Of a stretch of 64,000 nt of DNA, positions 1 through 64,000 are shown piece by piece. Where the stretch lies: positions 1 to 64,000 of the forward strand of contig JANSXP010000040.1 of NCBI GenBank assembly GCA_024742875.1, read 5' to 3'. This DNA comes from Planctomycetaceae bacterium (GTDB taxonomy: Bacteria; Planctomycetota; Planctomycetia; Planctomycetales; Planctomycetaceae). The notes beneath the pieces were generated by a model, which did not search any database, was not told the origin of the DNA, and was given only the letters and a program-made list of their open reading frames with translations. Position 1 is the stretch's first letter, and every line of letters starts with the position of its first letter. Both the position numbers and the translations under genes were made by a program.

Positions 1-695
1 CTGACCCTTGCTTTCAGCCCTTCCCAGACTCTTCGCACCCACCAGGGATCGAAAATCACGGTCCCAGACGACGTGAGGAAATGGTCTTTGAGCCCGTGTC
101 GTAGGCCTCGCCAGATTGGTGGCAGGTGCGGGATTGGATCGTTGACCGACGTGTAGCGGACGACATCGGCGGGCGTTGTGAGCAGCTTACGAATCGTCTT
201 TGTGTATTTGGGATCACCGACACGGGGCGAACCAAACGTGATCAGTTGGTCGATCTGCGGAACGCCAATGTCCAGCTGTCTCCGTGAGAACATCCGTGCT
301 GCAAAGATGGACGCCAGGGCTCCGCCGGCGGAATGGCCAATCACGGACAGGGGAACTCGGTCGGCAGTGAATCGCTCCTGAAGCCGATCCGTGATCTCGT
401 CAAAGACCATGCTCAGGCCTTCGAGATAGCCCGCATGGACTCGGTGCCCACCATCACAGACCAACTCGTAATCTGCATTCCGAACCGCCGAAGATCTCGA
501 CTCAAACACCGTGCCCCGAAAAACAAGAACAGTTCGTTCAGGTAGGTGGAGGAGAACAACGCGGATGTCGTCGGCTGTGATTTCGTGCAGCTCAGTCACT
601 TCCGCGGGGAAGTCACTCAGGACAAGCGTGTCCTGGTAGGCGAGCTTGCAAAGCTCTGCCGCGTTGACGTGTTTGAGCCGGTGTCGTTTTGACAT
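1..695 (-). CDS. Class 3 lipase-like alpha/beta hydrolase (3' end outside window)
   Basis: The frame opens at an ATG at 695 on the minus strand and stays open to the window edge, so the C-terminus is missing. The translation has the fungal-type lipase (Lipase_3) layout: a FRGT oxyanion strand near residue 59, the nucleophile elbow GHSAGG with Ser122, the family block TFGSPRVGDPKY near 153, and SVNDPIPHLPP near 183 supplying the likely catalytic Asp186. His200 or His205 is the probable third triad member. No signal peptide is visible, so the product looks cytoplasmic or is released by lysis. It diverges from the early module of the phage-like element and is probably cargo. The substrate cannot be read from sequence; esterase on triglyceride or phospholipid is the family default. 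Confidence 0.85.
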   Translation of the reverse strand, partial: MSKRHRLKHVNAAELCKLAYQDTLVLSDFPAEVTELHEITADDIRVVLLHLPERTVLVFRGTVFESRSSAVRNADYELVCDGGHRVHAGYLEGLSMVFDEITDRLQERFTADRVPLSVIGHSAGGALASIFAARMFSRRQLDIGVPQIDQLITFGSPRVGDPKYTKTIRKLLTTPADVVRYTSVNDPIPHLPPIWRGLRHGLKDHFLTSSGTVIFDPWWVRRVWEGLKARV

Positions 696-885
696 CGCAT
701 AACCCTTCCAGGGATGCGATCGACCAGCTTCGTTCGTCGTGTCCCCATCTTGCCCGTGAATTCGAAAAAGTCAAATTCAATTCGGTTCACACCGGGGTGG
801 TGAGCGTGCGACGAGCAGAGTCGAGACGACGAGCGGCAGCGAGGCGCTCGTCTCACAGCCCCCTCAGTGGTTCCACCACGTCCTG

Positions 886-899
886 AGCCCTATAGGGCT
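886..899. promoter_or_regulatory. 14-bp perfect palindrome, possible operator
   Basis: AGCCCTATAGGGCT reads identically on both strands. It lies about 190 bases upstream of the lipase start and 450 bases upstream of the rightward HTH gene. A dimeric regulator site is the simplest reading, but no second copy was seen. Confidence 0.3.
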
Positions 900-1206
900 A
901 GGCGCACGGGGGAGACATAGATTTGGGAGACATAGAAACGGGGTCGCAAGACGACTCTCTTCGCGTGATTCTTCGATGGATTTCGGTGGGCGAAGATGTT
1001 CCGTAACGAGAAGTTGACGAAGGACACGAAGTTGAAATTCGTCCCGCCCTGCCCCACGTTTTTGAGAGGACAGGTGGTGCATTTTTGTTTGAGCGCCGCT
1101 GGGTGTCTGAAACCTCAGATGGTACCCTCAATGGACTCCGCCTCGTCGCAAATATGCCGACTGTCCACCCCACAAAGAAAAACTCGAAAATAGCCCAAAA
1201 GCCACA

Positions 1207-1250
1207 CTTCCGATCTACTTCCGGACTGCTTCCGGGGTACTTCCGGGACA
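1207..1250 (+). repeat. Four direct 11-bp repeats (CTTCCG core), phased operator or iteron array
   Basis: The core CTTCCG starts at 1207, 1218, 1229 and 1240, an exact 11-bp period, with the unit approximating CTTCCGGNNTA. An 11-bp period is one helical turn, so proteins bound to each copy would lie on the same face of the DNA. The array ends about 100 bases before the start of the small HTH gene, which may be the protein that binds it. A replication iteron array is the alternative. Confidence 0.55.
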
Positions 1251-1347
1251 CCCAAGTCCGCCCCGCGACGACCATCGCGAAAGCTCTTTTCACAGGGGAA
1301 AAAGCCGCCACACTGCCCTTCGTTGAAACCAACCAACGAGGCGAATC

Positions 1348-1623
1348 ATGAAGTCGATTGCAGCACAACGAGCCGAATCCTGGCAGCAGGCCGAGAAGGA
1401 ACTGAGCCCTCACCTAAACGTGAGAGACGTAGCTCTCCTGTTTGGCGTCCACCGAACGACGGTCATCAACTGGCACAAGAACATGGACCTTGAAGCGGAC
1501 ATCCCACCGTCTGGTGCCAAGCGGACATTTCGGTATCCCAAACAGCGGGTGATTCAGTTCGCCCGGAACAACAACCTTGAGATTCAGCTTTCGGCCCTGC
1601 TCGCTTCAAACCTGACCCGCTGA
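1348..1623 (+). CDS. Small HTH DNA-binding protein (excisionase/MerR-like)
   Basis: A 91-residue protein with a helix-turn-helix at about residues 24-42 (VRDVALLFGVHRTTVINW), followed by a short wing and a FRYPKQRVIQFAR segment. This is the layout of excisionase/MerR-type helix-turn-helix proteins that bind DNA through a winged fold. The ATG at 1348 is preceded by GAGG six bases upstream. It is the first gene of the rightward early module and sits just after the 11-bp repeat array, so it may control the module or act as a recombination directionality factor. No effector domain is present. Confidence 0.65.
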   Translation: MKSIAAQRAESWQQAEKELSPHLNVRDVALLFGVHRTTVINWHKNMDLEADIPPSGAKRTFRYPKQRVIQFARNNNLEIQLSALLASNLTR

Positions 1624-1705
1624 TCCAAACTCAGCAGGGTCGGCGTCACGACGATCGACCAGCAATTGATTCTCAGGCGTCGACTCTGCTGTTCTCTCAA
1701 CCCTT

Positions 1706-2068
1706 GTGAAAGTTCACGACATGTTTGTTTATCTCTCCGACGAAGAACTCCTCGAAGCCCCTCAGTCCGTGCGGGACTTCATCGCCAAAAAACTGGGTGT
1801 GGCCAATGCCCCAGAACCGAGCATTGATGTGGCGACACGTAAAACCGAGGCCCCCGTCGAATCCGCGACATCCGAGAAGGACGCCGTTGATCGCGTGATC
1901 GACAAGAAGGCCCTTCGCCAGACGATCAAAGAGCGGGCCACGGCGTTGGCTGAATCCAAGGGAATGGAAGTCCTGGGGCCGATCGTGAAGAGTCTTGGAA
2001 TCCCCAAGATCACCGAATGCCCTGATGAGAAACTCGACGACCTGCTGGCAGCTCTTGCCGTAGCGTAG
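1706..2068 (+). CDS. Hypothetical protein, charged linker between two helical ends
   Basis: 120 residues from a GTG at 1706; an in-frame ATG at 1721 is an alternative start and neither has a clear ribosome site. The N-terminus (YLSDEELLEAPQSVRDFIAKKLG) and C-terminus (KSLGIPKITECPDEKLDDLLAAL) look helical and flank a polar, probably disordered stretch rich in Glu, Thr and Ala. I recognise no family. It precedes the DUF2800 nuclease gene by about 50 bases in the same direction, where phage replication modules often carry a small accessory protein. Confidence 0.55.
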   Translation: MKVHDMFVYLSDEELLEAPQSVRDFIAKKLGVANAPEPSIDVATRKTEAPVESATSEKDAVDRVIDKKALRQTIKERATALAESKGMEVLGPIVKSLGIPKITECPDEKLDDLLAALAVA

Positions 2069-2121
2069 ACGACCGCTTCGTCCGCTTTTTTCCACACGAA
2101 CCCATTTTCTGCGGGGAAGGT

Positions 2122-3228
2122 ATGCCCGGATTTCACTTTAAGTACAGCCCCTCGGCTTCTCACCGGTGGCTGAGATGCCCCGCCAGTCTCAATTGCGAGC
2201 CCGGCGAACAGACCACGAGCCAGGCCGCCGAAGAGGGGACCGCAGCTCATGAACTGGCCGAACGCTGTTTTGTGCTTGGGACTGACGCCGCGGATCACAT
2301 CGGCAAGTCAATCAATGGCTTCGAGGTCACCGAGGAAATGGCGGCCGGTGTCCAGATCTTTCTGAACACGATCGAAGACGTGAAGGCCGAACTGGGTGCT
2401 TCTGCTGAGGATGTCCATTCGGAACTACACATCCAGCACGCCGACCATGACAACTTCGGCGGGACGATCGACTGCCTGATCCGGACGAAGTCAAAGATCG
2501 CCGTGATCGACTTTAAGTACGGACAGCGGTTTGTTTCGGCGGTTAATAACACGCAGCTGATGTGCTACGCGTATCTGGCCCGAGACAACAATCAGGACAT
2601 GATCCTGAAGATCGTCCAGCCTCGGGCGAACTGCGAGGAAGGTCCAGTCCGCAGCTGGGAAGTTGCCCGGGCGCCGTGGGCCAGTTTTGTGGACAAGCTC
2701 GAAGAAGTGATCTCCCGAACGGAGCACCCCGACGAATTCAACGCCGGCGACCACTGCACGTTCTGCCCGCGAAAACTGGATTGTCCCGAACTGATCCAGC
2801 TCAACACGCAGCTCGCGACAGAGGAATTCACCGCTGTTGGTATGACGGTTGAGAAAGCAGCCGAACTCCTGGGGGCAGAGAAGGCGATCCGTTCGCACCT
2901 CGATTCGATTCGGAAGTTCGTGCATGGGCAGCTTGAGAAAGGCCGCGACGTGCCGGGCTACAAGCTGACCGAAGCCATCGGCAATCGCCAGTACATCGCC
3001 GACGAAGAGACGATCGTCAAACGCTGCAAAGCGAAGAAATTCGGCAAGCGGTTGATCTACGAACAGAAACTCAAGTCCCCGGCTCAGCTTGAAAAAGTTG
3101 TGGGGCCTGAACTTGTTGCCGCTCTGACGGAGCGGCCTCTGAAGGGGACGAAGGTCGTTCCCGCTTCATCCTCAAGTCCTGCCGTGACTCGTCCGAGTGC
3201 GGCGGACGAATTTGCAGAAAGTGCATGA
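2122..3228 (+). CDS. DUF2800 RecB/Cas4-like nuclease of phage replication module
   Basis: 368 residues. The N-terminus (SPSASHRWLRCPASLNC) and overall layout match DUF2800, a phage branch of PD-(D/E)XK nucleases. Active-site elements are visible: GTIDCL near residue 115, VIDFKYGQ near 131 (the D-x-K pair) and the QLMCYAYLA helix near 144. One Cys near the N-terminus plus CTFCPRKLDC near residue 213 form a one-plus-three Cys pattern, as in AddB/Cas4 nucleases with an Fe-S cluster. It probably processes DNA ends during replication or recombination. It is followed four bases later by the DUF2815 gene, its usual partner. Confidence 0.8.
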   Translation: MPGFHFKYSPSASHRWLRCPASLNCEPGEQTTSQAAEEGTAAHELAERCFVLGTDAADHIGKSINGFEVTEEMAAGVQIFLNTIEDVKAELGASAEDVHSELHIQHADHDNFGGTIDCLIRTKSKIAVIDFKYGQRFVSAVNNTQLMCYAYLARDNNQDMILKIVQPRANCEEGPVRSWEVARAPWASFVDKLEEVISRTEHPDEFNAGDHCTFCPRKLDCPELIQLNTQLATEEFTAVGMTVEKAAELLGAEKAIRSHLDSIRKFVHGQLEKGRDVPGYKLTEAIGNRQYIADEETIVKRCKAKKFGKRLIYEQKLKSPAQLEKVVGPELVAALTERPLKGTKVVPASSSSPAVTRPSAADEFAESA

Positions 3229-3232
3229 CCTA

Positions 3233-3817
3233 ATGACGACGAAAACTCCCAAGACTCGTGTCATCACACGAAACGTTCGACTGTCCTTTCCGTATCTCTT
3301 CAAGCCGAAGAAGAACAATCTCGATCCGAGCAAAGATCCCCGTTACACGTGTGATCTTCTGCTGACGGACAGCGAAGTCACCAATCTCAAGGCCGCCGCT
3401 CAAGTCGCGATACAGGACAAGTGGGGCGGCAAGCCGCCTGCACACTTCCGTTCCCCGTTCAAGAGCGGTGACGAACTGAACGCCAAGCGTGAGGATCGGG
3501 GCAAGGACCCTTATCCCGAATACGCCGGCATGACGTTCATCAGTCCCTGGAGCGAGGACCCGGTCGGCGTCGTTGACCAGAACGCCGACGCGCTGATCGA
3601 CAAGAACGAGATCTACGCTGGCTGCTTCGTCAATGCGTCCGTGACTGCGGTCGCTTACGACAAGGGCGGCAACGCTGGTGTGTTCTTCGCTCTGAACAAC
3701 GTTCAGAAACACCGCGATGGCGATCCCTTCGGCCCCGCCCGCATCTCTGCCGAGAACGAATTTGGCGAGGTCGACGCTGCGGCAGCCGGTGCCAGTTCCG
3801 GCAGGGATTACCTGTAA
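3233..3817 (+). CDS. DUF2815 protein, predicted phage ssDNA-binding protein
   Basis: 194 residues from the ATG at 3233. The opening (TRVITRNVRLSFPYLFKPKK) and the GMTFISPWSEDPVGVVD and FVNASVTAVAYDKGGN segments are typical of DUF2815, a beta-rich family regarded as related to phage single-stranded-DNA-binding proteins. An upstream GTG at 3197 would overlap the nuclease gene and give a non-conserved extension, so it was not used. The C-terminus is acidic and Gly/Ala-rich, as in many SSBs. Order and spacing with DUF2800 and the polymerase match the common temperate-phage replication cassette. Confidence 0.8.
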   Translation: MTTKTPKTRVITRNVRLSFPYLFKPKKNNLDPSKDPRYTCDLLLTDSEVTNLKAAAQVAIQDKWGGKPPAHFRSPFKSGDELNAKREDRGKDPYPEYAGMTFISPWSEDPVGVVDQNADALIDKNEIYAGCFVNASVTAVAYDKGGNAGVFFALNNVQKHRDGDPFGPARISAENEFGEVDAAAAGASSGRDYL

Positions 3818-3884
3818 GTCGTTCCGTCATGTGGGCAGCCCGCTTCAGGGCTGCCTCTTCTCTCCCCACTTTGGAATCAGATCC

Positions 3885-4187
3885 ATGGTCGAAACACCTG
3901 ACCCGATGCCGGAGTTCTCTCCTCCTGAACGCCCGCGGATACCGAATGTCTCCAGCCGGCGGCCGGGGACTGTCACCTGTGCGACAAACCAGGATGGCTA
4001 CGAAGCGATCTACATCAACGGCAAGTTCATCGCAGAACAAATGACGTTCTACATGAGCGAGCTTGTCCGCGAGATCGAACAACACTTAGCGGCTGGCGTA
4101 CCTGTCCGCATCCATCACATGGCTGTTTCAAACATTGAATGGCCTCCCTTCACTGATGGCCTGATTGAGAAAGGCGGTGCCGAATGA
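3885..4187 (+). CDS. Hypothetical small phage protein
   Basis: 100 residues from the ATG at 3885, after a 67-base gap. The first 25 residues are Pro-rich; the rest contains YEAIYINGKFIAEQMTFYM and an HHMAVSNIEWPPF motif. No family recognised. Its stop overlaps the next start as ATGA, and the last codons encode KGGAE, a tail repeated at the next two gene ends. An N-terminal extension back to 3717 is open but would run through the preceding coding region, so it was rejected. Confidence 0.6.
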   Translation: MVETPDPMPEFSPPERPRIPNVSSRRPGTVTCATNQDGYEAIYINGKFIAEQMTFYMSELVREIEQHLAAGVPVRIHHMAVSNIEWPPFTDGLIEKGGAE

Positions 4188-4972
4188 GCACCCAAGCGGA
4201 ACGCCAGAATGGGGAAAGCATGTCCGCACGCTTTGTCCTTGCTATCGGGCTTCTTGAAGAGATGGAACTTCTTCAGGTCCAGCATTCTGAGATCACAGCC
4301 ACTTTGGGCGAGCTGCATTGTGAGTTGGACACGATCAATGCAGGCGATGCGATGGGGATGAAAGTCCAGCTCCTTCGCGATGCCTGGCGGCATGAGCGGG
4401 TCGCTGCTGAGAAACTCCGTCAGCAGATCAAAGGACTGGAATACGACGTTACGGTCCTGAAGTCTAACCTCCGGCTGAAGGATGACTGCAGTGATCAGCT
4501 GAAAGCTGAACTGGCCCAAGTGTCCGACCTTCGGAGTCGCAACTCCCGATTGGTCAAGGCCAAGAAGGCTGCCAGGAGAGATATCGAGGCCCTGCAGGAG
4601 GGGGTACACAGGGAGGAGGTGAACCGAGACCACTGGAAGGCTGAGTGCATCAGAGCCCAAGAATCCGACATCGAAAATCGTCGGCTGGTTGATAAGTGGA
4701 AGCGCGCCTGCTGCGGCTGGGTATCCTGTTCCATTCTTGCTGTGTTCATTGGCATCGCTGGACTCGTTGCGGGGGCGATGTCACCGAATCAAATCAACGT
4801 GCCAGCCCCGACAGCACAGCACCGATACGTTCGTGAGGTCCGCGAACTGACCGACAGTGACAAGCCCCTTGGCATGCCACAGGAGGCGGGTCGAGTTGAG
4901 TACACGGCAGGGAACGGGCAGCGGCTTGTTGATGTCTGGGTTCGTGTGGAGCGGGAAGGCGGTGCGGAATGA
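4184..4972 (+). CDS. Coiled-coil protein with one transmembrane segment
   Basis: 262 residues. Residues 20 to 165 form a long charged helical region with heptad-like spacing of Leu and Ala, predicted coiled coil. A hydrophobic stretch (VSCSILAVFIGIAGLVAGAM) at about 178-197 would cross the inner membrane, followed by a 65-residue polar tail. The function is unknown; a membrane-anchored phage factor is the most that can be inferred. Start and stop are both coupled as ATGA overlaps with neighbours, and it ends in EGGAE. Confidence 0.65.
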   Translation: MSTQAERQNGESMSARFVLAIGLLEEMELLQVQHSEITATLGELHCELDTINAGDAMGMKVQLLRDAWRHERVAAEKLRQQIKGLEYDVTVLKSNLRLKDDCSDQLKAELAQVSDLRSRNSRLVKAKKAARRDIEALQEGVHREEVNRDHWKAECIRAQESDIENRRLVDKWKRACCGWVSCSILAVFIGIAGLVAGAMSPNQINVPAPTAQHRYVREVRELTDSDKPLGMPQEAGRVEYTAGNGQRLVDVWVRVEREGGAE

Positions 4973-5208
4973 GCACGTGGCAGAAGTGGCTGCAGGTAAT
5001 CTCCGCCAAGGTCATGGAGAGGCGACTGGCCGCAGGGATGACGCAGGAGCAGTTGGCAAAAAAGTCTGGCCTGCCTCTTGACTTCATCCAGCGGGTTGAA
5101 GCCGGCGAGCATAGCCCCGGCAACAAAGCACGGGCAAAGATGGCGGACGCACTGGGCGTTCACCCGAGGGTCTTCAGTCGCTGCAGATGTAAAGGTGGTG
5201 CGAAATGA
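4969..5208 (+). CDS. XRE-family helix-turn-helix regulator
   Basis: 79 residues with a complete Cro/C1-type HTH: VMERRLAAGMTQEQLAKKSG then LPLDFIQRVEAGEHSPG, followed by two more helices ending ALGVHPRVF. It has only the DNA-binding domain, as expected for a Cro-like protein. It is translationally coupled to the coiled-coil gene upstream and to a zinc-ribbon microprotein downstream, and its last codons (CKGGAK) repeat the tail of its neighbours. Likely a repressor acting within the element. Confidence 0.8.
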   Translation: MSTWQKWLQVISAKVMERRLAAGMTQEQLAKKSGLPLDFIQRVEAGEHSPGNKARAKMADALGVHPRVFSRCRCKGGAK

Positions 5209-5369
5209 CTTGGATAAGACATGAGCCTCCGCCGCCACCTCCCAACGGTTGTAGCTCTCCGCACTGCAGTCCACCGGGCCTTATTGCCCTTCCTCCTGGG
5301 ACCCACGTCTGGAGGTGCGAGGTCTGTGGAAAAGAGACAGTAGTCAACGTCGCCCGTGACAACCCCTAG
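5205..5369 (+). CDS. 54-residue Cys-rich microprotein (zinc ribbon-like)
   Basis: The ATG at 5205 overlaps the stop of the XRE gene (ATGA) and is preceded by an AAAGGTGG ribosome site inside that gene. The product begins MTWIRHEPPPPPPN, then carries CSSPHC and CEVCGK, giving a C-x4-C and C-x2-C arrangement suited to binding one zinc. A TAG at 5367 ends it. Short zinc ribbons of this type occur in phages as nucleic-acid or protein adaptors, but no specific family is recognised. Confidence 0.6.
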   Translation: MTWIRHEPPPPPPNGCSSPHCSPPGLIALPPGTHVWRCEVCGKETVVNVARDNP

Positions 5370-5457
5370 AGGTTGTATCCGCTGAAACAATCTTTTTCGG
5401 TTGTTTTCTGAACTCCCAAGTCCATCGCGAGGCCACCGGTCTGCGCCGAGAAAACAG

Positions 5458-7605
5458 ATGATCACTCCCGACTTTGAAACCCGATCCGAAGTAGACATCG
5501 TGAAATGTGGTGCTTCGGTCTACGCACGACACGAATCCACTGAGGTTCTGTGTCTGGCGTGGGTCGACGATTCGGGAGCGACTCATCTGTGGACTCGTGG
5601 TGATGCACCACCACAGAAACTCTTTGATGCGATTGCTCGTGGTGAACTGTTCGAAGCTCACAACGCAGCATTCGAACGACTCGTCTGGCGTTGGATCTGT
5701 CACGAACGATTTGGCTGGCCCGACGTGCCTTTTGAACAGTGGCGATGTACTGCCGCGGCCTGTGCCCGTCTCACTCTGCCCCGCAGTCTCGCAGGTGCCG
5801 GGGCGGCCCTTGGACTTGGCACTCAGAAAGATGACGAAGGTCATCGCCTGATGCTCAAAATGTGCAAGCCTCGGAAAGCCACGAAAGGCGATTCGAGCAA
5901 ATGGCACGAGTCCCCGGCAGAACTCCGACGTCTCTACCAATACTGTGAGCGGGACGTTGAGACTCAGCGACTTCTGAGTCAGACGGCTGATCCGCTCACA
6001 CCGTCAGAACTCAAAGTCTGGCAGCTTGATCAACGCATCAACCTTCGAGGCCTTCCCGTAGATCTCGAAGCCATCAATCAGGCCGCCGACATCGTGACCG
6101 CGGCGTCTTCCTCATTCGGTGATGAGATCAAGGCCCTCACGAATGGCGAAGTCGAAACTCCCAATCAGGTGGCCCGAATCAAGGCATGGGTTGCTGACCG
6201 CGGCGTAGCGCTGGACAGCCTCGGAAAAGATGTACTGGCTGAGGTGCTCGACAAAGACATCCCCGACGACGTTCGCCAGATCCTGACCATCCGTCAGCAG
6301 GCGTCAAAGTCATCCACGGCAAAGCTCAACGCCTTCCGTCTTCGCTGCGATAGCGATGGTCGGGTTCGCGGGAACCTCATGTATCACGGGGCTTCGACGG
6401 GGCGCTGGTCCGGCACTGGGATTCAGATCCAGAACTTCCCGCAAGGGAAGCTCAGCCAGGACGACATCGAGCTTGGTCACCGCCTGCTGAAACTCCGAAG
6501 CCCGGAACCGATCGACATGATCATCGGGAATCCGCTCGATGCGATCAGCAGCATGCTGCGATCGTTCATCCGGGCCGAAGATGGCAAGCGGCTGCTCGTT
6601 GGGGACTTCGCTTCGATCGAAGCCCGCGTCCTTGCATGGGTCGCTGAGCAAACCGATCTCCTCGCGATCTTTGAGTCCGGCGGTGACGTGTACAAAGTCA
6701 TGGCCTCGAAGATCTACGACGTGGAAGTCGACGAAGTCACAAAGCCACAGCGACAGATCGGCAAGATGGCGATCCTCGGCCTGGGCTACGGGATGGGCTG
6801 GAAAGCGTTTCGCTTGGCTTGCCGAACGATGGCCCGTGTCGAGATCTCTAAGAAGTTCGCGAAACAGGTCGTCTCAACTTACCGAGAATCGAACAGTCGG
6901 ATTCGGGAGTTCTGGAAAGAGTGCAACACCGCCGCCATTCGTGCCGTTCAAACTGGCAAGCCCCACTCCGTCGGCCGGCTGACATTTGAGGCAGACACTG
7001 ACTGGCTGAAGATCAAACTCCCCAGCGGTCGGCGGCTGCATTACCGAACCCCGAAGATCATCGAAGTCCGAGCCCCCTGGTCTGAGGGCTTCTATGGCGA
7101 AATCTACTTGCCAGGCGACGAAGGCAACATGGATCGCGTTCTCGATGTCCTCGAACGCGTCGACGCAGACGTGGGCGAGGTCTCTCCCGATCACATCGAG
7201 GTTGAGCACATTCCCAAGAATGTTGATCTCGCGGGCCTGATCCGGGCACTGGGCCCAGCCGCGAACGCTGAGTTCGAAGAGAAGGAACCGGAGTACGTTC
7301 CACAGGTCCGGTATATGTCCAACATCATGGGCAATCGGTGGGGCTGGGATCGGACCTACGGCGGCAAGCTGACTGAGAACGTTGTGCAGGCCATCGCCCG
7401 CGATTTCCTTTGTGAGTCAATGCTGCGGCTCGAAGACCACGGCTATCCGATCATCGCGACGGTCCACGACGAAGTGATCATCGAACTGCCCGAGGGTGAA
7501 GGAACCCTCGACGAATTCATCGAACTGCTTTCAACAGTTCCGCGATGGGGCAGCGGTTGCCCAATCGCCTCCGAGGGTTACGAAGCCAAACGCTACAGAA
7601 AGTAG
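5458..7605 (+). CDS. Phage family A DNA polymerase with 3'-5' exonuclease domain
   Basis: 715 residues from the ATG at 5458. The N-terminus opens with DFETRS, exonuclease motif I of phage PolA enzymes. The polymerase domain has motif A GDFASIEARVLAW near residue 381, motif B (RQIGKMAILGLGYGMG) near 430 and motif C VHDE near 668, all with the expected acidic and Lys/Tyr residues. There is no 5'-3' exonuclease domain, as usual for phage replicases. About 70 residues near 545-620 (from APWSEGFYGEIYLPGDEGN) look like a lineage-specific insertion. It should copy the element's genome together with the helicases and Prim-Pol downstream. Confidence 0.92.
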   Translation: MITPDFETRSEVDIVKCGASVYARHESTEVLCLAWVDDSGATHLWTRGDAPPQKLFDAIARGELFEAHNAAFERLVWRWICHERFGWPDVPFEQWRCTAAACARLTLPRSLAGAGAALGLGTQKDDEGHRLMLKMCKPRKATKGDSSKWHESPAELRRLYQYCERDVETQRLLSQTADPLTPSELKVWQLDQRINLRGLPVDLEAINQAADIVTAASSSFGDEIKALTNGEVETPNQVARIKAWVADRGVALDSLGKDVLAEVLDKDIPDDVRQILTIRQQASKSSTAKLNAFRLRCDSDGRVRGNLMYHGASTGRWSGTGIQIQNFPQGKLSQDDIELGHRLLKLRSPEPIDMIIGNPLDAISSMLRSFIRAEDGKRLLVGDFASIEARVLAWVAEQTDLLAIFESGGDVYKVMASKIYDVEVDEVTKPQRQIGKMAILGLGYGMGWKAFRLACRTMARVEISKKFAKQVVSTYRESNSRIREFWKECNTAAIRAVQTGKPHSVGRLTFEADTDWLKIKLPSGRRLHYRTPKIIEVRAPWSEGFYGEIYLPGDEGNMDRVLDVLERVDADVGEVSPDHIEVEHIPKNVDLAGLIRALGPAANAEFEEKEPEYVPQVRYMSNIMGNRWGWDRTYGGKLTENVVQAIARDFLCESMLRLEDHGYPIIATVHDEVIIELPEGEGTLDEFIELLSTVPRWGSGCPIASEGYEAKRYRK

Positions 7606-7610
7606 GTGCC

Positions 7611-7874
7611 ATGGCCGGGAAGAAAAAGAAGATCTCGCCGCTCGACATCGAGTTCGCTGGGAAGTCACCGCGAAAGACGTGGTTCGACAAGATCACAGAC
7701 AAAGCGTTTCGCGTGTTCCTCATCGAGGCCCGCGACCTGTTCCGAAACGGGAATCTGCCCAACGTGTCCGGACCACGAGATTTCTATCGCTTCGCGTTGA
7801 AGTCTCGTGATGAACACTGGCCTGGTGTTGATCTGCCCGCAGAACAAGCATTCGGAAGGTGGGCAAATGCGTAA
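7611..7874 (+). CDS. Hypothetical basic phage protein
   Basis: 87 residues from the ATG at 7611, five bases after the polymerase stop and preceded by GTAGGTGCC. The N-terminus is Lys-rich (MAGKKKKIS), followed by FAGKSPRKTWFDKITDKAFRV. No family recognised; the charge suggests nucleic-acid contact. The next gene starts inside its last codons, so the two are translated together. Confidence 0.6.
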   Translation: MAGKKKKISPLDIEFAGKSPRKTWFDKITDKAFRVFLIEARDLFRNGNLPNVSGPRDFYRFALKSRDEHWPGVDLPAEQAFGRWANA

Positions 7875-9087
7875 GCGTATCAATCCCGCAGACGTTGCGA
7901 TGGAGCACTCGTCAAAGCCAGCCGAGTCTTACGAAAAGGTCGAGCCCAAATACTCGGCCCACGGACTGAGCCTGAACGTTGAGTCGCTGACGCCGATCCA
8001 GACCGCAGCTGACGCAATGGAGAAGGCAGGTCTCGATCCTGCTCGTTGGGAACCCATCGAGATCGAAGCCAGTTCCTGGACTGTACCGGTCAAGAAGAAG
8101 GCCGGGGACGGTAGCAACACAATCGAAGAGGTCGAATGTTGGCGGGTGAAGATTCGGTGTAAGCCGCTTCTGCCTGACTGGGCCTACACGGCCACGAATC
8201 GACTCACCGAGCGAATCAAAGGCCTCTCTGGGCCATTCCCGCCCGTCAAGTATTCACGAAAGCGAAAGGGTCGCTGCGTTCTGGAGATCGCGATAAGCGA
8301 CATCCACGCCGGCAAGTTCGCGATCGACGGGACTTGGTCGTTGGCGGAGTTCGAGACGGCGTTTGCCCGAACTGTTGATTTCATGATCGACAAGTGTGTC
8401 GGTCGGAACCTCGCTGAGATCATCCTGCCCATCGGAAACGATATGCTCAATGTCGACACGGCGATGATGACCACGACGCGGGGAACGCCTCAGGGCGGCC
8501 GCTGTACTTTCGCGGACATCTACAGTTCGAGCATGTGGGCGACGATCAGGGCCGTCGAGCGTTGCCGCGAGGTTGCCCCGGTTCGCGTAATCCATGTTCC
8601 GGGCAATCACGACTGGAGCAGTTCTCGGCATGTCGTGGAAGCTGTCGGTGCGGTCTTCCACAAGACGAAGGGTGTGTCGGTTGATCTGTCGGAGGAGTAC
8701 GGCGGCGGGCGGAAGTATTACCACAACGGCGTGATCCTGATCGGCTACGCCCACGGCAACAACGAGAAGGCCACCGCTCTGCCTGGGATCATGGCCAACG
8801 AAGTCCCTGAGCTTTGGAGTCAGGCGACCTGCCGCGAATTCCATATTGGTCACCGCCATTTCCGATCAGCGAAGCGAACCAAGTACAGCATCAACGATGC
8901 CGCTCCGTATCTCGAACACGAAGGCGTGCTGATTCGTCAGCTGTCTTCAATCAGTCCTGATGATCACTACCACAAGATCCAGGGCTACGTCGGCTCCGCT
9001 CGTGTGAACGAAGCCTTCCTCTACGACCTTGACTTTGGAATCGACTCCGTCTTCACCGTGCCCTACGCACGCGTGGTGGGCAAATAG
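7867..9087 (+). CDS. Calcineurin-like metallophosphoesterase
   Basis: 406 residues from the ATG at 7867, with GGAAGGTGGGC as ribosome site within the previous gene. The dimetal phosphoesterase motifs appear in order: ISDIHAGKF (D-x-H) near residue 142, GNDMLN near 193, PGNHDWSS (GNHD/E) near 245, YAHGNNEK near 297 and IGHRHF (GHxH) near 328. The N-terminal 130 residues are a less conserved extension. Phage members of this family are SbcD-like nucleases or phosphatases; a role in DNA processing is likely from context, but no SbcC partner is present. Confidence 0.85.
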   Translation: MRKRINPADVAMEHSSKPAESYEKVEPKYSAHGLSLNVESLTPIQTAADAMEKAGLDPARWEPIEIEASSWTVPVKKKAGDGSNTIEEVECWRVKIRCKPLLPDWAYTATNRLTERIKGLSGPFPPVKYSRKRKGRCVLEIAISDIHAGKFAIDGTWSLAEFETAFARTVDFMIDKCVGRNLAEIILPIGNDMLNVDTAMMTTTRGTPQGGRCTFADIYSSSMWATIRAVERCREVAPVRVIHVPGNHDWSSSRHVVEAVGAVFHKTKGVSVDLSEEYGGGRKYYHNGVILIGYAHGNNEKATALPGIMANEVPELWSQATCREFHIGHRHFRSAKRTKYSINDAAPYLEHEGVLIRQLSSISPDDHYHKIQGYVGSARVNEAFLYDLDFGIDSVFTVPYARVVGK

Positions 9088-9098
9088 AAAGGACCGTC

Positions 9099-9764
9099 AT
9101 GAAATCGATCTACATCGCCGGCCCCATGCGTGGCTTTGAGTATTACAACTTTCCCGCATTCGACGCCGCACGAGACATGCTCCAGGACGATGGCTGGAGG
9201 GTAGTCAGCCCCGCGGACATGGATCGGGCTCGGGGCTTTGCTCCTGAGGAACTCCCTAACGATCACGACTGGAGTTCTGTCGAAGGATTGGACTTCTTCG
9301 ACCTCGAAGAAGCAATCACTTCTGATGTTGAGGCCGTCCGGGAGTGTGACGCGATCTTCATGCTTGCCGGCTGGGAGAATTCCACGGGAGCACGTGCGGA
9401 GCACGCCCTTGCCCAGTGGGCCGGTAAAGAAGTCCTGTTTGAAGAAGACCCGACTCAACCTTCAACGCATTCACTCCCCACCGACGCCGCTGCTCGCAAA
9501 GCCATCCCCCTCGTTACTGGCTGCTTTCACTACTTCCCCGACGCTCTGGCCGAAGTCGCGAAGCTGTCCAAGGCTGGCAATGATCAGCACAACCCCGGGC
9601 AGCCGCTTCACTGGGACCGCACGAAGTCGGCTGATCATGTGGATTGCCTCGGCCGCCATCTGCTGCAGATCGACGAGCGGGACACGGACGGACAACTACA
9701 CGCGACGAAAGTGGCCTGGAGAGCCTTGGCGAACCTGCAGGTGATGCTTGAGCAGGGGGCGTAG
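9099..9764 (+). CDS. DUF4406 / DUF5664 fusion, nucleotide metabolism
   Basis: 221 residues in two parts. Residues 1-115 (SIYIAGPMRGFEYYNFPAFDAAR, later CDAIFMLAGWENSTGARAE) match DUF4406, related to nucleoside 2-deoxyribosyltransferases, with the GWENSTGA loop that contacts the sugar. Residues about 130-221 (TGCFHYFPDALAEVAKLSKAGN, then HWDRTKSADHVDCLGRHLL) match DUF5664, described as a dATP/dGTP diphosphohydrolase N-terminal domain. Both halves point to handling of deoxynucleotides, such as pool cleansing or supply of a modified base. It is followed two bases later by a GTG-started gene. Confidence 0.75.
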   Translation: MKSIYIAGPMRGFEYYNFPAFDAARDMLQDDGWRVVSPADMDRARGFAPEELPNDHDWSSVEGLDFFDLEEAITSDVEAVRECDAIFMLAGWENSTGARAEHALAQWAGKEVLFEEDPTQPSTHSLPTDAAARKAIPLVTGCFHYFPDALAEVAKLSKAGNDQHNPGQPLHWDRTKSADHVDCLGRHLLQIDERDTDGQLHATKVAWRALANLQVMLEQGA

Positions 9765-9766
9765 CC

Positions 9767-10033
9767 GTGATCGTCACGATTCTTGGCAAGCGATGGAAGC
9801 TCTCATTCACGCCCCTCACAAAGGCTGACGGGTATTGCGACCCACCCAGTCAAACGGGAAAGCGAATCCTCGTGGACAGTCGTCTGAGGGGCGAGAAGAG
9901 ACTGGAAATCATCATTCACGAACTACGTCACGCCGCCGATTGGTCGCGGGACGAAGAGTTCGTGGAACGGGAATCGAGCGATCTGGCTCGGGTGCTGTGG
10001 CGGCTTGGCTATCGCCGCGAAGACGACAATTGA
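9767..10033 (+). CDS. Small zincin-like protein with HELRH motif
   Basis: 88 residues from a GTG at 9767, two bases after the previous stop. The segment EIIIHELRHAADW at about residue 47 contains HEXXH, the zinc-binding signature of metallopeptidases; Glu68 (ERESSDLAR) may be the third ligand. The protein is far shorter than typical peptidases and resembles small phage proteins with an isolated zincin helix. Activity is unproven. The gene is followed by a strong GAGGAGG site for the next one. Confidence 0.65.
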   Translation: MIVTILGKRWKLSFTPLTKADGYCDPPSQTGKRILVDSRLRGEKRLEIIIHELRHAADWSRDEEFVERESSDLARVLWRLGYRREDDN

Positions 10034-10043
10034 GGAGGACGCG

Positions 10044-10382
10044 ATGAAGCAACTTCTGAACATTGCCAGCGTCTTCGGCTGGCTGGTATTCGCAGCGATG
10101 CTTTCGGTCGCGGTCTTTTCTGCTGTTGGGGAAACTTCAGAGCGCATAAGAAAACCCGCTGCAAGTGCCCGGCAGCGGGTTCAGGGAACAGAGGCAAGGG
10201 ACTGCCTCGGCAGGATCCGTCCTGCTGTGTGTCTTATCGGATTGTTGCCAGCAACAACTTGGAAAAAAGTCGAGGCACCGCCGCAAGCCTGCAAAAGAAC
10301 GACGGTGCCCCGGTTCAAGTCACACGTGAAAGGTCCAGTAACGCGCGTGACAAGTCAGTTGTACGCGAGTTTGTGGATTTGA
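10044..10382 (+). CDS. Putative small membrane protein
   Basis: The ATG at 10044 has an excellent GAGGAGG site eight bases upstream. Residues 8-32 (ASVFGWLVFAAMLSVAVFSAV) are a transmembrane helix or signal anchor. After residue 35 the frame crosses a perfect 10-bp hairpin and the composition becomes atypical, so only the first third looks like selected protein sequence. The real product may be this full 112-residue frame or the remnant of a shorter protein. No family recognised. Confidence 0.45.
   Translation: MKQLLNIASVFGWLVFAAMLSVAVFSAVGETSERIRKPAASARQRVQGTEARDCLGRIRPAVCLIGLLPATTWKKVEAPPQACKRTTVPRFKSHVKGPVTRVTSQLYASLWI
10153..10181 (-). terminator. Hairpin with T-rich flank on minus strand
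   Basis: AACCCGCTGC and GCAGCGGGTT form a perfect 10-bp stem around a 9-base loop. On the minus strand the stem is followed by TTCTTAT, a weak intrinsic terminator for leftward transcripts. It lies inside the frame of the small membrane protein. Confidence 0.45.
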
Positions 10383-10615
10383 CAACGTTGACTGAGGGGA
10401 GCGAGCCCCACGCAGTGAATCGACTGGTAACAGGTGCCACTTTAAGAAACATGGGCCGAACCCCGACCCTCGCTTGCCCCAAAGATGATTTCATCCGGTG
10501 GGCGTATATGCACACATCGAAGCCCCCGATGAAGTTCTTGCGAAGAAAATGATGCTCGACTACCTGAAAAAGGGAAAGCCGATGGACGTTGTGGACGTGC
10601 TTACACCAAAGGAAA

Positions 10616-10649
10616 AACACCGAGCTGGGATCTCTCCCGACTCGGTGTT
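10616..10649 (-). terminator. Intrinsic terminator of the PEP-CTERM gene
   Basis: AACACCGAG pairs with CTCGGTGTT (9 bp), with an inner GGGA/TCCC stem, and on the minus strand a TTTTTCC tract follows. It begins 25 bases after the stop of the leftward PEP-CTERM gene, which it should terminate. Confidence 0.8.
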
Positions 10650-10673
10650 CGCAACAGGTTTTGAATCAATGTG

Positions 10674-11264
10674 CTACTCAGCCGACGCGTTCTTGCGTCG
10701 ACGGTATCGGACTGCTCCGAAGCCGACGAGGCCAAGTCCCAGGACGGCGAATGTTGATGGTTCTGGAATTGCTGTTGAATTGGCTAGTGCGAGGCGAAGG
10801 CTGCCAGATGCATTAGTGCCGACGATGTGATTGAAGGTTGCACCGGTGGTAGCGAGGTTTTCGAGTTGAGTCCGGTCAGTGGGGTCAGTAATGAACGAAT
10901 ACGAGTACCTGTTGTTGGTCCCGTTGCCCGTAAAGTTGACCACGGTGCTTGCATCGAGCCCATTGAATAGAAGAGTGAATTGCCCTCCACTCCTTTTTGC
11001 AGCCCTAAACGCGTTCGTTGTAGGTGGCGATGTACTTCCGGTGATTGTGAGTGGGCCACTTGCAATTGTGTTTGGCCCTCCGGCAGTCTGGTTAATAGGA
11101 CTTGAGAGCGTCCAGGTAGAGGCCCCAAGACTGCTTGTTGTGACTGTGATTCCACCTTCGAAGAACAATTCCTGGGTAGAAGTGTCCAGTCGCATGATTA
11201 GCTCAGCGGTGGAAGTTTTGGAAGCCGTCGTGAAGAGAAGAACGACGAAAAGCAGGCGTCTCAT
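10674..11264 (-). CDS. PEP-CTERM sorting-domain protein (cargo)
   Basis: 196 residues from the ATG at 11264. Residues 1-20 (MRRLLFVVLLFTTASKTSTA) are a signal peptide. The C-terminus has the complete exosortase sorting signal: IPEPSTF, a hydrophobic helix (AVLGLGLVGFGAV) and an RYRRRK tail. The middle is Ser/Thr/Gly/Asn-rich beta-type sequence with no catalytic motif. PEP-CTERM proteins are exported and processed at the cell surface by exosortase. It is transcribed against the surrounding phage replication genes and has its own terminator, so it behaves as an inserted cargo unit. Confidence 0.85.
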   Translation of the reverse strand: MRRLLFVVLLFTTASKTSTAELIMRLDTSTQELFFEGGITVTTSSLGASTWTLSSPINQTAGGPNTIASGPLTITGSTSPPTTNAFRAAKRSGGQFTLLFNGLDASTVVNFTGNGTNNRYSYSFITDPTDRTQLENLATTGATFNHIVGTNASGSLRLALANSTAIPEPSTFAVLGLGLVGFGAVRYRRRKNASAE

Positions 11265-11394
11265 GGATTGTTTAGTGGGTGAGGTGTGGGGTTGGTTGCT
11301 CTGGGAGGCTATTGGGGCGGGGAATGCTGACACAACCAAAAACGTTCAATTTGGTCAGGAATGTGATGTTTCGGAAGTGTGAGGAACTGAGCAA

Positions 11395-11688
11395 ATGACC
11401 ACTCCTCTCGAAATTAGTGAGGAACGTCGCTTTGTTCGCCACTGCGAGAGCCTTGGACTCGAAGCCCTGAAACTGCGGATCGATGGACAGGACGGGTTTC
11501 CCGACCGCACGGTTTTCCACGACGGCCGAACGATCTACTTCGAATTCAAACGAGCGAAGACCGGGAAGCTGAGACCGCAGCAACGTCGCTGGAAAAAGCG
11601 GCTGGAACAACTTGGGTTCGAAGTCATCGTCCCCACGAGCTTTGAGCAAGCCAGAGAAGAACTCGAAAGATGGATGGCAGCTGAATGA
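11395..11688 (+). CDS. VRR-NUC domain nuclease
   Basis: 97 residues forming a stand-alone VRR-NUC domain. Visible elements are KLRIDGQDGFPDRTVFHDG (the G-x-PD core with the catalytic Asp) and IYFEFKRAKTGKLRPQQRRW (the E-x-K pair and conserved Gln). VRR-NUC proteins are PD-(D/E)XK-like nucleases that act on branched DNA; phage versions sit beside SNF2 helicases, as here. Its stop overlaps the helicase start as ATGA. Confidence 0.88.
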   Translation: MTTPLEISEERRFVRHCESLGLEALKLRIDGQDGFPDRTVFHDGRTIYFEFKRAKTGKLRPQQRRWKKRLEQLGFEVIVPTSFEQAREELERWMAAE

Positions 11689-13079
11689 TCTACCACCCCC
11701 ACCAATATCAGAGCCACGCCATCAAATGGCTGATCTCAAAGACGCTCACCGGCGACTCCACCGGGGCCGCTCTGTTTCTTGATCCAGGCCTTGGCAAGAC
11801 AACGATCACGCTTTCGTGGATCAAGCTGCTTCGCGAGATGGAACTCTCCCGCGGCGTCCTGGTCGTTGCTCCACTGCGTGTTGTGTATTCGGTCTGGCCT
11901 CGTGAATGCGAGAAGTGGGAGCAGTTCGCGGGCTTGCGGACAGCGATCGTCCACGGCCCCCCGACCAAAAAGCAGAAAGCCCTCGCCACGCCGGCCGACA
12001 TTTACCTCATCAACCCCGAAGGCGTTGACGCTCTCGTCAACATGAGCAAGAACCGAGAGCTTCCGTTCGACACGCTTGTTGTGGATGAGTCGTCAAAGTT
12101 CAAATCGTGGAGTGCAAAACGAACGAAGGCGATTCGCAAGCTCATGAAGGTCTGCAATCGTCGCGTGATCCTGACGGGAACGCCCTCGCCGAACGGGTTG
12201 CAGGATTTGTTCTCGCAGATCTTCATTGTTGACGAGGGGAAAAGTCTCGGCAAAACGATCGGCTCATTCCGTCAGACCTACTTCTACCAGGGCGGATTCG
12301 GGGGCTACAAGTATTTCCCGATCGATGGTTCAGAGAAACGAATCTATGACAAAATCGCGGGCGTCTGCCTTCGCATGTCCGCCGACGAGTTCCTCGATCT
12401 CCCACCAATCCTGGAAAACAACGTTTTCGTCGATCTCGAACCAAAGGTGATGGATCGATACAAGCAGCTTGAGAAGGAGATGTTCCTCGCGATCGATGAG
12501 GATGGCGGCGAACTGACTCCGATGAATGCTGGGGCCCGCTACAACGCATGTCGTCAGCTGGCCAGCGGCGGCGTTTACGATGCCGACGACAAGACCAAAG
12601 TTCACGAGATCCACAGTTCCAAGGCTGACGCAGTTCAGGACATCGTTGAGGAACTTCAGGGCAAGCCGGTCCTGATCGCTTTTCAGTACCGTCACGAGCT
12701 GGAGCGATTGCGGAAGATCTGGAAGAAGCTTCCCTCGATTGATGGCCAAACCAAACCAAAGGAGGCCGACCGACTGTTCGTGAAATGGAATGCCGGTGAA
12801 TTGCCCCTGTTGGCGGTTCAACCGAAGTCGCTCTCTCACGGCGTTAATCTCCAAAGCGGCCCCGGTCGCGACATCATTTGGACCTGCCTGTCGGACAGCC
12901 TCGAAGACTATCAGCAGCTCAATGCCCGACTTCATCGTCAGGGCGTGACCGGTCAGGTTCGCATCCATCGGATTACCGCTCGCGACACGGTCGACGAGGC
13001 TGTTGTCGATCGCATTGAGTCAAAAGAGAAGACTCAGAACTCCCTCCTTGATGCCCTTCAGCGATACCGACAGAAATGA
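11685..13079 (+). CDS. SNF2-type superfamily 2 DNA helicase/translocase
   Basis: 464 residues. Motif I is DPGLGKTT near residue 34, motif Ia VVAPLRVV near 66, motif II VVDESSKFK near 130 (DESS in place of DEAH), motif III LTGTPSPNG near 164, and the C-terminal RecA-like lobe has VQPKSLSHGVNLQ near 378 and NARLHRQGVTGQVRIHR near 421. This matches the compact phage SNF2 family found with VRR-NUC. It likely remodels forks or recombination intermediates. It overlaps both neighbours by four bases. Confidence 0.88.
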   Translation: MIYHPHQYQSHAIKWLISKTLTGDSTGAALFLDPGLGKTTITLSWIKLLREMELSRGVLVVAPLRVVYSVWPRECEKWEQFAGLRTAIVHGPPTKKQKALATPADIYLINPEGVDALVNMSKNRELPFDTLVVDESSKFKSWSAKRTKAIRKLMKVCNRRVILTGTPSPNGLQDLFSQIFIVDEGKSLGKTIGSFRQTYFYQGGFGGYKYFPIDGSEKRIYDKIAGVCLRMSADEFLDLPPILENNVFVDLEPKVMDRYKQLEKEMFLAIDEDGGELTPMNAGARYNACRQLASGGVYDADDKTKVHEIHSSKADAVQDIVEELQGKPVLIAFQYRHELERLRKIWKKLPSIDGQTKPKEADRLFVKWNAGELPLLAVQPKSLSHGVNLQSGPGRDIIWTCLSDSLEDYQQLNARLHRQGVTGQVRIHRITARDTVDEAVVDRIESKEKTQNSLLDALQRYRQK

Positions 13080-15130
13080 TTTCAGATTATCTGCAACACG
13101 GATGGAAGCTCTGTTTCGCCCCGCCACGCGAGAAGAATCCCGGCGCTCTCATGGGGCGAAACTGGGGGCAACAGGTTGCTTCCACGGATGCCGAAGTTGA
13201 TCAGTGGCTGACTCGATGCCCCGACGCGAACGTCGGCGTCCTTCTCGGCCCCGAGTCCGGTCTTGTTGATGTCGAGTTCGACACCAATGAAGGCGAAGAG
13301 ATTCTGAACGAGATTCTCGACTCCGGCCCACTTGTCCAGACGCCAAGCTACACGTCCGGCAAGTCTGTTCATCGCCTCTACAAATTCACAGGATCACTTC
13401 CTGAGAAGACGGTGATCAAACACAAGGGCGTTGAGGTCCGGATCAACGCGAACAGGATGGAGCTTCAGTCCATTCTGCCGCCATCGGTTCACGCATCCGG
13501 CAAGCAATACGAATGGCTTGAGGGGCTCAGTCCGGCAGACGTTGCACCGCAGCCCATGCCGTTCGAGCTTCTCGATCACGTCCACTACATGTCTTCCATC
13601 AAGACCGACGACAAGGCCGTCGTTGATGAGCAGGGACAGCTGTACGTGCCGGAGGGCAGCCGTCACGAATGGATGCTCGCCCGAGCGTCGCAGGTTCGGG
13701 ATTGGGGAGCGAGCCGCGACCAGGTGCGACAGATCCTTGATGTGATCGATACTGAGATCGTTCACTACGATGACGATGGTTCTCGCGATCAGCGTCTCGA
13801 TTCAATCGCCGATTGGGTCGCGACGAACATCAAGCCCCAGAAAATTGATATTCCCAAACAAAGGTTCGAGCTGGAGATCGAGTCAGCCAGTTCTCTGCTC
13901 GCTCGGAACATCGAACGGGACTGGGTGATTGAAGACTTCATGGTTCTCGGCGAGCCAATGGTTGTGGGTGGGCCTTCGAAGTGTCTGAAGACTTCATTCA
14001 CTCTCGACCTTGCCGCCTCGATCGCGACCGGGACCAAGTTCATGGGGACATTCAACGTCCCCGAGGCTCGTCCCGTTGCTGTGATCAGCGGCGAGTCTGG
14101 AGAACTCACGATTCAGAGCTTTCTGCGGGACTGGCTCACAGCGAAGGACTTCTCGGCGTCCGACCTTGAGAACCTGAAACTCGGATACAAGCTGCCGAAG
14201 CTTGATGCGGGTGATCAGGTCGACGGCCTTATCACCGGGCTCAAGACGGCTGGCGTCGACATCGTGATCATTGACCCGCTGTATCGATCGCTTCGCGTTG
14301 GGGAGGCCGCGTCGAACATTTATTCGATGGGTGAGAAGCTGGAAGAGGTCGCCGAGAAGATCCACAAGTCCGGGATCACGGTCGTTCTCGTTCACCACTT
14401 CCGAAAGCAGGGACGGAACTACGACGAGGCCCCGGAACTCGAAGCCCTGTCTCAGTCAGGCGTCGGGGAATTTGGCCGTCAGTTCATGCTGGTCAAGCGG
14501 CGGGAGGAGTATGGACAGGACGGCAACCACACGATCTGGTTTCAATGGGGCGGGTCCGCCGGCCATCAGGGCCTCCGCATTTGCCAGGCTGTCACAGGAA
14601 CGCAGAAGACGGGAACTCGTTGGGATACCGAACTCCTGACGCTCTCGGAGTACGACCATCGAAAGCGAGCAGAGAAGGAAAAGCTCAGCGACGAAAAGAA
14701 GACTGAGAAGCGAGAGCAGATTCTCGCGTTCCTGACGGAGAACCCTGGGGCCAGTCAAACCGACATCGAAGGTGTCTGTGAAGTGTCCAGGCAATACACC
14801 CGCCGTCTCCTCGGCGGCATGGAATCCGATGGGCTGATCGAAGTCCTACGCAACGGCAAGGCCTTGAAGTTCTATCGCAAAGAAGACGAGGCCCTTCGTG
14901 TTGAAGCGGAACAGGCCATCACGTCCGAAGCTCAAGACCGCGACGACGAGCTGCGAACAGCGATCCTCGACTTCCTGCGAGAGAACCCGGGGGCTGGCAA
15001 GAAGAAGATCGAGCAGGCCGTTGAGGGAAAAGCCACCCGCATCGCCGCGGTGGTCGCAGAGCTTGAATCAGACGGCGAGATCCGCGTGGAGCGACAGGGG
15101 CGGAAACTGATGCACTTGGTGAAGGCCTAG
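13076..15130 (+). CDS. Prim-Pol / AAA replicative helicase fusion with two C-terminal winged helices
   Basis: 684 residues. Residues about 5-170 are a bifunctional primase/polymerase domain: NVGVLLGPESGLVDVEFD holds the acidic D-V-E pair and KSVHRLYKF the conserved His. Residues about 280-500 are a RepA/AAA_25-like RecA fold with P-loop GGPSKCLKTS, in which the usual Gly before LysThr is Leu, and Walker B VDIVIIDPLY. Two winged-helix modules follow (EQILAFLTENPGASQTDI and TAILDFLRENPGAGKKKI). It should prime and unwind DNA at the element's origin; the winged helices could bind the origin. It ends the rightward module. Confidence 0.82.
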   Translation: MISDYLQHGWKLCFAPPREKNPGALMGRNWGQQVASTDAEVDQWLTRCPDANVGVLLGPESGLVDVEFDTNEGEEILNEILDSGPLVQTPSYTSGKSVHRLYKFTGSLPEKTVIKHKGVEVRINANRMELQSILPPSVHASGKQYEWLEGLSPADVAPQPMPFELLDHVHYMSSIKTDDKAVVDEQGQLYVPEGSRHEWMLARASQVRDWGASRDQVRQILDVIDTEIVHYDDDGSRDQRLDSIADWVATNIKPQKIDIPKQRFELEIESASSLLARNIERDWVIEDFMVLGEPMVVGGPSKCLKTSFTLDLAASIATGTKFMGTFNVPEARPVAVISGESGELTIQSFLRDWLTAKDFSASDLENLKLGYKLPKLDAGDQVDGLITGLKTAGVDIVIIDPLYRSLRVGEAASNIYSMGEKLEEVAEKIHKSGITVVLVHHFRKQGRNYDEAPELEALSQSGVGEFGRQFMLVKRREEYGQDGNHTIWFQWGGSAGHQGLRICQAVTGTQKTGTRWDTELLTLSEYDHRKRAEKEKLSDEKKTEKREQILAFLTENPGASQTDIEGVCEVSRQYTRRLLGGMESDGLIEVLRNGKALKFYRKEDEALRVEAEQAITSEAQDRDDELRTAILDFLRENPGAGKKKIEQAVEGKATRIAAVVAELESDGEIRVERQGRKLMHLVKA

Positions 15131-15153
15131 TTAGCTCTGCTGATCCATGGCCC

Positions 15154-15768
15154 TCACATCAATTTTCTATCTTCCCTAGTCAGGGTCTTCATTAGACTCT
15201 CGGTGGCATTTTTTTGGCACTGTGACAGCAGCTTTTCGTCTACAACATCAAGTTCAGATCCCGAGATTATGTTTTGCTGCACTTGAAGGAATTCGATCTC
15301 CGCTTGATCAATTGGCTCAGATTTCCAATACATAGTTCTGAATACTACTTCCCAACGTTGTGACAATTCGCCCCATTGTTTGGCCATCGCTTGATGGTAG
15401 ATTCCATCCTGAAGTTGACGGGAGACCGCTGTGGAATGCTGTGATCCCCAGAAGAAGGCGACTGACATCGCTAAGAAAACAGCTCTGACGATCGACTTTT
15501 TTTCTGTCGTTTGCTTCCAAGTACTCTCGATGAATAGAGGAAGGACGAGAGCGAGCATCGAAAGGAAAAGAAGCAGCTGACTGTAATCTTTGGTCTGCAC
15601 TGAATTGAGCTGCGCCGCTCGTGTTCGGTGGTACAGATGGTTCATCTCCGCTTCAACTAACCCGTCCCATATCTCATGGTACTGCCGATCGACCAACCCC
15701 GTTTCTTGTTGGGGTTCGTCGACTGGAAATACCAACAAGCCAACAGTCAATATGAAAGATTTAAACAT
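15154..15768 (-). CDS. Membrane protein of unknown function
   Basis: 204 residues. Hydrophobic segments lie at about 1-17 (MFKSFILTVGLLVFPVD, signal-like), 63-82 (YSQLLLFLSMLALVLPLFIE) and 93-110 (RAVFLAMSVAFFWG). The remainder is helical and polar, with a C-terminal soluble domain of about 90 residues. I recognise no family. It is convergent with the Prim-Pol gene and lies downstream of a small lipoprotein on the same strand, forming a short leftward cargo unit. Confidence 0.6.
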   Translation of the reverse strand: MFKSFILTVGLLVFPVDEPQQETGLVDRQYHEIWDGLVEAEMNHLYHRTRAAQLNSVQTKDYSQLLLFLSMLALVLPLFIESTWKQTTEKKSIVRAVFLAMSVAFFWGSQHSTAVSRQLQDGIYHQAMAKQWGELSQRWEVVFRTMYWKSEPIDQAEIEFLQVQQNIISGSELDVVDEKLLSQCQKNATESLMKTLTREDRKLM

Positions 15769-15818
15769 CGATGGGCAACTGAATTAGTTCGTGAGACAAG
15801 AATTCGATTCTTGCGATG

Positions 15819-16100
15819 TTACTTCTTCTTTCTTGGTCTCTTTGGTGGCGGTTCGATAGGGCCCGGGGGCGGATGCCAAATCGTAGGATCTGGGCAAATC
15901 AGCTGTGATGGTTGGTAAGATTGATAACCGCAACTTCCATCTGGGTAGATGATTCTTCGTTGGAGGGGCATCTGCTGAATGATCACTCTCTCGTTCACAG
16001 GGGCGCACGGGGCCGGGCACACTGCGACCGGAGTCCTATGATAGGAGCATGCACAGCCTGTGATCAACAGGAAGCTGAAAAAGATGCCAAGTCGGTTCAT
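15819..16100 (-). CDS. Small proline-rich lipoprotein
   Basis: 93 residues from the ATG at 16100. The N-terminus (MNRLGIFFSFLLITGC) is a type II signal peptide with lipobox LITG before Cys16. The mature part has several Cys and Pro residues and ends PPPGPIEPPPKRPRKKK. A short, Pro-rich lipoprotein beside a membrane protein in a phage-like element recalls the Rz1 outer-membrane spanin, but lysis genes were not identified, so this is only a possibility. A longer frame starting at 16163 was rejected because it would bury the signal peptide. Confidence 0.6.
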   Translation of the reverse strand: MNRLGIFFSFLLITGCACSYHRTPVAVCPAPCAPVNERVIIQQMPLQRRIIYPDGSCGYQSYQPSQLICPDPTIWHPPPGPIEPPPKRPRKKK

Positions 16101-16665
16101 TCCCAGACTCTCGTAGATCTTGCTCGAGCTTGTCAATGGGTTTTCAGGGGCAGAATAGACCACAAGCTAAGGGAGAGTTGGTTCTGGACGTTCGGGGCAT
16201 GCTATTTCGGTGATTTCTGCTGGTTTGAGCACCCACCTCCAGCCCCTTCAACTACAAGCGGTCAGTAGCAGTAGCCCCTCCGCGATATCGCTGGCGTTCA
16301 CTACCCACCATCCATCGAGTCGAGCGACTTCGGTGGTGAACAACACGCCGGATTGGGGGGCAAACAATGACCCAGGATGTTGTGGTTCGGGACGTCTGAA
16401 AACCGATCTGAATTTTCGTGGTTGCAATGCGTCAAAACCCGATTACGCTCACTCCGCGAGGCGTCTGCAAGAGCGAGCTGTCGTGAGCCGTGATGCCCGC
16501 ATCTTGCACTGAACATCTGCTTTGGGAAAGAGCCCGAGAAGTGGCCGAATTGTTGTTTTGTTTTGTCAAAACAAATGATACGATCCCGGCCAACAAATTA
16601 GACACAAGACGAATCATCACGGGCACTGGATGTGGCTCGTAGACAACACAAAGGAGACGTCCAGG
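16101..16665. other. Non-coding region with one strong inverted repeat
   Basis: No supported gene in about 560 bases; the open frames here lack ribosome sites and recognisable sequence. The notable element is the AT-rich inverted repeat at 16557-16575, close to the next rightward start. Confidence 0.45.
16557..16575. promoter_or_regulatory. Inverted repeat TTTGTTTT-GTC-AAAACAAA, candidate operator
   Basis: Perfect 8-bp arms around a 3-base centre, in an AT-rich patch within otherwise GC-rich DNA. It lies 91 bases upstream of a small gene with a strong ribosome site. The element encodes several HTH proteins that could bind it. Confidence 0.45.
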
Positions 16666-16767
16666 ATGGCTCCAAATTTCTATGCCGGCACCTCTGCCGA
16701 TTACATGGCGATCGCATTTCGCCGCTGCACGACAGGGAAATTCCTTTCCGGGACTTCAGCCTGTTAA
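16666..16767 (+). CDS. Possible 33-residue protein
   Basis: The ATG at 16666 is preceded by AAAGGAGA, the clearest ribosome site in this stretch, about nine bases upstream. The product (MAPNFYAGTSADYMAIAFRR and 13 more residues) has no recognised motif. It could equally be a leader peptide for the downstream gene. Confidence 0.35.
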   Translation: MAPNFYAGTSADYMAIAFRRCTTGKFLSGTSAC

Positions 16768-16888
16768 GCCTTTGCTTCGGTCACGCTGACCAGCCTGCAT
16801 ACACCTTTCGGTAAGTGTATGCGCTTCCGTTTCTAATCATTTGACGACCTCGCTGCGCGCGTTGCTGTGGGGCGTCTGCGGGGAAGAT

Positions 16889-17143
16889 ATGCGCACTCAG
16901 AAGCAAGTTGGAATCTACGAAGTATTGAGACCGGGATTCAGAGTCGTCCGTCCCCGGGGAGTGGAAGTGACCCCGCTCGTGAAGAATAGATACGGGAGGT
17001 TCGAGGTCTTCGAAGGCACTGGAATGCCGCGAGGATGCTTCAGTTCTCCCGAGGACGCCATCAAGCATTCAGCGGGGTTCTGGGGCGGCTACGTCCTCGA
17101 CAGGATCACTGGCGACCGTGTGGGACGCTACTTCGAGAACTGA
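16889..17143 (+). CDS. Hypothetical small protein
   Basis: 84 residues from the ATG at 16889 with GGGGAAG just upstream. The sequence alternates basic and aromatic residues (VLRPGFRVVRPRGVEVTPLVKNRYGRFEVFEG), suggesting a compact beta fold, and ends GGYVLDRITGDRVGRYFEN. No family recognised. An extension to the TTG at 16841 is possible but lacks a ribosome site. Confidence 0.5.
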   Translation: MRTQKQVGIYEVLRPGFRVVRPRGVEVTPLVKNRYGRFEVFEGTGMPRGCFSSPEDAIKHSAGFWGGYVLDRITGDRVGRYFEN

Positions 17144-17196
17144 ACAGGGTTGACTTTTGGACAGGGGAGAATGAACATGCGATCACAAACAAGGAA

Positions 17197-17217
17197 AGCC
17201 GACCAGCGTGGTCGGCT
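17197..17217 (-). terminator. Hairpin, weak minus-strand terminator
   Basis: AGCCGACCA-GCG-TGGTCGGCT is a perfect 9-bp stem; on the minus strand TTTCCTTG follows. It sits about 50 bases after the stop of the 84-residue gene, so it may also stop rightward transcription despite lacking a T tract on that side. Confidence 0.35.
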
Positions 17218-17507
17218 CGATGAGAAAACGGATCGTCGTCAGGCGGCAACCTGTTCGGCCCCATTCGGCTTCTCATCGCTCGTAGACTGCATACACAGCC
17301 TAACGATTGACGTCGACGATGCTGAACGTATCGATCCGATACCGCTTACGCAATCACTCTGCTTTGGTTGCGTTCCCCAATCGCTACACCCTGTGCTACC
17401 GGTCTGCGCGGACTATCCGAAATATCGCCAGACAGGGCTGAGGCCCGCCGGGAGCACGGAAGTGAAGCTTGATCGCGGACCACCGGGGTTATCTCTGCGC
17501 ATGAAAA

Positions 17508-17530
17508 AGGCCTGACTGTGAATCAGGCCT
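17508..17530 (-). terminator. Intrinsic terminator-like hairpin
   Basis: AGGCCTGA pairs with TCAGGCCT across a 7-base loop and is followed on the minus strand by TTTTTCAT. No leftward gene ends here, so its purpose may be to block antisense transcription away from the integrase pair. Confidence 0.5.
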
Positions 17531-17551
17531 GCTTCTGAACTTGAGTTCAGC

Positions 17552-17585
17552 GTCAGCCAGGGAAAGTGAGACGTCCCTGACTGAC
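17552..17585. repeat. Long imperfect inverted repeat
   Basis: GTCAGCCAGGGA and TCCCTGACTGAC pair at 11 of 12 positions around a 10-base loop. It ends about 60 bases before the HTH gene and could be an operator, a terminator without T tract, or a binding site for the recombination proteins. Confidence 0.4.
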
Positions 17586-17646
17586 AGTGCTGAGTTACCC
17601 CTAGAAAGGTTCGTCAACGCGGGCAGTGTCCGCGGAGGGTCGCTGC

Positions 17647-17946
17647 ATGTCAAGTCCAAACGGAAAAGACGGGATCATTGAAGAGCGGAGTTACACGCTC
17701 GAACAGATAAATGTGTTGCTTGGTTGGTCGGAGAAGTATGTAAGTCAATTGGAGCTACTTTTTGGCCTCGAACGCTTCGGCAGTGCGAAGAAGCAGTACT
17801 CCGGTCGTGACTTAATCAGTTCATCGAAACGACAGAAGAAGGCTGACTGGTCTGAGCAGCAGACGAAGGCCGCAATCGCTCAGAAACGTCGTGAAGAACG
17901 ACAGGAGGAAGCTTTCATGAAGGCCCTGGAAAAACTTGATGTCTAA
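17647..17946 (+). CDS. Small HTH protein, candidate excisionase
   Basis: 99 residues from the ATG at 17647, chosen for the GGAGGG site eight bases upstream over a GTG at 17626. Residues 15-45 (RSYTLEQINVLLGWSEKYVSQLELLFGLERFG) form a helix-turn-helix of excisionase/MerR type; the rest is a charged helix (QTKAAIAQKRREERQEEAF). It overlaps the integrase start by eight bases, the usual position of a recombination directionality factor, so excision control is the likely role. Confidence 0.6.
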   Translation: MSSPNGKDGIIEERSYTLEQINVLLGWSEKYVSQLELLFGLERFGSAKKQYSGRDLISSSKRQKKADWSEQQTKAAIAQKRREERQEEAFMKALEKLDV

Positions 17947-19033
17947 GAGAAAGAAACGCACCTACCGAAAGGACGTCACAGTTGGCCCAAACCAGAGGAA
18001 GACTGTCCGGGCTTCATCGAAGAAGGAACTGGACGAAAAGGTCGAGGCCCTCAAAAGGCAGGTTGCCTCTGGTCTGATCGTCGGCACTGGGAAAGAGGCC
18101 GTCGACAAGGTCGCGAACGAATGGCTGGAGTTCCATGCCATTGACCGAGAGCTTGAGCAGTCCACGATCCTGGGCTATCGAAACACGATCAAGGCTCACA
18201 TCACGCCACTGTTCGGCAGTTACTCGATTGAGCAGCTGACAGAACAAATCATCGTGAGCCTGATCGGCCATCGGCAGTCGTCGTCGCCTTCAACCCGTCG
18301 AAAGATCTTGCTCGTTCTTCGCCTGACACTGACGTTTGCGAAGCGACGGGGAATGATCGCTCACGATCCGATGGAATTCATGAGGCTGCCCGGTCAGAAG
18401 AACGTCTCTGACAAGGCTATGACCTGCATGAGTTTGGACCAAGCGAAGACGTTCCTTCGAGCGTGTGAAGGTGTTCGGTTCGGCCGTTTCTTCAAGATCC
18501 TGGCCCTCACTGGAATGCGAGAGGGTGAGCTTCTTGCGGCCCGACCTCAGGATTTCACCAAGGACTACGCGGCGATCTGGATTCGTCGGACGATGTCTGA
18601 CAACCTCGAAGGGGAAGCCATTGAAAAGGATGCCCCCAAGACGAAGTCCAGTCGGAGGAAACTCCCATTGCCTGCTCTCGCCAGGGACGCAGTCATTGAG
18701 GAGGTCGAAGCTCGCATGAAAGAAGGCAGAACGCATCACAACACGTTGTTCTCAACCTCTGCTGGCACACCGCCTCAGCGTCAGAATCTCATGCGACGGC
18801 AGTTCAGGCCGATGCTCAAGAAGGCTGGCTTGCCGATTGAGATGACGATTCACGACCTTCGTCACACGTACGCGACGTGCGCTTTGAACGCAGGGATCGG
18901 GGTTCACCTCGTATCAAAGATGCTCGGACACGCCTCCGTGAAGATCACTTTGGATCTGTACTCACACGCACTACCGGAAGCCACGGAGGACGCCGTACAG
19001 GTTGTCGATCGGATGTTTGGCAAGCGAGCCTAG
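17939..19033 (+). CDS. Tyrosine recombinase (site-specific integrase)
   Basis: 364 residues from the ATG at 17939. It has a basic N-terminal arm (SKRKKRTYRKDVTVG), a core-binding domain at about 55-150 and a catalytic domain with the full residue set: Arg194 in GMREGEL, His305 and Arg308 in HDLRHTY, His331 in GHAS and the nucleophile Tyr341 in LDLYSH. Such enzymes recombine phage and chromosomal att sites, often in tRNA genes. The tRNA-Phe gene about 1.3 kb away is the probable target. Confidence 0.93.
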   Translation: MSKRKKRTYRKDVTVGPNQRKTVRASSKKELDEKVEALKRQVASGLIVGTGKEAVDKVANEWLEFHAIDRELEQSTILGYRNTIKAHITPLFGSYSIEQLTEQIIVSLIGHRQSSSPSTRRKILLVLRLTLTFAKRRGMIAHDPMEFMRLPGQKNVSDKAMTCMSLDQAKTFLRACEGVRFGRFFKILALTGMREGELLAARPQDFTKDYAAIWIRRTMSDNLEGEAIEKDAPKTKSSRRKLPLPALARDAVIEEVEARMKEGRTHHNTLFSTSAGTPPQRQNLMRRQFRPMLKKAGLPIEMTIHDLRHTYATCALNAGIGVHLVSKMLGHASVKITLDLYSHALPEATEDAVQVVDRMFGKRA

Positions 19034-20178
19034 GGCGTCGCCTTCAGTTGCTTCACCAATTCGACGACTTTGTCGAGGTCGGCCGACTGCTTGCCTTTGG
19101 AAGGGATGTTTGCGGCCATGGCGGTGTTTCGATCTACATTCATAAGTGAGTTGACCACAGTCTGAAGTTGCTCTTCGTTCCCTTTAGCTATCGCCGTATG
19201 AATCGCAGCCTTGTATGCACTGATATTGGTCAGTTCGTTCTGATAGTACTTCAAGTCAGCAAGGCCAGCCGAGTACAGTCTCAGGAAGAAATAGGCGAGA
19301 ACTTGTGTGAAGAAAAGGAGTGAGACACGAGTTCCGAAGAAGACCATCAGCTGGCTGTTGGTGCTTTCCGTCCTTGTGACCGGAGGTCCATTCAACAGCA
19401 TCATTCCCAAGACTAGAATGCCTGTCGCAGCCACACAGACACCGAAACCCAGGTTTTTATTTGCTCGTTTCCCCAGTGTCGTGATTGCATCCCCAAGTCT
19501 CTTGATCGACTCAGTAATCGTTTTTTCCACTTCGGAGATACCGTAGTGCTGTCGAATTTTCGAGATGGATTCGTCAGTTAGCATTGAGCGGATTGCTGCG
19601 ACAGCCTGATCACGAAACTCTTGATTGTCCGGGATCACAACGTGAGTAGCGTTCGAGGGATCGTCTTTTGACTCGTCTTCTGAATCGTCGTCTAACTCGT
19701 CACTAACTGGTGATTCAACGTTCTTAACAAACTGGGCCACAAATATGCTTAGAAAAAGAGCGACAACAGACGTGGGAAACACCCATCCCAGATTCAGCAT
19801 CTGCGGACTGGCGTAGTCCCTCAGAATCTTTGTCCTCAACCCAGTTTCCATTTCAAAACTGGCTGAAAGCAGGCTCGTTTTCAACGCTGCAAATTCCGCG
19901 GGCTCTAAGTCTTCATCTAGTTTGAGGTCGTTAAATGCATCGCGAATACGATCTTCCAGGTCTGCAGATATCGCTGCAGACGTTTCGCGAAACAGTCTTT
20001 CGTTACGCGTGTTGAGCTGATCAACAAAGAGCGCAGCAAAACCTGTGAAGACTATTACGTAGGTCACGAACGGAGCGAGCGCTTGTGGCTGTAGGAGAAC
20101 TAAGCTTCTTACGGCGTCAGTAGCCCTCGTAAACCACGCCCCGTTCTTTTTCTCGGGCGAGTGTGTCGGCTCTGTCAT
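19030..20178 (-). CDS. Multi-pass membrane protein of unknown function (cargo)
   Basis: 382 residues. Hydrophobic segments lie at about 37-53 (PFVTYVIVFTGFAALFV), 131-150 (LGWVFPTSVVALFLSIFVAQ), 246-264 (NLGFGVCVAATGILVLGMM) and 283-303 (FFGTRVSLLFFTQVLAYFFL), separated by acidic and helical soluble parts. Nothing in it matches a known transporter or phage protein. It converges on the integrase with a four-base overlap and lies between integrase and tRNA, a place where temperate elements carry lysogenic-conversion or defence genes. That role is inference only. Confidence 0.65.
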   Translation of the reverse strand: MTEPTHSPEKKNGAWFTRATDAVRSLVLLQPQALAPFVTYVIVFTGFAALFVDQLNTRNERLFRETSAAISADLEDRIRDAFNDLKLDEDLEPAEFAALKTSLLSASFEMETGLRTKILRDYASPQMLNLGWVFPTSVVALFLSIFVAQFVKNVESPVSDELDDDSEDESKDDPSNATHVVIPDNQEFRDQAVAAIRSMLTDESISKIRQHYGISEVEKTITESIKRLGDAITTLGKRANKNLGFGVCVAATGILVLGMMLLNGPPVTRTESTNSQLMVFFGTRVSLLFFTQVLAYFFLRLYSAGLADLKYYQNELTNISAYKAAIHTAIAKGNEEQLQTVVNSLMNVDRNTAMAANIPSKGKQSADLDKVVELVKQLKATP

Positions 20179-20280
20179 GGGGGACCCTGTCGGTGAAGAT
20201 AAAAGTCACCCCCACAGTGCGCGGGTGGGGCGTCGTTTGAAAGCAGTGAATTGACGAAAGTGAAGAATTTCGCGAACACA

Positions 20281-20304
20281 AGTGCGGCAAAAAGTGCGGC
20301 AAAA
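20281..20304. repeat. Perfect tandem 12-bp repeat beside tRNA-Phe
   Basis: AGTGCGGCAAAA occurs twice head to tail, about 50 bases from the tRNA 3' end and next to the tRNA terminator. Its place between the integrase unit and the tRNA fits integrase arm-binding sites at an attachment junction. Confidence 0.45.
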
Positions 20305-20309
20305 CGAAA

Positions 20310-20342
20310 ACAGGCCAAACAGCAAAGTGCTGTTTGGCCTGT
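20310..20342 (-). terminator. Intrinsic terminator of tRNA-Phe
   Basis: ACAGGCCAAACAGC pairs perfectly with GCTGTTTGGCCTGT (14 bp, 5-base loop) and is followed on the minus strand by TTTTCGTTTT. It begins 12 bases beyond the tRNA 3' end. Confidence 0.88.
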
Positions 20343-20353
20343 AAAAACATTAG

Positions 20354-20426
20354 TGGGCAGAGCCGGAATCGAACCGGCGACACCAGGATTTTCAGTCCTG
20401 TGCTCTACCAACTGAGCTATCCGCCC
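20354..20426 (-). tRNA. tRNA-Phe (GAA)
   Basis: A 73-base cloverleaf on the minus strand. The acceptor stem is GGGCGGA with TCTGCCC (one G-U pair), the D arm GCTC-AGTTGGTA-GAGC, the anticodon stem CAGGA/TCCTG with loop CTGAAAA and anticodon GAA, and the T arm GCCGG-TTCGATT-CCGGC. CCA is not encoded. The 3' end points toward the integrase, so this gene probably supplies the attachment site of the element. Confidence 0.96.
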
Positions 20427-20581
20427 CGAGCGAGCGAGGGAGTCTAATCGCACTCCTGATGCGTTACAAGGCTAAGCCTCACGATTCACTCATGTTGCCG
20501 TTGCGGCGTTCGCATCGCTCCGATTACGGCGACCCGACGGATGAAACGGCTCATGCCATCAGTCGCTCGTGTGCAGCAGGC

Positions 20582-21544
20582 TTACGCGGCAAACGCATCC
20601 TGCAGCATCTTCAGGCTCTTCGGAATGGCCGTGCGGGGGTCTTCTTTGCCCTCAAATTCCAGCGAAATGTAGCCATTGTAGGCATGCTTTGCGAGCAGTT
20701 TGGCGATTCGCGGGTAGTCCAGGTCGAGTGTGTACCACATTCCGCCGCCGTAGTAGGTCTTGGCCTGCACCAGCACAGCATCGTCGGCAATGACCTCCAG
20801 TCGATCGTACGGATCTTCCAGAAAGTTGCCCGTGTCCAGCGTTGTTTTCAGCCACGGAGACTTGATGGCATTCACAATTTTCATCACCCCTTCGGCCGTC
20901 CGGCCCAGCCCCCAGTGGTTTTCCAGGCCGAGCGTCACGCCGCATTTTTCGGCCGTTGGCAGGCAGTCCTCCAGGCCCTGAATCACCCACTCGTAGCCCT
21001 GCTCGTCCGTGTAGCCTTCCAGTGTTGGCTCGATGCCGCGGTTGGCCATCAGTTCGTCAAAGTTCTTGCTCGTGCCCCACCGACCCGTGTTCACACGCAT
21101 CGTGGGAATGCCGAGCTTGTACGCCAGTTCGATGCTGTTGATGGTTTTTTCTGTGTTGCGTTTGCGTTCTGCCGGATCCGGGCTGACCCATCCCTGATGT
21201 GTGGAAAAGCCGCACAGGTCCAGACCGTTAACGAAGGCCCGCTGCTTCAGTTTCTGCAGCGTGCCGTTGTCTGTTTGCTCCATCTGCATTTCCAGAATTT
21301 CCACACCGTCAAAGCCCCACTCGGCGGCCAGGTCGATGCACGTCTCGACAGAACGCAGGTCCTGGTTCTTGAACTGCCAGAACGAATAGGTGGATACACC
21401 AAAGCGACGACGACGGGGGGGCGCGGATGGCGCCTTGGCCGATGAAGCGGCGGTCGCAGATTGAGTCAAACAGTTGGGCAGCAAAGCGGCAGGGACGGCG
21501 GCAGCACCAGCGGCCAGCCATTGACGGCGATTGAGCGACTTCAC
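20582..21544 (-). CDS. Tat-exported sugar phosphate isomerase/epimerase-like protein
   Basis: 320 residues from a GTG at 21544 with AAGGAA upstream. The N-terminus NRRQWLAAGAAAVPAALLP is a twin-arginine signal, so the protein is exported folded. The rest is a xylose-isomerase-like TIM barrel (AP endonuclease 2 superfamily): GFDGVEILEMQ, LGIPTMRVNTG, GVTLGLENHWG with a metal-ligand Glu, KTTLDTGNFLEDP with Asp, and YISLEFEG with a final Glu. Planctomycetes carry many such paralogs, presumably for sugar or cyclitol breakdown; the substrate is unknown. It may form a unit with the beta-propeller gene upstream. Confidence 0.85.
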   Translation of the reverse strand: MKSLNRRQWLAAGAAAVPAALLPNCLTQSATAASSAKAPSAPPRRRRFGVSTYSFWQFKNQDLRSVETCIDLAAEWGFDGVEILEMQMEQTDNGTLQKLKQRAFVNGLDLCGFSTHQGWVSPDPAERKRNTEKTINSIELAYKLGIPTMRVNTGRWGTSKNFDELMANRGIEPTLEGYTDEQGYEWVIQGLEDCLPTAEKCGVTLGLENHWGLGRTAEGVMKIVNAIKSPWLKTTLDTGNFLEDPYDRLEVIADDAVLVQAKTYYGGGMWYTLDLDYPRIAKLLAKHAYNGYISLEFEGKEDPRTAIPKSLKMLQDAFAA

Positions 21545-21639
21545 GGAGTGTTCCTTGAGAGATTCGCTGGTCGGTCCGATGACCAAAGCCAGGCGGGAGT
21601 GACGAGTTCGGCGCATCCCACACGATTCGCGTGCGGCAT

Positions 21640-22857
21640 TCAACCCCTGGGCAACCGGACACACACAAGATTGCCGGATGCGTTGCGGGCAAACACATGT
21701 CCGCCACTTAACACGGGCACCGTCCAGCAGCGTCCGGACAGGATGGTGGCGCGGCTGCGTTCTTCGAAACCATCCGCAGTGGCCGCGGCGACAACAAGAT
21801 CCCCCTTTTCCGACAGCACCAGCAAATGTCCATCGGCAATCATTAGTGAGCCGCAGCCCAGACCGCGGTGTTTCCACATCACTTCCCCCGTTTGAAAATT
21901 CAGGCAGGTCAGCGTCACCACCCGGCCCAAATTGGAATTGCCATCGAAGCCATACAGGTGGTCGCCAAACAGGATGCTGTTGTTGAAGTGATTGCGCATC
22001 CGTTTGGTGGTGTAGATTTCTTCCAGTTGCGTGCCGTCAAACGTGAAGGCGGCAGCCCCCACGTTGTAGCCGGTGGAGATAAAGATCGTGTTGCCGCGAA
22101 TGATGGGCGTGGTGGAGTTGGTGGCGAAAGGTGACTTCCACGCCGCGAAGGCCACCGTGCTGCCGTCATCCGGATTTGAGATCCGCAGCCCGTCGCAGTC
22201 CAGTGAAACAAGGTACGTACGTTCGCCGACCTGCATGGTTCGAATGGCCCCATAACCGGCGGCATGCGGTGGGGACGACCAGATCAGCGACCCATCATCC
22301 AGCGCGTAACAGCCGATACGGCCGCCCTGCACATACAGTCTGCCCTGCCAGATGAACGGTGACGAATTGAATCCCCATTCGTGCAGCCCCACGCCAAAGT
22401 CGGACTTCAAATCACGTCGCCAGTGCAGGTCACCGGTGGCGTGATCGAAGCAGTGCAGCTGGCCGTCGACGCTGAGTGTGTAAACACGCCCTGCGAACAC
22501 CGTGGGAGTGGCTCCCGGGCCGCCTTCATAAAGGTTGTCGTTGAGGGCAGCTTCGTACCGGTACGACCAGATCACGTCCCCCGAATCTGCCTGCAGACAC
22601 CAAACGGTTTCATCACCATCTTTGTGTCCCATCGTGTACAGCCGTCCGTCCTGCACGCTGACGGAAGAAAAGCCGATGCCAAGCTGTTTTGCCCAGGCTG
22701 TTTCCGGAGGTGTCGGCCAGTCTTTTGACCAGCCGCTTTCTGTGGATATGCCGTTCAGCTGCGGCCCCATCCATTGGGGCCAGTCATTCGCCACAGCAAG
22801 GCTCATGGACAGGCCACAGACAACTACACAGCACAAATGAATACAGCGCGCGATCAT
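21640..22857 (-). CDS. PQQ-type beta-propeller secreted protein
   Basis: 405 residues from the ATG at 22857 with GGAG seven bases upstream. A signal peptide (MIARCIHLCCVVVCGLSMSLAVA) precedes WPQWMGPQLNGISTESGW, the hallmark opening of planctomycete PQQ-like propeller proteins. Repeated blades read like GRLYTMGHKDGDETVWCLQADSG and GRVYTLSVDGQLHCFDHATG. The family is related to BamB and quinoprotein dehydrogenases but lacks visible catalytic residues, so it may be a binding or scaffold protein in the periplasm. Confidence 0.85.
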   Translation of the reverse strand: MIARCIHLCCVVVCGLSMSLAVANDWPQWMGPQLNGISTESGWSKDWPTPPETAWAKQLGIGFSSVSVQDGRLYTMGHKDGDETVWCLQADSGDVIWSYRYEAALNDNLYEGGPGATPTVFAGRVYTLSVDGQLHCFDHATGDLHWRRDLKSDFGVGLHEWGFNSSPFIWQGRLYVQGGRIGCYALDDGSLIWSSPPHAAGYGAIRTMQVGERTYLVSLDCDGLRISNPDDGSTVAFAAWKSPFATNSTTPIIRGNTIFISTGYNVGAAAFTFDGTQLEEIYTTKRMRNHFNNSILFGDHLYGFDGNSNLGRVVTLTCLNFQTGEVMWKHRGLGCGSLMIADGHLLVLSEKGDLVVAAATADGFEERSRATILSGRCWTVPVLSGGHVFARNASGNLVCVRLPRG

Positions 22858-23016
22858 GACAATTCTCCGGCAGATGACTCGTGCGGATGTTAACATCCGG
22901 CAGCGGACGGCGTCATCTGCGCTGAAGTTGCCGGTTGTGATTGGTTCTGAAACGCTGGGGCGTTAGAAAACAGACTGCACGGACCCTATGACAGTCCCGC
23001 CCTGGTTCCCGATCTC

Positions 23017-23349
23017 ATGAACGCTTCGAACGACCTGATCCAGAAACGCACGCTCGTCGGCATCCTGTCACTTGGGTGCCTGATCGGCGGCGGCTGGCTG
23101 TTTTTTACATCCGACAACGAAGGACTGCAGGGGGCGCTGCTGCGGGTGGGCATGCTGCTGGGGGCCTTTTGGCTGGCGATGCCCACGAAGAATCGTCCGG
23201 CCGCGTGGAAGGTTCTTTCGTCCAACTGGGCGCTGGTGGGGGCCGTCGTCACGGGCATTCTGATGCCGCGTTTCAAGGGCATGTTTCCCGTTTTTGCCGT
23301 GCTGCTGGGCCTGGCGTTTTTTGCCCGCCCCAGAAATCGGAACAAATAA
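23017..23349 (+). CDS. Small membrane protein
   Basis: 110 residues with three or four hydrophobic stretches: LVGILSLGCLIGGGWLFF, LLRVGMLLGAFWLAM, WALVGAVVTGILM and FPVFAVLLGLAFFA, and a basic end RPRNRNK. No family recognised. It precedes hisS by about 90 bases in the same direction, so the two may be co-transcribed. Confidence 0.7.
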   Translation: MNASNDLIQKRTLVGILSLGCLIGGGWLFFTSDNEGLQGALLRVGMLLGAFWLAMPTKNRPAAWKVLSSNWALVGAVVTGILMPRFKGMFPVFAVLLGLAFFARPRNRNK

Positions 23350-23437
23350 CGAGAACCCCGGTGCGAGTCTGCCGCTCCTGTGTCCCGTCCGGATAGACTC
23401 CGGAAAACGGAACCGAACCACTTGTTTACGATTTACG

Positions 23438-24766
23438 ATGACGGACAAATCTCGCAGGATCAAGCCGCAGACACTTCGCGGATTTCGTGACTTTCTCCCC
23501 GATCAGATGATGGCTCGTGAGCACCTGATCAACGTCGCCCGCCGGGTGTACCGCAGCTACGGATTCGCGCCCATCGACACCCCGGCGCTGGAATACGCGG
23601 AAGTGCTGCTGGGCAAGGGAGGCGATGAATCGGACAAGCAGGTGTTCCGTTTCACCGATCAGGGCGACCGCGACGTGGCCATGCGTTTTGACCTGACCGT
23701 GCCGCTGGCCCGCTACGCCGCGCAGCACATTCAGGAACTGGGCACACCGTTTCGACGATACCACATAGCGCCTGTGTGGCGGGGCGAACGACCGGCGCGA
23801 GGGCGTTTTCGCGAGTTCATGCAGTGCGACTTCGACACGATCGGCAGCAGCAGCAACAATGTGGACATCGAGACACTGCTGGTCATCAACGATCTGTTTG
23901 AGCAAATCGGCATCGAACGCTTCACCATTCGCGTGAACAACCGCAAAGTGCTCAACGGTCTGCTGGAAAAAATCGGCGTGCAGGATCAGGCTGTCGGCAT
24001 CCTCCGAGCGCTGGACAAACTTGACAAAATCGGTCGCGAAAAAGTGATCGAAGAAATGGTCGACAAAGCCGATGTCTCGGCTGAGCAGGCGGGCCGCGTG
24101 CTGGACATGGCAGAACTGACGGGCACTCCGGAAGACATTCTGGCTTCGCTGAGCGGAATGCTGGACGGCAGTGAAACGGGGGCGGAAGGCCTGGACAATC
24201 TGCGGGATCTGTTTGTCACAGTGCGAGCCTGCGGTCTGCCGCAGGGACGCGTCAAACTGGATGTCGCCATCGCTCGCGGTCTGGACTACTACACGGGCAC
24301 TATCTACGAAACGCTGCTGGATGACCTGCCGGGAATCGGCAGCGTGTGTTCGGGCGGTCGTTATGACAACCTGGCGGAATTGTTCACCTCGCAGCAACTG
24401 CCCGGAGTGGGCGCCAGTCTGGGACTGGATCGCATGCTGGCCGCGATGGAAGAACTGGGTATGACGCAGTCGGCCTCCACACCGGCGCCCGTGCTGATGA
24501 CGATGTTTGATGAATCGCACCGTGGTGACTACGTCGCCATGGCCCGTAACCTGCGGGCCGCCGGCATTGGCGTGGAAGTCTTTCCGGAGGCGAAGGCCAT
24601 CGGCAAGCAGATGAAGTACGCCAATAAGAAGGGCTTTCAGGTGGCCGTGATTGCCGGAGCCGACGAGTTTGCCTCCGGCACGTGGCAGATCAAGGGCCTG
24701 CAGGAGAGTTCGCAGCAGCAGGTCGCAACGAACGAAGTGGCCGACGCCATCTTGAACATCATCTAA
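23438..24766 (+). CDS. hisS: Histidyl-tRNA synthetase
   Basis: 442 residues from the ATG at 23438; upstream open frame is not conserved. Class II motifs are clear: the N-terminal LRGFRDFLPDQ, motif 2 YHIAPVWRGERPARGRFREFMQCDFD and the histidine-specific GLDYYTGTIYE, then motif 3 GASLGLDRM. The C-terminal anticodon-binding domain starts near 340 (PVLMTMFDESHRGDYVAMARNLR). It charges tRNA-His in the cytoplasm. Length and motif order are normal for bacterial HisRS. Confidence 0.96.
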   Translation: MTDKSRRIKPQTLRGFRDFLPDQMMAREHLINVARRVYRSYGFAPIDTPALEYAEVLLGKGGDESDKQVFRFTDQGDRDVAMRFDLTVPLARYAAQHIQELGTPFRRYHIAPVWRGERPARGRFREFMQCDFDTIGSSSNNVDIETLLVINDLFEQIGIERFTIRVNNRKVLNGLLEKIGVQDQAVGILRALDKLDKIGREKVIEEMVDKADVSAEQAGRVLDMAELTGTPEDILASLSGMLDGSETGAEGLDNLRDLFVTVRACGLPQGRVKLDVAIARGLDYYTGTIYETLLDDLPGIGSVCSGGRYDNLAELFTSQQLPGVGASLGLDRMLAAMEELGMTQSASTPAPVLMTMFDESHRGDYVAMARNLRAAGIGVEVFPEAKAIGKQMKYANKKGFQVAVIAGADEFASGTWQIKGLQESSQQQVATNEVADAILNII

Positions 24767-24804
24767 TCCCAACAGACACGTTTTGTGGAAGCAGGTCGTT
24801 TACG

Positions 24805-26187
24805 ATGAAAAAACTCGCGCTGCACTGGCAGATTCTGATCGGGATGGCCCTGGGGCTCATCGTCGGCTTCATCTTCCGTCAAATGGATGCAGCGTGGTTC
24901 GTGGCGGACTGGGTCAAACCCTTCGGCACGATTTTCATCAATTCGCTGAAGCTGATTGCCGTTCCCCTGATCATCTCATCGCTGATCAAGGGAGTGTCCG
25001 ACCTGAAAGACATTTCCCGGCTGTCGTCAATGGGCGGCCGCACCGTGGCGCTGTATGTGTTCACAACAGTGGTGGCTGTGTCTGTGGGGCTGCTGGTGGT
25101 GAACGTTGTGGGCCCGGGCACCAGCGTGTCTCAGGAAACCCGTGACAGTCTGCTCAAAGACTATCAGGGGAAAGCGGGCGAGAAGATTGCGGCCGCTGAA
25201 GATCAGAAGAACGCCGGCCCCCTGCAGCCACTGGTGGATGTGGTGCCGGACAACATCTTTCGGGCGGCCACCAGCAATGGCGACATGCTCAAGGTCATTT
25301 TCTTTGTCGTGTTCTTCGGCATCGGTTTGATTCTGGTGCCGGAAGAAAAGGCTCGCCCCGTCAAGGAGTTTTTTGATGGGCTGAACGAAGTCATTCTCAA
25401 ACTCATTGACCTGATTATGCTGGCCGCGCCATACGGCGTGTTCGCCCTGCTGGCTGCACTGGTTGTGGAATCTCCCAATCGGGAGCTGCTGGTCGCTTTG
25501 TTCAAATACAGCATGTGTGTGGTGGCCGGGCTGGCGTTCATGGTGTTCGGTTTTTATCCGCTGATGGTGCGCACGTTCACCGGACGAAAGTACGCCGACT
25601 TTCTGCAGGGCATTTCTCCCGCCCAGCTGCTGGCATTTTCAACCAGTTCCAGCGCGGCCACGCTGCCGGTCACCATGGAACGTGTGGAAGAGCACCTGGG
25701 CGTCGAACGTGAGGTCAGCAGTTTCGTCCTGCCGATTGGAGCCACCGTCAACATGGACGGAACCAGTCTCTATCAGGCGGTCGCGGCCGTGTTCATTGCG
25801 CAAACATACGGCCTGAATTTGGGGCTGGAAGAACAAATCACAATTGTGGTCACGGCCACGCTGGCCTCGATCGGTTCAGCCGCTGTGCCGGGCGCCGGCA
25901 TGGTGATGCTGGTCATCGTTCTGGGAGCGATCAAAGTGCCCGAAGAGGGACTGGCCCTGATTTTTGCCGTCGACCGTCTGCTCGACATGTGCCGCACGAC
26001 CGTCAACGTGACGGGCGATGCAACTGTGGCCATGCTGGTTGCAAAAAGCGTGGACAAACTGGGCGAACCACACGTCAAAAACTGGGACGACAACTATCCG
26101 CCCGGCGAACGGGATGGCGCTTTTGCGGACGGCGAAACCGCTGTGGACGCTGTGGACGCGGTGGGCACGGAAGACCCCAATGCATAG
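24805..26187 (+). CDS. Dicarboxylate/amino acid:cation symporter (DAACS family)
   Basis: 460 residues from the ATG at 24805. The family signatures are present: the serine-rich hairpin AFSTSSSAATLPVTM, the substrate/ion loop GATVNMDGTSLYQ and MCRTTVNVTGDA in the last core helix, within about eight transmembrane segments. Members move glutamate, aspartate or C4-dicarboxylates with Na+ or H+. Near residue 130 it carries an extra soluble insertion of about 45 residues (KDYQGKAGEKIAAAEDQKNA), probably periplasmic. The acidic tail contains short VDAVDA repeats. Confidence 0.92.
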   Translation: MKKLALHWQILIGMALGLIVGFIFRQMDAAWFVADWVKPFGTIFINSLKLIAVPLIISSLIKGVSDLKDISRLSSMGGRTVALYVFTTVVAVSVGLLVVNVVGPGTSVSQETRDSLLKDYQGKAGEKIAAAEDQKNAGPLQPLVDVVPDNIFRAATSNGDMLKVIFFVVFFGIGLILVPEEKARPVKEFFDGLNEVILKLIDLIMLAAPYGVFALLAALVVESPNRELLVALFKYSMCVVAGLAFMVFGFYPLMVRTFTGRKYADFLQGISPAQLLAFSTSSSAATLPVTMERVEEHLGVEREVSSFVLPIGATVNMDGTSLYQAVAAVFIAQTYGLNLGLEEQITIVVTATLASIGSAAVPGAGMVMLVIVLGAIKVPEEGLALIFAVDRLLDMCRTTVNVTGDATVAMLVAKSVDKLGEPHVKNWDDNYPPGERDGAFADGETAVDAVDAVGTEDPNA

Positions 26188-26749
26188 GTCGTGTTCGGGA
26201 GTGTGAGCTCTTGAAGCGGCAGACGCGGCAGACGCGGCAGACGCGGCAGACGCGGCATAAGCGGGCAAAGCTCCGCCAGCACAGCGCACCGCCGACTGAG
26301 GTCACTGCTGGCACAGGTCTCTGCTTGCTTAGCCCTCGTCGGCATTGCCAAACCCACTTTGTCCCGGCCCCCATCCACGGTGCCGGCGGGTCAGCCCTGG
26401 CCCGCGGAGGTCGCGGGTCTTGCCAGCATTTTGGGGGCTTCTGCCGCTGACCGGCGGAAACTGCAGGTGGACGTGCCCGGGGGGTAAATTCCGTTCTCCT
26501 GATGGCCCGCAGGCCGCAGAGGCCACTTGACCAAAATCTGGATTTTCTCGTAGAACTCAGGCGATCGAAGCCCGGCGTTTTCTGTGGCTCAGCAATCTCT
26601 GCTGAACTGTCTCAATCAGAAAGCCCGCTCGACCGGTCTGGCACTGGACTGGTGGTTTCGGTGCCCACCACTGTGCCCTCTCTCTTTTGTCCAAGTCCCC
26701 GGCATTCTCAGCGGAAGGTCCTCTTCCACAGCGGGGCGGGAGTCAAATC
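26188..26749. other. Intergenic region with GC-rich tandem repeat
   Basis: About 560 bases without a supported gene. It begins with a 9-bp tandem repeat (26216-26258) and continues with GC-rich sequence whose open frames show no family resemblance. A promoter for the parvulin gene is expected near the right end. Confidence 0.45.
26216..26258. repeat. Tandem 9-bp repeat (GCGGCAGAC)
   Basis: Four exact copies of GCGGCAGAC followed by a partial fifth. Such short arrays change copy number by slippage. It lies just after the symporter gene, whose own end contains related GTGGACGCx repeats. Confidence 0.8.
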
Positions 26750-27799
26750 ATGGAAGAATTCTCAAAGCCTCCAACCGACGCTCAGCGCAACCGCAGCACG
26801 ATTTTTGTCAGTGGAACGGTCGTCGCCATTCTGGCGGCCGCCATTGGCGCTCAAATGTGGCGGGCGACCAACTCCAAAGCTGCCGAGCAGTACAGCGGAA
26901 ACAGCAAGACACAGATCTCCGCCGATCTGCTGTCGGAACCGGTGGGCCGCGTCAATGGCCAGCCGATTACCTACGAAGAACTGGCGGCCGAGTGCATCGA
27001 ACGCTATGGGGCCGAAGTCCTCGACAGCGTCATCAATCGTCGCGTCATCCAGCAGGCCTGTGCCAAAGTGGGCGTGCAGGTGTCTGACGCTGAAGTGAAC
27101 AATGAAGTCACCCGCATCTCCAAAAAGTTTGGCCTTCCCGTTAACCAATGGGAAAAAATGCTGCAGGCCGAACGCGGTCTGACGCCGCTGCAATATCGAC
27201 GCGACGTTATCTGGCCCATGCTGGCGTTGAAGAAACTGGCCGGTGCGTCATTCCAGCCAACGCGTGAACAGATGCAGAAAGCCTACGTTGACAACTATGG
27301 TCCACGTGTGAAGGCCCGCATGATTGTCCTGGACAATCCGCGTCGTGCACAGCAGATCTGGGAGCAGTTGAAACGAAACCCGGACGAGTTTGAAAACTTC
27401 GCGCGTGACTATTCGGTGGAGCCTAACAGCCGCGCACTGGGCGGTGCTATTCCGCCGATTCGTCAGCACTCGGGCGCCCACGAGAACATCCGTCGCGCGG
27501 CCTACAAGCTGAAGACCCCCGGTGAAATCTCGGGCATTCTGGAAGTCGGCGTTCGCAGCTACGCCATTTTGCAGTACGAAGGCCGCACCGAGCCCATCGA
27601 ACACGATGCCAAGGACGTGCAGGCTCAGCTGTACGAAGACCTGAAAGAACGTGAACTGCAGGAGACGATCGCCAAGACCTTCGACAAGCTGCGAGAGCAG
27701 TCTCGCATCGACAACCTGCTCAACGGCGAATCCACGGCTCCGACTGCTGCCGGAGAAACGGGACTGCCAGGCGACATTCAGGAAGCGCTGGGACAGTAA
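26750..27799 (+). CDS. Parvulin-type peptidyl-prolyl isomerase, membrane-anchored
   Basis: 349 residues from the ATG at 26750 with GGGAG nine bases upstream. An N-terminal anchor (TIFVSGTVVAILAAAIGA) at about 18-35 is followed by a SurA/PrsA-like chaperone region with a SurA_N-type segment (GRVNGQPITYEELAAECIERYG, VINRRVIQQACAKVGVQVSDAEV). The PPIase domain near 200-290 (FARDYSVEPNSRALGGAIPPI, then GEISGILEVGVRSYAILQYEG) is parvulin-like. It should assist folding of exported proteins in the periplasm. A bidirectional terminator follows. Confidence 0.85.
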   Translation: MEEFSKPPTDAQRNRSTIFVSGTVVAILAAAIGAQMWRATNSKAAEQYSGNSKTQISADLLSEPVGRVNGQPITYEELAAECIERYGAEVLDSVINRRVIQQACAKVGVQVSDAEVNNEVTRISKKFGLPVNQWEKMLQAERGLTPLQYRRDVIWPMLALKKLAGASFQPTREQMQKAYVDNYGPRVKARMIVLDNPRRAQQIWEQLKRNPDEFENFARDYSVEPNSRALGGAIPPIRQHSGAHENIRRAAYKLKTPGEISGILEVGVRSYAILQYEGRTEPIEHDAKDVQAQLYEDLKERELQETIAKTFDKLREQSRIDNLLNGESTAPTAAGETGLPGDIQEALGQ

Positions 27800-27830
27800 A
27801 CCAGACAGTCCGGCTTCCGCTGTCAGATAA

Positions 27831-27864
27831 AAAAGGCCGCCCCGTTTTTATGGGACGGCCTTTT
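27831..27864. terminator. Bidirectional intrinsic terminator
   Basis: AAAAGGCCGCCCC pairs with GGGACGGCCTTTT around an AT-rich loop (one mismatch), giving T tracts on both strands. It separates two convergent genes. Confidence 0.85.
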
Positions 27865-27953
27865 CTGTGCGCATCGTTTGTGGAATCGTTCGAGTGATCC
27901 TGAGGGATCACTGCAGGCGGCATTTGCCAGAGGAGTTGTGTCTGGCGGTCGGC

Positions 27954-28610
27954 TTAGAGCTCTTTAATGCGAATGTTTTTCCAGGCAACATCATAGGGGC
28001 CGGTTCCCTTTTTGATGCCGTGCACCTGCAGGCCGATGTGGCCCTTGGGGTGGCTTTTGTAGATTGCGTCATGAGTCAGATCTTCGACCATCTCGCCGTT
28101 GATCCACGTTTGAATGCGAGGGCCTTTGGCCACGATGCGGTACTTGTTCCACTCGCCGTTTTTGATGTGACTGTGAGCGTGCCCTTTGTCTTTTGGTTTT
28201 TCAGACAGCCAGCCCAGGCCGGTGGCTTCGCCGTAAACGTAGCCGGACTGACCGGGACTGGATTCGATTTCCACCTGGGGGCCGAAGAAACGTCCGACCG
28301 GCTTACCGTCAGCTTCCGTCTTTTCGCGTGAGCGAATCTGTACGCCGGAATTCAGCTTGTCATGAACTTTGACTTCAAACTCCAGCTCGAAGTCACCGTA
28401 CTGTTTTTCGGACGCCAGAAATGTGTTCTGGCTGCCTTCGACCGTCGTGCCGTGGATGGTGCCATCGACCACTTCATAGGTCGCCTTGCCCAGAGCTGCC
28501 TTTGACCAGCCGTTGAGGGTCTTGCCGTCAAACAAGCTGACCCACTCGCCGGCCGAAACGGCGGGCGCAGTAACCAGAATAATGGCGATGAGTGAAACAG
28601 AACGTCGCAT
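27954..28610 (-). CDS. DUF1080 secreted protein (3-keto-disaccharide hydrolase family)
   Basis: 218 residues from the ATG at 28610. The signal peptide MRRSVSLIAIILVTAPAVSA is followed by the DUF1080 start GEWVSLFDGKTLNGW and the characteristic YGDFELEFEVKV, NSGVQIRS, PQVEIESSP and HIGLQVHG segments of a jelly-roll concanavalin-like fold. The family is greatly expanded in planctomycetes and includes 3-keto-glycoside hydrolases, so a periplasmic role in carbohydrate turnover is likely. An earlier in-frame Met at 28700 was rejected because it would precede the signal peptide by 30 residues. Confidence 0.88.
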   Translation of the reverse strand: MRRSVSLIAIILVTAPAVSAGEWVSLFDGKTLNGWSKAALGKATYEVVDGTIHGTTVEGSQNTFLASEKQYGDFELEFEVKVHDKLNSGVQIRSREKTEADGKPVGRFFGPQVEIESSPGQSGYVYGEATGLGWLSEKPKDKGHAHSHIKNGEWNKYRIVAKGPRIQTWINGEMVEDLTHDAIYKSHPKGHIGLQVHGIKKGTGPYDVAWKNIRIKEL

Positions 28611-28819
28611 GTCTTGATCTTTCGTGGAAGTGCACAGGCGCTGGCGGACGGTCCCCAGCGGCGGGGCTGTCAGCATGGCGATGCGTGCCCCGAAATTCAA
28701 ATGCGACAGCCCGAATTGTGACGGTCGGATCTGCGACAGGCAGATGGCCGTGCGACTATCGCCGGGCGTGCACCGCCCAACCGTCGATCTGTTGAAGCGA
28801 TTGCTGGGTCAGCGGGCGA

Positions 28820-30508
28820 CTATTTCTTTTTGTTGGCTTTTGCCCACGCGTCTTTCAATGTGACAATCCGGTTGAAGACCAGCGCATCGGGCTGGCTGGA
28901 CTGCTCCACAATGAAGTAACCCAGCCGCTCGAACTGACAGCGGTAGCCGGATTCACTGCCCGCCAGGGCCTGCTCCAGCTTTCCGGTCACCGTTTTTCGC
29001 GAATCGGGGTTCAGATTGCTCTTCCAGTCGAGCGATTCGTCCTCGACGTCGTCCACGTCTTCTTTGGTGAACAGCGGATCGTACAGATGTACGGTGGCGT
29101 CCACCGCGGTGTCCACGCTCACCCAGTGCATAGTGGCTTTGACCTTGCGCCCGTCCGGCGCATCGCCGCCTTTGGTTTCCGGATCGTATGTGCACAGGAT
29201 TTCTGTGATATTTCCGTCATCGTCTTTCACGACGTCAGTGCACGTGATGAAGTAGGCCCACCGCAGTCGCACTTCCCGACCAATCCCAAGGCGGAAGAAC
29301 TTGCGGGGAGGATTCTCCATGAAGTCGTCGCGTTCGATGTACAGCTCCCGCCCAAACGTCACTTTGCGAGAGCCGGCCGATTCGTCTTCCGGATTGTTGA
29401 CCGCATCCAGTTCCTCAGTCTGTCCTTCCGGATAGTTGGTGATGGTGACTTTGATGGGATTGAGGACCGCCATCCGCCGATCGGCAGATTTGTTGAGCTC
29501 GTCACGGATTTCGTTCTCCAGCAGCACCAGATCCGCCATCGCGTTGTGCTTGGTGACGCCCACCTTTGTACAAAGGCTGCGGATGGAGGCCGGCGTGTAT
29601 CCCCGACGTCGCAGTCCGGACAGTGTGGGCATTCGAGGGTCGTCCCAGCCGTCCACGTGACCTTCGTTGACCAGGAGCAGCAAACGCCGCTTGCTCATCA
29701 TGGTGTAGGTCAGATTCAGACGGTTGAATTCAATCTGCTGCGGATGGTGAATGCCCAGCGTGTCGCAGTACCAGTCGTACAGCGGGCGTCGGTTTTCGAA
29801 TTCCAGCGTGCAGATGCTGTGGGTGATGCCTTCAATAGAGTCGGACTGTCCGTGGGTGAAATCGTATGTGGGATAGATGCACCACTGATCGCCCGTGCGG
29901 TGATGCTCGACCTTGCGGATGCGATACATGATCGGATCCCGCAACAGCATGACCTGGTGTCCCATGTCAATTTTCGCCCGCAGGACGTGATCGCCCTCAT
30001 CGAACTCTCCGGCTCGCATCCGACGAAACAGATCGAGGTTTTCCTCCACCGACCGGGAACGATAGGGGCTGTCTGTGCCCGGCTCGGACGGCGTGCCGCG
30101 ACCGGAACGGATTTCCTCCAGCGGCAGGCTGCAGACGTACGCATTTCCGTCAGTGATCAGCTGTTCGGCCCACTGGTACAGCTGCTCGAAATAATCGGAT
30201 GCAAAGAACAGTCGGTCTTCCCAGTCAAATCCCAGCCAGCGGATGTCGGCTTTGATGGACTCGACGTACTCCACCTCCTCTTTTTCCGGGTTGGTGTCAT
30301 CAAACCGCAGGTTGCACTTGCCGCCGTATTCTTCGGCGATGCCGAAATTCAGGCAGATCGCCTTGGCATGACCGATGTGCAGATAGCCGTTTGGCTCGGG
30401 TGGAAAACGCGTGTGCACGACGCCCCCCCATTTGCCGGAGTCGTTGTCTCCGTCGATGATCTGGCGAACGAAATCCTTGTGGACGGACGGACTGTCTGAG
30501 TCGGACAT
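28820..30508 (-). CDS. glnS: Glutaminyl-tRNA synthetase
   Basis: 562 residues from the ATG at 30508. Class I signatures are [10 protein letters not shown] (HIGH) near residue 43 and TMMSKRRLL (KMSKS equivalent) near 270. GlnRS-specific sequences include [11 protein letters not shown], the [11 protein letters not shown] loop and [17 protein letters not shown]. The C-terminal beta-barrel anticodon domain runs from about 340 ([14 protein letters not shown]) to the end. It charges tRNA-Gln directly, so this organism need not rely on the amidotransferase route. Confidence 0.96.
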
Positions 30509-31015
30509 TCTAAGAAACCCTGAACGTTCTTGGAGGCGAGCGATCTCGTATCTGGCTCGAACCGCTGGCACGGAAATCTATCTGTTCCGGACACCTTCCG
30601 CCATGAATGGGATTCGAGGAAATCGATAACTTCAGGCAGATGAATGGTTTAGCGGAATCCGAGCCACGCGATGGGGCGTGAGAGACGGACTTAAGGGAAT
30701 CTCGTCGAAGCCGTCCTGTTTCCAGGCGGAAGAATCGTGAGAGGGCTCACGACCGGCAGAAAACTCACAGCCGTCTCCGTCGTAACATTCATGCTGTGCT
30801 GCATTTGTGGAAAAGAATGCTTATCTGACCAGAAGGACCGCACGCCGGTTCAGTTTTGTTTCAAATTCGTTGTTATCAGCCTTAATCTGTTGGTTTTGTA
30901 GACAGTTAGTCGTCCGATATTTCCAGAGACCGCGCCCGAATTACGGGCTGAGGGCCCCTGCGCCCTGACGACAATATTGCTGGTTCATCAAAACTGCTCG
31001 CCGAGGCCGCCTTCA
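30509..31015. other. Intergenic region between glnS and the subtilase gene
   Basis: About 500 bases containing no supported gene. An AT-richer patch at about 30840-30900 (TTTGTTTCAAATTCGTTGTTATCAG region) is the likeliest promoter area for the rightward subtilase gene. Confidence 0.4.
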
Positions 31016-34000
31016 ATGACATCCCGCAAAGACATGTTCAAGTTTCTCCAGAACTGCTTCTCCGGAGGAAAGAGCTCTCGCCGATCCCGCGCACGCAAGT
31101 CAGCGCCCATTGGCAACCCGGAAGTTATGGAAGAACGTCGGATGCTGACGGTGGACCTGCAGGATGCTCTGTGGAACGCCAGCCTGCTGAACTCGGTGGA
31201 GCCCACCACACGTGTGGAGTCCTACCTGGTGAATTTCGATTCCCAGCAGGATATTGCCGCTTTGCAGCAGGCGACCGGAGTCGATGTGATTCGCGGTTCG
31301 CAGTTCATCGAAAATGCCTACACGTTTGAATTCGAAACACCCGTGTCCATTCAGCAGGCGGCTGATTTGTTTGGAGGGCTGCAGGGCTTCGACTACGTCC
31401 ATCCCAATGTTCCCACGCTTTACCAGGCACGGGCGGTTCCCAACGATCCGCTGTATGACACACAGTGGCATCTGAACAACACCGGGCAGGCGGGCGGCAC
31501 GGCAGGTGTGGACATCAATATTGAAGGTGTGTGGGACAACTACACGGGCGCTGGCGTCACCATTGGAATCGTGGATGACGGACTGGAAACCACGCACGAG
31601 GACATTGCCCCCAACGTCAACACGCTCATCGACTTTGACTGGAACGGTGATGATAACGATCCGTCACCAGAGGCCGGCGATTTCCACGGCACGGCTGTGG
31701 GTGGACTGGCGTCGGCTGCCGGCAACAACGGCATTGGTGTGAGTGGCTCGGCGTGGGACGCCGAACTGGTTGGTCTGCGTCTGATTGGTGGATTCAATAC
31801 AGACCAGGATCAGGCCGAGGCCCTGACGCATCAATCCAACATCATTGACATCTACAACAACAGCTGGGGCCCCGCGGACAACGGGACCATTGCCTTCATT
31901 GGTCCTCAGGCGCTGGCCGCTCTGGAGCAGGCTGCCACAACCGGACGCAATGGCCTGGGCAATATTCACACGTGGGCGGGTGGAAACGGTGGCGACCGGA
32001 CCAACGACAACGTGAACTACGACCCATACGCCAACTCCCGATTCACAATCGCCGTCGGGGCATCCACCAACCAGGGACAGCGGGCCGACTATAGTGACCC
32101 CGGAGCTTCGCTGGTCGTTGTGTCTCCCTCAAATGGCGGCAGTGCCGGTCTGGTAACAACGGACATCACGGGAGCCGATGGCTACGATGCGAGCAACTAC
32201 GCGTCTGACTTTGGTGGGACATCGGGGGCGACCCCCATCGTTTCCGGTGTCATCGCTCTGATGCTGGAAGCCAATCCCAATCTCACCTACCGCGATGTGA
32301 CCGACATCCTGGCTCGTACGGCCTTCCAGATAGATCCGGGAAATGCAGACTGGGTGACAAACGGCGCTGGACTGACGGTCAACCATGAATACGGATTCGG
32401 GCAGATTGATGCGGGTGCCGCGGTGGCCGCTGCACTGACGCATTCTCCTCTGGCGCCCGAAGAGTCCTTCTCGACTGGTACCATCAACGTTGCTCAGGCC
32501 ATTCCTGACGGCAGCGGTTCCGTCAGTCGGACGGTTAACGTCAGCAGCGGCAACGCGATCGACTCTCTGGAGTATGTCGAAATCGTGGTCAACGCCACCC
32601 ATGGCGCCGTAGGACATCTGGAGATCGTGCTGACTTCACCGTCCGGCACGCGATCGATCCTGTCTGAGTCGCGTCTGGACCCCACCGACAATCTGAACAA
32701 TTTTGTATTCACCACCGTTCGCAACTGGGGTGAATCATCACAGGGCGACTGGACGCTGGAAGTCTTCGACCGTCAGAACGGCACGACCGGGCAGTTGAAT
32801 TCCTTTGAACTGCGATTTTACGGCACGCCCAATCAGTTCCTGACCGTCACCGAGTCGGGTGGTTCCACGCGTGTTTCTGACCTGGGCCAGATGGACTCCT
32901 TTGACGTCAGCCTGCCGGCGCAGCCCGATGGCGACGTGCTGCTGACGGTGACCACCACGGATTCCAGCGAAGTGACCGCCACGCCCACGCAGCTGAGATT
33001 CACGACGCTGAACTGGAATGTGCCGCAGACCGTGACGGTCAATGGTGTCACGGACCTCGTTCCCGATGGCAATCAGATTAGTGAAGTCGTCATCACTGAT
33101 GGAGCCGAGAGTATTCGGGTGTCTGTCACGTCGATTGACGATGACGGTACCGTCCCCGGGCCTCCCGTGTTTACAAGTCCAGACCAGCTGCCCGATACGA
33201 ATCGTCCGATTTTTGCCTGGAATCCCGGCATCAGGTCAGCGCGTTATGACCTGGAAGTCTTCAACCATCTGACGGGCGACCTTGTGCAGTCAGCGACCGG
33301 CATTGCGGCCAATTCGTTTGCCTTCACGTCGCCATTTCCTGATGGTCTGTACCGCGCCGTCCTCACGCCGTACAACTCTCTCGGCCAGGCCGGTATTCAA
33401 AGTGATCCGCTGATCTTCAACATCGGGGACCCCGTCATTCCCGGGCGTCCGGTGATCACAGCACCGTCCACCGGTGCTGTGCTGAATATCAACACACCGA
33501 CCATCGTCTGGGACGGAGTGGCGGGAGCCGTGGAATACGAACTGTACATCACCACCGGTGGTGCTGTTCGACGCTTCACTGTGCCTGGTGTGGACATTGG
33601 CAACGGACAATTTTCCTACCAGGTTCTGCAGCCACTGGCCGAAGGGATCACGTCTGTCTGGGTTCGAGGCCAGAACTTCTTTGGAGATGCCGGACCCTGG
33701 AGCGCTGTCGCTCGGTTTACAGTGGACGCTTTTGAAGCACCAACAACGCCCGTGTTTACCGCGCCGCTGCTGAGTGTCACGTCTAACGCGTTTCCGATCT
33801 TTGAGTGGACCCAGGGCGGAGACAGTGCCACCGCCTACCAGCTGTGGGTTGCCGAACTGCGTGACGGAACGGGCACGCCTCAGGTGCCGGCTGTCTACGA
33901 CCGCGTGATTCACCTGACGAATCACACCGAGCAGAACTATCAGCACTTCTCACCGCTAAGTGAGAAGAAGCACCGAGCCTGGGTTCGATCGTTTAATGCC

Positions 34001-35494
34001 GCTGGGGAAGCCAGTCGCTGGAGCAGCTTCGTTGAGTTTACGGTTGATGTGCCAGTTCCGCAGAAGCCGGTTCTCGATGAAATCGGTACCACCCAGGACA
34101 CCACGCCGCGATTCACATGGACGCTGCCCAATGCGACATTTGGCACCACCTATCGACTGTGGGTCAACAATCTGAGCACCGGTGAAAGCCGCGTGATTGA
34201 TCAGTCGGGCATTGGCACGATGAGCTATACGCCTTCCGGCTCGCTGGCTCAGGGGCGACTGGCCGCCTGGGTTCAGGCGCGCAACTCCGTTGGTGAGACA
34301 GGACCATGGTCCGATCGGATTCTTGTCGATCTGGACGTCCAGACCTCACCCGCCCCCGTGATGACAGGTCCCGTGGCCGCGGAAGGCTCCACCTCCGACG
34401 TCATTGTCACGGAATTTCCCACCTTCAGCTGGGATCCGGCTTTCAATGCCGTGCGTTACGAACTGTGGGTCAATCATGTCGATACCCGCACGGCTCGCAT
34501 TGTGCATGAGACTGACATTCGTGACTTCGAATTCACGTCGGAACTGCCCCTGCCTCAGGGTCGGTTCACTGCGTGGGTGCGGGGAATCAACTCGGCCGAT
34601 GAGGTGGGTGAGTGGAGCGATGCGTTCCATTTCTCTCTCGACGTGCCGACGCCCGCTCGTCCTGTCATCATTGCCCCCACTCCCAACAGTGTCGGGACAG
34701 TGGAGGACACGACGCCGACCATCGTCTGGAACATTTCCGTTCCGGCTGCCACGTACGAAATCGAAATTTACAATGCGGCCGGTGCTCTGGTTGTGAGCGA
34801 AGCCGGTCTGACGGAGACCAGCTACACGGTGCCCATTAATCTGCCGGAGCAGGACTTCAGTATTCGCGTTCGCGGTGTGAACACAATCGGTGAACCGGGC
34901 GAATGGAGTGAGACCTACTTCATCACGATCGATGAGCCGAACGCCACCACACCGGTCGCCCTGTCGCCTTCCGGAACCGTGAACAACGGCACAGTGACGT
35001 TTGTCTGGCGTCACTCTTCCGACAGTGTTCGCTACGAGATTCTGGTACGCGACCTCGTGCGTCAGGAAAACATCGTCATCCAGGCCGAAACGTTTGATGT
35101 TGACCCCAGCGTGGGCACCGCTCAGTTCCAGTTCGACCTGCCGGACGGCACCTATCGTTTCTGGGTTCGAGCCTTCAACTCGCAGGGTACCGCGAGCGGC
35201 TGGAGCAATTCGCTCTCGTTCATCGTCGATGATCCTTTGGCCCTGCTGGAAGAAGACGGCGACGATGAGCAGATGCTGGCATCGCTGAAATTCGTCCACA
35301 CACCGTTTGCCAGCGAACGCCAGTTGCCGGTTGAGCGCTCGGAAGCTGATGTTCCGGCGAATCCGCAGCCTGCCGTGACCCATGAAGCTTCCGCTCTCAA
35401 TGTGGCTGATGAGGCGGCCGTGGAAGTCGTGATGGCGGAATTTGCTAATCCAGAAAATCAGGTCGCGATCCAGATTGAGGAGCGTAAGTCCTGA
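31016..35494 (+). CDS. Giant secreted subtilase with P domain and seven Ig/FN3-like repeats
   Basis: 1,492 residues from the ATG at 31016 (a TTG at 30977 and ATG at 31034 are alternatives). A basic leader with PEVMEERRML resembles the planctomycete LEPR-type export motif. A prosegment follows, then an S8 peptidase with Asp187 (GIVDDGLETTHED), His224 (DFHGTA), oxyanion Asn324 and Ser403 (GGTSGATP). A kexin/furin-type P domain lies at about 485-620. The rest is seven repeats of about 95 residues, each with a core like TPTIVWDGVAGAVEYELYI and a G-W-S strand end. It should be a surface or extracellular protease. It ends just before a terminator. Confidence 0.9.
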   Translation: MTSRKDMFKFLQNCFSGGKSSRRSRARKSAPIGNPEVMEERRMLTVDLQDALWNASLLNSVEPTTRVESYLVNFDSQQDIAALQQATGVDVIRGSQFIENAYTFEFETPVSIQQAADLFGGLQGFDYVHPNVPTLYQARAVPNDPLYDTQWHLNNTGQAGGTAGVDINIEGVWDNYTGAGVTIGIVDDGLETTHEDIAPNVNTLIDFDWNGDDNDPSPEAGDFHGTAVGGLASAAGNNGIGVSGSAWDAELVGLRLIGGFNTDQDQAEALTHQSNIIDIYNNSWGPADNGTIAFIGPQALAALEQAATTGRNGLGNIHTWAGGNGGDRTNDNVNYDPYANSRFTIAVGASTNQGQRADYSDPGASLVVVSPSNGGSAGLVTTDITGADGYDASNYASDFGGTSGATPIVSGVIALMLEANPNLTYRDVTDILARTAFQIDPGNADWVTNGAGLTVNHEYGFGQIDAGAAVAAALTHSPLAPEESFSTGTINVAQAIPDGSGSVSRTVNVSSGNAIDSLEYVEIVVNATHGAVGHLEIVLTSPSGTRSILSESRLDPTDNLNNFVFTTVRNWGESSQGDWTLEVFDRQNGTTGQLNSFELRFYGTPNQFLTVTESGGSTRVSDLGQMDSFDVSLPAQPDGDVLLTVTTTDSSEVTATPTQLRFTTLNWNVPQTVTVNGVTDLVPDGNQISEVVITDGAESIRVSVTSIDDDGTVPGPPVFTSPDQLPDTNRPIFAWNPGIRSARYDLEVFNHLTGDLVQSATGIAANSFAFTSPFPDGLYRAVLTPYNSLGQAGIQSDPLIFNIGDPVIPGRPVITAPSTGAVLNINTPTIVWDGVAGAVEYELYITTGGAVRRFTVPGVDIGNGQFSYQVLQPLAEGITSVWVRGQNFFGDAGPWSAVARFTVDAFEAPTTPVFTAPLLSVTSNAFPIFEWTQGGDSATAYQLWVAELRDGTGTPQVPAVYDRVIHLTNHTEQNYQHFSPLSEKKHRAWVRSFNAAGEASRWSSFVEFTVDVPVPQKPVLDEIGTTQDTTPRFTWTLPNATFGTTYRLWVNNLSTGESRVIDQSGIGTMSYTPSGSLAQGRLAAWVQARNSVGETGPWSDRILVDLDVQTSPAPVMTGPVAAEGSTSDVIVTEFPTFSWDPAFNAVRYELWVNHVDTRTARIVHETDIRDFEFTSELPLPQGRFTAWVRGINSADEVGEWSDAFHFSLDVPTPARPVIIAPTPNSVGTVEDTTPTIVWNISVPAATYEIEIYNAAGALVVSEAGLTETSYTVPINLPEQDFSIRVRGVNTIGEPGEWSETYFITIDEPNATTPVALSPSGTVNNGTVTFVWRHSSDSVRYEILVRDLVRQENIVIQAETFDVDPSVGTAQFQFDLPDGTYRFWVRAFNSQGTASGWSNSLSFIVDDPLALLEEDGDDEQMLASLKFVHTPFASERQLPVERSEADVPANPQPAVTHEASALNVADEAAVEVVMAEFANPENQVAIQIEERKS

Positions 35495-35537
35495 TCTGAC
35501 AGGCAATTGCAGAAAAATCTGCGATTTAGGGAACTTC

Positions 35538-35574
35538 AGGCACGCGACGACGTCTTAGTCTCGCGTGCCTTTTT
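35538..35574 (+). terminator. Intrinsic terminator after the subtilase gene
   Basis: AGGCACGCGA and TCGCGTGCCT form a perfect 10-bp stem followed by TTTTT. It starts 43 bases after the subtilase stop. Confidence 0.88.
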
Positions 35575-35588
35575 CATTGCAGTACCCC

Positions 35589-36581
35589 ATGAATCCCGCC
35601 CAACAGCCCACCGAAGACCTCTGTTCACGTTTCGATGCAGCAGATTTTGACCCCGCTCAGCTAACGTCCTCTGAGATGGACAGCCTGATGCCGTGGACGT
35701 CTTTGCGCGACGATTTGCGTGCCATCCCCGTGCAGAAGGCAGAGCTTTCGGCCAGCATCATGGGGGCCGTTCAGAATCTGGCGGCCGGATCGCAGCCGCA
35801 GCCATCGCAGCCGCAGCCGCAGCCGCAGCCGCAGCCGACTGCAGTTGCCGTTGAATCCCATGCATTGTCCGTTCGTCCGGCCCGATATGAACAGCGGGCC
35901 AGAATTGCGACTCTGGTCAGCGTGCTGACGCTGGCGTCATGCGTGATTCTGCTTAGTGTCCTGCCCCGTCTTTCTGTCTCACCGTTGCGATCACTGACGG
36001 CCGTCAATATGAATTCGCTGGCGGAGGAGCTTTCGAAGTGCGATGTTGTGGTGGTGCGGGTTCCACAGACTTCCTCCCCCGGGCTCGATCTGGAGGGGTT
36101 GGTCGATCTGGGTAGGGGCAGCCAGCTGACAAGCGACCGGGGGATGCCGCTGCGAGAGCTTGATCAGGCGGGGGAAGAGATGTTTGCCGATCTGGCCGAA
36201 TTTGACCGGGTCACCAATCCGGAGTTCATCGGCGACATGACCCGCGAGGAATTGATGGCCAAAGTTCTGGAATCCGTTGAGACGCCATCGCTGGCAGAAG
36301 AGCATTTTGGAGAGATGCTGGTGCTGTTTCCCAGTGACCTGCTGGAAGACATCCGTATGGAAGCCAGGCAAGGTACGCTGGTCGCAGAAGATGGCCAGCC
36401 GCCAGTTGCGCCATCGGCTGTTCAGCATGCCGATCGGACCACGGTGGAACCACCTCCGCGTCGCAAGGTTTTTGTGGTCCTGAAGACGCCGGCCGAACAG
36501 GCATCGGACGTCGTGCCTGACGTTTCCCGCCTTCCGGGTACTGGGCCGCAGGACGCTCTGTGGCGCTATACAGGCGTTTAG
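35589..36581 (+). CDS. Single-pass membrane protein with QP repeat
   Basis: 330 residues from the ATG at 35589. A polar N-terminal part (residues 1-65) leads to a Gln-Pro repeat (QPQPSQPQPQPQPQP) near 70-84, then a transmembrane helix (IATLVSVLTLASCVILLSVL) near 108-127 and a 200-residue acidic domain outside. The layout resembles anti-sigma or envelope-sensing proteins but no zinc-binding or family motif is seen. It lies between the subtilase and a Ser/Thr kinase on the same strand. Confidence 0.65.
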   Translation: MNPAQQPTEDLCSRFDAADFDPAQLTSSEMDSLMPWTSLRDDLRAIPVQKAELSASIMGAVQNLAAGSQPQPSQPQPQPQPQPTAVAVESHALSVRPARYEQRARIATLVSVLTLASCVILLSVLPRLSVSPLRSLTAVNMNSLAEELSKCDVVVVRVPQTSSPGLDLEGLVDLGRGSQLTSDRGMPLRELDQAGEEMFADLAEFDRVTNPEFIGDMTREELMAKVLESVETPSLAEEHFGEMLVLFPSDLLEDIRMEARQGTLVAEDGQPPVAPSAVQHADRTTVEPPPRRKVFVVLKTPAEQASDVVPDVSRLPGTGPQDALWRYTGV

Positions 36582-36819
36582 CCGCGTGCCGGTGTGTGTC
36601 GCCGCATTTGCGTCTGCCGTGATGGCGGACGCGTGACCGGGGAGTGGCAGCGGGATTGAGGTGCGATCCCGCAGGAACCGGAGGCCTGGGAATTTGCTGC
36701 GGCAATCAAAACGGGTCGATACCGAACGATGGCGATAGTCTCTATTATCCCGTGGGATCCGCTCGTCGTTCCGCGTCCTGTCTGGCGGTCTGTCTTCCTG
36801 TTCCGTGATTTGCCCGCTC

Positions 36820-40317
<3,498 letters not shown>

Positions 40318-40413
40318 TCTTCGACGGGGGCCGCAAACGCCCATGCAACAGGTTTCATGCAGCAGATGTCGCGCTCCGAAAACGCGGCAGGGCAGCGTCA
40401 CCGTGACCAACGA

Positions 40414-42012
40414 TTAATCTGTGAGGATGGCGGGGGCTCCGGATGTCACCGGATCCAGCAGGTGACGCTCGAAGAAGGCCAGAACGGCTTCGATGGCCGT
40501 GTATTCCAGATACAGCCGATCTCCCGGTTCAATCAGCACGCGGTGTTCGGGGTTTCGCATGGCTTTGTAGAGATTGATGCGAAATCGTGTGGTTGAGCCT
40601 TCCGGTGTGGTGCGTTCCACGATCACGCGACTGGCTCCGACGGTCACATCCCGGTTGAGGACGGACACGCCACCAATGGCGCGAGTGGGGGTGTTCAGTT
40701 GCGTTGAGCGGGAGTAAGAGTCCGCCAGCAGGACGGCATCGATGATGTCCAGGTCCCGGTCACGCGGCAGCGCGTACTGTCCGCCGCCCAGCAGCCCGGC
40801 CGTGAAGAAGTGATCGCTGTCGCGGGATTCCAGCATCACGATGTCACCGTCTTCCAGAATAACATCACCTGGTGAAAAGTTGATGGGGTCCGAAAACGAT
40901 CGTGACAGCGGGATCCGCAGCGCGCCCGGATGTCGGGAGTCGCTGTTTTGCACTGGAATCATCTGCTGGGGGTGAGTGGAACCGGGAAAGCCACCTCCGA
41001 AGGGAGTCATCGCCGAGCCGTGGAACGACTGTCCGCCGGGGAACGGGGACCCAAATGGCGGACTGTGTGCCGCACCATTCACAGAAGCACCCATCGCGGG
41101 TGCTGCGTATCGCTGCGAAAACTGAGCGACCGTTGCGCGGCTTGCATGACCCTGCGTGAGCCCCGGCGACTGCCCAAGGGAATGTCCGGTCGCAGCAGCA
41201 GGCGCAAACCCCGCCAGCTGGATCTCATTTTGCGGCGGCACTCCCGGCACTGGTCGTAACTGATGCTGCGCATTCATCAGTGGCTGCGCCTGACCTCCGA
41301 GCGGTTGGCGATCGTGGCGTTTAAAGACGTAGACGGCGTTCTCAGCCTGACCGTTGGGAAGACCGCCGGTTTGCAGCAGCGCGTGCAGCACGTCATTTTG
41401 AAAGATTGGCAGATTGACGACCTGTCCGGATCGTCGATCGGCATCCGTTCCGCTGGACGGAGACACCAGCTCAGTGGCGCTCAGTTCTTCCTGGCGAATC
41501 ACCAGCACGTTGACAGATCGTCGCCACATCAGGCTGACATGGATGCGGTCTTTCTCCGGTTTGATTTCCTGTCGTTCTTCCACCAGGCGACGACGAATCA
41601 GGTCTTCGATTTCCCCGGTCGTCATACCCCGCACATGCAGTGCGCCGACCTGCGGCACGCGAATGTATCCGCCGCTGCGCACTGGAGTCGGGTAGCCGAT
41701 GGCGGGAGCCACAAACTGATCGTCCGCAAATCTTACGGGCATCGTGCCGGCTTCCTGTCCCGGCGCGCCTTCAATGTAGACTCCCAGAATGTCCCCGTCA
41801 TCGACGAGATGTTCGTGCGGGGGCGTCTGGCTGAGCAGCCGCGGATCGAGTGCCACCTGCTCAGATCGCGGCATCCGATTCAGAACTTCCATCCGGTGTT
41901 CGATGGTCCGCTCGGCTGGGTGATAGATGGCCGAACATCCCGTCAGCATGAACAGCAAAAGCCGGCCGACGTGGCGCAGCAGACAGGCCGCGCGTCCATG
42001 CGGACGGCGCAT
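40414..42012 (-). CDS. Wza-like polysaccharide export lipoprotein
   Basis: 532 residues from the ATG at 42012; ATGs at 42048 and 42066 would lengthen the leader. The signal peptide ends with lipobox LTGC near residue 26. The poly-export domain follows (LVDDGDILGVYIEGAPG, then GGYIRVPQVGALHVRGMTTGEIEDLIRRRL), and an SLBB-type stretch near the end (GDVILEDGDIVMLESRDSDHF). A long Pro/Gly/Gln/His-rich insert (residues about 260-370) splits the two. It should form the outer-membrane channel for the exopolysaccharide made by the divergent genes. Confidence 0.85.
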   Translation of the reverse strand: MRRPHGRAACLLRHVGRLLLFMLTGCSAIYHPAERTIEHRMEVLNRMPRSEQVALDPRLLSQTPPHEHLVDDGDILGVYIEGAPGQEAGTMPVRFADDQFVAPAIGYPTPVRSGGYIRVPQVGALHVRGMTTGEIEDLIRRRLVEERQEIKPEKDRIHVSLMWRRSVNVLVIRQEELSATELVSPSSGTDADRRSGQVVNLPIFQNDVLHALLQTGGLPNGQAENAVYVFKRHDRQPLGGQAQPLMNAQHQLRPVPGVPPQNEIQLAGFAPAAATGHSLGQSPGLTQGHASRATVAQFSQRYAAPAMGASVNGAAHSPPFGSPFPGGQSFHGSAMTPFGGGFPGSTHPQQMIPVQNSDSRHPGALRIPLSRSFSDPINFSPGDVILEDGDIVMLESRDSDHFFTAGLLGGGQYALPRDRDLDIIDAVLLADSYSRSTQLNTPTRAIGGVSVLNRDVTVGASRVIVERTTPEGSTTRFRINLYKAMRNPEHRVLIEPGDRLYLEYTAIEAVLAFFERHLLDPVTSGAPAILTD

Positions 42013-42410
42013 CAGGTGATTCGGCAGATTCTGCCGCCTGCAGGCCATGTCGAATTCAGAACTCATGAAGTTGTGCCGCGGACAGATTGAGATCAAACCC
42101 CGTCCTGTCTGGGCCATTTGAGTGGGTGCTTTTACCCATTTGTGTTTTCCTTTTAGGTCGACTTTGCGGATTGGGGGGCTGTAACGGATTTCAGTAACTC
42201 TGCCGACCATCCGGCTGAATGTCCGCTCCCGGCCCGTTGCCGGTCGCTGCGATGCACATCGCTCGCACAACCGGACGTTGCTTTTTTGCAATATGAGGCA
42301 TTTGGGAAACACGGGTAAACACTACGGGGCAAATTACCCATGTTGCCCTGCCTCATCTGGCTGGGAACCTGGGCGTCTGCCGCGCCATACCTTCGACTCT
42401 GCTTTGCACC
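42013..42410. other. Divergent promoter region of the exopolysaccharide cluster
   Basis: About 400 bases between the leftward exporter and the rightward biosynthetic run. It holds three copies of a TTACCC-type motif (listed separately) and no supported gene apart from possible alternative starts of the exporter. Confidence 0.5.
42130..42346. promoter_or_regulatory. Three TTACCC-type boxes, candidate shared operator
   Basis: TTTTACCCATTTGTG at 42130-42144, an inverted copy at 42310-42320 (GTTTACCCGTG on the minus strand) and AATTACCCATGTTGC at 42332-42346. The last two form an inverted pair (GGGTAAAC ... AATTACCC) close to the start of the rightward genes; the first lies near the leftward start. 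Confidence 0.4.
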
Positions 42411-43904
42411 GTGACACAGCTCTCCCCCACCGTTGATGTGCGAACGTCGCACGCTGCCTTCAATCCGCTCGACGCGGTCCGGGCGTGCGTTCGCTGGTGG
42501 GTGCTGTCACTTGCCGTATTTGTAACGACCGTCCTGATGTCGTTGCTGGTGGCCCTGCAGATCAAACCCAAATATGAATCCGAGGCGAGTCTGTTTGTGC
42601 GGCTGGGGCGTGAAAGTGCGGGGCTGGATCCCACGGCCACCACGACGGAAATCACGCCCATTTACGAAACGCGCGAACAGGAACTGAATTCCGCGCTGGA
42701 AGTGATGCAAAGTCGCAAGCTGCTGGAAGCCGTGCTGTCTGTCGTGGGCGAGCAGGCCGTGCTTGAGCCCGACACGTTTGACGTTCAGCGGTGGCAGCAG
42801 GCCCTGACGGACACCGACTGGCCAGAGCTGGACCCGGAACGACTGCACCACAGTGATCCGCAGCGCGAACGCGCCATCGCTGCTTTGCATAAGGCGATTG
42901 AACTGGAAACCAGTCAAAGCTCCAGTGTCATGGGGCTATCCTCTGTGGCCGCCAGTCCGCAGCTCGCGCAGGCCATTACCCGGACCATGCTGGATGCCTT
43001 TCGCACTGAGCACGTGCGGCTCAACCGCACCCACGGCCTGGCGTTCTTCAATGAGCAGGTTCGCATGCTGCAGGCGCAGCTGGACGATGCGCGGGCAGCC
43101 GTGACGTCCCGCAAAAATGCCCTTGGCGTGATGTCGATTGACGGCGAACGGGCCCGACTCGAAGACGAACTTACGGCGCTGGAAAAACAACAGCACATCG
43201 ACATATCAGACCTGTCCGGTGCGCGGGCATCGGTGGCCGTTTATGAGCGTGCGGTGCGTGATCTGCCTGAGCGGACGCAGCCGCATGATGCCTCGGACAC
43301 CCTTCGCAAGAAACTGTACGAACTGCAGCAGCAGCGCAGAAAACTGCTCAGTACGTTCAACGAAAATCACTTTCGTGTCAGAGACGCCGAGGCGGAAATT
43401 GAACTGCTCAAAGAGCAGATGCAGGATCCGGCCAACCGCAACGCCGCCAATCCCACACTGCGTGAACTGGAAGTGTCGCTCGCGGCCGAGCAGGCAAAAG
43501 TGGCACGACTGGAAGCCAGCCTGGAAGAACTGCGGCGCTCGCGTACGGAGCTGAGAGATCAGCTGACGCGACTGAACAACGCGGAAGCGGAAATGTCGCG
43601 GCTGAAAGATCGTGTGGCCGAAATTCAGGCGGCCAAAATCAAAGCGAGCGTCAAGCAGGAAGAAGCTCGCGTTCTTGATGAACTGTCAGAAGAGCGCATC
43701 TCCAATATTCAGGTTGTGCAGCCGGCCACATTCAATCCGGTTTCCCAAAGCCCTTCACGATTTCTCGTCGTGGCGGGAGGGACCGTTGTGGGGCTGGCCG
43801 CCGCGTTTGTGATTCCCGCTGTGCTGGAATTTGTGCTGTGGTACGTGCGGCTGTTTGCCGCGCCGCCGCAGGAAGAATCAGAAGGGGCATTGGTATGTGG
43901 TTAA
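42411..43904 (+). CDS. Wzz-type chain-length / polysaccharide co-polymerase
   Basis: 497 residues from a GTG at 42411. A first transmembrane segment (WWVLSLAVFVTTVLMSLLVAL) near 28-48 precedes the Wzz motif YESEASLFVRLGRES. A long periplasmic coiled coil follows (about 200-420), then the Pro-rich PATFNPVSQSPSRF and a second membrane helix (FLVVAGGTVVGLAAAFVIPAV) near 450. There is no C-terminal tyrosine kinase domain, unlike Wzc. It probably sets polymer length and links synthesis to the exporter. The next gene starts within its last codons. Confidence 0.88.
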   Translation: MTQLSPTVDVRTSHAAFNPLDAVRACVRWWVLSLAVFVTTVLMSLLVALQIKPKYESEASLFVRLGRESAGLDPTATTTEITPIYETREQELNSALEVMQSRKLLEAVLSVVGEQAVLEPDTFDVQRWQQALTDTDWPELDPERLHHSDPQRERAIAALHKAIELETSQSSSVMGLSSVAASPQLAQAITRTMLDAFRTEHVRLNRTHGLAFFNEQVRMLQAQLDDARAAVTSRKNALGVMSIDGERARLEDELTALEKQQHIDISDLSGARASVAVYERAVRDLPERTQPHDASDTLRKKLYELQQQRRKLLSTFNENHFRVRDAEAEIELLKEQMQDPANRNAANPTLRELEVSLAAEQAKVARLEASLEELRRSRTELRDQLTRLNNAEAEMSRLKDRVAEIQAAKIKASVKQEEARVLDELSEERISNIQVVQPATFNPVSQSPSRFLVVAGGTVVGLAAAFVIPAVLEFVLWYVRLFAAPPQEESEGALVCG

Positions 43905-45325
43905 CCGCGAAGCGTAAAGGGTTTGGCAGTCGTGTGCGTTCCTTCGACCAGGGAGGTGTCCTCGACGAACACACGTTCTGGCAGATCGTCAAAACCGAAA
44001 AAGAGCGTGCCGATCGCAGTGGCATGCCGGTCACAATTGCTGTGTTCACCGTTCGGGAGGATCCTGCGCGGCCGGAAGTCGCCGCCTGGAATGCCGCCAC
44101 ACTCAGCAGCTGTCTGCGTTCCACCGCACGGATGACAGACCACGTGGGAGTGGCCGGCAATCAGGAAGTCGGTGTCGTACTGTGGGGGACGCGTGAACTG
44201 GGCGCTTATCGCTTTGTAAAGCGTCTGGAAGATCGGGCCAGCAAGCTGGCTGCCGACTGCCGACTGTTTGTCTATCCCTCTGTTGACGGCAGCCCGGGCG
44301 CAGACCCATCGGCAGAGACGACGGACCCCCCGGAGCTTGTGCTGGAAGATACGGCCGAACTGGACGTGCTTGATCGGATTGATCAGGTCGAACGTCAGCT
44401 GGCCGAGGCGCAGTGGGTGGAAACACCGGTTGTCTCAGACGAGGAGTGTCACACGTCGGGGGCTGGTCTCGGATTTGGCGCAGACCCCGATGACTACCGA
44501 CCTGCAGCCAGCGCAGCCACACGCCTGCAGCAGGATCTGCAGACTGGAGGTGTGGCCACGCTGCTCGCTCCGGCACGACGATCGACGGACGAGACACTCA
44601 GCCAGCTGGGGCTGGATCGACGTCGACTGTCAACGGGCGCGATGCCGGAAGCCGGAACTCAGGGCGCCGCCGACGAACCGACGCTGAACGTCACCACGGA
44701 ACCGCTGGAGAATCTGTTCCTGCACCCTCACCCACGCTGGAAACGCGCGATGGATATGGCTGTGTCCGCGATGGGGCTGGTGCTGCTTTGCCCGTTGCTG
44801 GCCGTGATTGCTGTCGCCATTCGGGTCACCTCGCCCGGCCCTGTTCTGTTTCGGCAGATACGGGAAGGTCACGGAGGTCGTCTGTTTACCATCTTGAAAT
44901 TCCGCACCATGCGTGTGGGCGCTGATGCAGAGAAGGCCAGCCTGCGAGCGTCCAGCGAACAGGACGGACCGGCCTTCAAGCTGCAGTCCGATCCACGCGT
45001 GACGGTACTGGGACGGTTTCTCCGCCGGACCTGTCTGGATGAACTGCCGCAACTGTGGAATGTGCTGCGTGGTGACATGACGCTGGTTGGCCCGCGCCCG
45101 CTCGATTTTCGGGAATCCACAAAGATTGCCCGTTGGGGACGTCGCCGTCTCCACGTGATGCCCGGTCTCACCTGCATCTGGCAGGTTCACGGGAAGTCCA
45201 GCGTCACATTCAATGAGTGGATGCGGATGGATATTCGTTACGCCCAGCGGGCCTCGTTTTTCTACGACCTGAAACTTGTCCTGCAGACAGTGCGCCAGAT
45301 GCTGCTGCAAAGAGCCTCCCACTGA
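43895..45325 (+). CDS. Undecaprenyl-phosphate sugar-phosphate transferase with GGDEF-like N-terminus
   Basis: 476 residues from the ATG at 43895, overlapping the previous gene by ten bases. Residues about 20-135 resemble a GGDEF domain (VLDEHTFWQIVKTEKERADR, then SSCLRSTARMTDHVGVAGNQEVGVVL) but lack the GGDEF loop, so diguanylate cyclase activity is unlikely. After a linker, residues about 280-476 form a bacterial sugar transferase: KRAMDMAVSAMGLVLLCPLL membrane helix, FRQIREGHGG, KFRTMRVGADAE, RRTCLDELPQLWNVLRGDM and VGPRPLDFRE. It should start repeat-unit assembly on the lipid carrier. Confidence 0.9.
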   Translation: MWLTAKRKGFGSRVRSFDQGGVLDEHTFWQIVKTEKERADRSGMPVTIAVFTVREDPARPEVAAWNAATLSSCLRSTARMTDHVGVAGNQEVGVVLWGTRELGAYRFVKRLEDRASKLAADCRLFVYPSVDGSPGADPSAETTDPPELVLEDTAELDVLDRIDQVERQLAEAQWVETPVVSDEECHTSGAGLGFGADPDDYRPAASAATRLQQDLQTGGVATLLAPARRSTDETLSQLGLDRRRLSTGAMPEAGTQGAADEPTLNVTTEPLENLFLHPHPRWKRAMDMAVSAMGLVLLCPLLAVIAVAIRVTSPGPVLFRQIREGHGGRLFTILKFRTMRVGADAEKASLRASSEQDGPAFKLQSDPRVTVLGRFLRRTCLDELPQLWNVLRGDMTLVGPRPLDFRESTKIARWGRRRLHVMPGLTCIWQVHGKSSVTFNEWMRMDIRYAQRASFFYDLKLVLQTVRQMLLQRASH

Positions 45326-46200
45326 TGTCCCGCGAACACACCGATCAGGCCACGAACGCCGCAGCGGACATCTCTCAGCAGAGACTGTTTGGCATCGCTT
45401 TTGACTGCGTCACGATGGACGATGCCGTCGACTGGGTTCTGCGCAGTGTGGCTCGGGGAAAGGTGCGGGCCACACGTTTTGTGGTGACGCCCAATGTGAA
45501 CATCACGCTGCAGCATCAGCACAACGCACAGCTGCGTCGATGCGTGGCCGACGCCGGATTGACGGTGGCAGACGGCATGCCACTGGTGCTGGCGTCGCGC
45601 CTGCTGCGAAAACCACTGCCCGAACGAGTGGCCGGATCTGACCTGGTGAACGCCAGCTTTGATGCGGCCATCGCTGAAATGCCTCTGCGAGTCTTTCTCC
45701 TGGGCGCAGCGCCCGGCGTGGCGGATCGTGCGGCCGACGAGATTCATCGTCGCTGGGCGCACGTCGAGGTTGTGGGGACCGACAGCCCACCTCCTGGCTT
45801 TGAAAACAGAACATCGGAAAACCGTCGTATTCTGAATCTGATCAGCGACTGCCAGCCGGACATCGTTGTCATTGGGCTGGGGGCCCCGCGGCAGGAAGCG
45901 TGGGCGTACGAACATCGTCAGGGGATCGATGCGGCCGTGACGTTCTGTGTTGGAGGGACGATTGATTTTCTGGCGGGCGAACAAATGCGGGCGCCCCGCT
46001 GGATGCGTCGTCTGGGCGTGGAGTGGTTCTGGCGTCTGGCCACCAGTCCCCGCCGACTGTTCGCCCGCTATGCAAACGATGCCGTGCGGCTGCCGCTGCT
46101 GGTGTGGCGTGAGCTGCGGGGGCAGTGTCCGACGTGTCGGCCACAGGATCCAGAACGCCCGCGGCACATGATGCTGACGCCGGCCGAGGAGGCAAGCTGA
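45325..46200 (+). CDS. WecG/TagA/CpsF-family glycosyltransferase
   Basis: 291 residues; the start overlaps the previous stop as TGATG. The GT26 family blocks are clear: VVTPNVNITLQHQHNAQLRRC, AGLTVADGMPLV, ERVAGSDLV, FLLGAAPGVADRAA, DIVVIGLGAPRQEAW and GGTIDFLAGEQMRAPRWM, then VEWFWRLATSPRRLFARY. Such enzymes add the second sugar (often ManNAc or an acidic sugar) to the lipid-linked intermediate made by the transferase encoded just upstream. No membrane span is present; it probably associates with the inner face of the membrane. Confidence 0.9.
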   Translation: MSREHTDQATNAAADISQQRLFGIAFDCVTMDDAVDWVLRSVARGKVRATRFVVTPNVNITLQHQHNAQLRRCVADAGLTVADGMPLVLASRLLRKPLPERVAGSDLVNASFDAAIAEMPLRVFLLGAAPGVADRAADEIHRRWAHVEVVGTDSPPPGFENRTSENRRILNLISDCQPDIVVIGLGAPRQEAWAYEHRQGIDAAVTFCVGGTIDFLAGEQMRAPRWMRRLGVEWFWRLATSPRRLFARYANDAVRLPLLVWRELRGQCPTCRPQDPERPRHMMLTPAEEAS

Positions 46201-47543
46201 TGTCTGCAGTTCTGACGACATCGGTCGTCTGTTCGCCAGTGCGCCCCCGATCGGTGATGGCACCGTGGTTGCTGTGCGGCGGCATTACACTGCTGGTGGG
46301 GCTCATCTTTCTGACTGACGAGCACCGCTGGGATCGTTCCGGGCTCACAGACTATGTGGAAAGCGCCGAAGAACGGGCCACGGCGGCGACGGCCGGCAAC
46401 GCGGCGCGACGTTCGGCCTTTCTGGTGCTGGGGCTGTCCGGTGGTGTGTTGCTGCTTTGCAGTGGCAACATACCCGTGTTGCGTGAGCCGCTGGGACTGA
46501 GTCTCATGCTGGCTGCCGGCTGGACGGCCGTGAGCCTGATGTGGGCGGATTCGCCCTCGTTTACACTTAAGCGTTTGTTGCTGCTGGTGCTGTGTGCAGT
46601 TGGAATTCTGGGGATCGCCAGCACGCTGACGATTCGGCGCCTGGCGGTGGTTACGCTGCTGGTCACAGGCGCTTATCTGGGAATGGGCGTGTTTGCGGAA
46701 GTGTCACTGGGCAATTTTCGCCCGTGGGCCGGCGGCTATCGATTTGCCGGAACGCTGCATCCCAATGCCCAGGCGACCAATTGCGGCGCGATGGCCCTGG
46801 CGGCCTTTGCCGTATGGAAGGGCGCACCGGCAGACTCGCGTACGCGCACCACGCGGCTGGTGGCTCAGCTGGCGCTGCTGCTGTTTGTTGTGGCGCTGGG
46901 ATTCCTCTTACTGACGAAATCGCGAACAGCGATCGCCGCCGTTGTGCTGGTCATGGGGCTGGTGTGGGCAACACGCTGGAGAATGGGCACCAATCTGATT
47001 GTTGCCGGCTGCGGTCTGCTGGCGATGACCGTGCTGTCATACAGCCTGATGCTGACCGGCACGCAGGACGTGTCGGATTCTGCCAGCTTTGGTCGCGCCG
47101 ACAGCCAGGGAGCGTTGAACGGTCGACTGCCGATCTGGGAAATCTGCGTACAGCGGATGGGGTCTCGTCTGCCTGTGGGCTTTGGCTATGACGGCTTCTG
47201 GACGCCCGAACGCATTGAAGACGTTTCCTGGGAGCTGGGGTGGTCCATTTCTTCTGCTCACTCGGAGTACATCGAAATTGTGCTGGGTTTGGGAGTCGTT
47301 GGACTGGCCTTGTATGTGCTGACGCAGACGCTGGCGATCGGCTGGTTCTGGCTGCGGTATTTCCGACTCGGGCACGGCGCGGACGCGATGGTGCTGGGCC
47401 TGCTGCTGATTGGTGCGATTCAGGGATTCATGGAGACCAGCTACCTGCATCCGTCTTCGTTTGCCCCGTTTATCTGCCTGACCGCCATGGTGCGGCTGGC
47501 CTGTTTTTCTGATCACAATTTGATGTGGAAGGAAGCCGTCTGA
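46200..47543 (+). CDS. O-antigen ligase/polymerase-like membrane protein
   Basis: 447 residues with about ten transmembrane helices, start coupled as TGATG. The segment GGYRFAGTLHPNAQATNCG matches the O-antigen ligase (Wzy_C/PF04932) core loop, and SAHSEYIEIVLGLGVVGLALYV near the end is the second conserved loop with the H-x3-Y/L pattern. In this setting it probably polymerises repeat units (Wzy role) rather than ligating to lipid A. A glycine-rich FGYDGFWTPERIED loop is typical of the family. Confidence 0.85.
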   Translation: MSAVLTTSVVCSPVRPRSVMAPWLLCGGITLLVGLIFLTDEHRWDRSGLTDYVESAEERATAATAGNAARRSAFLVLGLSGGVLLLCSGNIPVLREPLGLSLMLAAGWTAVSLMWADSPSFTLKRLLLLVLCAVGILGIASTLTIRRLAVVTLLVTGAYLGMGVFAEVSLGNFRPWAGGYRFAGTLHPNAQATNCGAMALAAFAVWKGAPADSRTRTTRLVAQLALLLFVVALGFLLLTKSRTAIAAVVLVMGLVWATRWRMGTNLIVAGCGLLAMTVLSYSLMLTGTQDVSDSASFGRADSQGALNGRLPIWEICVQRMGSRLPVGFGYDGFWTPERIEDVSWELGWSISSAHSEYIEIVLGLGVVGLALYVLTQTLAIGWFWLRYFRLGHGADAMVLGLLLIGAIQGFMETSYLHPSSFAPFICLTAMVRLACFSDHNLMWKEAV

Positions 47544-48511
47544 TGAGCGAACTGCTGAACGGTCACAGGTCGGCGGTCGACATACGGCCGCTGCCTCCTG
47601 TGGATGACTACTGGAATCCGGGAGAGCCGGGCCCGCAATATCGCGCTCGTCTGGCCGCGCTGCACCAGATCAGCAAACTGGGCGGCATGCTGCGGCAGAT
47701 GCTGGGGACTCGCATCACCAATGCCGTGGGCGTGCTGACCTATCATCGCATTAGTCCGGTGTGTCCGGACGTGCCGGAACCCACGATCAATGTTACACCG
47801 CTGCGATTTCGCCGTCAGATCGTCGGCCTGCTCCGCCGCGGCTTTCGATTCATCACGCTGCACGAAGCACTCGACGCACAGGCGCAGGGGCGAGAGTTTC
47901 TGGATTCCACCGTCGTGCTGACGTTTGATGATATCTACGACAACGTCTACGAACACGCCTTTCCCATTCTGAAGGAGCTGGAGATTCCCGCCACCTGTTT
48001 TGTGGCATCCGGATTCATCGACAGCGAGACGCCCTTTCTGTTCGATCCGTGGGCCCGCGCCCATCATGACCGTGTGCCTCGCTCCGCGTGGCGCCCAGTC
48101 ACCGGCCGGCATCTGCGGAAAATGGTCGATTCGGGACTGGTGGACATTGGCGCTCACTCGCACACCCATCGTGATTTTCGACTGTGCCCGGCGGCCTTCT
48201 GCGATGACGTCATGCATGGCGTCCGTGTGCTGGCCGACGCCTTTGGCGCTGAGCCATCCGTCTTTGCCTTTCCCTATGGCGCACCGCAGCTGGGATTTTG
48301 TCGCGAGCAGTGGCACAGGCAACTGTACGAACACGGATTCCGCTGCGGTCTAACGACTGCCAGCCACACGAATCGCCTTTCGGACTCGCCGTTTGGCTGG
48401 GGCCGTTTTCATGTGTTCGATCACGACACACCCGGTTCTCTCGCTGCCAAACTGGACGGCTGGTACGAATGGCTGCCCAATCTGCGTCGTCGTCTGTTGA
48501 ATCATTCCTGA
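47543..48511 (+). CDS. Polysaccharide deacetylase family protein, variant active site
   Basis: 322 residues, start coupled as TGATGA. NodB-type fold: LTYHRISPVCP near the start, metal-binding motif 1 LTFDDIYDNVYEHAFPIL, with Ile where most members have Gly, and motif 2 IGAHSHTHRDF with both metal-binding His. SPFGWGRFHVFDHDTPG is a family-like late segment also seen in the second copy downstream. It likely removes acetyl groups from the growing or exported glycan; the DDI variant may alter loop geometry but keeps both Asp. Confidence 0.85.
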   Translation: MSELLNGHRSAVDIRPLPPVDDYWNPGEPGPQYRARLAALHQISKLGGMLRQMLGTRITNAVGVLTYHRISPVCPDVPEPTINVTPLRFRRQIVGLLRRGFRFITLHEALDAQAQGREFLDSTVVLTFDDIYDNVYEHAFPILKELEIPATCFVASGFIDSETPFLFDPWARAHHDRVPRSAWRPVTGRHLRKMVDSGLVDIGAHSHTHRDFRLCPAAFCDDVMHGVRVLADAFGAEPSVFAFPYGAPQLGFCREQWHRQLYEHGFRCGLTTASHTNRLSDSPFGWGRFHVFDHDTPGSLAAKLDGWYEWLPNLRRRLLNHS

Positions 48512-48542
48512 GCTCTGTCGCTCGGCTGCTTTGGAGACCCTC

Positions 48543-49529
48543 ATGACAGAAAATCAGCCTGTAAAAATCAGTGTGGTCGTGGCTTCGTACAATCGAGCTC
48601 ACTACCTGACCGGCGCGCTGCAGACGCTGACCGCCCAGAAGACGGACGAGCGCTTCACCTACGAAGTGCTGATTGTCGACAACGCGTCCACGGACAACAC
48701 GCGTGAAGTGGTGACACAGTTTGCCGCCACCAGTGCCGTGCCCGTGCGTTATCTGCGGGAAGAAAAACCTGGTGATGCGCCGCCCCGCAACAGGGGGATT
48801 CGCGAAAGCGAGGGGGACTGGCTGGCGTTTTTCGATGATGACCAGTTTGCTGAACCAAAGTGGCTGCTGAACCTGCTGAATGCTGCACAAACACACGACA
48901 CAACGCTTGTCGGTGGCCCGGTGTGTCTGGATCTGGAGGCCGATGTCTGCCGTCAGCTGAGCGCCGCCTGCCGCAGCACGCTGCGGGAAATGAAACCGTA
49001 CGCCACCGACCAGCCATACGCCGAAGACGTGATTCCCGGCACAGGCAACATGCTGGTGGCGCGGTGCGTGTTTGACAAAGTGGGGCTGTTTGATGAAGAC
49101 ATCAAGGAAGGTGGGAGTGACTGGAAGCTGGTCAACGAGGCCCGGCGAATCGGGGTGACTCCATGGTTTGCCGCTGATGCGGAAATTCGCCATCGCGTGG
49201 AAGGCAATCGGATGACGCCGGCCTATTTTCGCTGGGACGCGCAGAATGGCGGTGTCAGCCAGGCCGACTTTGACCATCGCCGCCACGGGCCGGCTGGTCT
49301 GCTGCTGCGGGCGACAGCCCGCACTATTCGCGGTGCGCTGTATCTGCCAGGTCACCTGTGTGCCGCCATCGTGCGCCCTGCCCACGGGAGCGCGCAATCC
49401 AGCATGATCTGGTGGCGGACGGCCGGTTATCTGCGGCGCTGTCTGACGATTGCTGCCCCCTCGCTGTGTCCGCAGCGACGGTTCCATGAATACGTCGATT
49501 TTCGAACCGGCCGAGTGGTCGGCACATGA
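48543..49529 (+). CDS. Family 2 glycosyltransferase
   Basis: 328 residues from the ATG at 48543, which has GGAG seven bases upstream. The GT-A fold is evident: ISVVVASYNRAHYLTGALQTL, VLIVDNASTDNTREVV, PRNRGIRESEGDWLAFFDDDQFA with the DxD-like metal site, and TGNMLVARCVFDKVGLFDEDIKEGGSD with the acceptor-side ED. A C-terminal hydrophobic stretch (ALYLPGHLCAAIV) may touch the membrane. It adds one sugar of the repeat unit from a nucleotide sugar. Confidence 0.9.
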   Translation: MTENQPVKISVVVASYNRAHYLTGALQTLTAQKTDERFTYEVLIVDNASTDNTREVVTQFAATSAVPVRYLREEKPGDAPPRNRGIRESEGDWLAFFDDDQFAEPKWLLNLLNAAQTHDTTLVGGPVCLDLEADVCRQLSAACRSTLREMKPYATDQPYAEDVIPGTGNMLVARCVFDKVGLFDEDIKEGGSDWKLVNEARRIGVTPWFAADAEIRHRVEGNRMTPAYFRWDAQNGGVSQADFDHRRHGPAGLLLRATARTIRGALYLPGHLCAAIVRPAHGSAQSSMIWWRTAGYLRRCLTIAAPSLCPQRRFHEYVDFRTGRVVGT

Positions 49530-49545
49530 GAGACAGGACGCTGCT

Positions 49546-50718
49546 GTGACAACCATCTGCACACCGGACATGATTCCGTTCCCTGCCGGATCCACGGCAT
49601 CCACACCGCACTGCGGTCGTGTGCTGCATGTGGTGAACGGTCAGCACTACGCGGGCGCTGCACGCGTTCAGGACCTGCTGGCGCTGAAGTTGCCCGGCTG
49701 CGGTTTTGACGTGTCATTTGCCACGCTGCTGCCAGGCCGTTTTGAATCTGAACGTCGTTCGCAGACGCCGCTGCACCACATTCCTATGCACGGCCGGCTG
49801 GATCTTCGTCCCGTCCGACAACTGGTCCATCTGATTCGTGAGGGCGGGTTTGATCTGGTGCATTCGCACACAACGCGATCGGCGCTGGTGGCCGCTGTGG
49901 CCGCTGCGTGGGCCCACGTGCCGTACGTCCATCATGTGCACTGCCAGATGGATACAGAAGTTGGTCGAACACTGGGGAGCCGGGCCAACCGGACGATCGA
50001 AAAACAGGCCTGTCGCCGTGCGGACGGAGTGATTGCCGTCTCGCAGAGCATTGCCGCGTTTCTGCGGCGTCATCGCTTCTCAAAAGGGCCCGTCAGTGTG
50101 GTGCCCAATGGCGTGCCCGCGATCGACGTGCGACGGCCCCGCCGAGCCGAGGATCCCTGGGTAATCGGCATGGTGGCACTGCTGCGGGAACGCAAAGGGC
50201 TGGAAACACTGCTGATGGCGCTGCCGGCCCTCAACCGCGATCATCATGTTCGGCTGCGAATTGTGGGGCCGTTTGAATCCGACGGCTATCGCAATCGAAT
50301 GTATGATCTGAGTGACAGCCTGGGCGTCACTGACCTGGTGGACTGGACGGGGTATACGCCAGATGTGCCCACCGAACTGAATCGAATGGACGCGCTGGTG
50401 CTGCCCAGCGTGCTTCCGGAGGGCATGCCGATGGTGCTGCTGGAGGCCATGGCGGCTGGCGTACCCGTGCTCGGCAGTCGGGTGGACGGCATCACGGATG
50501 TGATCGAGCACGAACGTACCGGTCTGCTGTTTGAGCCAGGCTGTCCCAATTCGCTGGCGGGACAGCTGCTGCGTTTGCTGCGCGGACAGACAAACTGGCA
50601 GATGCTCAGAGAGGCGGCGCACAGTCAGTACCGCCAGCATTTTTCGGATGCTGCGATGGCACGAGGTGTCGCGCGGGTGTATTCGCGGATTCTCGTTCAG
50701 CGGGAGATAAAGTCATGA
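49546..50718 (+). CDS. Family 4 glycosyltransferase
   Basis: 390 residues from a GTG at 49546 preceded by AGGA; an ATG at 49486 would overlap the previous gene by 44 bases. GT-B fold: RVLHVVNGQHYAGAARVQDLL (N-terminal loop), LVHSHTTRSALVAAVAA, VSVVPNGVPAIDVRRP, WVIGMVALLRERKGLETLL and the donor-binding LPEGMPMVLLEAMAAGVPVL with the E-x7-E pair, then HERTGLLFEPG. It is a retaining glycosyltransferase for repeat-unit assembly. Its stop overlaps the next start as ATGA. Confidence 0.9.
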   Translation: MTTICTPDMIPFPAGSTASTPHCGRVLHVVNGQHYAGAARVQDLLALKLPGCGFDVSFATLLPGRFESERRSQTPLHHIPMHGRLDLRPVRQLVHLIREGGFDLVHSHTTRSALVAAVAAAWAHVPYVHHVHCQMDTEVGRTLGSRANRTIEKQACRRADGVIAVSQSIAAFLRRHRFSKGPVSVVPNGVPAIDVRRPRRAEDPWVIGMVALLRERKGLETLLMALPALNRDHHVRLRIVGPFESDGYRNRMYDLSDSLGVTDLVDWTGYTPDVPTELNRMDALVLPSVLPEGMPMVLLEAMAAGVPVLGSRVDGITDVIEHERTGLLFEPGCPNSLAGQLLRLLRGQTNWQMLREAAHSQYRQHFSDAAMARGVARVYSRILVQREIKS

Positions 50719-51665
50719 CAGTGCCGTGCAGTCCGAGTGCTGAGTCGCGCCGGTCCGAAGTGCCCGCCGATCTGCGGGGGCAGTCTCCTGTAATGGCGCG
50801 ATGGCATCAATGGAAAGCGGCCGCCGTTGTTCGTGGCTGTGTGCCTTTGCAGCGCACACTGCCGTCACCCCGCGCACAGCTGCCTGGCATCCTGATGTAT
50901 CATCGCGTCGTGCCCGACACCCTGCCGGCCGGCGTGCCAAAACCAACGTGGAACGTGACGCCCGATCAGTTCGACCGTCAGCTCCGGGGACTGCTGCAGC
51001 GAGGCTATCAGCCGTGGCGTCTCTCGGATCTGTTGACGGCCGATGCGCGGCAGATTCCCAGCAACGTCTTTGTCGTTACGTTTGACGACGGCTACGCCAA
51101 TAATCTCGTCCACGCTGTGCCCATCCTCAAAGAGCTGCAGATCCCGGCCACCATTTTTCTGGCGACCGGATTTCTGGACAGTGATCGCCCTTTCCCGTTT
51201 GATGACTGGTCGGCGAAGGGCGGCGACACGGTTGATCAGATCACCTGGAGGGCGCTCACGCGACGGGAATGTGAACAGTGCCTGGCAAGTGGCGTGGTGG
51301 AATTCGGATCGCACACACATACGCATGAAGATTTTCGAGATCGCCCGGACGATTTTGCCGAGAGTCTGGAGCTGAGCGGTGACTACCTGCGACGGGAATT
51401 TGGCATTCGTCGTCCCGCTCTTTCTTTGCCTTATGGAATTGTCAACCGGGGGTTTGCCGGACCGTCGTGGTATGCGGCCGCCCGGCAGGCCGACCTCACC
51501 TGCTGCCTGACGACGGAGGAACAGCTGGTTGATCTGACGCAGTCTCCGTTTGGCTGGGGGCGATTCATTGCCGAGCAGCACGACACGGCCGGTACACTGG
51601 GAGTGAAACTTGACGGCTGGCGTGATGTGGCCCGCGATGTGTGGCGTCGCGTACGAGGGCAGTGA
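50715..51665 (+). CDS. Polysaccharide deacetylase (NodB type), second copy
   Basis: 316 residues coupled to the previous gene. Canonical motifs: ILMYHRVVPDTLP, FVVTFDDGYANNLVHAVPIL and VEFGSHTHTHEDF, with LPYGIVNRGF and SPFGWGRF near the end. It is clearly paralogous to the deacetylase encoded four genes upstream but retains the standard DDG sequence. It closes the rightward biosynthetic run. Confidence 0.88.
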   Translation: MTVPCSPSAESRRSEVPADLRGQSPVMARWHQWKAAAVVRGCVPLQRTLPSPRAQLPGILMYHRVVPDTLPAGVPKPTWNVTPDQFDRQLRGLLQRGYQPWRLSDLLTADARQIPSNVFVVTFDDGYANNLVHAVPILKELQIPATIFLATGFLDSDRPFPFDDWSAKGGDTVDQITWRALTRRECEQCLASGVVEFGSHTHTHEDFRDRPDDFAESLELSGDYLRREFGIRRPALSLPYGIVNRGFAGPSWYAAARQADLTCCLTTEEQLVDLTQSPFGWGRFIAEQHDTAGTLGVKLDGWRDVARDVWRRVRGQ

Positions 51666-51685
51666 GTCCACCGTCGGGATGGCAT

Positions 51686-52762
51686 TCAGACCGCACGGCC
51701 GCGGCCCTGAGCCAGTGCAGCGGCCGTTAGGATGGCTTCCTGCATGCCGGATGCGTCTGCCGGGGTGTCCGCCTGCCACGCTCTGTCAAACGCGGTGCCG
51801 TGAGTGGGGCTGGTGCGAACAATGGGCAGTCCCAGGGTGATGTTGACGGCCGCATCAAAGCCAATCATCTTGATGGGAATGTGACCCTGGTCGTGGTACA
51901 TGGCGACAATGCCGTCAAACTCGCCCGCCACCGCGCGACGCATCAGGGTGTCAACCGGCAGCGGACCATGCACATCCATGTTTGCACGCGCAGACTCAAC
52001 GGCTGGTGTGATGATGGTTTGCTCTTCGTCCCCAAACAGTCCCTGTTCGCCTCCGTGGGGGTTCAGTGCGCAGACGGCGATTGATCTTCTGGGGGCCTTC
52101 AGGTCCTGCAGAAAGCCGTCCATCAGCGCGATTTTTTCCGAGACGGCGTCCGCCGTCAGCAGTCCGGGCACACTGGCGATGGATGTGTGCAGCGTGACGT
52201 GAGCGATGCTCAATCCGGATCGTGGCTGATGTGTGCGGTGTGGGGCAACCAGTTGACGCAGCGGCGCGATGCGCTGTTCGCACAGGTGCAGCATCATGGC
52301 GAAGTCATTCACGTCGCATTGTGCGGCGAGGATTTCTGTATGGCCGGGATAGTCGTGGCCGGCTGCGTGCAGCGCTGCTTTGTTGAGTGGCGCCGTGGCA
52401 ATGGCTTCGACCGCGCCCTGTTGTGCCAGATCAATGGCTGCCAGCAGGTAACGCCAGGCAGCCTCGCCAGCCACGACTTCCACCTGAGCGGTGGTTGGCA
52501 GCGGCGGGCCGTCGGGCCACGGGTCCAGCACGGCCGTCGCCTCGGCCGGAACGTGACGCATGGCAGCCGGGGAGTCGACGGGGAACAGGTTGACATCGGG
52601 CAGCTGTCGCAGCTGCGCAGCCTGCTGAATGATGTCCGCACTTCCGATGATCAGAGGGCGGCAGGCGCCTCGCACGTCTGAGGAGGTCACCGCACGGGCG
52701 ACAATTTCCGGCCCGATGCCGCAGACGTCCCCCAGGGTGATGGCGATGACAGGTTGCTTCAT
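51686..52762 (-). CDS. pdxA: 4-hydroxythreonine-4-phosphate dehydrogenase
   Basis: 358 residues from the ATG at 52762, with GGAGAG nine bases upstream. PdxA signatures: ITLGDVCGIGPEIVARA (usually GDPxGIGPE; here Val-Cys), TAPLNKAALHAAGHDYPGHTEILA, VTLHTSIASVPGLL, ALNPHGGEQGLFGDEE, GIVAMYHDQGHIPIKM and SPTHGTAFDRAW with metal-binding His and Asp. It catalyses a step of the deoxyxylulose-5-phosphate-dependent pyridoxal phosphate pathway in the cytoplasm. It converges on the deacetylase gene with a 20-base gap. Confidence 0.93.
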   Translation of the reverse strand: MKQPVIAITLGDVCGIGPEIVARAVTSSDVRGACRPLIIGSADIIQQAAQLRQLPDVNLFPVDSPAAMRHVPAEATAVLDPWPDGPPLPTTAQVEVVAGEAAWRYLLAAIDLAQQGAVEAIATAPLNKAALHAAGHDYPGHTEILAAQCDVNDFAMMLHLCEQRIAPLRQLVAPHRTHQPRSGLSIAHVTLHTSIASVPGLLTADAVSEKIALMDGFLQDLKAPRRSIAVCALNPHGGEQGLFGDEEQTIITPAVESARANMDVHGPLPVDTLMRRAVAGEFDGIVAMYHDQGHIPIKMIGFDAAVNITLGLPIVRTSPTHGTAFDRAWQADTPADASGMQEAILTAAALAQGRGRAV

Positions 52763-52983
52763 GAGGTGACTCTCCGGAAACGCCACGGGCGCTGGCTGGG
52801 GCGCAGTCTAACGCCTGGCTGTCGCGGGCGCTCGGTTAACCGACGGATTTCAAACGGGAATCACCAACCACCTTGAGGTGCATGGTTTGAGCAGAACCCG
52901 CATGGCCGATAACCTGTGCATTCCTGACCGGCATTCCGGCGGTCGCTTCGCACCATCCCAGGTTTCTTCCCCGGCCTCACGTT

Positions 52984-53283
52984 ATGACGCTCGACGAACT
53001 GCAGCAGATGATCGACCAGATGTACTCACGCAAGGACGAAGCGCGGGGGGTGGAAGGAACGTTCATGTGGCTGATGGAAGAAATCGGTGAACTGGCCGCC
53101 GCCCTGCGGGAATCACCCAAAGAAGAAGTGGCAAAGGAGTTTGCCGATGTGCTGGCCTGGCTGGCCACAATCGCCAACGTAGCGGGAATCAACCTGACAG
53201 AGGCGATGGAACTCAAGTATGGCAGCGGATGCCCTGGTTGCGGTCAAATGGTCTGTGAGTGTTCGGACGAGGAAAAGCCGTAA
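52984..53283 (+). CDS. MazG-like nucleotide pyrophosphohydrolase with Cys-rich tail
   Basis: 99 residues. The MazG fold shows as TFMWLMEEIGELAAAL (E-E-x-x-E) near residue 27 and EFADVLAWLATIAN (E-x-x-D) near 52, together forming the Mg-binding site that hydrolyses nucleoside triphosphates. The C-terminal tail CPGCGQMVCEC carries four Cys, a probable zinc knuckle. A house-cleaning role for non-canonical nucleotides is likely. It converges on the Rdx gene. Confidence 0.82.
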   Translation: MTLDELQQMIDQMYSRKDEARGVEGTFMWLMEEIGELAAALRESPKEEVAKEFADVLAWLATIANVAGINLTEAMELKYGSGCPGCGQMVCECSDEEKP

Positions 53284-53378
53284 GCGGGACGCGAGAGGGC
53301 TCATTGCAGTGGCTGACCGTTCTGGAGTTTTTGTGATGAACGGCCGCCAGCTGTCGCGCTGCTGGCCGAGGCCCGCGC

Positions 53379-53415
53379 AAAAAAACAGCGTTCCGGCAGT
53401 GATGACAGAACGCTG
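53379..53415 (-). terminator. Intrinsic terminator of the Rdx/SelW-like gene
   Basis: CAGCGTTC and GAACGCTG form an 8-bp stem with a 14-base loop, followed on the minus strand by seven T residues. It begins 10 bases after the TAA of the selenoprotein candidate, indicating that this interrupted frame is a real transcription unit. Confidence 0.88.
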
Positions 53416-53425
53416 AGATGGACGC

Positions 53426-53638
53426 TTACAGCTGCTCGAGGATTTCCTCGTCTTTTGGGAAACGCAGTGTCTCGTGCTTGCTGTAGATCACTTTGCCATC
53501 GACTTCGACATCAAAAATGCCTCCCTTGCCGGGAATCAGTTCTGCGTCAACGCCTTTGGCTGACTTGATGGCGGCCGCCAGACTGGTGGCCTGTGGCGTG
53601 TAGTTTCACATCGTGCAATAGGTGATTTTGATCTGCAT
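53426..53638 (-). CDS. SelW/Rdx-family protein with in-frame TGA, probable selenoprotein
   Basis: Reading from the ATG at 53638, codons 1-10 give MQIKITYCTM, codon 11 is TGA (53606-53608), then NYTPQATSLAAAIKSAKGVD and on through GGIFDVEVDGKVIYSK to TAA at 53426: 70 residues counting Sec. This matches Rdx (SelW/SelT/SelH) proteins, thioredoxin-like redox factors with a CxxC or CxxU motif after the first strand. The TGA sits exactly at the second redox position (C8-T9-M10-U11) while the rest of the frame is intact. A hairpin 15-33 bases after the TGA and a terminator behind the gene support expression. A nonsense pseudogene or sequencing error is the alternative. Gene callers would truncate or skip it. 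Confidence 0.78.
53573..53591 (-). promoter_or_regulatory. SECIS-like hairpin downstream of the in-frame TGA
   Basis: Starting 15 bases after the TGA, GGCC-A-CCA pairs with UGG-C-GGCC (seven pairs, one A-C mismatch) around the apical loop GUC. Bacterial SECIS elements lie within the coding region just after UGA, with a G-U in the apical loop read by SelB; distance and loop fit that pattern. Confidence 0.55.
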
Positions 53639-53807
53639 TGTTTGGTGCCTGTAGGGAAGGTTTCGGATACGACCAAAGAAGATAATAGCGAACCGCGAGA
53701 CGGGAAAACACCGCAGTTCGTGTGCCGCCCGCCGCCGGAGAACAGGACGCTTTGACGGTTTGCCGCCTTACAGTTAGTCTCGTGGTTTTCAACAGGGGAA
53801 AACGGCG

Positions 53808-54854
53808 ATGTTGCGGAGACTGGTTGCGTGTTTGTTGCCTGCGGTCCTGATATCTGTGGCCTGTGCTGACGGAAATGACGGACGTCTGGATATCTACTTC
53901 ATTGATGTGGAAGGCGGAGCCGCCACGCTGCTGGTGTCGCCGGCAGGAGAATCCATCCTCATCGACTCGGGATATCCGGATAACCATGGTCGCGATCGGG
54001 ATCGAATTATTGATGTGGCCAGAAATGTGGCCGGATTGTCACGCATCGATCACGCGCTGGTCTCGCACTGGCATCGTGATCACTATGGCAATCATGCGGC
54101 CCTGGCGGCCGCCTTTGGCATTGAGACCTTCTGGGATCGGGGGATACCGGAGATGCTGTCCGAAGACGCGCAGTTTGAAGATCGGATTGCCGCTTACCGC
54201 GCGGCCACTCAGAATGCGTCCTGCAAACTGAAGGCGGGTGATCAAATTCCGTTTCAGTCTGCGGACACCCCGTTTTCCGCCAGGGTGCTGGCCGCCAGTC
54301 GCCAGGTGGTACCCAACGACGGTCCGGTCAATCCGTACGCCGATCGTCATACACCGCGGGATGTTGATCCCACTGACAATGCGGCGAGCCTGGCTGTGGT
54401 GTTCGAGTTTGGCAATTTTCGGTTCCTGTGCTGCGGCGATCTCACATGGAACGTGGAAGGGCAACTGGTCACGCCGAACAATCCGGTGGGGACCGTGGAC
54501 GTCTACATGGTGACGCATCATGGGCTGCCCACGAGTAACAATCCGGCGCTGGTGCTGGCTGTGGATCCGACGGTCACTGTGATGTGCAACGGGCCGACTA
54601 AAGGCGGAGCGGAGTCCACGCTCCGCACACTGCACGAAATCAAGTCTTTGCAGGACATGTATCAGCTGCACCAAAACGTGAAGCTGGACGCTGGAGCTCA
54701 GGCTCCGCCGGAGTTCATTGCCAACACGAGCAGCACAGCAACGTGCCAGGGTCAGTGGGTCAAAGCCAGTGTGGCCAAAGATGGCCGCTCATATACCATG
54801 CAGATTGGCCGCGAAGGCAGGGTGCGCACCTATCAGACGCGCGTCCACAATTGA
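53808..54854 (+). CDS. Secreted MBL-fold metallohydrolase (ComEC-like)
   Basis: 348 residues with a signal peptide (MLRRLVACLLPAVLISVACA). The beta-lactamase fold shows DIYFIDVEGGAATLLVSPAG (the ComEC/Rec2 opening), ILIDSGYPDN, the metal-binding VSHWHRDHYGNH, a later FRFLCCGDLTWN with a ligand Asp, and VTHHGLPTSNNP with a ligand His. The substrate is unknown; related proteins are nucleases or phosphodiesterases. It diverges from the selenoprotein candidate, sharing a 169-base promoter region. Confidence 0.88.
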   Translation: MLRRLVACLLPAVLISVACADGNDGRLDIYFIDVEGGAATLLVSPAGESILIDSGYPDNHGRDRDRIIDVARNVAGLSRIDHALVSHWHRDHYGNHAALAAAFGIETFWDRGIPEMLSEDAQFEDRIAAYRAATQNASCKLKAGDQIPFQSADTPFSARVLAASRQVVPNDGPVNPYADRHTPRDVDPTDNAASLAVVFEFGNFRFLCCGDLTWNVEGQLVTPNNPVGTVDVYMVTHHGLPTSNNPALVLAVDPTVTVMCNGPTKGGAESTLRTLHEIKSLQDMYQLHQNVKLDAGAQAPPEFIANTSSTATCQGQWVKASVAKDGRSYTMQIGREGRVRTYQTRVHN

Positions 54855-54871
54855 TCAAAGAGCAGCACTGC

Positions 54872-56710
54872 TTATTCCGGCGGCTTGCCACCGTCGAGCT
54901 CATCCTGCCATTGTTCCAGTTGCTGCCACTTGCCCTCATGCGCCAGCTGCGCCTGTTTGGCCCAGGTCAGCGGGTTGTGCATGCGGAATCGGGGGCCCGC
55001 GTCTTCCAGAATCTGCTGCAGCTGTGCTGTGTCTGCCTGGGCCAGCGCGGCCCATGTGGTGATGCCGGCCGCCTGAATCAGCTCTGCGATTTTCGGGCCG
55101 ATGCCTTCCACGATTTTCAGATCGTCCTGTTGGGGCAGTTTCTTACCGCGAAACGTCTGTTTGACGGGATCTTCCACGCCGCTTGTGGCGAGGTCCGCGG
55201 CCGCCGGGGAGACTGCCGTGTTTTTCGTTGCCGGTCCGGGCGGCCGTGTCTGGCTGGTCCTGACGGCAAATGATGGCGTCGGTTGTCCTCTGCGACTGGT
55301 GGCGCGACCGGTCCGCTGCCGATTCTTCAGTGTCCGCTGTTGCATGGAAGACGTGCGGGCTTTGCTGCTGACTGTGCGACGGCCTCGTGATCGCACGGCT
55401 GATCTGATCGCAGCGGTTGCAGAAATCCTGGATCCCTCAGACGGAACAGACGCTGCCGCCGAGTTCCCGTCGATGTCTGGTGACGCCGCATCAGGTAGAC
55501 TCGTGTCTGCGTTGGTCTCTCCGTTTGCGTCTGAGTTATCGGTTGGGGCTGTTGTGTCAGCTGCTTCCGCTGCGCCCGCCATTGACCTGTCTGCGTCAGT
55601 AGCAGGCTGTTTTGGGGGAACCGTCTGAGCCTGTTCACGGACCTGGGCAAACCGCGATCCGGGCGTGGCGGTTGCAACAGTGCCGTCACTCGCCTGCGCG
55701 TAAACCTGCTGCAGAGCGGACTCTGTTTCGCCAGGTGGCGCAGAGGGAACGACAGGCGTGGCTGCCAGAGGGACCGTGGACGCTCTGTCATCCCTGGCTG
55801 CGGACTGTTCGGGTGGCGTTGCTTCAGGGGAACTGGATTGTTGTGTGGCAGCAGCTCCTGCTGCGGTGCCCGCCGTTGCCGCCGGTCCGGTTCCAGCTGT
55901 TGCGGCGACCGTCGAGGCGGCTGTGGCTGCCGCCGACTGAGCGCGGATCTGATCGAGCGGGTTGGACGCCGATCGTGTTTCAGGCTCGGGCTTTGCCGGC
56001 GCATCATCGTCAGATGGGCCCGCATCGTCAGATGGGCCCGCATCGGCAGATGGGCCCGCATCGGCAGGTGCCGCTGCTGCCTGAGCGCGAATCTGATCGA
56101 GCGGACTGCCGGTCGCTGGAGCCGACGCTGCTGGCGTGGGCTGCGGCGGTGCCTGGGGGCTGGCTGCGGCCGCGCGAATCTGATCTAACGGGTTGGCACG
56201 GACTGGTGGCTTTGATTCAGATTCGGTCTTCTTTGCAGATCCCGCACTGCGAATCTGATCCAGCGGGCTGGCGGCTTTGCCCTTCCCGCCGCCGCGAATC
56301 GCATCCAGCGGATTGACGTTTGACGTTGCTGACCTGGCACTGGACTGTGTCGTGCCTTTGGCACCGCCAGCGCGAATGGCGTCCAGCGGGCTGCCGGCCT
56401 GGGCGTTCGCTGGCTTTGCGCTCGCGGCTGGCTTGTTCGCGGGGGCCGCTGGTTTTGCGGTCTGTGCTTTGGCTTCGGCCTGCTTCGCCAGTTCGGCCGT
56501 ATCGACGACGGTGACAAACTGAGGATCGACGTCGTACCAGCTGATGTCCGCGGGGCAGTCGAATTCGATCAGTAGTCGGCAGTTCATGTTGACGGTCTTT
56601 ACCTGACCGACGAGTCCCTGAAATCGCCTCAGTTCGGGCACGCCTTCGAGCACCATCACATGACGATCGGTCCATTCTCGCTTGAGCTGTTCGGCAAGCT
56701 GGATCGACAT
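54872..56710 (-). CDS. Scaffold-like protein: conserved N-domain, six PLDxIR repeats, HhH C-terminus
   Basis: 612 residues. The N-terminus (about 1-70: LKREWTDRHVMVLEGVPELRR, then VNMNCRLLIEFDCPADISWYDVDP) is a compact domain. A long Ala/Pro/Thr-rich disordered region contains six copies of the motif [SN]PLD[AQ]IR (about residues 105-260) and short DAGPSD repeats. The C-terminus (about 520-600: LKIVEGIGPKIAELIQAAG) is a helix-hairpin-helix domain of the DUF4332 type, as in L21-fusion proteins, likely to bind nucleic acid. The repeated motif suggests multivalent docking of one partner. No specific function is known to me. Confidence 0.75.
   Translation of the reverse strand: MSIQLAEQLKREWTDRHVMVLEGVPELRRFQGLVGQVKTVNMNCRLLIEFDCPADISWYDVDPQFVTVVDTAELAKQAEAKAQTAKPAAPANKPAASAKPANAQAGSPLDAIRAGGAKGTTQSSARSATSNVNPLDAIRGGGKGKAASPLDQIRSAGSAKKTESESKPPVRANPLDQIRAAAASPQAPPQPTPAASAPATGSPLDQIRAQAAAAPADAGPSADAGPSDDAGPSDDDAPAKPEPETRSASNPLDQIRAQSAAATAASTVAATAGTGPAATAGTAAGAAATQQSSSPEATPPEQSAARDDRASTVPLAATPVVPSAPPGETESALQQVYAQASDGTVATATPGSRFAQVREQAQTVPPKQPATDADRSMAGAAEAADTTAPTDNSDANGETNADTSLPDAASPDIDGNSAAASVPSEGSRISATAAIRSAVRSRGRRTVSSKARTSSMQQRTLKNRQRTGRATSRRGQPTPSFAVRTSQTRPPGPATKNTAVSPAAADLATSGVEDPVKQTFRGKKLPQQDDLKIVEGIGPKIAELIQAAGITTWAALAQADTAQLQQILEDAGPRFRMHNPLTWAKQAQLAHEGKWQQLEQWQDELDGGKPPE
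56011..56064. repeat. 18-bp tandem repeat inside the scaffold gene
   Basis: Three near-identical 18-bp units (CAGATGGGCCCGCATCGT/G) encode repeated Asp-Ala-Gly-Pro-Ser-Asp/Ala on the minus strand. In-frame repeats of this kind alter protein length without frameshift. Confidence 0.8.
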
Positions 56711-56913
56711 TCTCTTATCCTTTTGGTCAGCAGTCCTAAGTCAGGCCCGACCGCATTATCGTCACGATGCGGTTGAATACAACGCATGGCTTCGGCGCGA
56801 AAGCGTTCTGTACCCGCTGTCGCGCCGGGTAAGGCAGGGACCGGGCACCTCGGCCCCGGCGATCCGGTGGCATGGCCCAACGACTGTGCTTTCACCGCCG
56901 GTGAGTGTTGTTG

Positions 56914-58566
56914 TCAGCGCTGTTCTGCGTCCAGCTCGGCGGCTTCGGCCGCGCTCAGCAGACCATCTTTGTCTTTGTCCAGACGAGCAAAGACATCCCG
57001 CGGTCCGAGAAACTCGCGCTGCGAAACATCGCGGTCCTGGTTGCGGTCCATTCGTCGAAACCACTCCGGTCCCTCAAGGCCCGACAGACCTGGCAGAATG
57101 GCGTCCGTGCTGCCAGTCTGCATGTTCATGTTCCGCATGGAGCTCATGCGCATCGCCTCGTTCTGCCCAAGGCTGATTTTCAGAGCGTAGGCGGTGCCGA
57201 GCTCTTCTTCCGTGAGCTGGCCGTCTTTGCTCAGGTCGTATTCGGCCAGTGCCGCAAATCCGGTCTGCAGTTCACGACGCGACAGCCGCCTGTCGGAATT
57301 CACATCCAGCAGTTTGAACAGTGTCTTGCCATCCTGCTTTACGGAAACATCAATGCGGCTTTGCGTCGCAATGTTGTCGCGTTCGATGTAGTTGCGGATC
57401 TCTTCCCGATTGACCATTTCGTCGTTGTTCATGTCAACATCCTGAAAGCTGCCGTTGACCTGAATCTGCGCCAGTTGCTGCTGCATCTGCGGAAATTCGT
57501 CCTCAGACAGATAGCCGTTTTTGTCGCTGTCGTATCCGGAGACATACTGCAGCACAAAGTTGACCATAATGCTGCGGGTCCCCTTGCCGCCGCCATAGGC
57601 CCGCAGTCCAATCGGCATGCCGTCAATAATCAGGCGGCCCCGATCACGTGACTCACCGTTAAACTGGCAGAAGTCTGTTGTGTCCGGCAGATCGACAGTC
57701 AGGGCACTGCGTCCAGCGCGGTCAGATAACTGAAAGTTGAGCGTCAGGTGGGTCGGGCAGTCAGATACAAGGCCGACAATCTCTGCCACCTGCAGTCGAC
57801 CATCTTTCGATGTGTCAAACTTCGCTGTCTCCGGCAGCCGGAGACTGTCCAGCGGAATGGATGATCCATCGCCGTAGCGGGCGCAGATTTTTTCCGCACC
57901 TCGCTGAATGGTTTGCTGATCTGTCAGCTGCAGAAAGGGGAGGTCGGCAGCGTCCGGCACAACGGCCGCCTGCTGATTGCGGGGATCGCGAAACGGCATC
58001 AGCTCCGAGGCGGTAAACGTCTCGTCATTGTCCAGGTCACGGAACCGCATGGTGTAGACAGCGTTTCGGACCTCCTGTTCTGAGATCCGGCCATCATCAT
58101 TGGCGTCAATGTGGGCTGCCAGGCGAACAGCCTCCGACGCCTGTACGGCGCCAGCCACCACGTTGAAACCCCGGTCAAGCTGTTGCGAGAACCATGCATG
58201 AAACACGTCGGCGACAACACTGGTGGCCGATTTGTCCTGGCTCGCCTTTCGCATCATTCGTTTGGGGCTGCCGGCCTGAGCCTGTGCGACCAGACGATCG
58301 GGGATGAGCTGCAGTTCGCTGACAGACAGTTCACCGTCCCGATTGGTGTCGATGGTTTTGGCGAGAAAGCGGGTGACCCACATCTGATACGGATCGCCAT
58401 CGACCGTAATGTTGACTTCGGCCAGCACGGGGCCGGCGGGGGCCATCACCAGCATGACTGTTTTGTCTGTCGGCTGACCAGCGGCGCACGGGCCAGCGAG
58501 CAGGCTCACGGAAGCCAGCACACCCAAAGCTGTCAGGAGTCGATACATGGTGAGTTTTTCCAACAT
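56914..58566 (-). CDS. Exported protein with ten EF-hand-like loops
   Basis: 550 residues from the ATG at 58566, chosen for GAGGGAA upstream; an in-frame Met six codons on is possible. A signal peptide (MYRLLTALGVLASVSLLAG) is followed by ten calcium-binding-type loops, among them DTNRDGELSVSEL, DANDDGRISEQEV, DTSKDGRLQVAEI, DSDKNGYLSEDEF, DVNSDRRLSRREL, DLSKDGQLTEEEL and DKDKDGLLSAAEA. Some (DLDNDETFTASEL, DMNNDEMVNREEI) lack the central Gly and may not bind. It probably is a periplasmic or surface calcium-binding protein; no catalytic domain is seen. Confidence 0.85.
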   Translation of the reverse strand: MLEKLTMYRLLTALGVLASVSLLAGPCAAGQPTDKTVMLVMAPAGPVLAEVNITVDGDPYQMWVTRFLAKTIDTNRDGELSVSELQLIPDRLVAQAQAGSPKRMMRKASQDKSATSVVADVFHAWFSQQLDRGFNVVAGAVQASEAVRLAAHIDANDDGRISEQEVRNAVYTMRFRDLDNDETFTASELMPFRDPRNQQAAVVPDAADLPFLQLTDQQTIQRGAEKICARYGDGSSIPLDSLRLPETAKFDTSKDGRLQVAEIVGLVSDCPTHLTLNFQLSDRAGRSALTVDLPDTTDFCQFNGESRDRGRLIIDGMPIGLRAYGGGKGTRSIMVNFVLQYVSGYDSDKNGYLSEDEFPQMQQQLAQIQVNGSFQDVDMNNDEMVNREEIRNYIERDNIATQSRIDVSVKQDGKTLFKLLDVNSDRRLSRRELQTGFAALAEYDLSKDGQLTEEELGTAYALKISLGQNEAMRMSSMRNMNMQTGSTDAILPGLSGLEGPEWFRRMDRNQDRDVSQREFLGPRDVFARLDKDKDGLLSAAEAAELDAEQR

Positions 58567-59000
58567 AACGGTTCCCTCATCAATCACTGGGGAAACAATG
58601 AACGAGGCTGTGAAATGCGAACGGTGGGTGTGATCAGTATGAGCGTTACCCGCATTGGAGGAAACTGCTCTGCCCTACGTCTGGATATTGCCGCATATCT
58701 TTGCGATTTTGCGTAAAACTTCATATTCTAAATGGTTGGGACGAAGGTTCTGACGGCGAGGCGCGTGTAGAAATCTGCCTGATCCAAACTCCGGTTCCGG
58801 AGTGAGCGATCAGCGGAGGATAAAGCACCCTTCCCTTCTTTTCGCTTTGTCTTTCGGTCCAATCCTGTCCACGTCGCATTCTGCGACTGAAAACCGCTGG
58901 TCGAAGCATGCAAGAAGTTAGACCCTGCACGCCCTGTCGCTTGTTTAGAAACCGTCGGAAAACTGCGATCAGTTTGCAGACAGAATCTCCGACCGTTGTG

Positions 59001-62000
59001 ATGCGGCTGATCGTCCTTGGGCTCATGTTTTCGATCATGCCCGCGGCGGGCGCCGATGAACCCTTTCTGGAGTTCGTGGAAGGGTTGCGACAGCGAAAGT
59101 ACTTCGACACCGCCCTGGACTATCTGGATCAGCTGTCGAAGCGATCCGACGTACCCCCGGAAATCACTCAGACTCTGGAGCTGGAACGCGGCATCACCTA
59201 TCGCTCTTTAGGGGCCGCCTCGCGAGTGCCGGAAGACAGGGAGCAGGCGCTTAATCAGGCGGAAATTTCTCTCAAGGCATTTGTGGCTTCCAATCCCGAT
59301 CATCCGCGGGCTGCTTTTGCCAACGCGGAACTGGGGCAACTTCTGTTCGACCGCGCGAGAACACTCATCTGGGATGCGGAATCTCCCTCCAATGCCGAAC
59401 GCCGAATCGACCTGCAAACGGCCGCCCGCGGGCTCATCGATGAAGCCCGCGGTATCTATCAGGCGGCACACGATCAATACAAACAACAGTACGATCAGTA
59501 CCCCAAGTTCATTGACGAAGACAAGGACCCCGCCGGCTACAAGGCGCGACAGCAGGCGCAGGTGCGTTACCTGCGTGCATGGTTCAACCTGGCCCGCTGC
59601 ACGTACGAACGCGGGCAGACATTTGATAAAGGCACTAAGCTCCGCAAAGACACCCTGATTGCAGCATCAGAGGAGTTTGAAAAGATTCATGGTGACTACC
59701 GTACCAGTCCGGTGGGCCTGCAGGCACGGCTGATGATGGGTAAGTGCTTTCAGGAGCAGGACGACACTCGTCGCGCACTGGGCATCTACAATGAAATGCT
59801 GGATCACAAGTCGACGAACGCAACAGCTTTGATCCTGAAATCGCTGGCGCTGCAGTACCGTCTGATCTGTCTGAATCAGGATGATCGCGCCGATTATCAA
59901 CTGGTCATCCAGGAAGCCGACACGTGGCTCAAAGACAAGGTCAACCGAGCCAATCTGTACACCGAGTTTGGACTGGGCATCCTCTGGGAAAAGTCGATCG
60001 CGGAAGAGAACCTTGGCAAGGACCGAGCGATCCCCGCCGACCAGCAGCGCGTGATTCTGCGACAGGCACTGGCGGACTCCAAAAAAGTGGCCAAATGGCC
60101 CAGTCCCTATCGGGAACCTGCTCTGGCGATGGGACGCCGCATTAATGCGGAACTGGGCGAAAAAGACGCCGAGCCAAAAGATTTCGATACCGCCTTCGAG
60201 CGTGCTCGCGGCATGGTGGGGCAGTTGAAAGGACTGGAACAGGATCTTAAGGAAGCAGAATCATCGGAAGATCGCGACAAGGCGCGACAGGCCATTGATC
60301 TGCAACTGAACGAGATTGGACGGCTGTTTGAGCTGGCGCTGAATCTGCGGGACGATCGGACAGACAAAAAGGCGCTCGCTCAGACACGCTACCTGCTGAG
60401 CTTCATTTACATGCGACAGAGGAAAAGTTTTGACGCTTTTATTCTGGCTCGCTACTGCATGACGCGGGATAAGCAGAACGATCCCGACAGCGCTCTGAGT
60501 GCCACAGAAATCGCGATTGAAGCGGCCGTGCAGGCATTCAACGATGCCGGCACCGACGCGGACTTTGAGCTGGAACTGCTCAAGGGCGTGTGTGAACTGA
60601 TCATCTCTCAATATCCCTCGTCTGCCAAAGGCAATGAAGCGAGGATGCGGCTGGGGCAGGTTTATCGGGATCTGGATCAGCCAGCAAAGGCGGCAGAAGC
60701 CTATATGAGCGTGCCGCGTGAGTTTTCGCAGTACGCATCCGCTCGCATGCAGGCCGGCCAGTCGTACTGGCTGGCGTGGGCTTCGACGATGGAAAAGATC
60801 GAACGCGGCCAGGAAGCAGAACTGGATTCGCAGGCAATTGAACAGTGGAAAGTCGAGGCCGAAAAACAACTTGTGGCCGGGCTGAAACTGGCGCGTGAGG
60901 GCCTGGGCCAGGAACCACCAACCACAGAGATGGTGGCCGCGGAAGTCACGCTGGCTTCGATTCTGAATCTCAGCGGGCAGTTTGAGCAGACGATCCAGCG
61001 TTTGATGGCGGGTGGGGCCAACTCGGCCGTGTCTGCCGTTCGGCTGGCTGACGGAGAACAGCGACCAGAGAAAGGCATTAAGAGTGCGGCCTTTGCCGGA
61101 CAGTTACAGCGTCTGATGTTGAGAGCCTATGTGGGCACGCAGCAGATTGAGCCGGCGTTGAAGTCCATGAATGAGCTGAAAGCTATCGGTGGTCAGGATA
61201 CGGCGGAGATTTACACACAGCTGGGCCGCGAACTGCAGGAGGAACTGGAGCGACTGAAGGCGTCGGGTGATCTCGATGCGTTTAAGGCCACCCAGGTCAG
61301 CTTTGAGAAGTTTCTGGAGCAGGTCAACGCTCAGCGTGACCCCGGCGATTACAACTCTCTGCTGTGGATTGCGGAAACCTATTTTGGGCTTGGGCAGGGA
61401 GTCAAAGAAGATCCCGCCGTGGCACAGCCCTACTTCGAAAAGGCGAGTGCCGCTTACAGCAACATTCTGGATAACAATCTGGCGGAAGGGACCGCTGTGC
61501 TGGCCATTCGCCTGCGGCAGGTTCGCTGCTTCCGGGCGATGGGGCGTTATCAGGAAGCTGTCACTCTGGCCGAGTCAATCCTGCAGGAGAGTCCGGCCTC
61601 TCTGGATGTCCAGTTTGAAGCGGCTTACGCGCTCGCCGACTGGGGCGCTGACCCTGCTGGCGATCCGGCAAGGCTGCTGGAATCGATGAACGGTGTCGAG
61701 CCTCCGGAAGGCCAGAAGAAAGTCATCTGGGGCTGGTCTGGTATCACCACACGTCTGACACGTCAGCAGGGCACGCCGGAATGGGCCGACCTGGAGGAGC
61801 GGTTTCTGGAGGCCCGATTCGAGCAGACAAACAGTCGATACCGATATGCGGGGACGGGACGTTCTGATGCTACAGCCCAACTGCAGTCTGCTCAGGGAGA
61901 ACTGACAAGCTTCGCCATGGTCTACAAGGACATGTCGGATGGCTGGTACAGCCGGTTTAACACGCTGTATCGAGACGTTCAGGCGGCTCTTGGCAAAGAG

Positions 62001-62651
62001 GCGACTGATCTTCCCAAACCGGAGCCCGCAGACTTTGAGCCCACGTTTGCTCCGGTTGAATCAGAAGACCCGGCGGCCGATGGTGACGCGGCCGATAAAC
62101 CGCAGACGCCCAAAGAAGTTCCTCCGCCAGAAGGCCCCAACATCATTTGGGTGGTTCTCGCTCTGGCGCTCGCTGCGGGCGGTGGTTTTGCCGCCTACAA
62201 ACTGCTGGCCAAACCACCGCGTCAGAAGCGGAGATTTGAACCGGCTGGCGGATCACTGATGCCGCCTCCTGATGACAGCCTCCCCGGCGTGCCACCAGCG
62301 GCGGACGGCGAGATGCCGGACTTCTCCAATCTGATGGGAGCCACGGCCACCGCCGCGCCGCCGAAGCGAAAAAAGAAGTCGGCCGGTCCACGGCCGGAAA
62401 AGCGTTCTGCCCAGGGCGCCGAAGCAGAAGCGGCGGCCAAACGTCCGGCCAGAAAGAAGCGTGTGGTGTCTCCGGAGGAAGCCGCACGGATCAAAGCGGC
62501 CCGCGCTGCAAAGGCAAAGGCGGCCGCAGACGATCCGGAGGCGGCCGCCCGGCAGGCACGTCGCAAAGCGGCACAAAAACAGGAGGGCGGAGCCTCCGTT
62601 CCGGTGAAGAAGAAAGCGAAGAAACGACCACAGAAACCCCCGGAGTCGTGA
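59001..62651 (+). CDS. Large TPR protein with membrane anchor and basic tail
   Basis: 1,216 residues from the ATG at 59001, chosen because it starts a signal peptide (MRLIVLGLMFSIMPAAGA). Tetratricopeptide-like helical repeats fill residues 25 to about 1020 (examples: ALDYLDQLSKRSDVPPEI, AAEAYMSVPREFSQYASARM, AVTLAESILQESPASLDVQF). A transmembrane helix (IIWVVLALALAAGGGFAAYKLL) near 1060 leads to a Lys/Ala/Pro-rich cytoplasmic tail (KRPARKKRVVSPEEAARIKA and on) like histone H1 or signal-recognition tails. It likely scaffolds complexes in the periplasm. The TPR gene that follows is probably in the same operon. Confidence 0.8.
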   Translation: MRLIVLGLMFSIMPAAGADEPFLEFVEGLRQRKYFDTALDYLDQLSKRSDVPPEITQTLELERGITYRSLGAASRVPEDREQALNQAEISLKAFVASNPDHPRAAFANAELGQLLFDRARTLIWDAESPSNAERRIDLQTAARGLIDEARGIYQAAHDQYKQQYDQYPKFIDEDKDPAGYKARQQAQVRYLRAWFNLARCTYERGQTFDKGTKLRKDTLIAASEEFEKIHGDYRTSPVGLQARLMMGKCFQEQDDTRRALGIYNEMLDHKSTNATALILKSLALQYRLICLNQDDRADYQLVIQEADTWLKDKVNRANLYTEFGLGILWEKSIAEENLGKDRAIPADQQRVILRQALADSKKVAKWPSPYREPALAMGRRINAELGEKDAEPKDFDTAFERARGMVGQLKGLEQDLKEAESSEDRDKARQAIDLQLNEIGRLFELALNLRDDRTDKKALAQTRYLLSFIYMRQRKSFDAFILARYCMTRDKQNDPDSALSATEIAIEAAVQAFNDAGTDADFELELLKGVCELIISQYPSSAKGNEARMRLGQVYRDLDQPAKAAEAYMSVPREFSQYASARMQAGQSYWLAWASTMEKIERGQEAELDSQAIEQWKVEAEKQLVAGLKLAREGLGQEPPTTEMVAAEVTLASILNLSGQFEQTIQRLMAGGANSAVSAVRLADGEQRPEKGIKSAAFAGQLQRLMLRAYVGTQQIEPALKSMNELKAIGGQDTAEIYTQLGRELQEELERLKASGDLDAFKATQVSFEKFLEQVNAQRDPGDYNSLLWIAETYFGLGQGVKEDPAVAQPYFEKASAAYSNILDNNLAEGTAVLAIRLRQVRCFRAMGRYQEAVTLAESILQESPASLDVQFEAAYALADWGADPAGDPARLLESMNGVEPPEGQKKVIWGWSGITTRLTRQQGTPEWADLEERFLEARFEQTNSRYRYAGTGRSDATAQLQSAQGELTSFAMVYKDMSDGWYSRFNTLYRDVQAALGKEATDLPKPEPADFEPTFAPVESEDPAADGDAADKPQTPKEVPPPEGPNIIWVVLALALAAGGGFAAYKLLAKPPRQKRRFEPAGGSLMPPPDDSLPGVPPAADGEMPDFSNLMGATATAAPPKRKKKSAGPRPEKRSAQGAEAEAAAKRPARKKRVVSPEEAARIKAARAAKAKAAADDPEAAARQARRKAAQKQEGGASVPVKKKAKKRPQKPPES

Positions 62652-62778
62652 TGGGGCTGGAGCCAGCTGTGGATCGAATTCAGCAGGCTCGGAAGTGCAA
62701 CTCCTCTGCATCTTTCCCCGGAAGTTTCCCCCTCTTCTGCGTTACATCAAAAGAACCCCGCAAGGGACAATTAACACT

Positions 62779-63846
62779 ATGAGCAATTATTCCTGCAAGA
62801 TTCTGATGACTGCCCTGCTCGCCCAACTGCTTTTGTGCGGTGACCGTGCCGCTCAGGCGGTTGATATTGTCACCCGGTTAAGTGACGGCACGACGCTGCG
62901 AGGCAAACTGGGCCGAATGGACTCGACATCGGTGGAGATTGAACGCACCAACGGGCAGAAAGTGGAGGTGTCCGTCGATGATCTGAAGTCGGTGGTCTTT
63001 GAGGGGGAGCCCAGTCAGATCGCGCAGGCCCGCAGCAACGAACGCAGCGGCGCCTATGCGACCGCTCTGGAAAAGTTGAATGAGGCGAAATCTTCGCTCA
63101 GCAGTCCCAATCGCAACGCAAAGATCAACCTGGAATTCCTGATTGCCCGCGTGAAAGGCCGTCAAGCACTGCTTGATGCGTCGAAGATCGACGACGCCAT
63201 TACCGAACTGACCACATTTCGCGAAGCCAACAAAGGCAGCTTTCGCTATCTGGAGGCCACGTTGCTGCAGGCCGCGCTGCACGGCGCCAAAAAACAGGCC
63301 GAACAGGGCAGGACGCTGCTCGCCGAGGTGCAGGCTTCCGCAGTCCCGGGATTCAAACTTCAGGCGGGCGTCGATCTGGGGAACCTGCTGTTGAAGTCTG
63401 GTGACGCGGCCGGCGCACTGTCCGCGTTTGACGGCGTCATCAGCCAGTGTCAGGGCAAGCCGAACCTCACGCGGGCCCTGTACAGCGGAAAGCTGGGACG
63501 CGCGGCCTGCCTGAAGACTCAGAACGATGTGGACCAGGCCATTCTGACTCTGGATGAAGTGATTGAAAAAGCGGCAGAGAATGATTCGGCCACGCTGGCA
63601 GAAGCCTGGCTGCGCAAAGGCGACTGCATGAGTCTGAAAGGCAATTCGAAGGCCGCTCTGATGGCTTATTTGCACGTCGACGTGCTTTACTCCAGCGAAG
63701 GCGCCCAGCATGCCGAAGCTCTCGCCCGGCTGGCTCAGTTGTGGGGCCCCAGTGGACATGAAGATCGCGCGCTGGAGGCTTCGGCCAAGCTGGCTGAACG
63801 CTACCCCAACAGCACCTGGGCGCGTCAGTCGGCTGGTGGCGGCTAA
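62779..63846 (+). CDS. Secreted TPR protein
   Basis: 355 residues from the ATG at 62779. A signal peptide (SCKILMTALLAQLLLCGDRAAQA) is followed by a small beta domain (DIVTRLSDGTTLRGKLGRMD, with VEIERTNGQKVEVSVDDLKS) resembling the SH3-like start of planctomycete TPR proteins. TPR helices continue to the end (GAYATALEKLNEAKSSL, GDAAGALSAFDGVISQC, GNSKAALMAYLHVDVLYSS). It probably works with the larger TPR protein encoded 127 bases upstream. No enzymatic motif. Confidence 0.82.
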   Translation: MSNYSCKILMTALLAQLLLCGDRAAQAVDIVTRLSDGTTLRGKLGRMDSTSVEIERTNGQKVEVSVDDLKSVVFEGEPSQIAQARSNERSGAYATALEKLNEAKSSLSSPNRNAKINLEFLIARVKGRQALLDASKIDDAITELTTFREANKGSFRYLEATLLQAALHGAKKQAEQGRTLLAEVQASAVPGFKLQAGVDLGNLLLKSGDAAGALSAFDGVISQCQGKPNLTRALYSGKLGRAACLKTQNDVDQAILTLDEVIEKAAENDSATLAEAWLRKGDCMSLKGNSKAALMAYLHVDVLYSSEGAQHAEALARLAQLWGPSGHEDRALEASAKLAERYPNSTWARQSAGGG

Positions 63847-63942
63847 GGGGACTGCCGGATTCCTCGAACAGAAAGACGGGTGCGGGCGCTTGTACAGCCG
63901 TTTGCTCAAAAATTTAGTCACGCCAACGCCAGGCGGGGCAAA

Positions 63943-64000
63943 ATGGATGACGCGGCGAAAGTGAATAGCTACATTCCAAAGCTCAATGGCGAATCGCCGT
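63943..64000 (+). CDS. Start of a further gene (cut by window edge)
   Basis: An ATG at 63943 preceded by AGGCGGGG opens a frame (MDDAAKVNSYIPKLNGESP) that is still open at the edge. Only 19 residues are visible, too few to identify. Confidence 0.35.
   Translation, partial: MDDAAKVNSYIPKLNGESP

Follow-up and report, generated by a model that had tools for sequence, protein, structure and literature searches.

A gene on the minus strand of the window, by which we mean the whole 64,000-nucleotide stretch of planctomycete DNA analyzed here, almost certainly encodes a 70-residue thioredoxin-fold Rdx/SelW-like selenoprotein in which selenocysteine (Sec) is inserted at UGA codon 11 by way of SelB and a hairpin. 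The frame, the conservation of its TGA codon, a conserved and covarying hairpin and a complete set of Sec genes were computed directly, and the fold was predicted. A sequence-only reading had proposed a hidden SelW/Rdx selenoprotein with a CxxU motif at this place, and the conserved TGA, the Sec gene set, the covarying hairpin and the co-occurrence of gene and Sec system among relatives support that proposal. The features discussed are collected in Table 1.

Table 1. Positions of the Rdx gene, its associated elements and further TGA-bearing genes of the same genome
Feature	Position	Strand	Remarks
Rdx (SelW-like) CDS	53426..53638	minus	70 codons + TAA; codon 11 is TGA, presumably read as selenocysteine
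In-frame TGA, codon 11, putative Sec of the CxxU motif	53606..53608	minus	41 of 43 homologous loci have TGA here, the remaining two TGT/TGC
Cys8 (TGC), other CxxU residue	53617-53615	minus	the same Cys in all 32 aligned sequences
Putative bacterial SECIS hairpin	53573..53591	minus	arms 53591-53584 and 53580-53573; GUC apical loop 53583-53581
Terminator-like hairpin and T run	53379..53415	minus	after the stop codon; hairpin 53415-53386
Six TGA-bearing AhpC-TSA (thioredoxin-fold) genes	contigs C42, C57, C22, C20, C13, C77 of G000 (own genome; L063-L068)
Formylmethanofuran dehydrogenase subunit B, contig-end fragment	contig C125 of G000 (own genome; L069)		TIGR03129 448.9 bits, cut-off 327.8

Translated on the minus strand from the ATG at 53638, the frame stays open past the TGA to the TAA at 53428-53426, and the single TGA is its sole interruption. 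Re-reading the coordinates bore out the claim that this TGA falls exactly at the second redox position of a 70-codon Rdx frame; with U at the TGA the product is MQIKITYCTMUNYTPQATSLAAAIKSAKGVDAELIPGKGGIFDVEVDGKVIYSKHETLRFPKDEEILEQL. When the TGA is read as Cys, the translation scores above the curated cut-offs of Pfam Rdx (PF10262; 66.5 bits against 22.6), TIGR02174 (54.2 against 34.2) and NF041051 (90.8 against 88), which places it in the Rdx / SelT-SelW-SelH family, the identity first assigned to it. Both Cys8 and position 11 (TGA again taken as Cys) are invariant in the 32 sequences, out of 43 loci carrying the gene, that were aligned for structure modelling. In the AlphaFold2 model (mean pLDDT 94.0) and the alignment, the CxxC/CxxU motif follows the first strand (residues 3-8) of a thioredoxin-like fold. 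Among solved structures the model is closest to 2fa8, a SelW-related protein of Agrobacterium (Foldseek E 5.6e-08, TMq 0.91), which has Cys at the aligned position where the window gene has TGA. The Cys-form Rdx structures 2fa8, 2oka, 2ojl, 2p0g and 3dex share this fold (profile match 72.1 bits), with mouse SelW, 2npb, a weaker match (TMq 0.57, 31.7 bits); at 70 residues the window protein is shorter than the 96-108 residue chains of known Rdx/SelW structures.

The position of the TGA is shared with homologs in other genomes. In a set of 98 genomes, the genome of the window included, we found 49 Rdx matches in 42 genomes, of which 34 contain one TGA and 15 are stop-free; not one of the 49 contains an internal TAA or TAG. 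The TGA form is present in 32 of the 98 genomes. The window's own genome has a single Rdx match, the TGA-bearing one, and among eight genomes of the same genus five have a TGA-Rdx, one has a fragment cut at a contig start and two have no match. Codon 11 was read by residue in 43 homologous loci, made up of 30 of the 49 matches and 13 further loci, and it is TGA in 41 of them and TGT or TGC in the other two; a UGA thus stands at a conserved redox position that is occupied by Cys in other homologs. In their first 200 bases three of the 41 TGA loci are copies of others, so 38 distinct TGA genes remain. Two relatives carry a second TGA-bearing Rdx match (G057:C172 and G042:C190), and in five (G016, G017, G030, G050 and G057) a stop-free Rdx accompanies the TGA form.

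Downstream of the TGA the gene is under purifying selection: eight comparisons that involve the window gene give pN/pS values of 0.23-0.36; these exact ratios are rough because pS is 0.65-0.88 and synonymous sites are near saturation. Five closer pairs among the relatives give post-TGA pN/pS values of 0.09-0.19. One nonsense codon in an otherwise complete frame could also arise if TGA had replaced a Cys codon, by mutation or by misreading, in a dead gene or in an intact Cys gene. Such a pseudogene or sequencing error is highly improbable, given that 41 of 43 homologous loci, drawn from many assemblies, share this TGA codon, that selection is purifying beyond it, that the hairpin is conserved and that the genome has the full Sec gene set. 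A chance nonsense mutation, it had been argued, would hardly fall on this residue; in the relatives, where TGA scattered over other positions, or other frame breaks, would have counted against the proposal, we found the same codon and no other stop.

The search of the genome for selA, selB, selC and selD that had been suggested as a check found all four. The window is contig C61 of an assembly of 8.18 Mb in 168 contigs (98.1% complete, 2.05% contamination), in which one tRNA-Sec match exceeds the gathering score (77.8 bits against 47) and is also called by ARAGORN as tRNA-SeC with anticodon tca. Matches above cut-off were obtained for SelB (334.8 bits), SelA (485.5 bits) and SelD (256.3 bits), the last in the C-terminal part of a 725-residue frame that overlaps SelA. 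The selA and selD genes lie on contig C22, adjoining an AhpC-TSA gene, selB lies on contig C157 and tRNA-Sec on contig C46. On the minus strand of locus L018 the overlapping frames occupy 4588-6765 and 6762-8207; the SelD part of the 725-residue frame has a Cys-type CGC motif, and its N-terminal part presumably resembles an NADH dehydrogenase-like flavoprotein. The frames near selB and tRNA-Sec resemble what we take to be DUF1559-type proteins, common in planctomycetes. Since the Sec genes sit on separate contigs of one assembly, some room is left for foreign contigs, against which the co-occurrence of TGA-Rdx and Sec genes in relatives argues.

This co-occurrence is strong. SelB is found in 30 of the 32 TGA-Rdx genomes and in 18 of the 66 others (Fisher p 1.6e-10, with the genomes taken as independent, though they are related), and a tRNA-Sec above 60 bits in 28 of the 32 and 19 of the 66. 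Either one is found in 31 of the 32 genomes with TGA-Rdx, compared with 19 of the 66 others. The exception, G093, has a TGA-Rdx, no SelB match and a tRNA-Sec match of just 52.6 bits, which may reflect an assembly gap or a decayed Sec system; likewise, SelB was not found in G055, nor a tRNA-Sec match in G006, G017 and G050, and assembly gaps may account for what is missing in all five genomes. None of the eight genomes whose only Rdx is a stop-free one reaching the motif region gave a SelB match (E up to 1e-60) or a tRNA-Sec match (E up to 1e-8); G001 and G082, whose only Rdx match is a fragment without the motif, were set aside from this group, and both have SelB. A further 16 SelB-bearing genomes are without any Rdx match, so Rdx is not the sole Sec user of the group.

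These distributions bear on whether the UGA might be a true stop, yielding a 10-residue peptide, or might undergo low near-cognate readthrough (as Trp) to give a regulated product. TGA is the stop codon of five of the seven neighboring ORFs (five of which have Pfam families), as would suit such a reading, and it is accordingly an ordinary stop here and not a reassigned codon. Termination or simple readthrough at codon 11 is nonetheless very improbable: TGA-Rdx tracks SelB and tRNA-Sec over the 98 genomes, with both absent from the eight stop-free-only genomes, the two stop-free homologs read by residue carry Cys at codon 11, and the hairpin fits the rules for SECIS elements.

Further genes with an in-frame TGA were found in the same genome. 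Of 40 AhpC-TSA matches, six have one TGA in the matched domain and 34 have none; the motifs around the six TGAs, redox-like as judged by eye, are TGGU, UPVC, UPFC, UFC, UPRC and CLTU, and these six genes are likely to encode selenoproteins. Nine of ten formate dehydrogenase-type matches are without TGA, and the tenth is the contig-end FmdB fragment, whose in-frame TGA lies in HTSLUHGP and which is also a likely selenoprotein. Together these are seven extra genes whose TGA probably occupies a redox or metal-ligand position and, with Rdx, eight candidates, a count that covers the AhpC-TSA, Rdx and formate dehydrogenase-type families and the sel genes only. Several genes with in-frame TGA could also be expected had TGA been reassigned to an amino acid genome-wide, as in codes 4 or 25. 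The chance of this is close to nil, as TGA ends most of the neighboring ORFs, most AhpC-TSA matches are free of it, and the TGAs that do occur are single and at likely redox or metal-ligand Cys positions, as is expected of Sec. On the evidence given for each, pseudogene, assembly error, simple readthrough and code reassignment are all rejected.

The putative SECIS hairpin has the position and the loop first claimed for it: the stem begins 15 bases past the TGA and is capped by a 3-nt GUC loop, with 22 nt from UGA to loop and an energy of -11.3 kcal/mol. One A.C mismatch lies inside the stem, which has seven standard pairs, three above and four below the mismatch. A published rule for bacterial SECIS elements, in the available part of its source, specifies an apical loop of 3-9 nt with G in the first two bases, an upper stem of 4-16 bp, a distance of 16-37 nt from the UGA and a minimum free energy of at most -7.5 kcal/mol (PMC13188914). 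The window hairpin agrees with the rule as given there, with its 4-16 bp part only if the three upper and the four lower pairs are taken together. No Rfam match was found in 50000-57000 at E up to 1. Taken alone, the hairpin does not exceed its own dinucleotide shuffles in stability (z -0.15, with 79 of 200 as stable). Since single-hairpin shuffles gave no signal, we used comparative and synonymous-recoding tests, and it is from the comparative ones that the hairpin draws its significance.

Starting at the TGA, 51 bases can be aligned gap-free across the 38 distinct TGA genes. They contain a recurrent hairpin with eight pair positions and an (A/G)GUYUG apex, in which 86.8% of the 304 cells are paired. 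Cells changed on both sides number 23 against a shuffled mean of 10.1 (0 of 500 shuffles as high), and the covariation score is 0.278 against a shuffled mean of 0.164 (again 0 of 500 as high), falling to 0.060-0.096 when the pairing is slid; four pairs show double-sided change, a number equalled by 97 of 500 shuffles. Five of the eight pairs are recovered by RNAalifold on its own. Columns 21/33, both at third codon positions, are never broken in the 38 genes (CG 30, GC 3, UG 3, UA 2), and substitutions at columns 23/31 (CG 22, UA 10, UG 6) change the protein sequence as well. Pairing is missing from columns 19/35 in 9, from 18/36 in 13 and from 22/32 in 17 of the 38 genes, and the A.C mismatch of the window gene sits at 22/32. 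Relative to synonymous recodings, the natural genes form a mean of 6.95 of the eight pairs against 5.01 (the top of 300 set means is 5.42), with a mean hairpin energy of -10.1 against -6.1 kcal/mol (lowest set mean -7.2 kcal/mol). Gene by gene the margin is modest: more than 5% of the synonymous recodings are at least as stable in 21 of the 38 genes, the value for the window gene being 1%. The four core pairs appear in the minimum-energy fold of 31 of the 38 genes when 51 bases from the TGA are folded and of 29 when 66 bases are folded, and neither of the two Cys-codon genes shows the recurrent hairpin when folded.

Sec insertion, SelB binding, redox chemistry and cellular location are what we infer from these results and from the family. 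SelA and SelD would make Sec-tRNA-Sec on the genome's own tRNA-Sec, SelB would bind the hairpin and deliver selenocysteine at UGA codon 11 in place of termination, and translation would then continue from Sec11 to the TAA. Cys8 and Sec11 of the CxxU motif may form a reversible selenenyl-sulfide and engage in thiol/selenol redox exchange, as suggested by the family, and the protein probably acts in the cytosol. Sec decoding and termination compete at UGA codons. One variant of this mechanism draws on that competition and on the genome having no second, stop-free Rdx as backup, and would make the UGA a selenium-gated switch, with Sec inserted when selenium is ample and termination otherwise, so that dose is controlled and the product is not a constitutive redox protein. 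The five relatives that possess an additional stop-free Rdx speak against such a switch, which we consider unlikely, and we retain the Rdx/SelW-like selenoprotein as the preferred reading.

In the available parts of the respective articles, SelW-like proteins with CxxU outnumber every other selenoprotein family in the Sargasso Sea metagenome (48 sequences; PMC1088965) and in the GOS metagenome (427 sequences; PMC2398784). The bacterial SelW-like selenoproteins (pfam10262, Rdx), as far as described in the accessible portions of PMC1088965, PMC2398784, PMC9312934, PMC13188914 and PMC1794560, belong to the same family as the window protein, have Sec at the second CxxU position and, as in the window gene, a hairpin shortly past the UGA. 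In those same portions, the function of bacterial SelW-like proteins is called unclear, with an interaction with glutathione mentioned (PMC1088965), and the functions of such selenoprotein families are described as still to be established (PMC13188914). Unlike the published SelW-like cases, the window gene is in a planctomycete with a full Sec gene set in the same genome. Planctomycetes go unmentioned in the main texts of PMC1088965, PMC2398784, PMC9312934 and PMC13188914 and in those of PMC5029168, PMC12013277 and PMC5330540; the available part of PMC1794560 has a single mention, listing them with phyla that are represented by just one or two genomes and excepted from the presence of SelD.

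The suggestion that the gene may be new for its lineage holds in part. Use of Sec by planctomycetes has been published: selenoprotein and Sec-insertion genes were reported in 2016, in the part of the article available, for the planctomycetes P1 and P2, which share the phylum and the Sec gene set with the present genome, and the Sec-form fmdB of P2 (section 17) has a counterpart in the TGA-bearing fmdB-type fragment found here (PMC4807772). That section names fdhA and fmdB, and the main text contains neither 'SelW' nor 'Rdx'. A search of main texts in part of the literature, supplements lying outside it, found no named planctomycete Rdx selenoprotein and nothing linking Fuerstiella with selenocysteine. 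SelW-like CxxU selenoproteins and planctomycete Sec use are thus already known, and the window gene adds one more well supported member. An in-frame TGA makes a gene easy to overlook or to annotate as truncated; this one was found by reading the raw sequence and withstood the genomic tests applied to it. It points to a selenium-using planctomycete lineage with eight candidate selenoprotein genes and may be useful in tracing marine selenium use. As a tentative joint reading, to which we would give a little less than an even chance, the class (probably Planctomycetia) may be rich in selenoproteins, overlooked so far, and be among the sources of the abundant pool of marine SelW-like proteins, its TGA-Rdx genes may share a distinct SECIS subclass with a 3-nt GUY loop, and the Sec form may be ancestral there, the stop-free-only genomes being those without a Sec system and some Sec users keeping both forms.

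In the immediate surroundings of the gene, no promoter was found when 53200-53900 was scanned. When the proteins encoded on either side (MazG, metallo-beta-lactamase and PdxA) were searched by tblastn (E up to 1e-5) against the 42 other loci, with flanks of about 1.5 or 3 kb and some shorter, none gave a match, and with no conserved neighbors we propose no operon partner. The strong terminator claimed past the TAA was found as a terminator-like hairpin of 10 pairs followed by seven T (-16.0 kcal/mol with four of the following T); it is unlisted by the automatic scan, which takes loops of 3-8 bases only.
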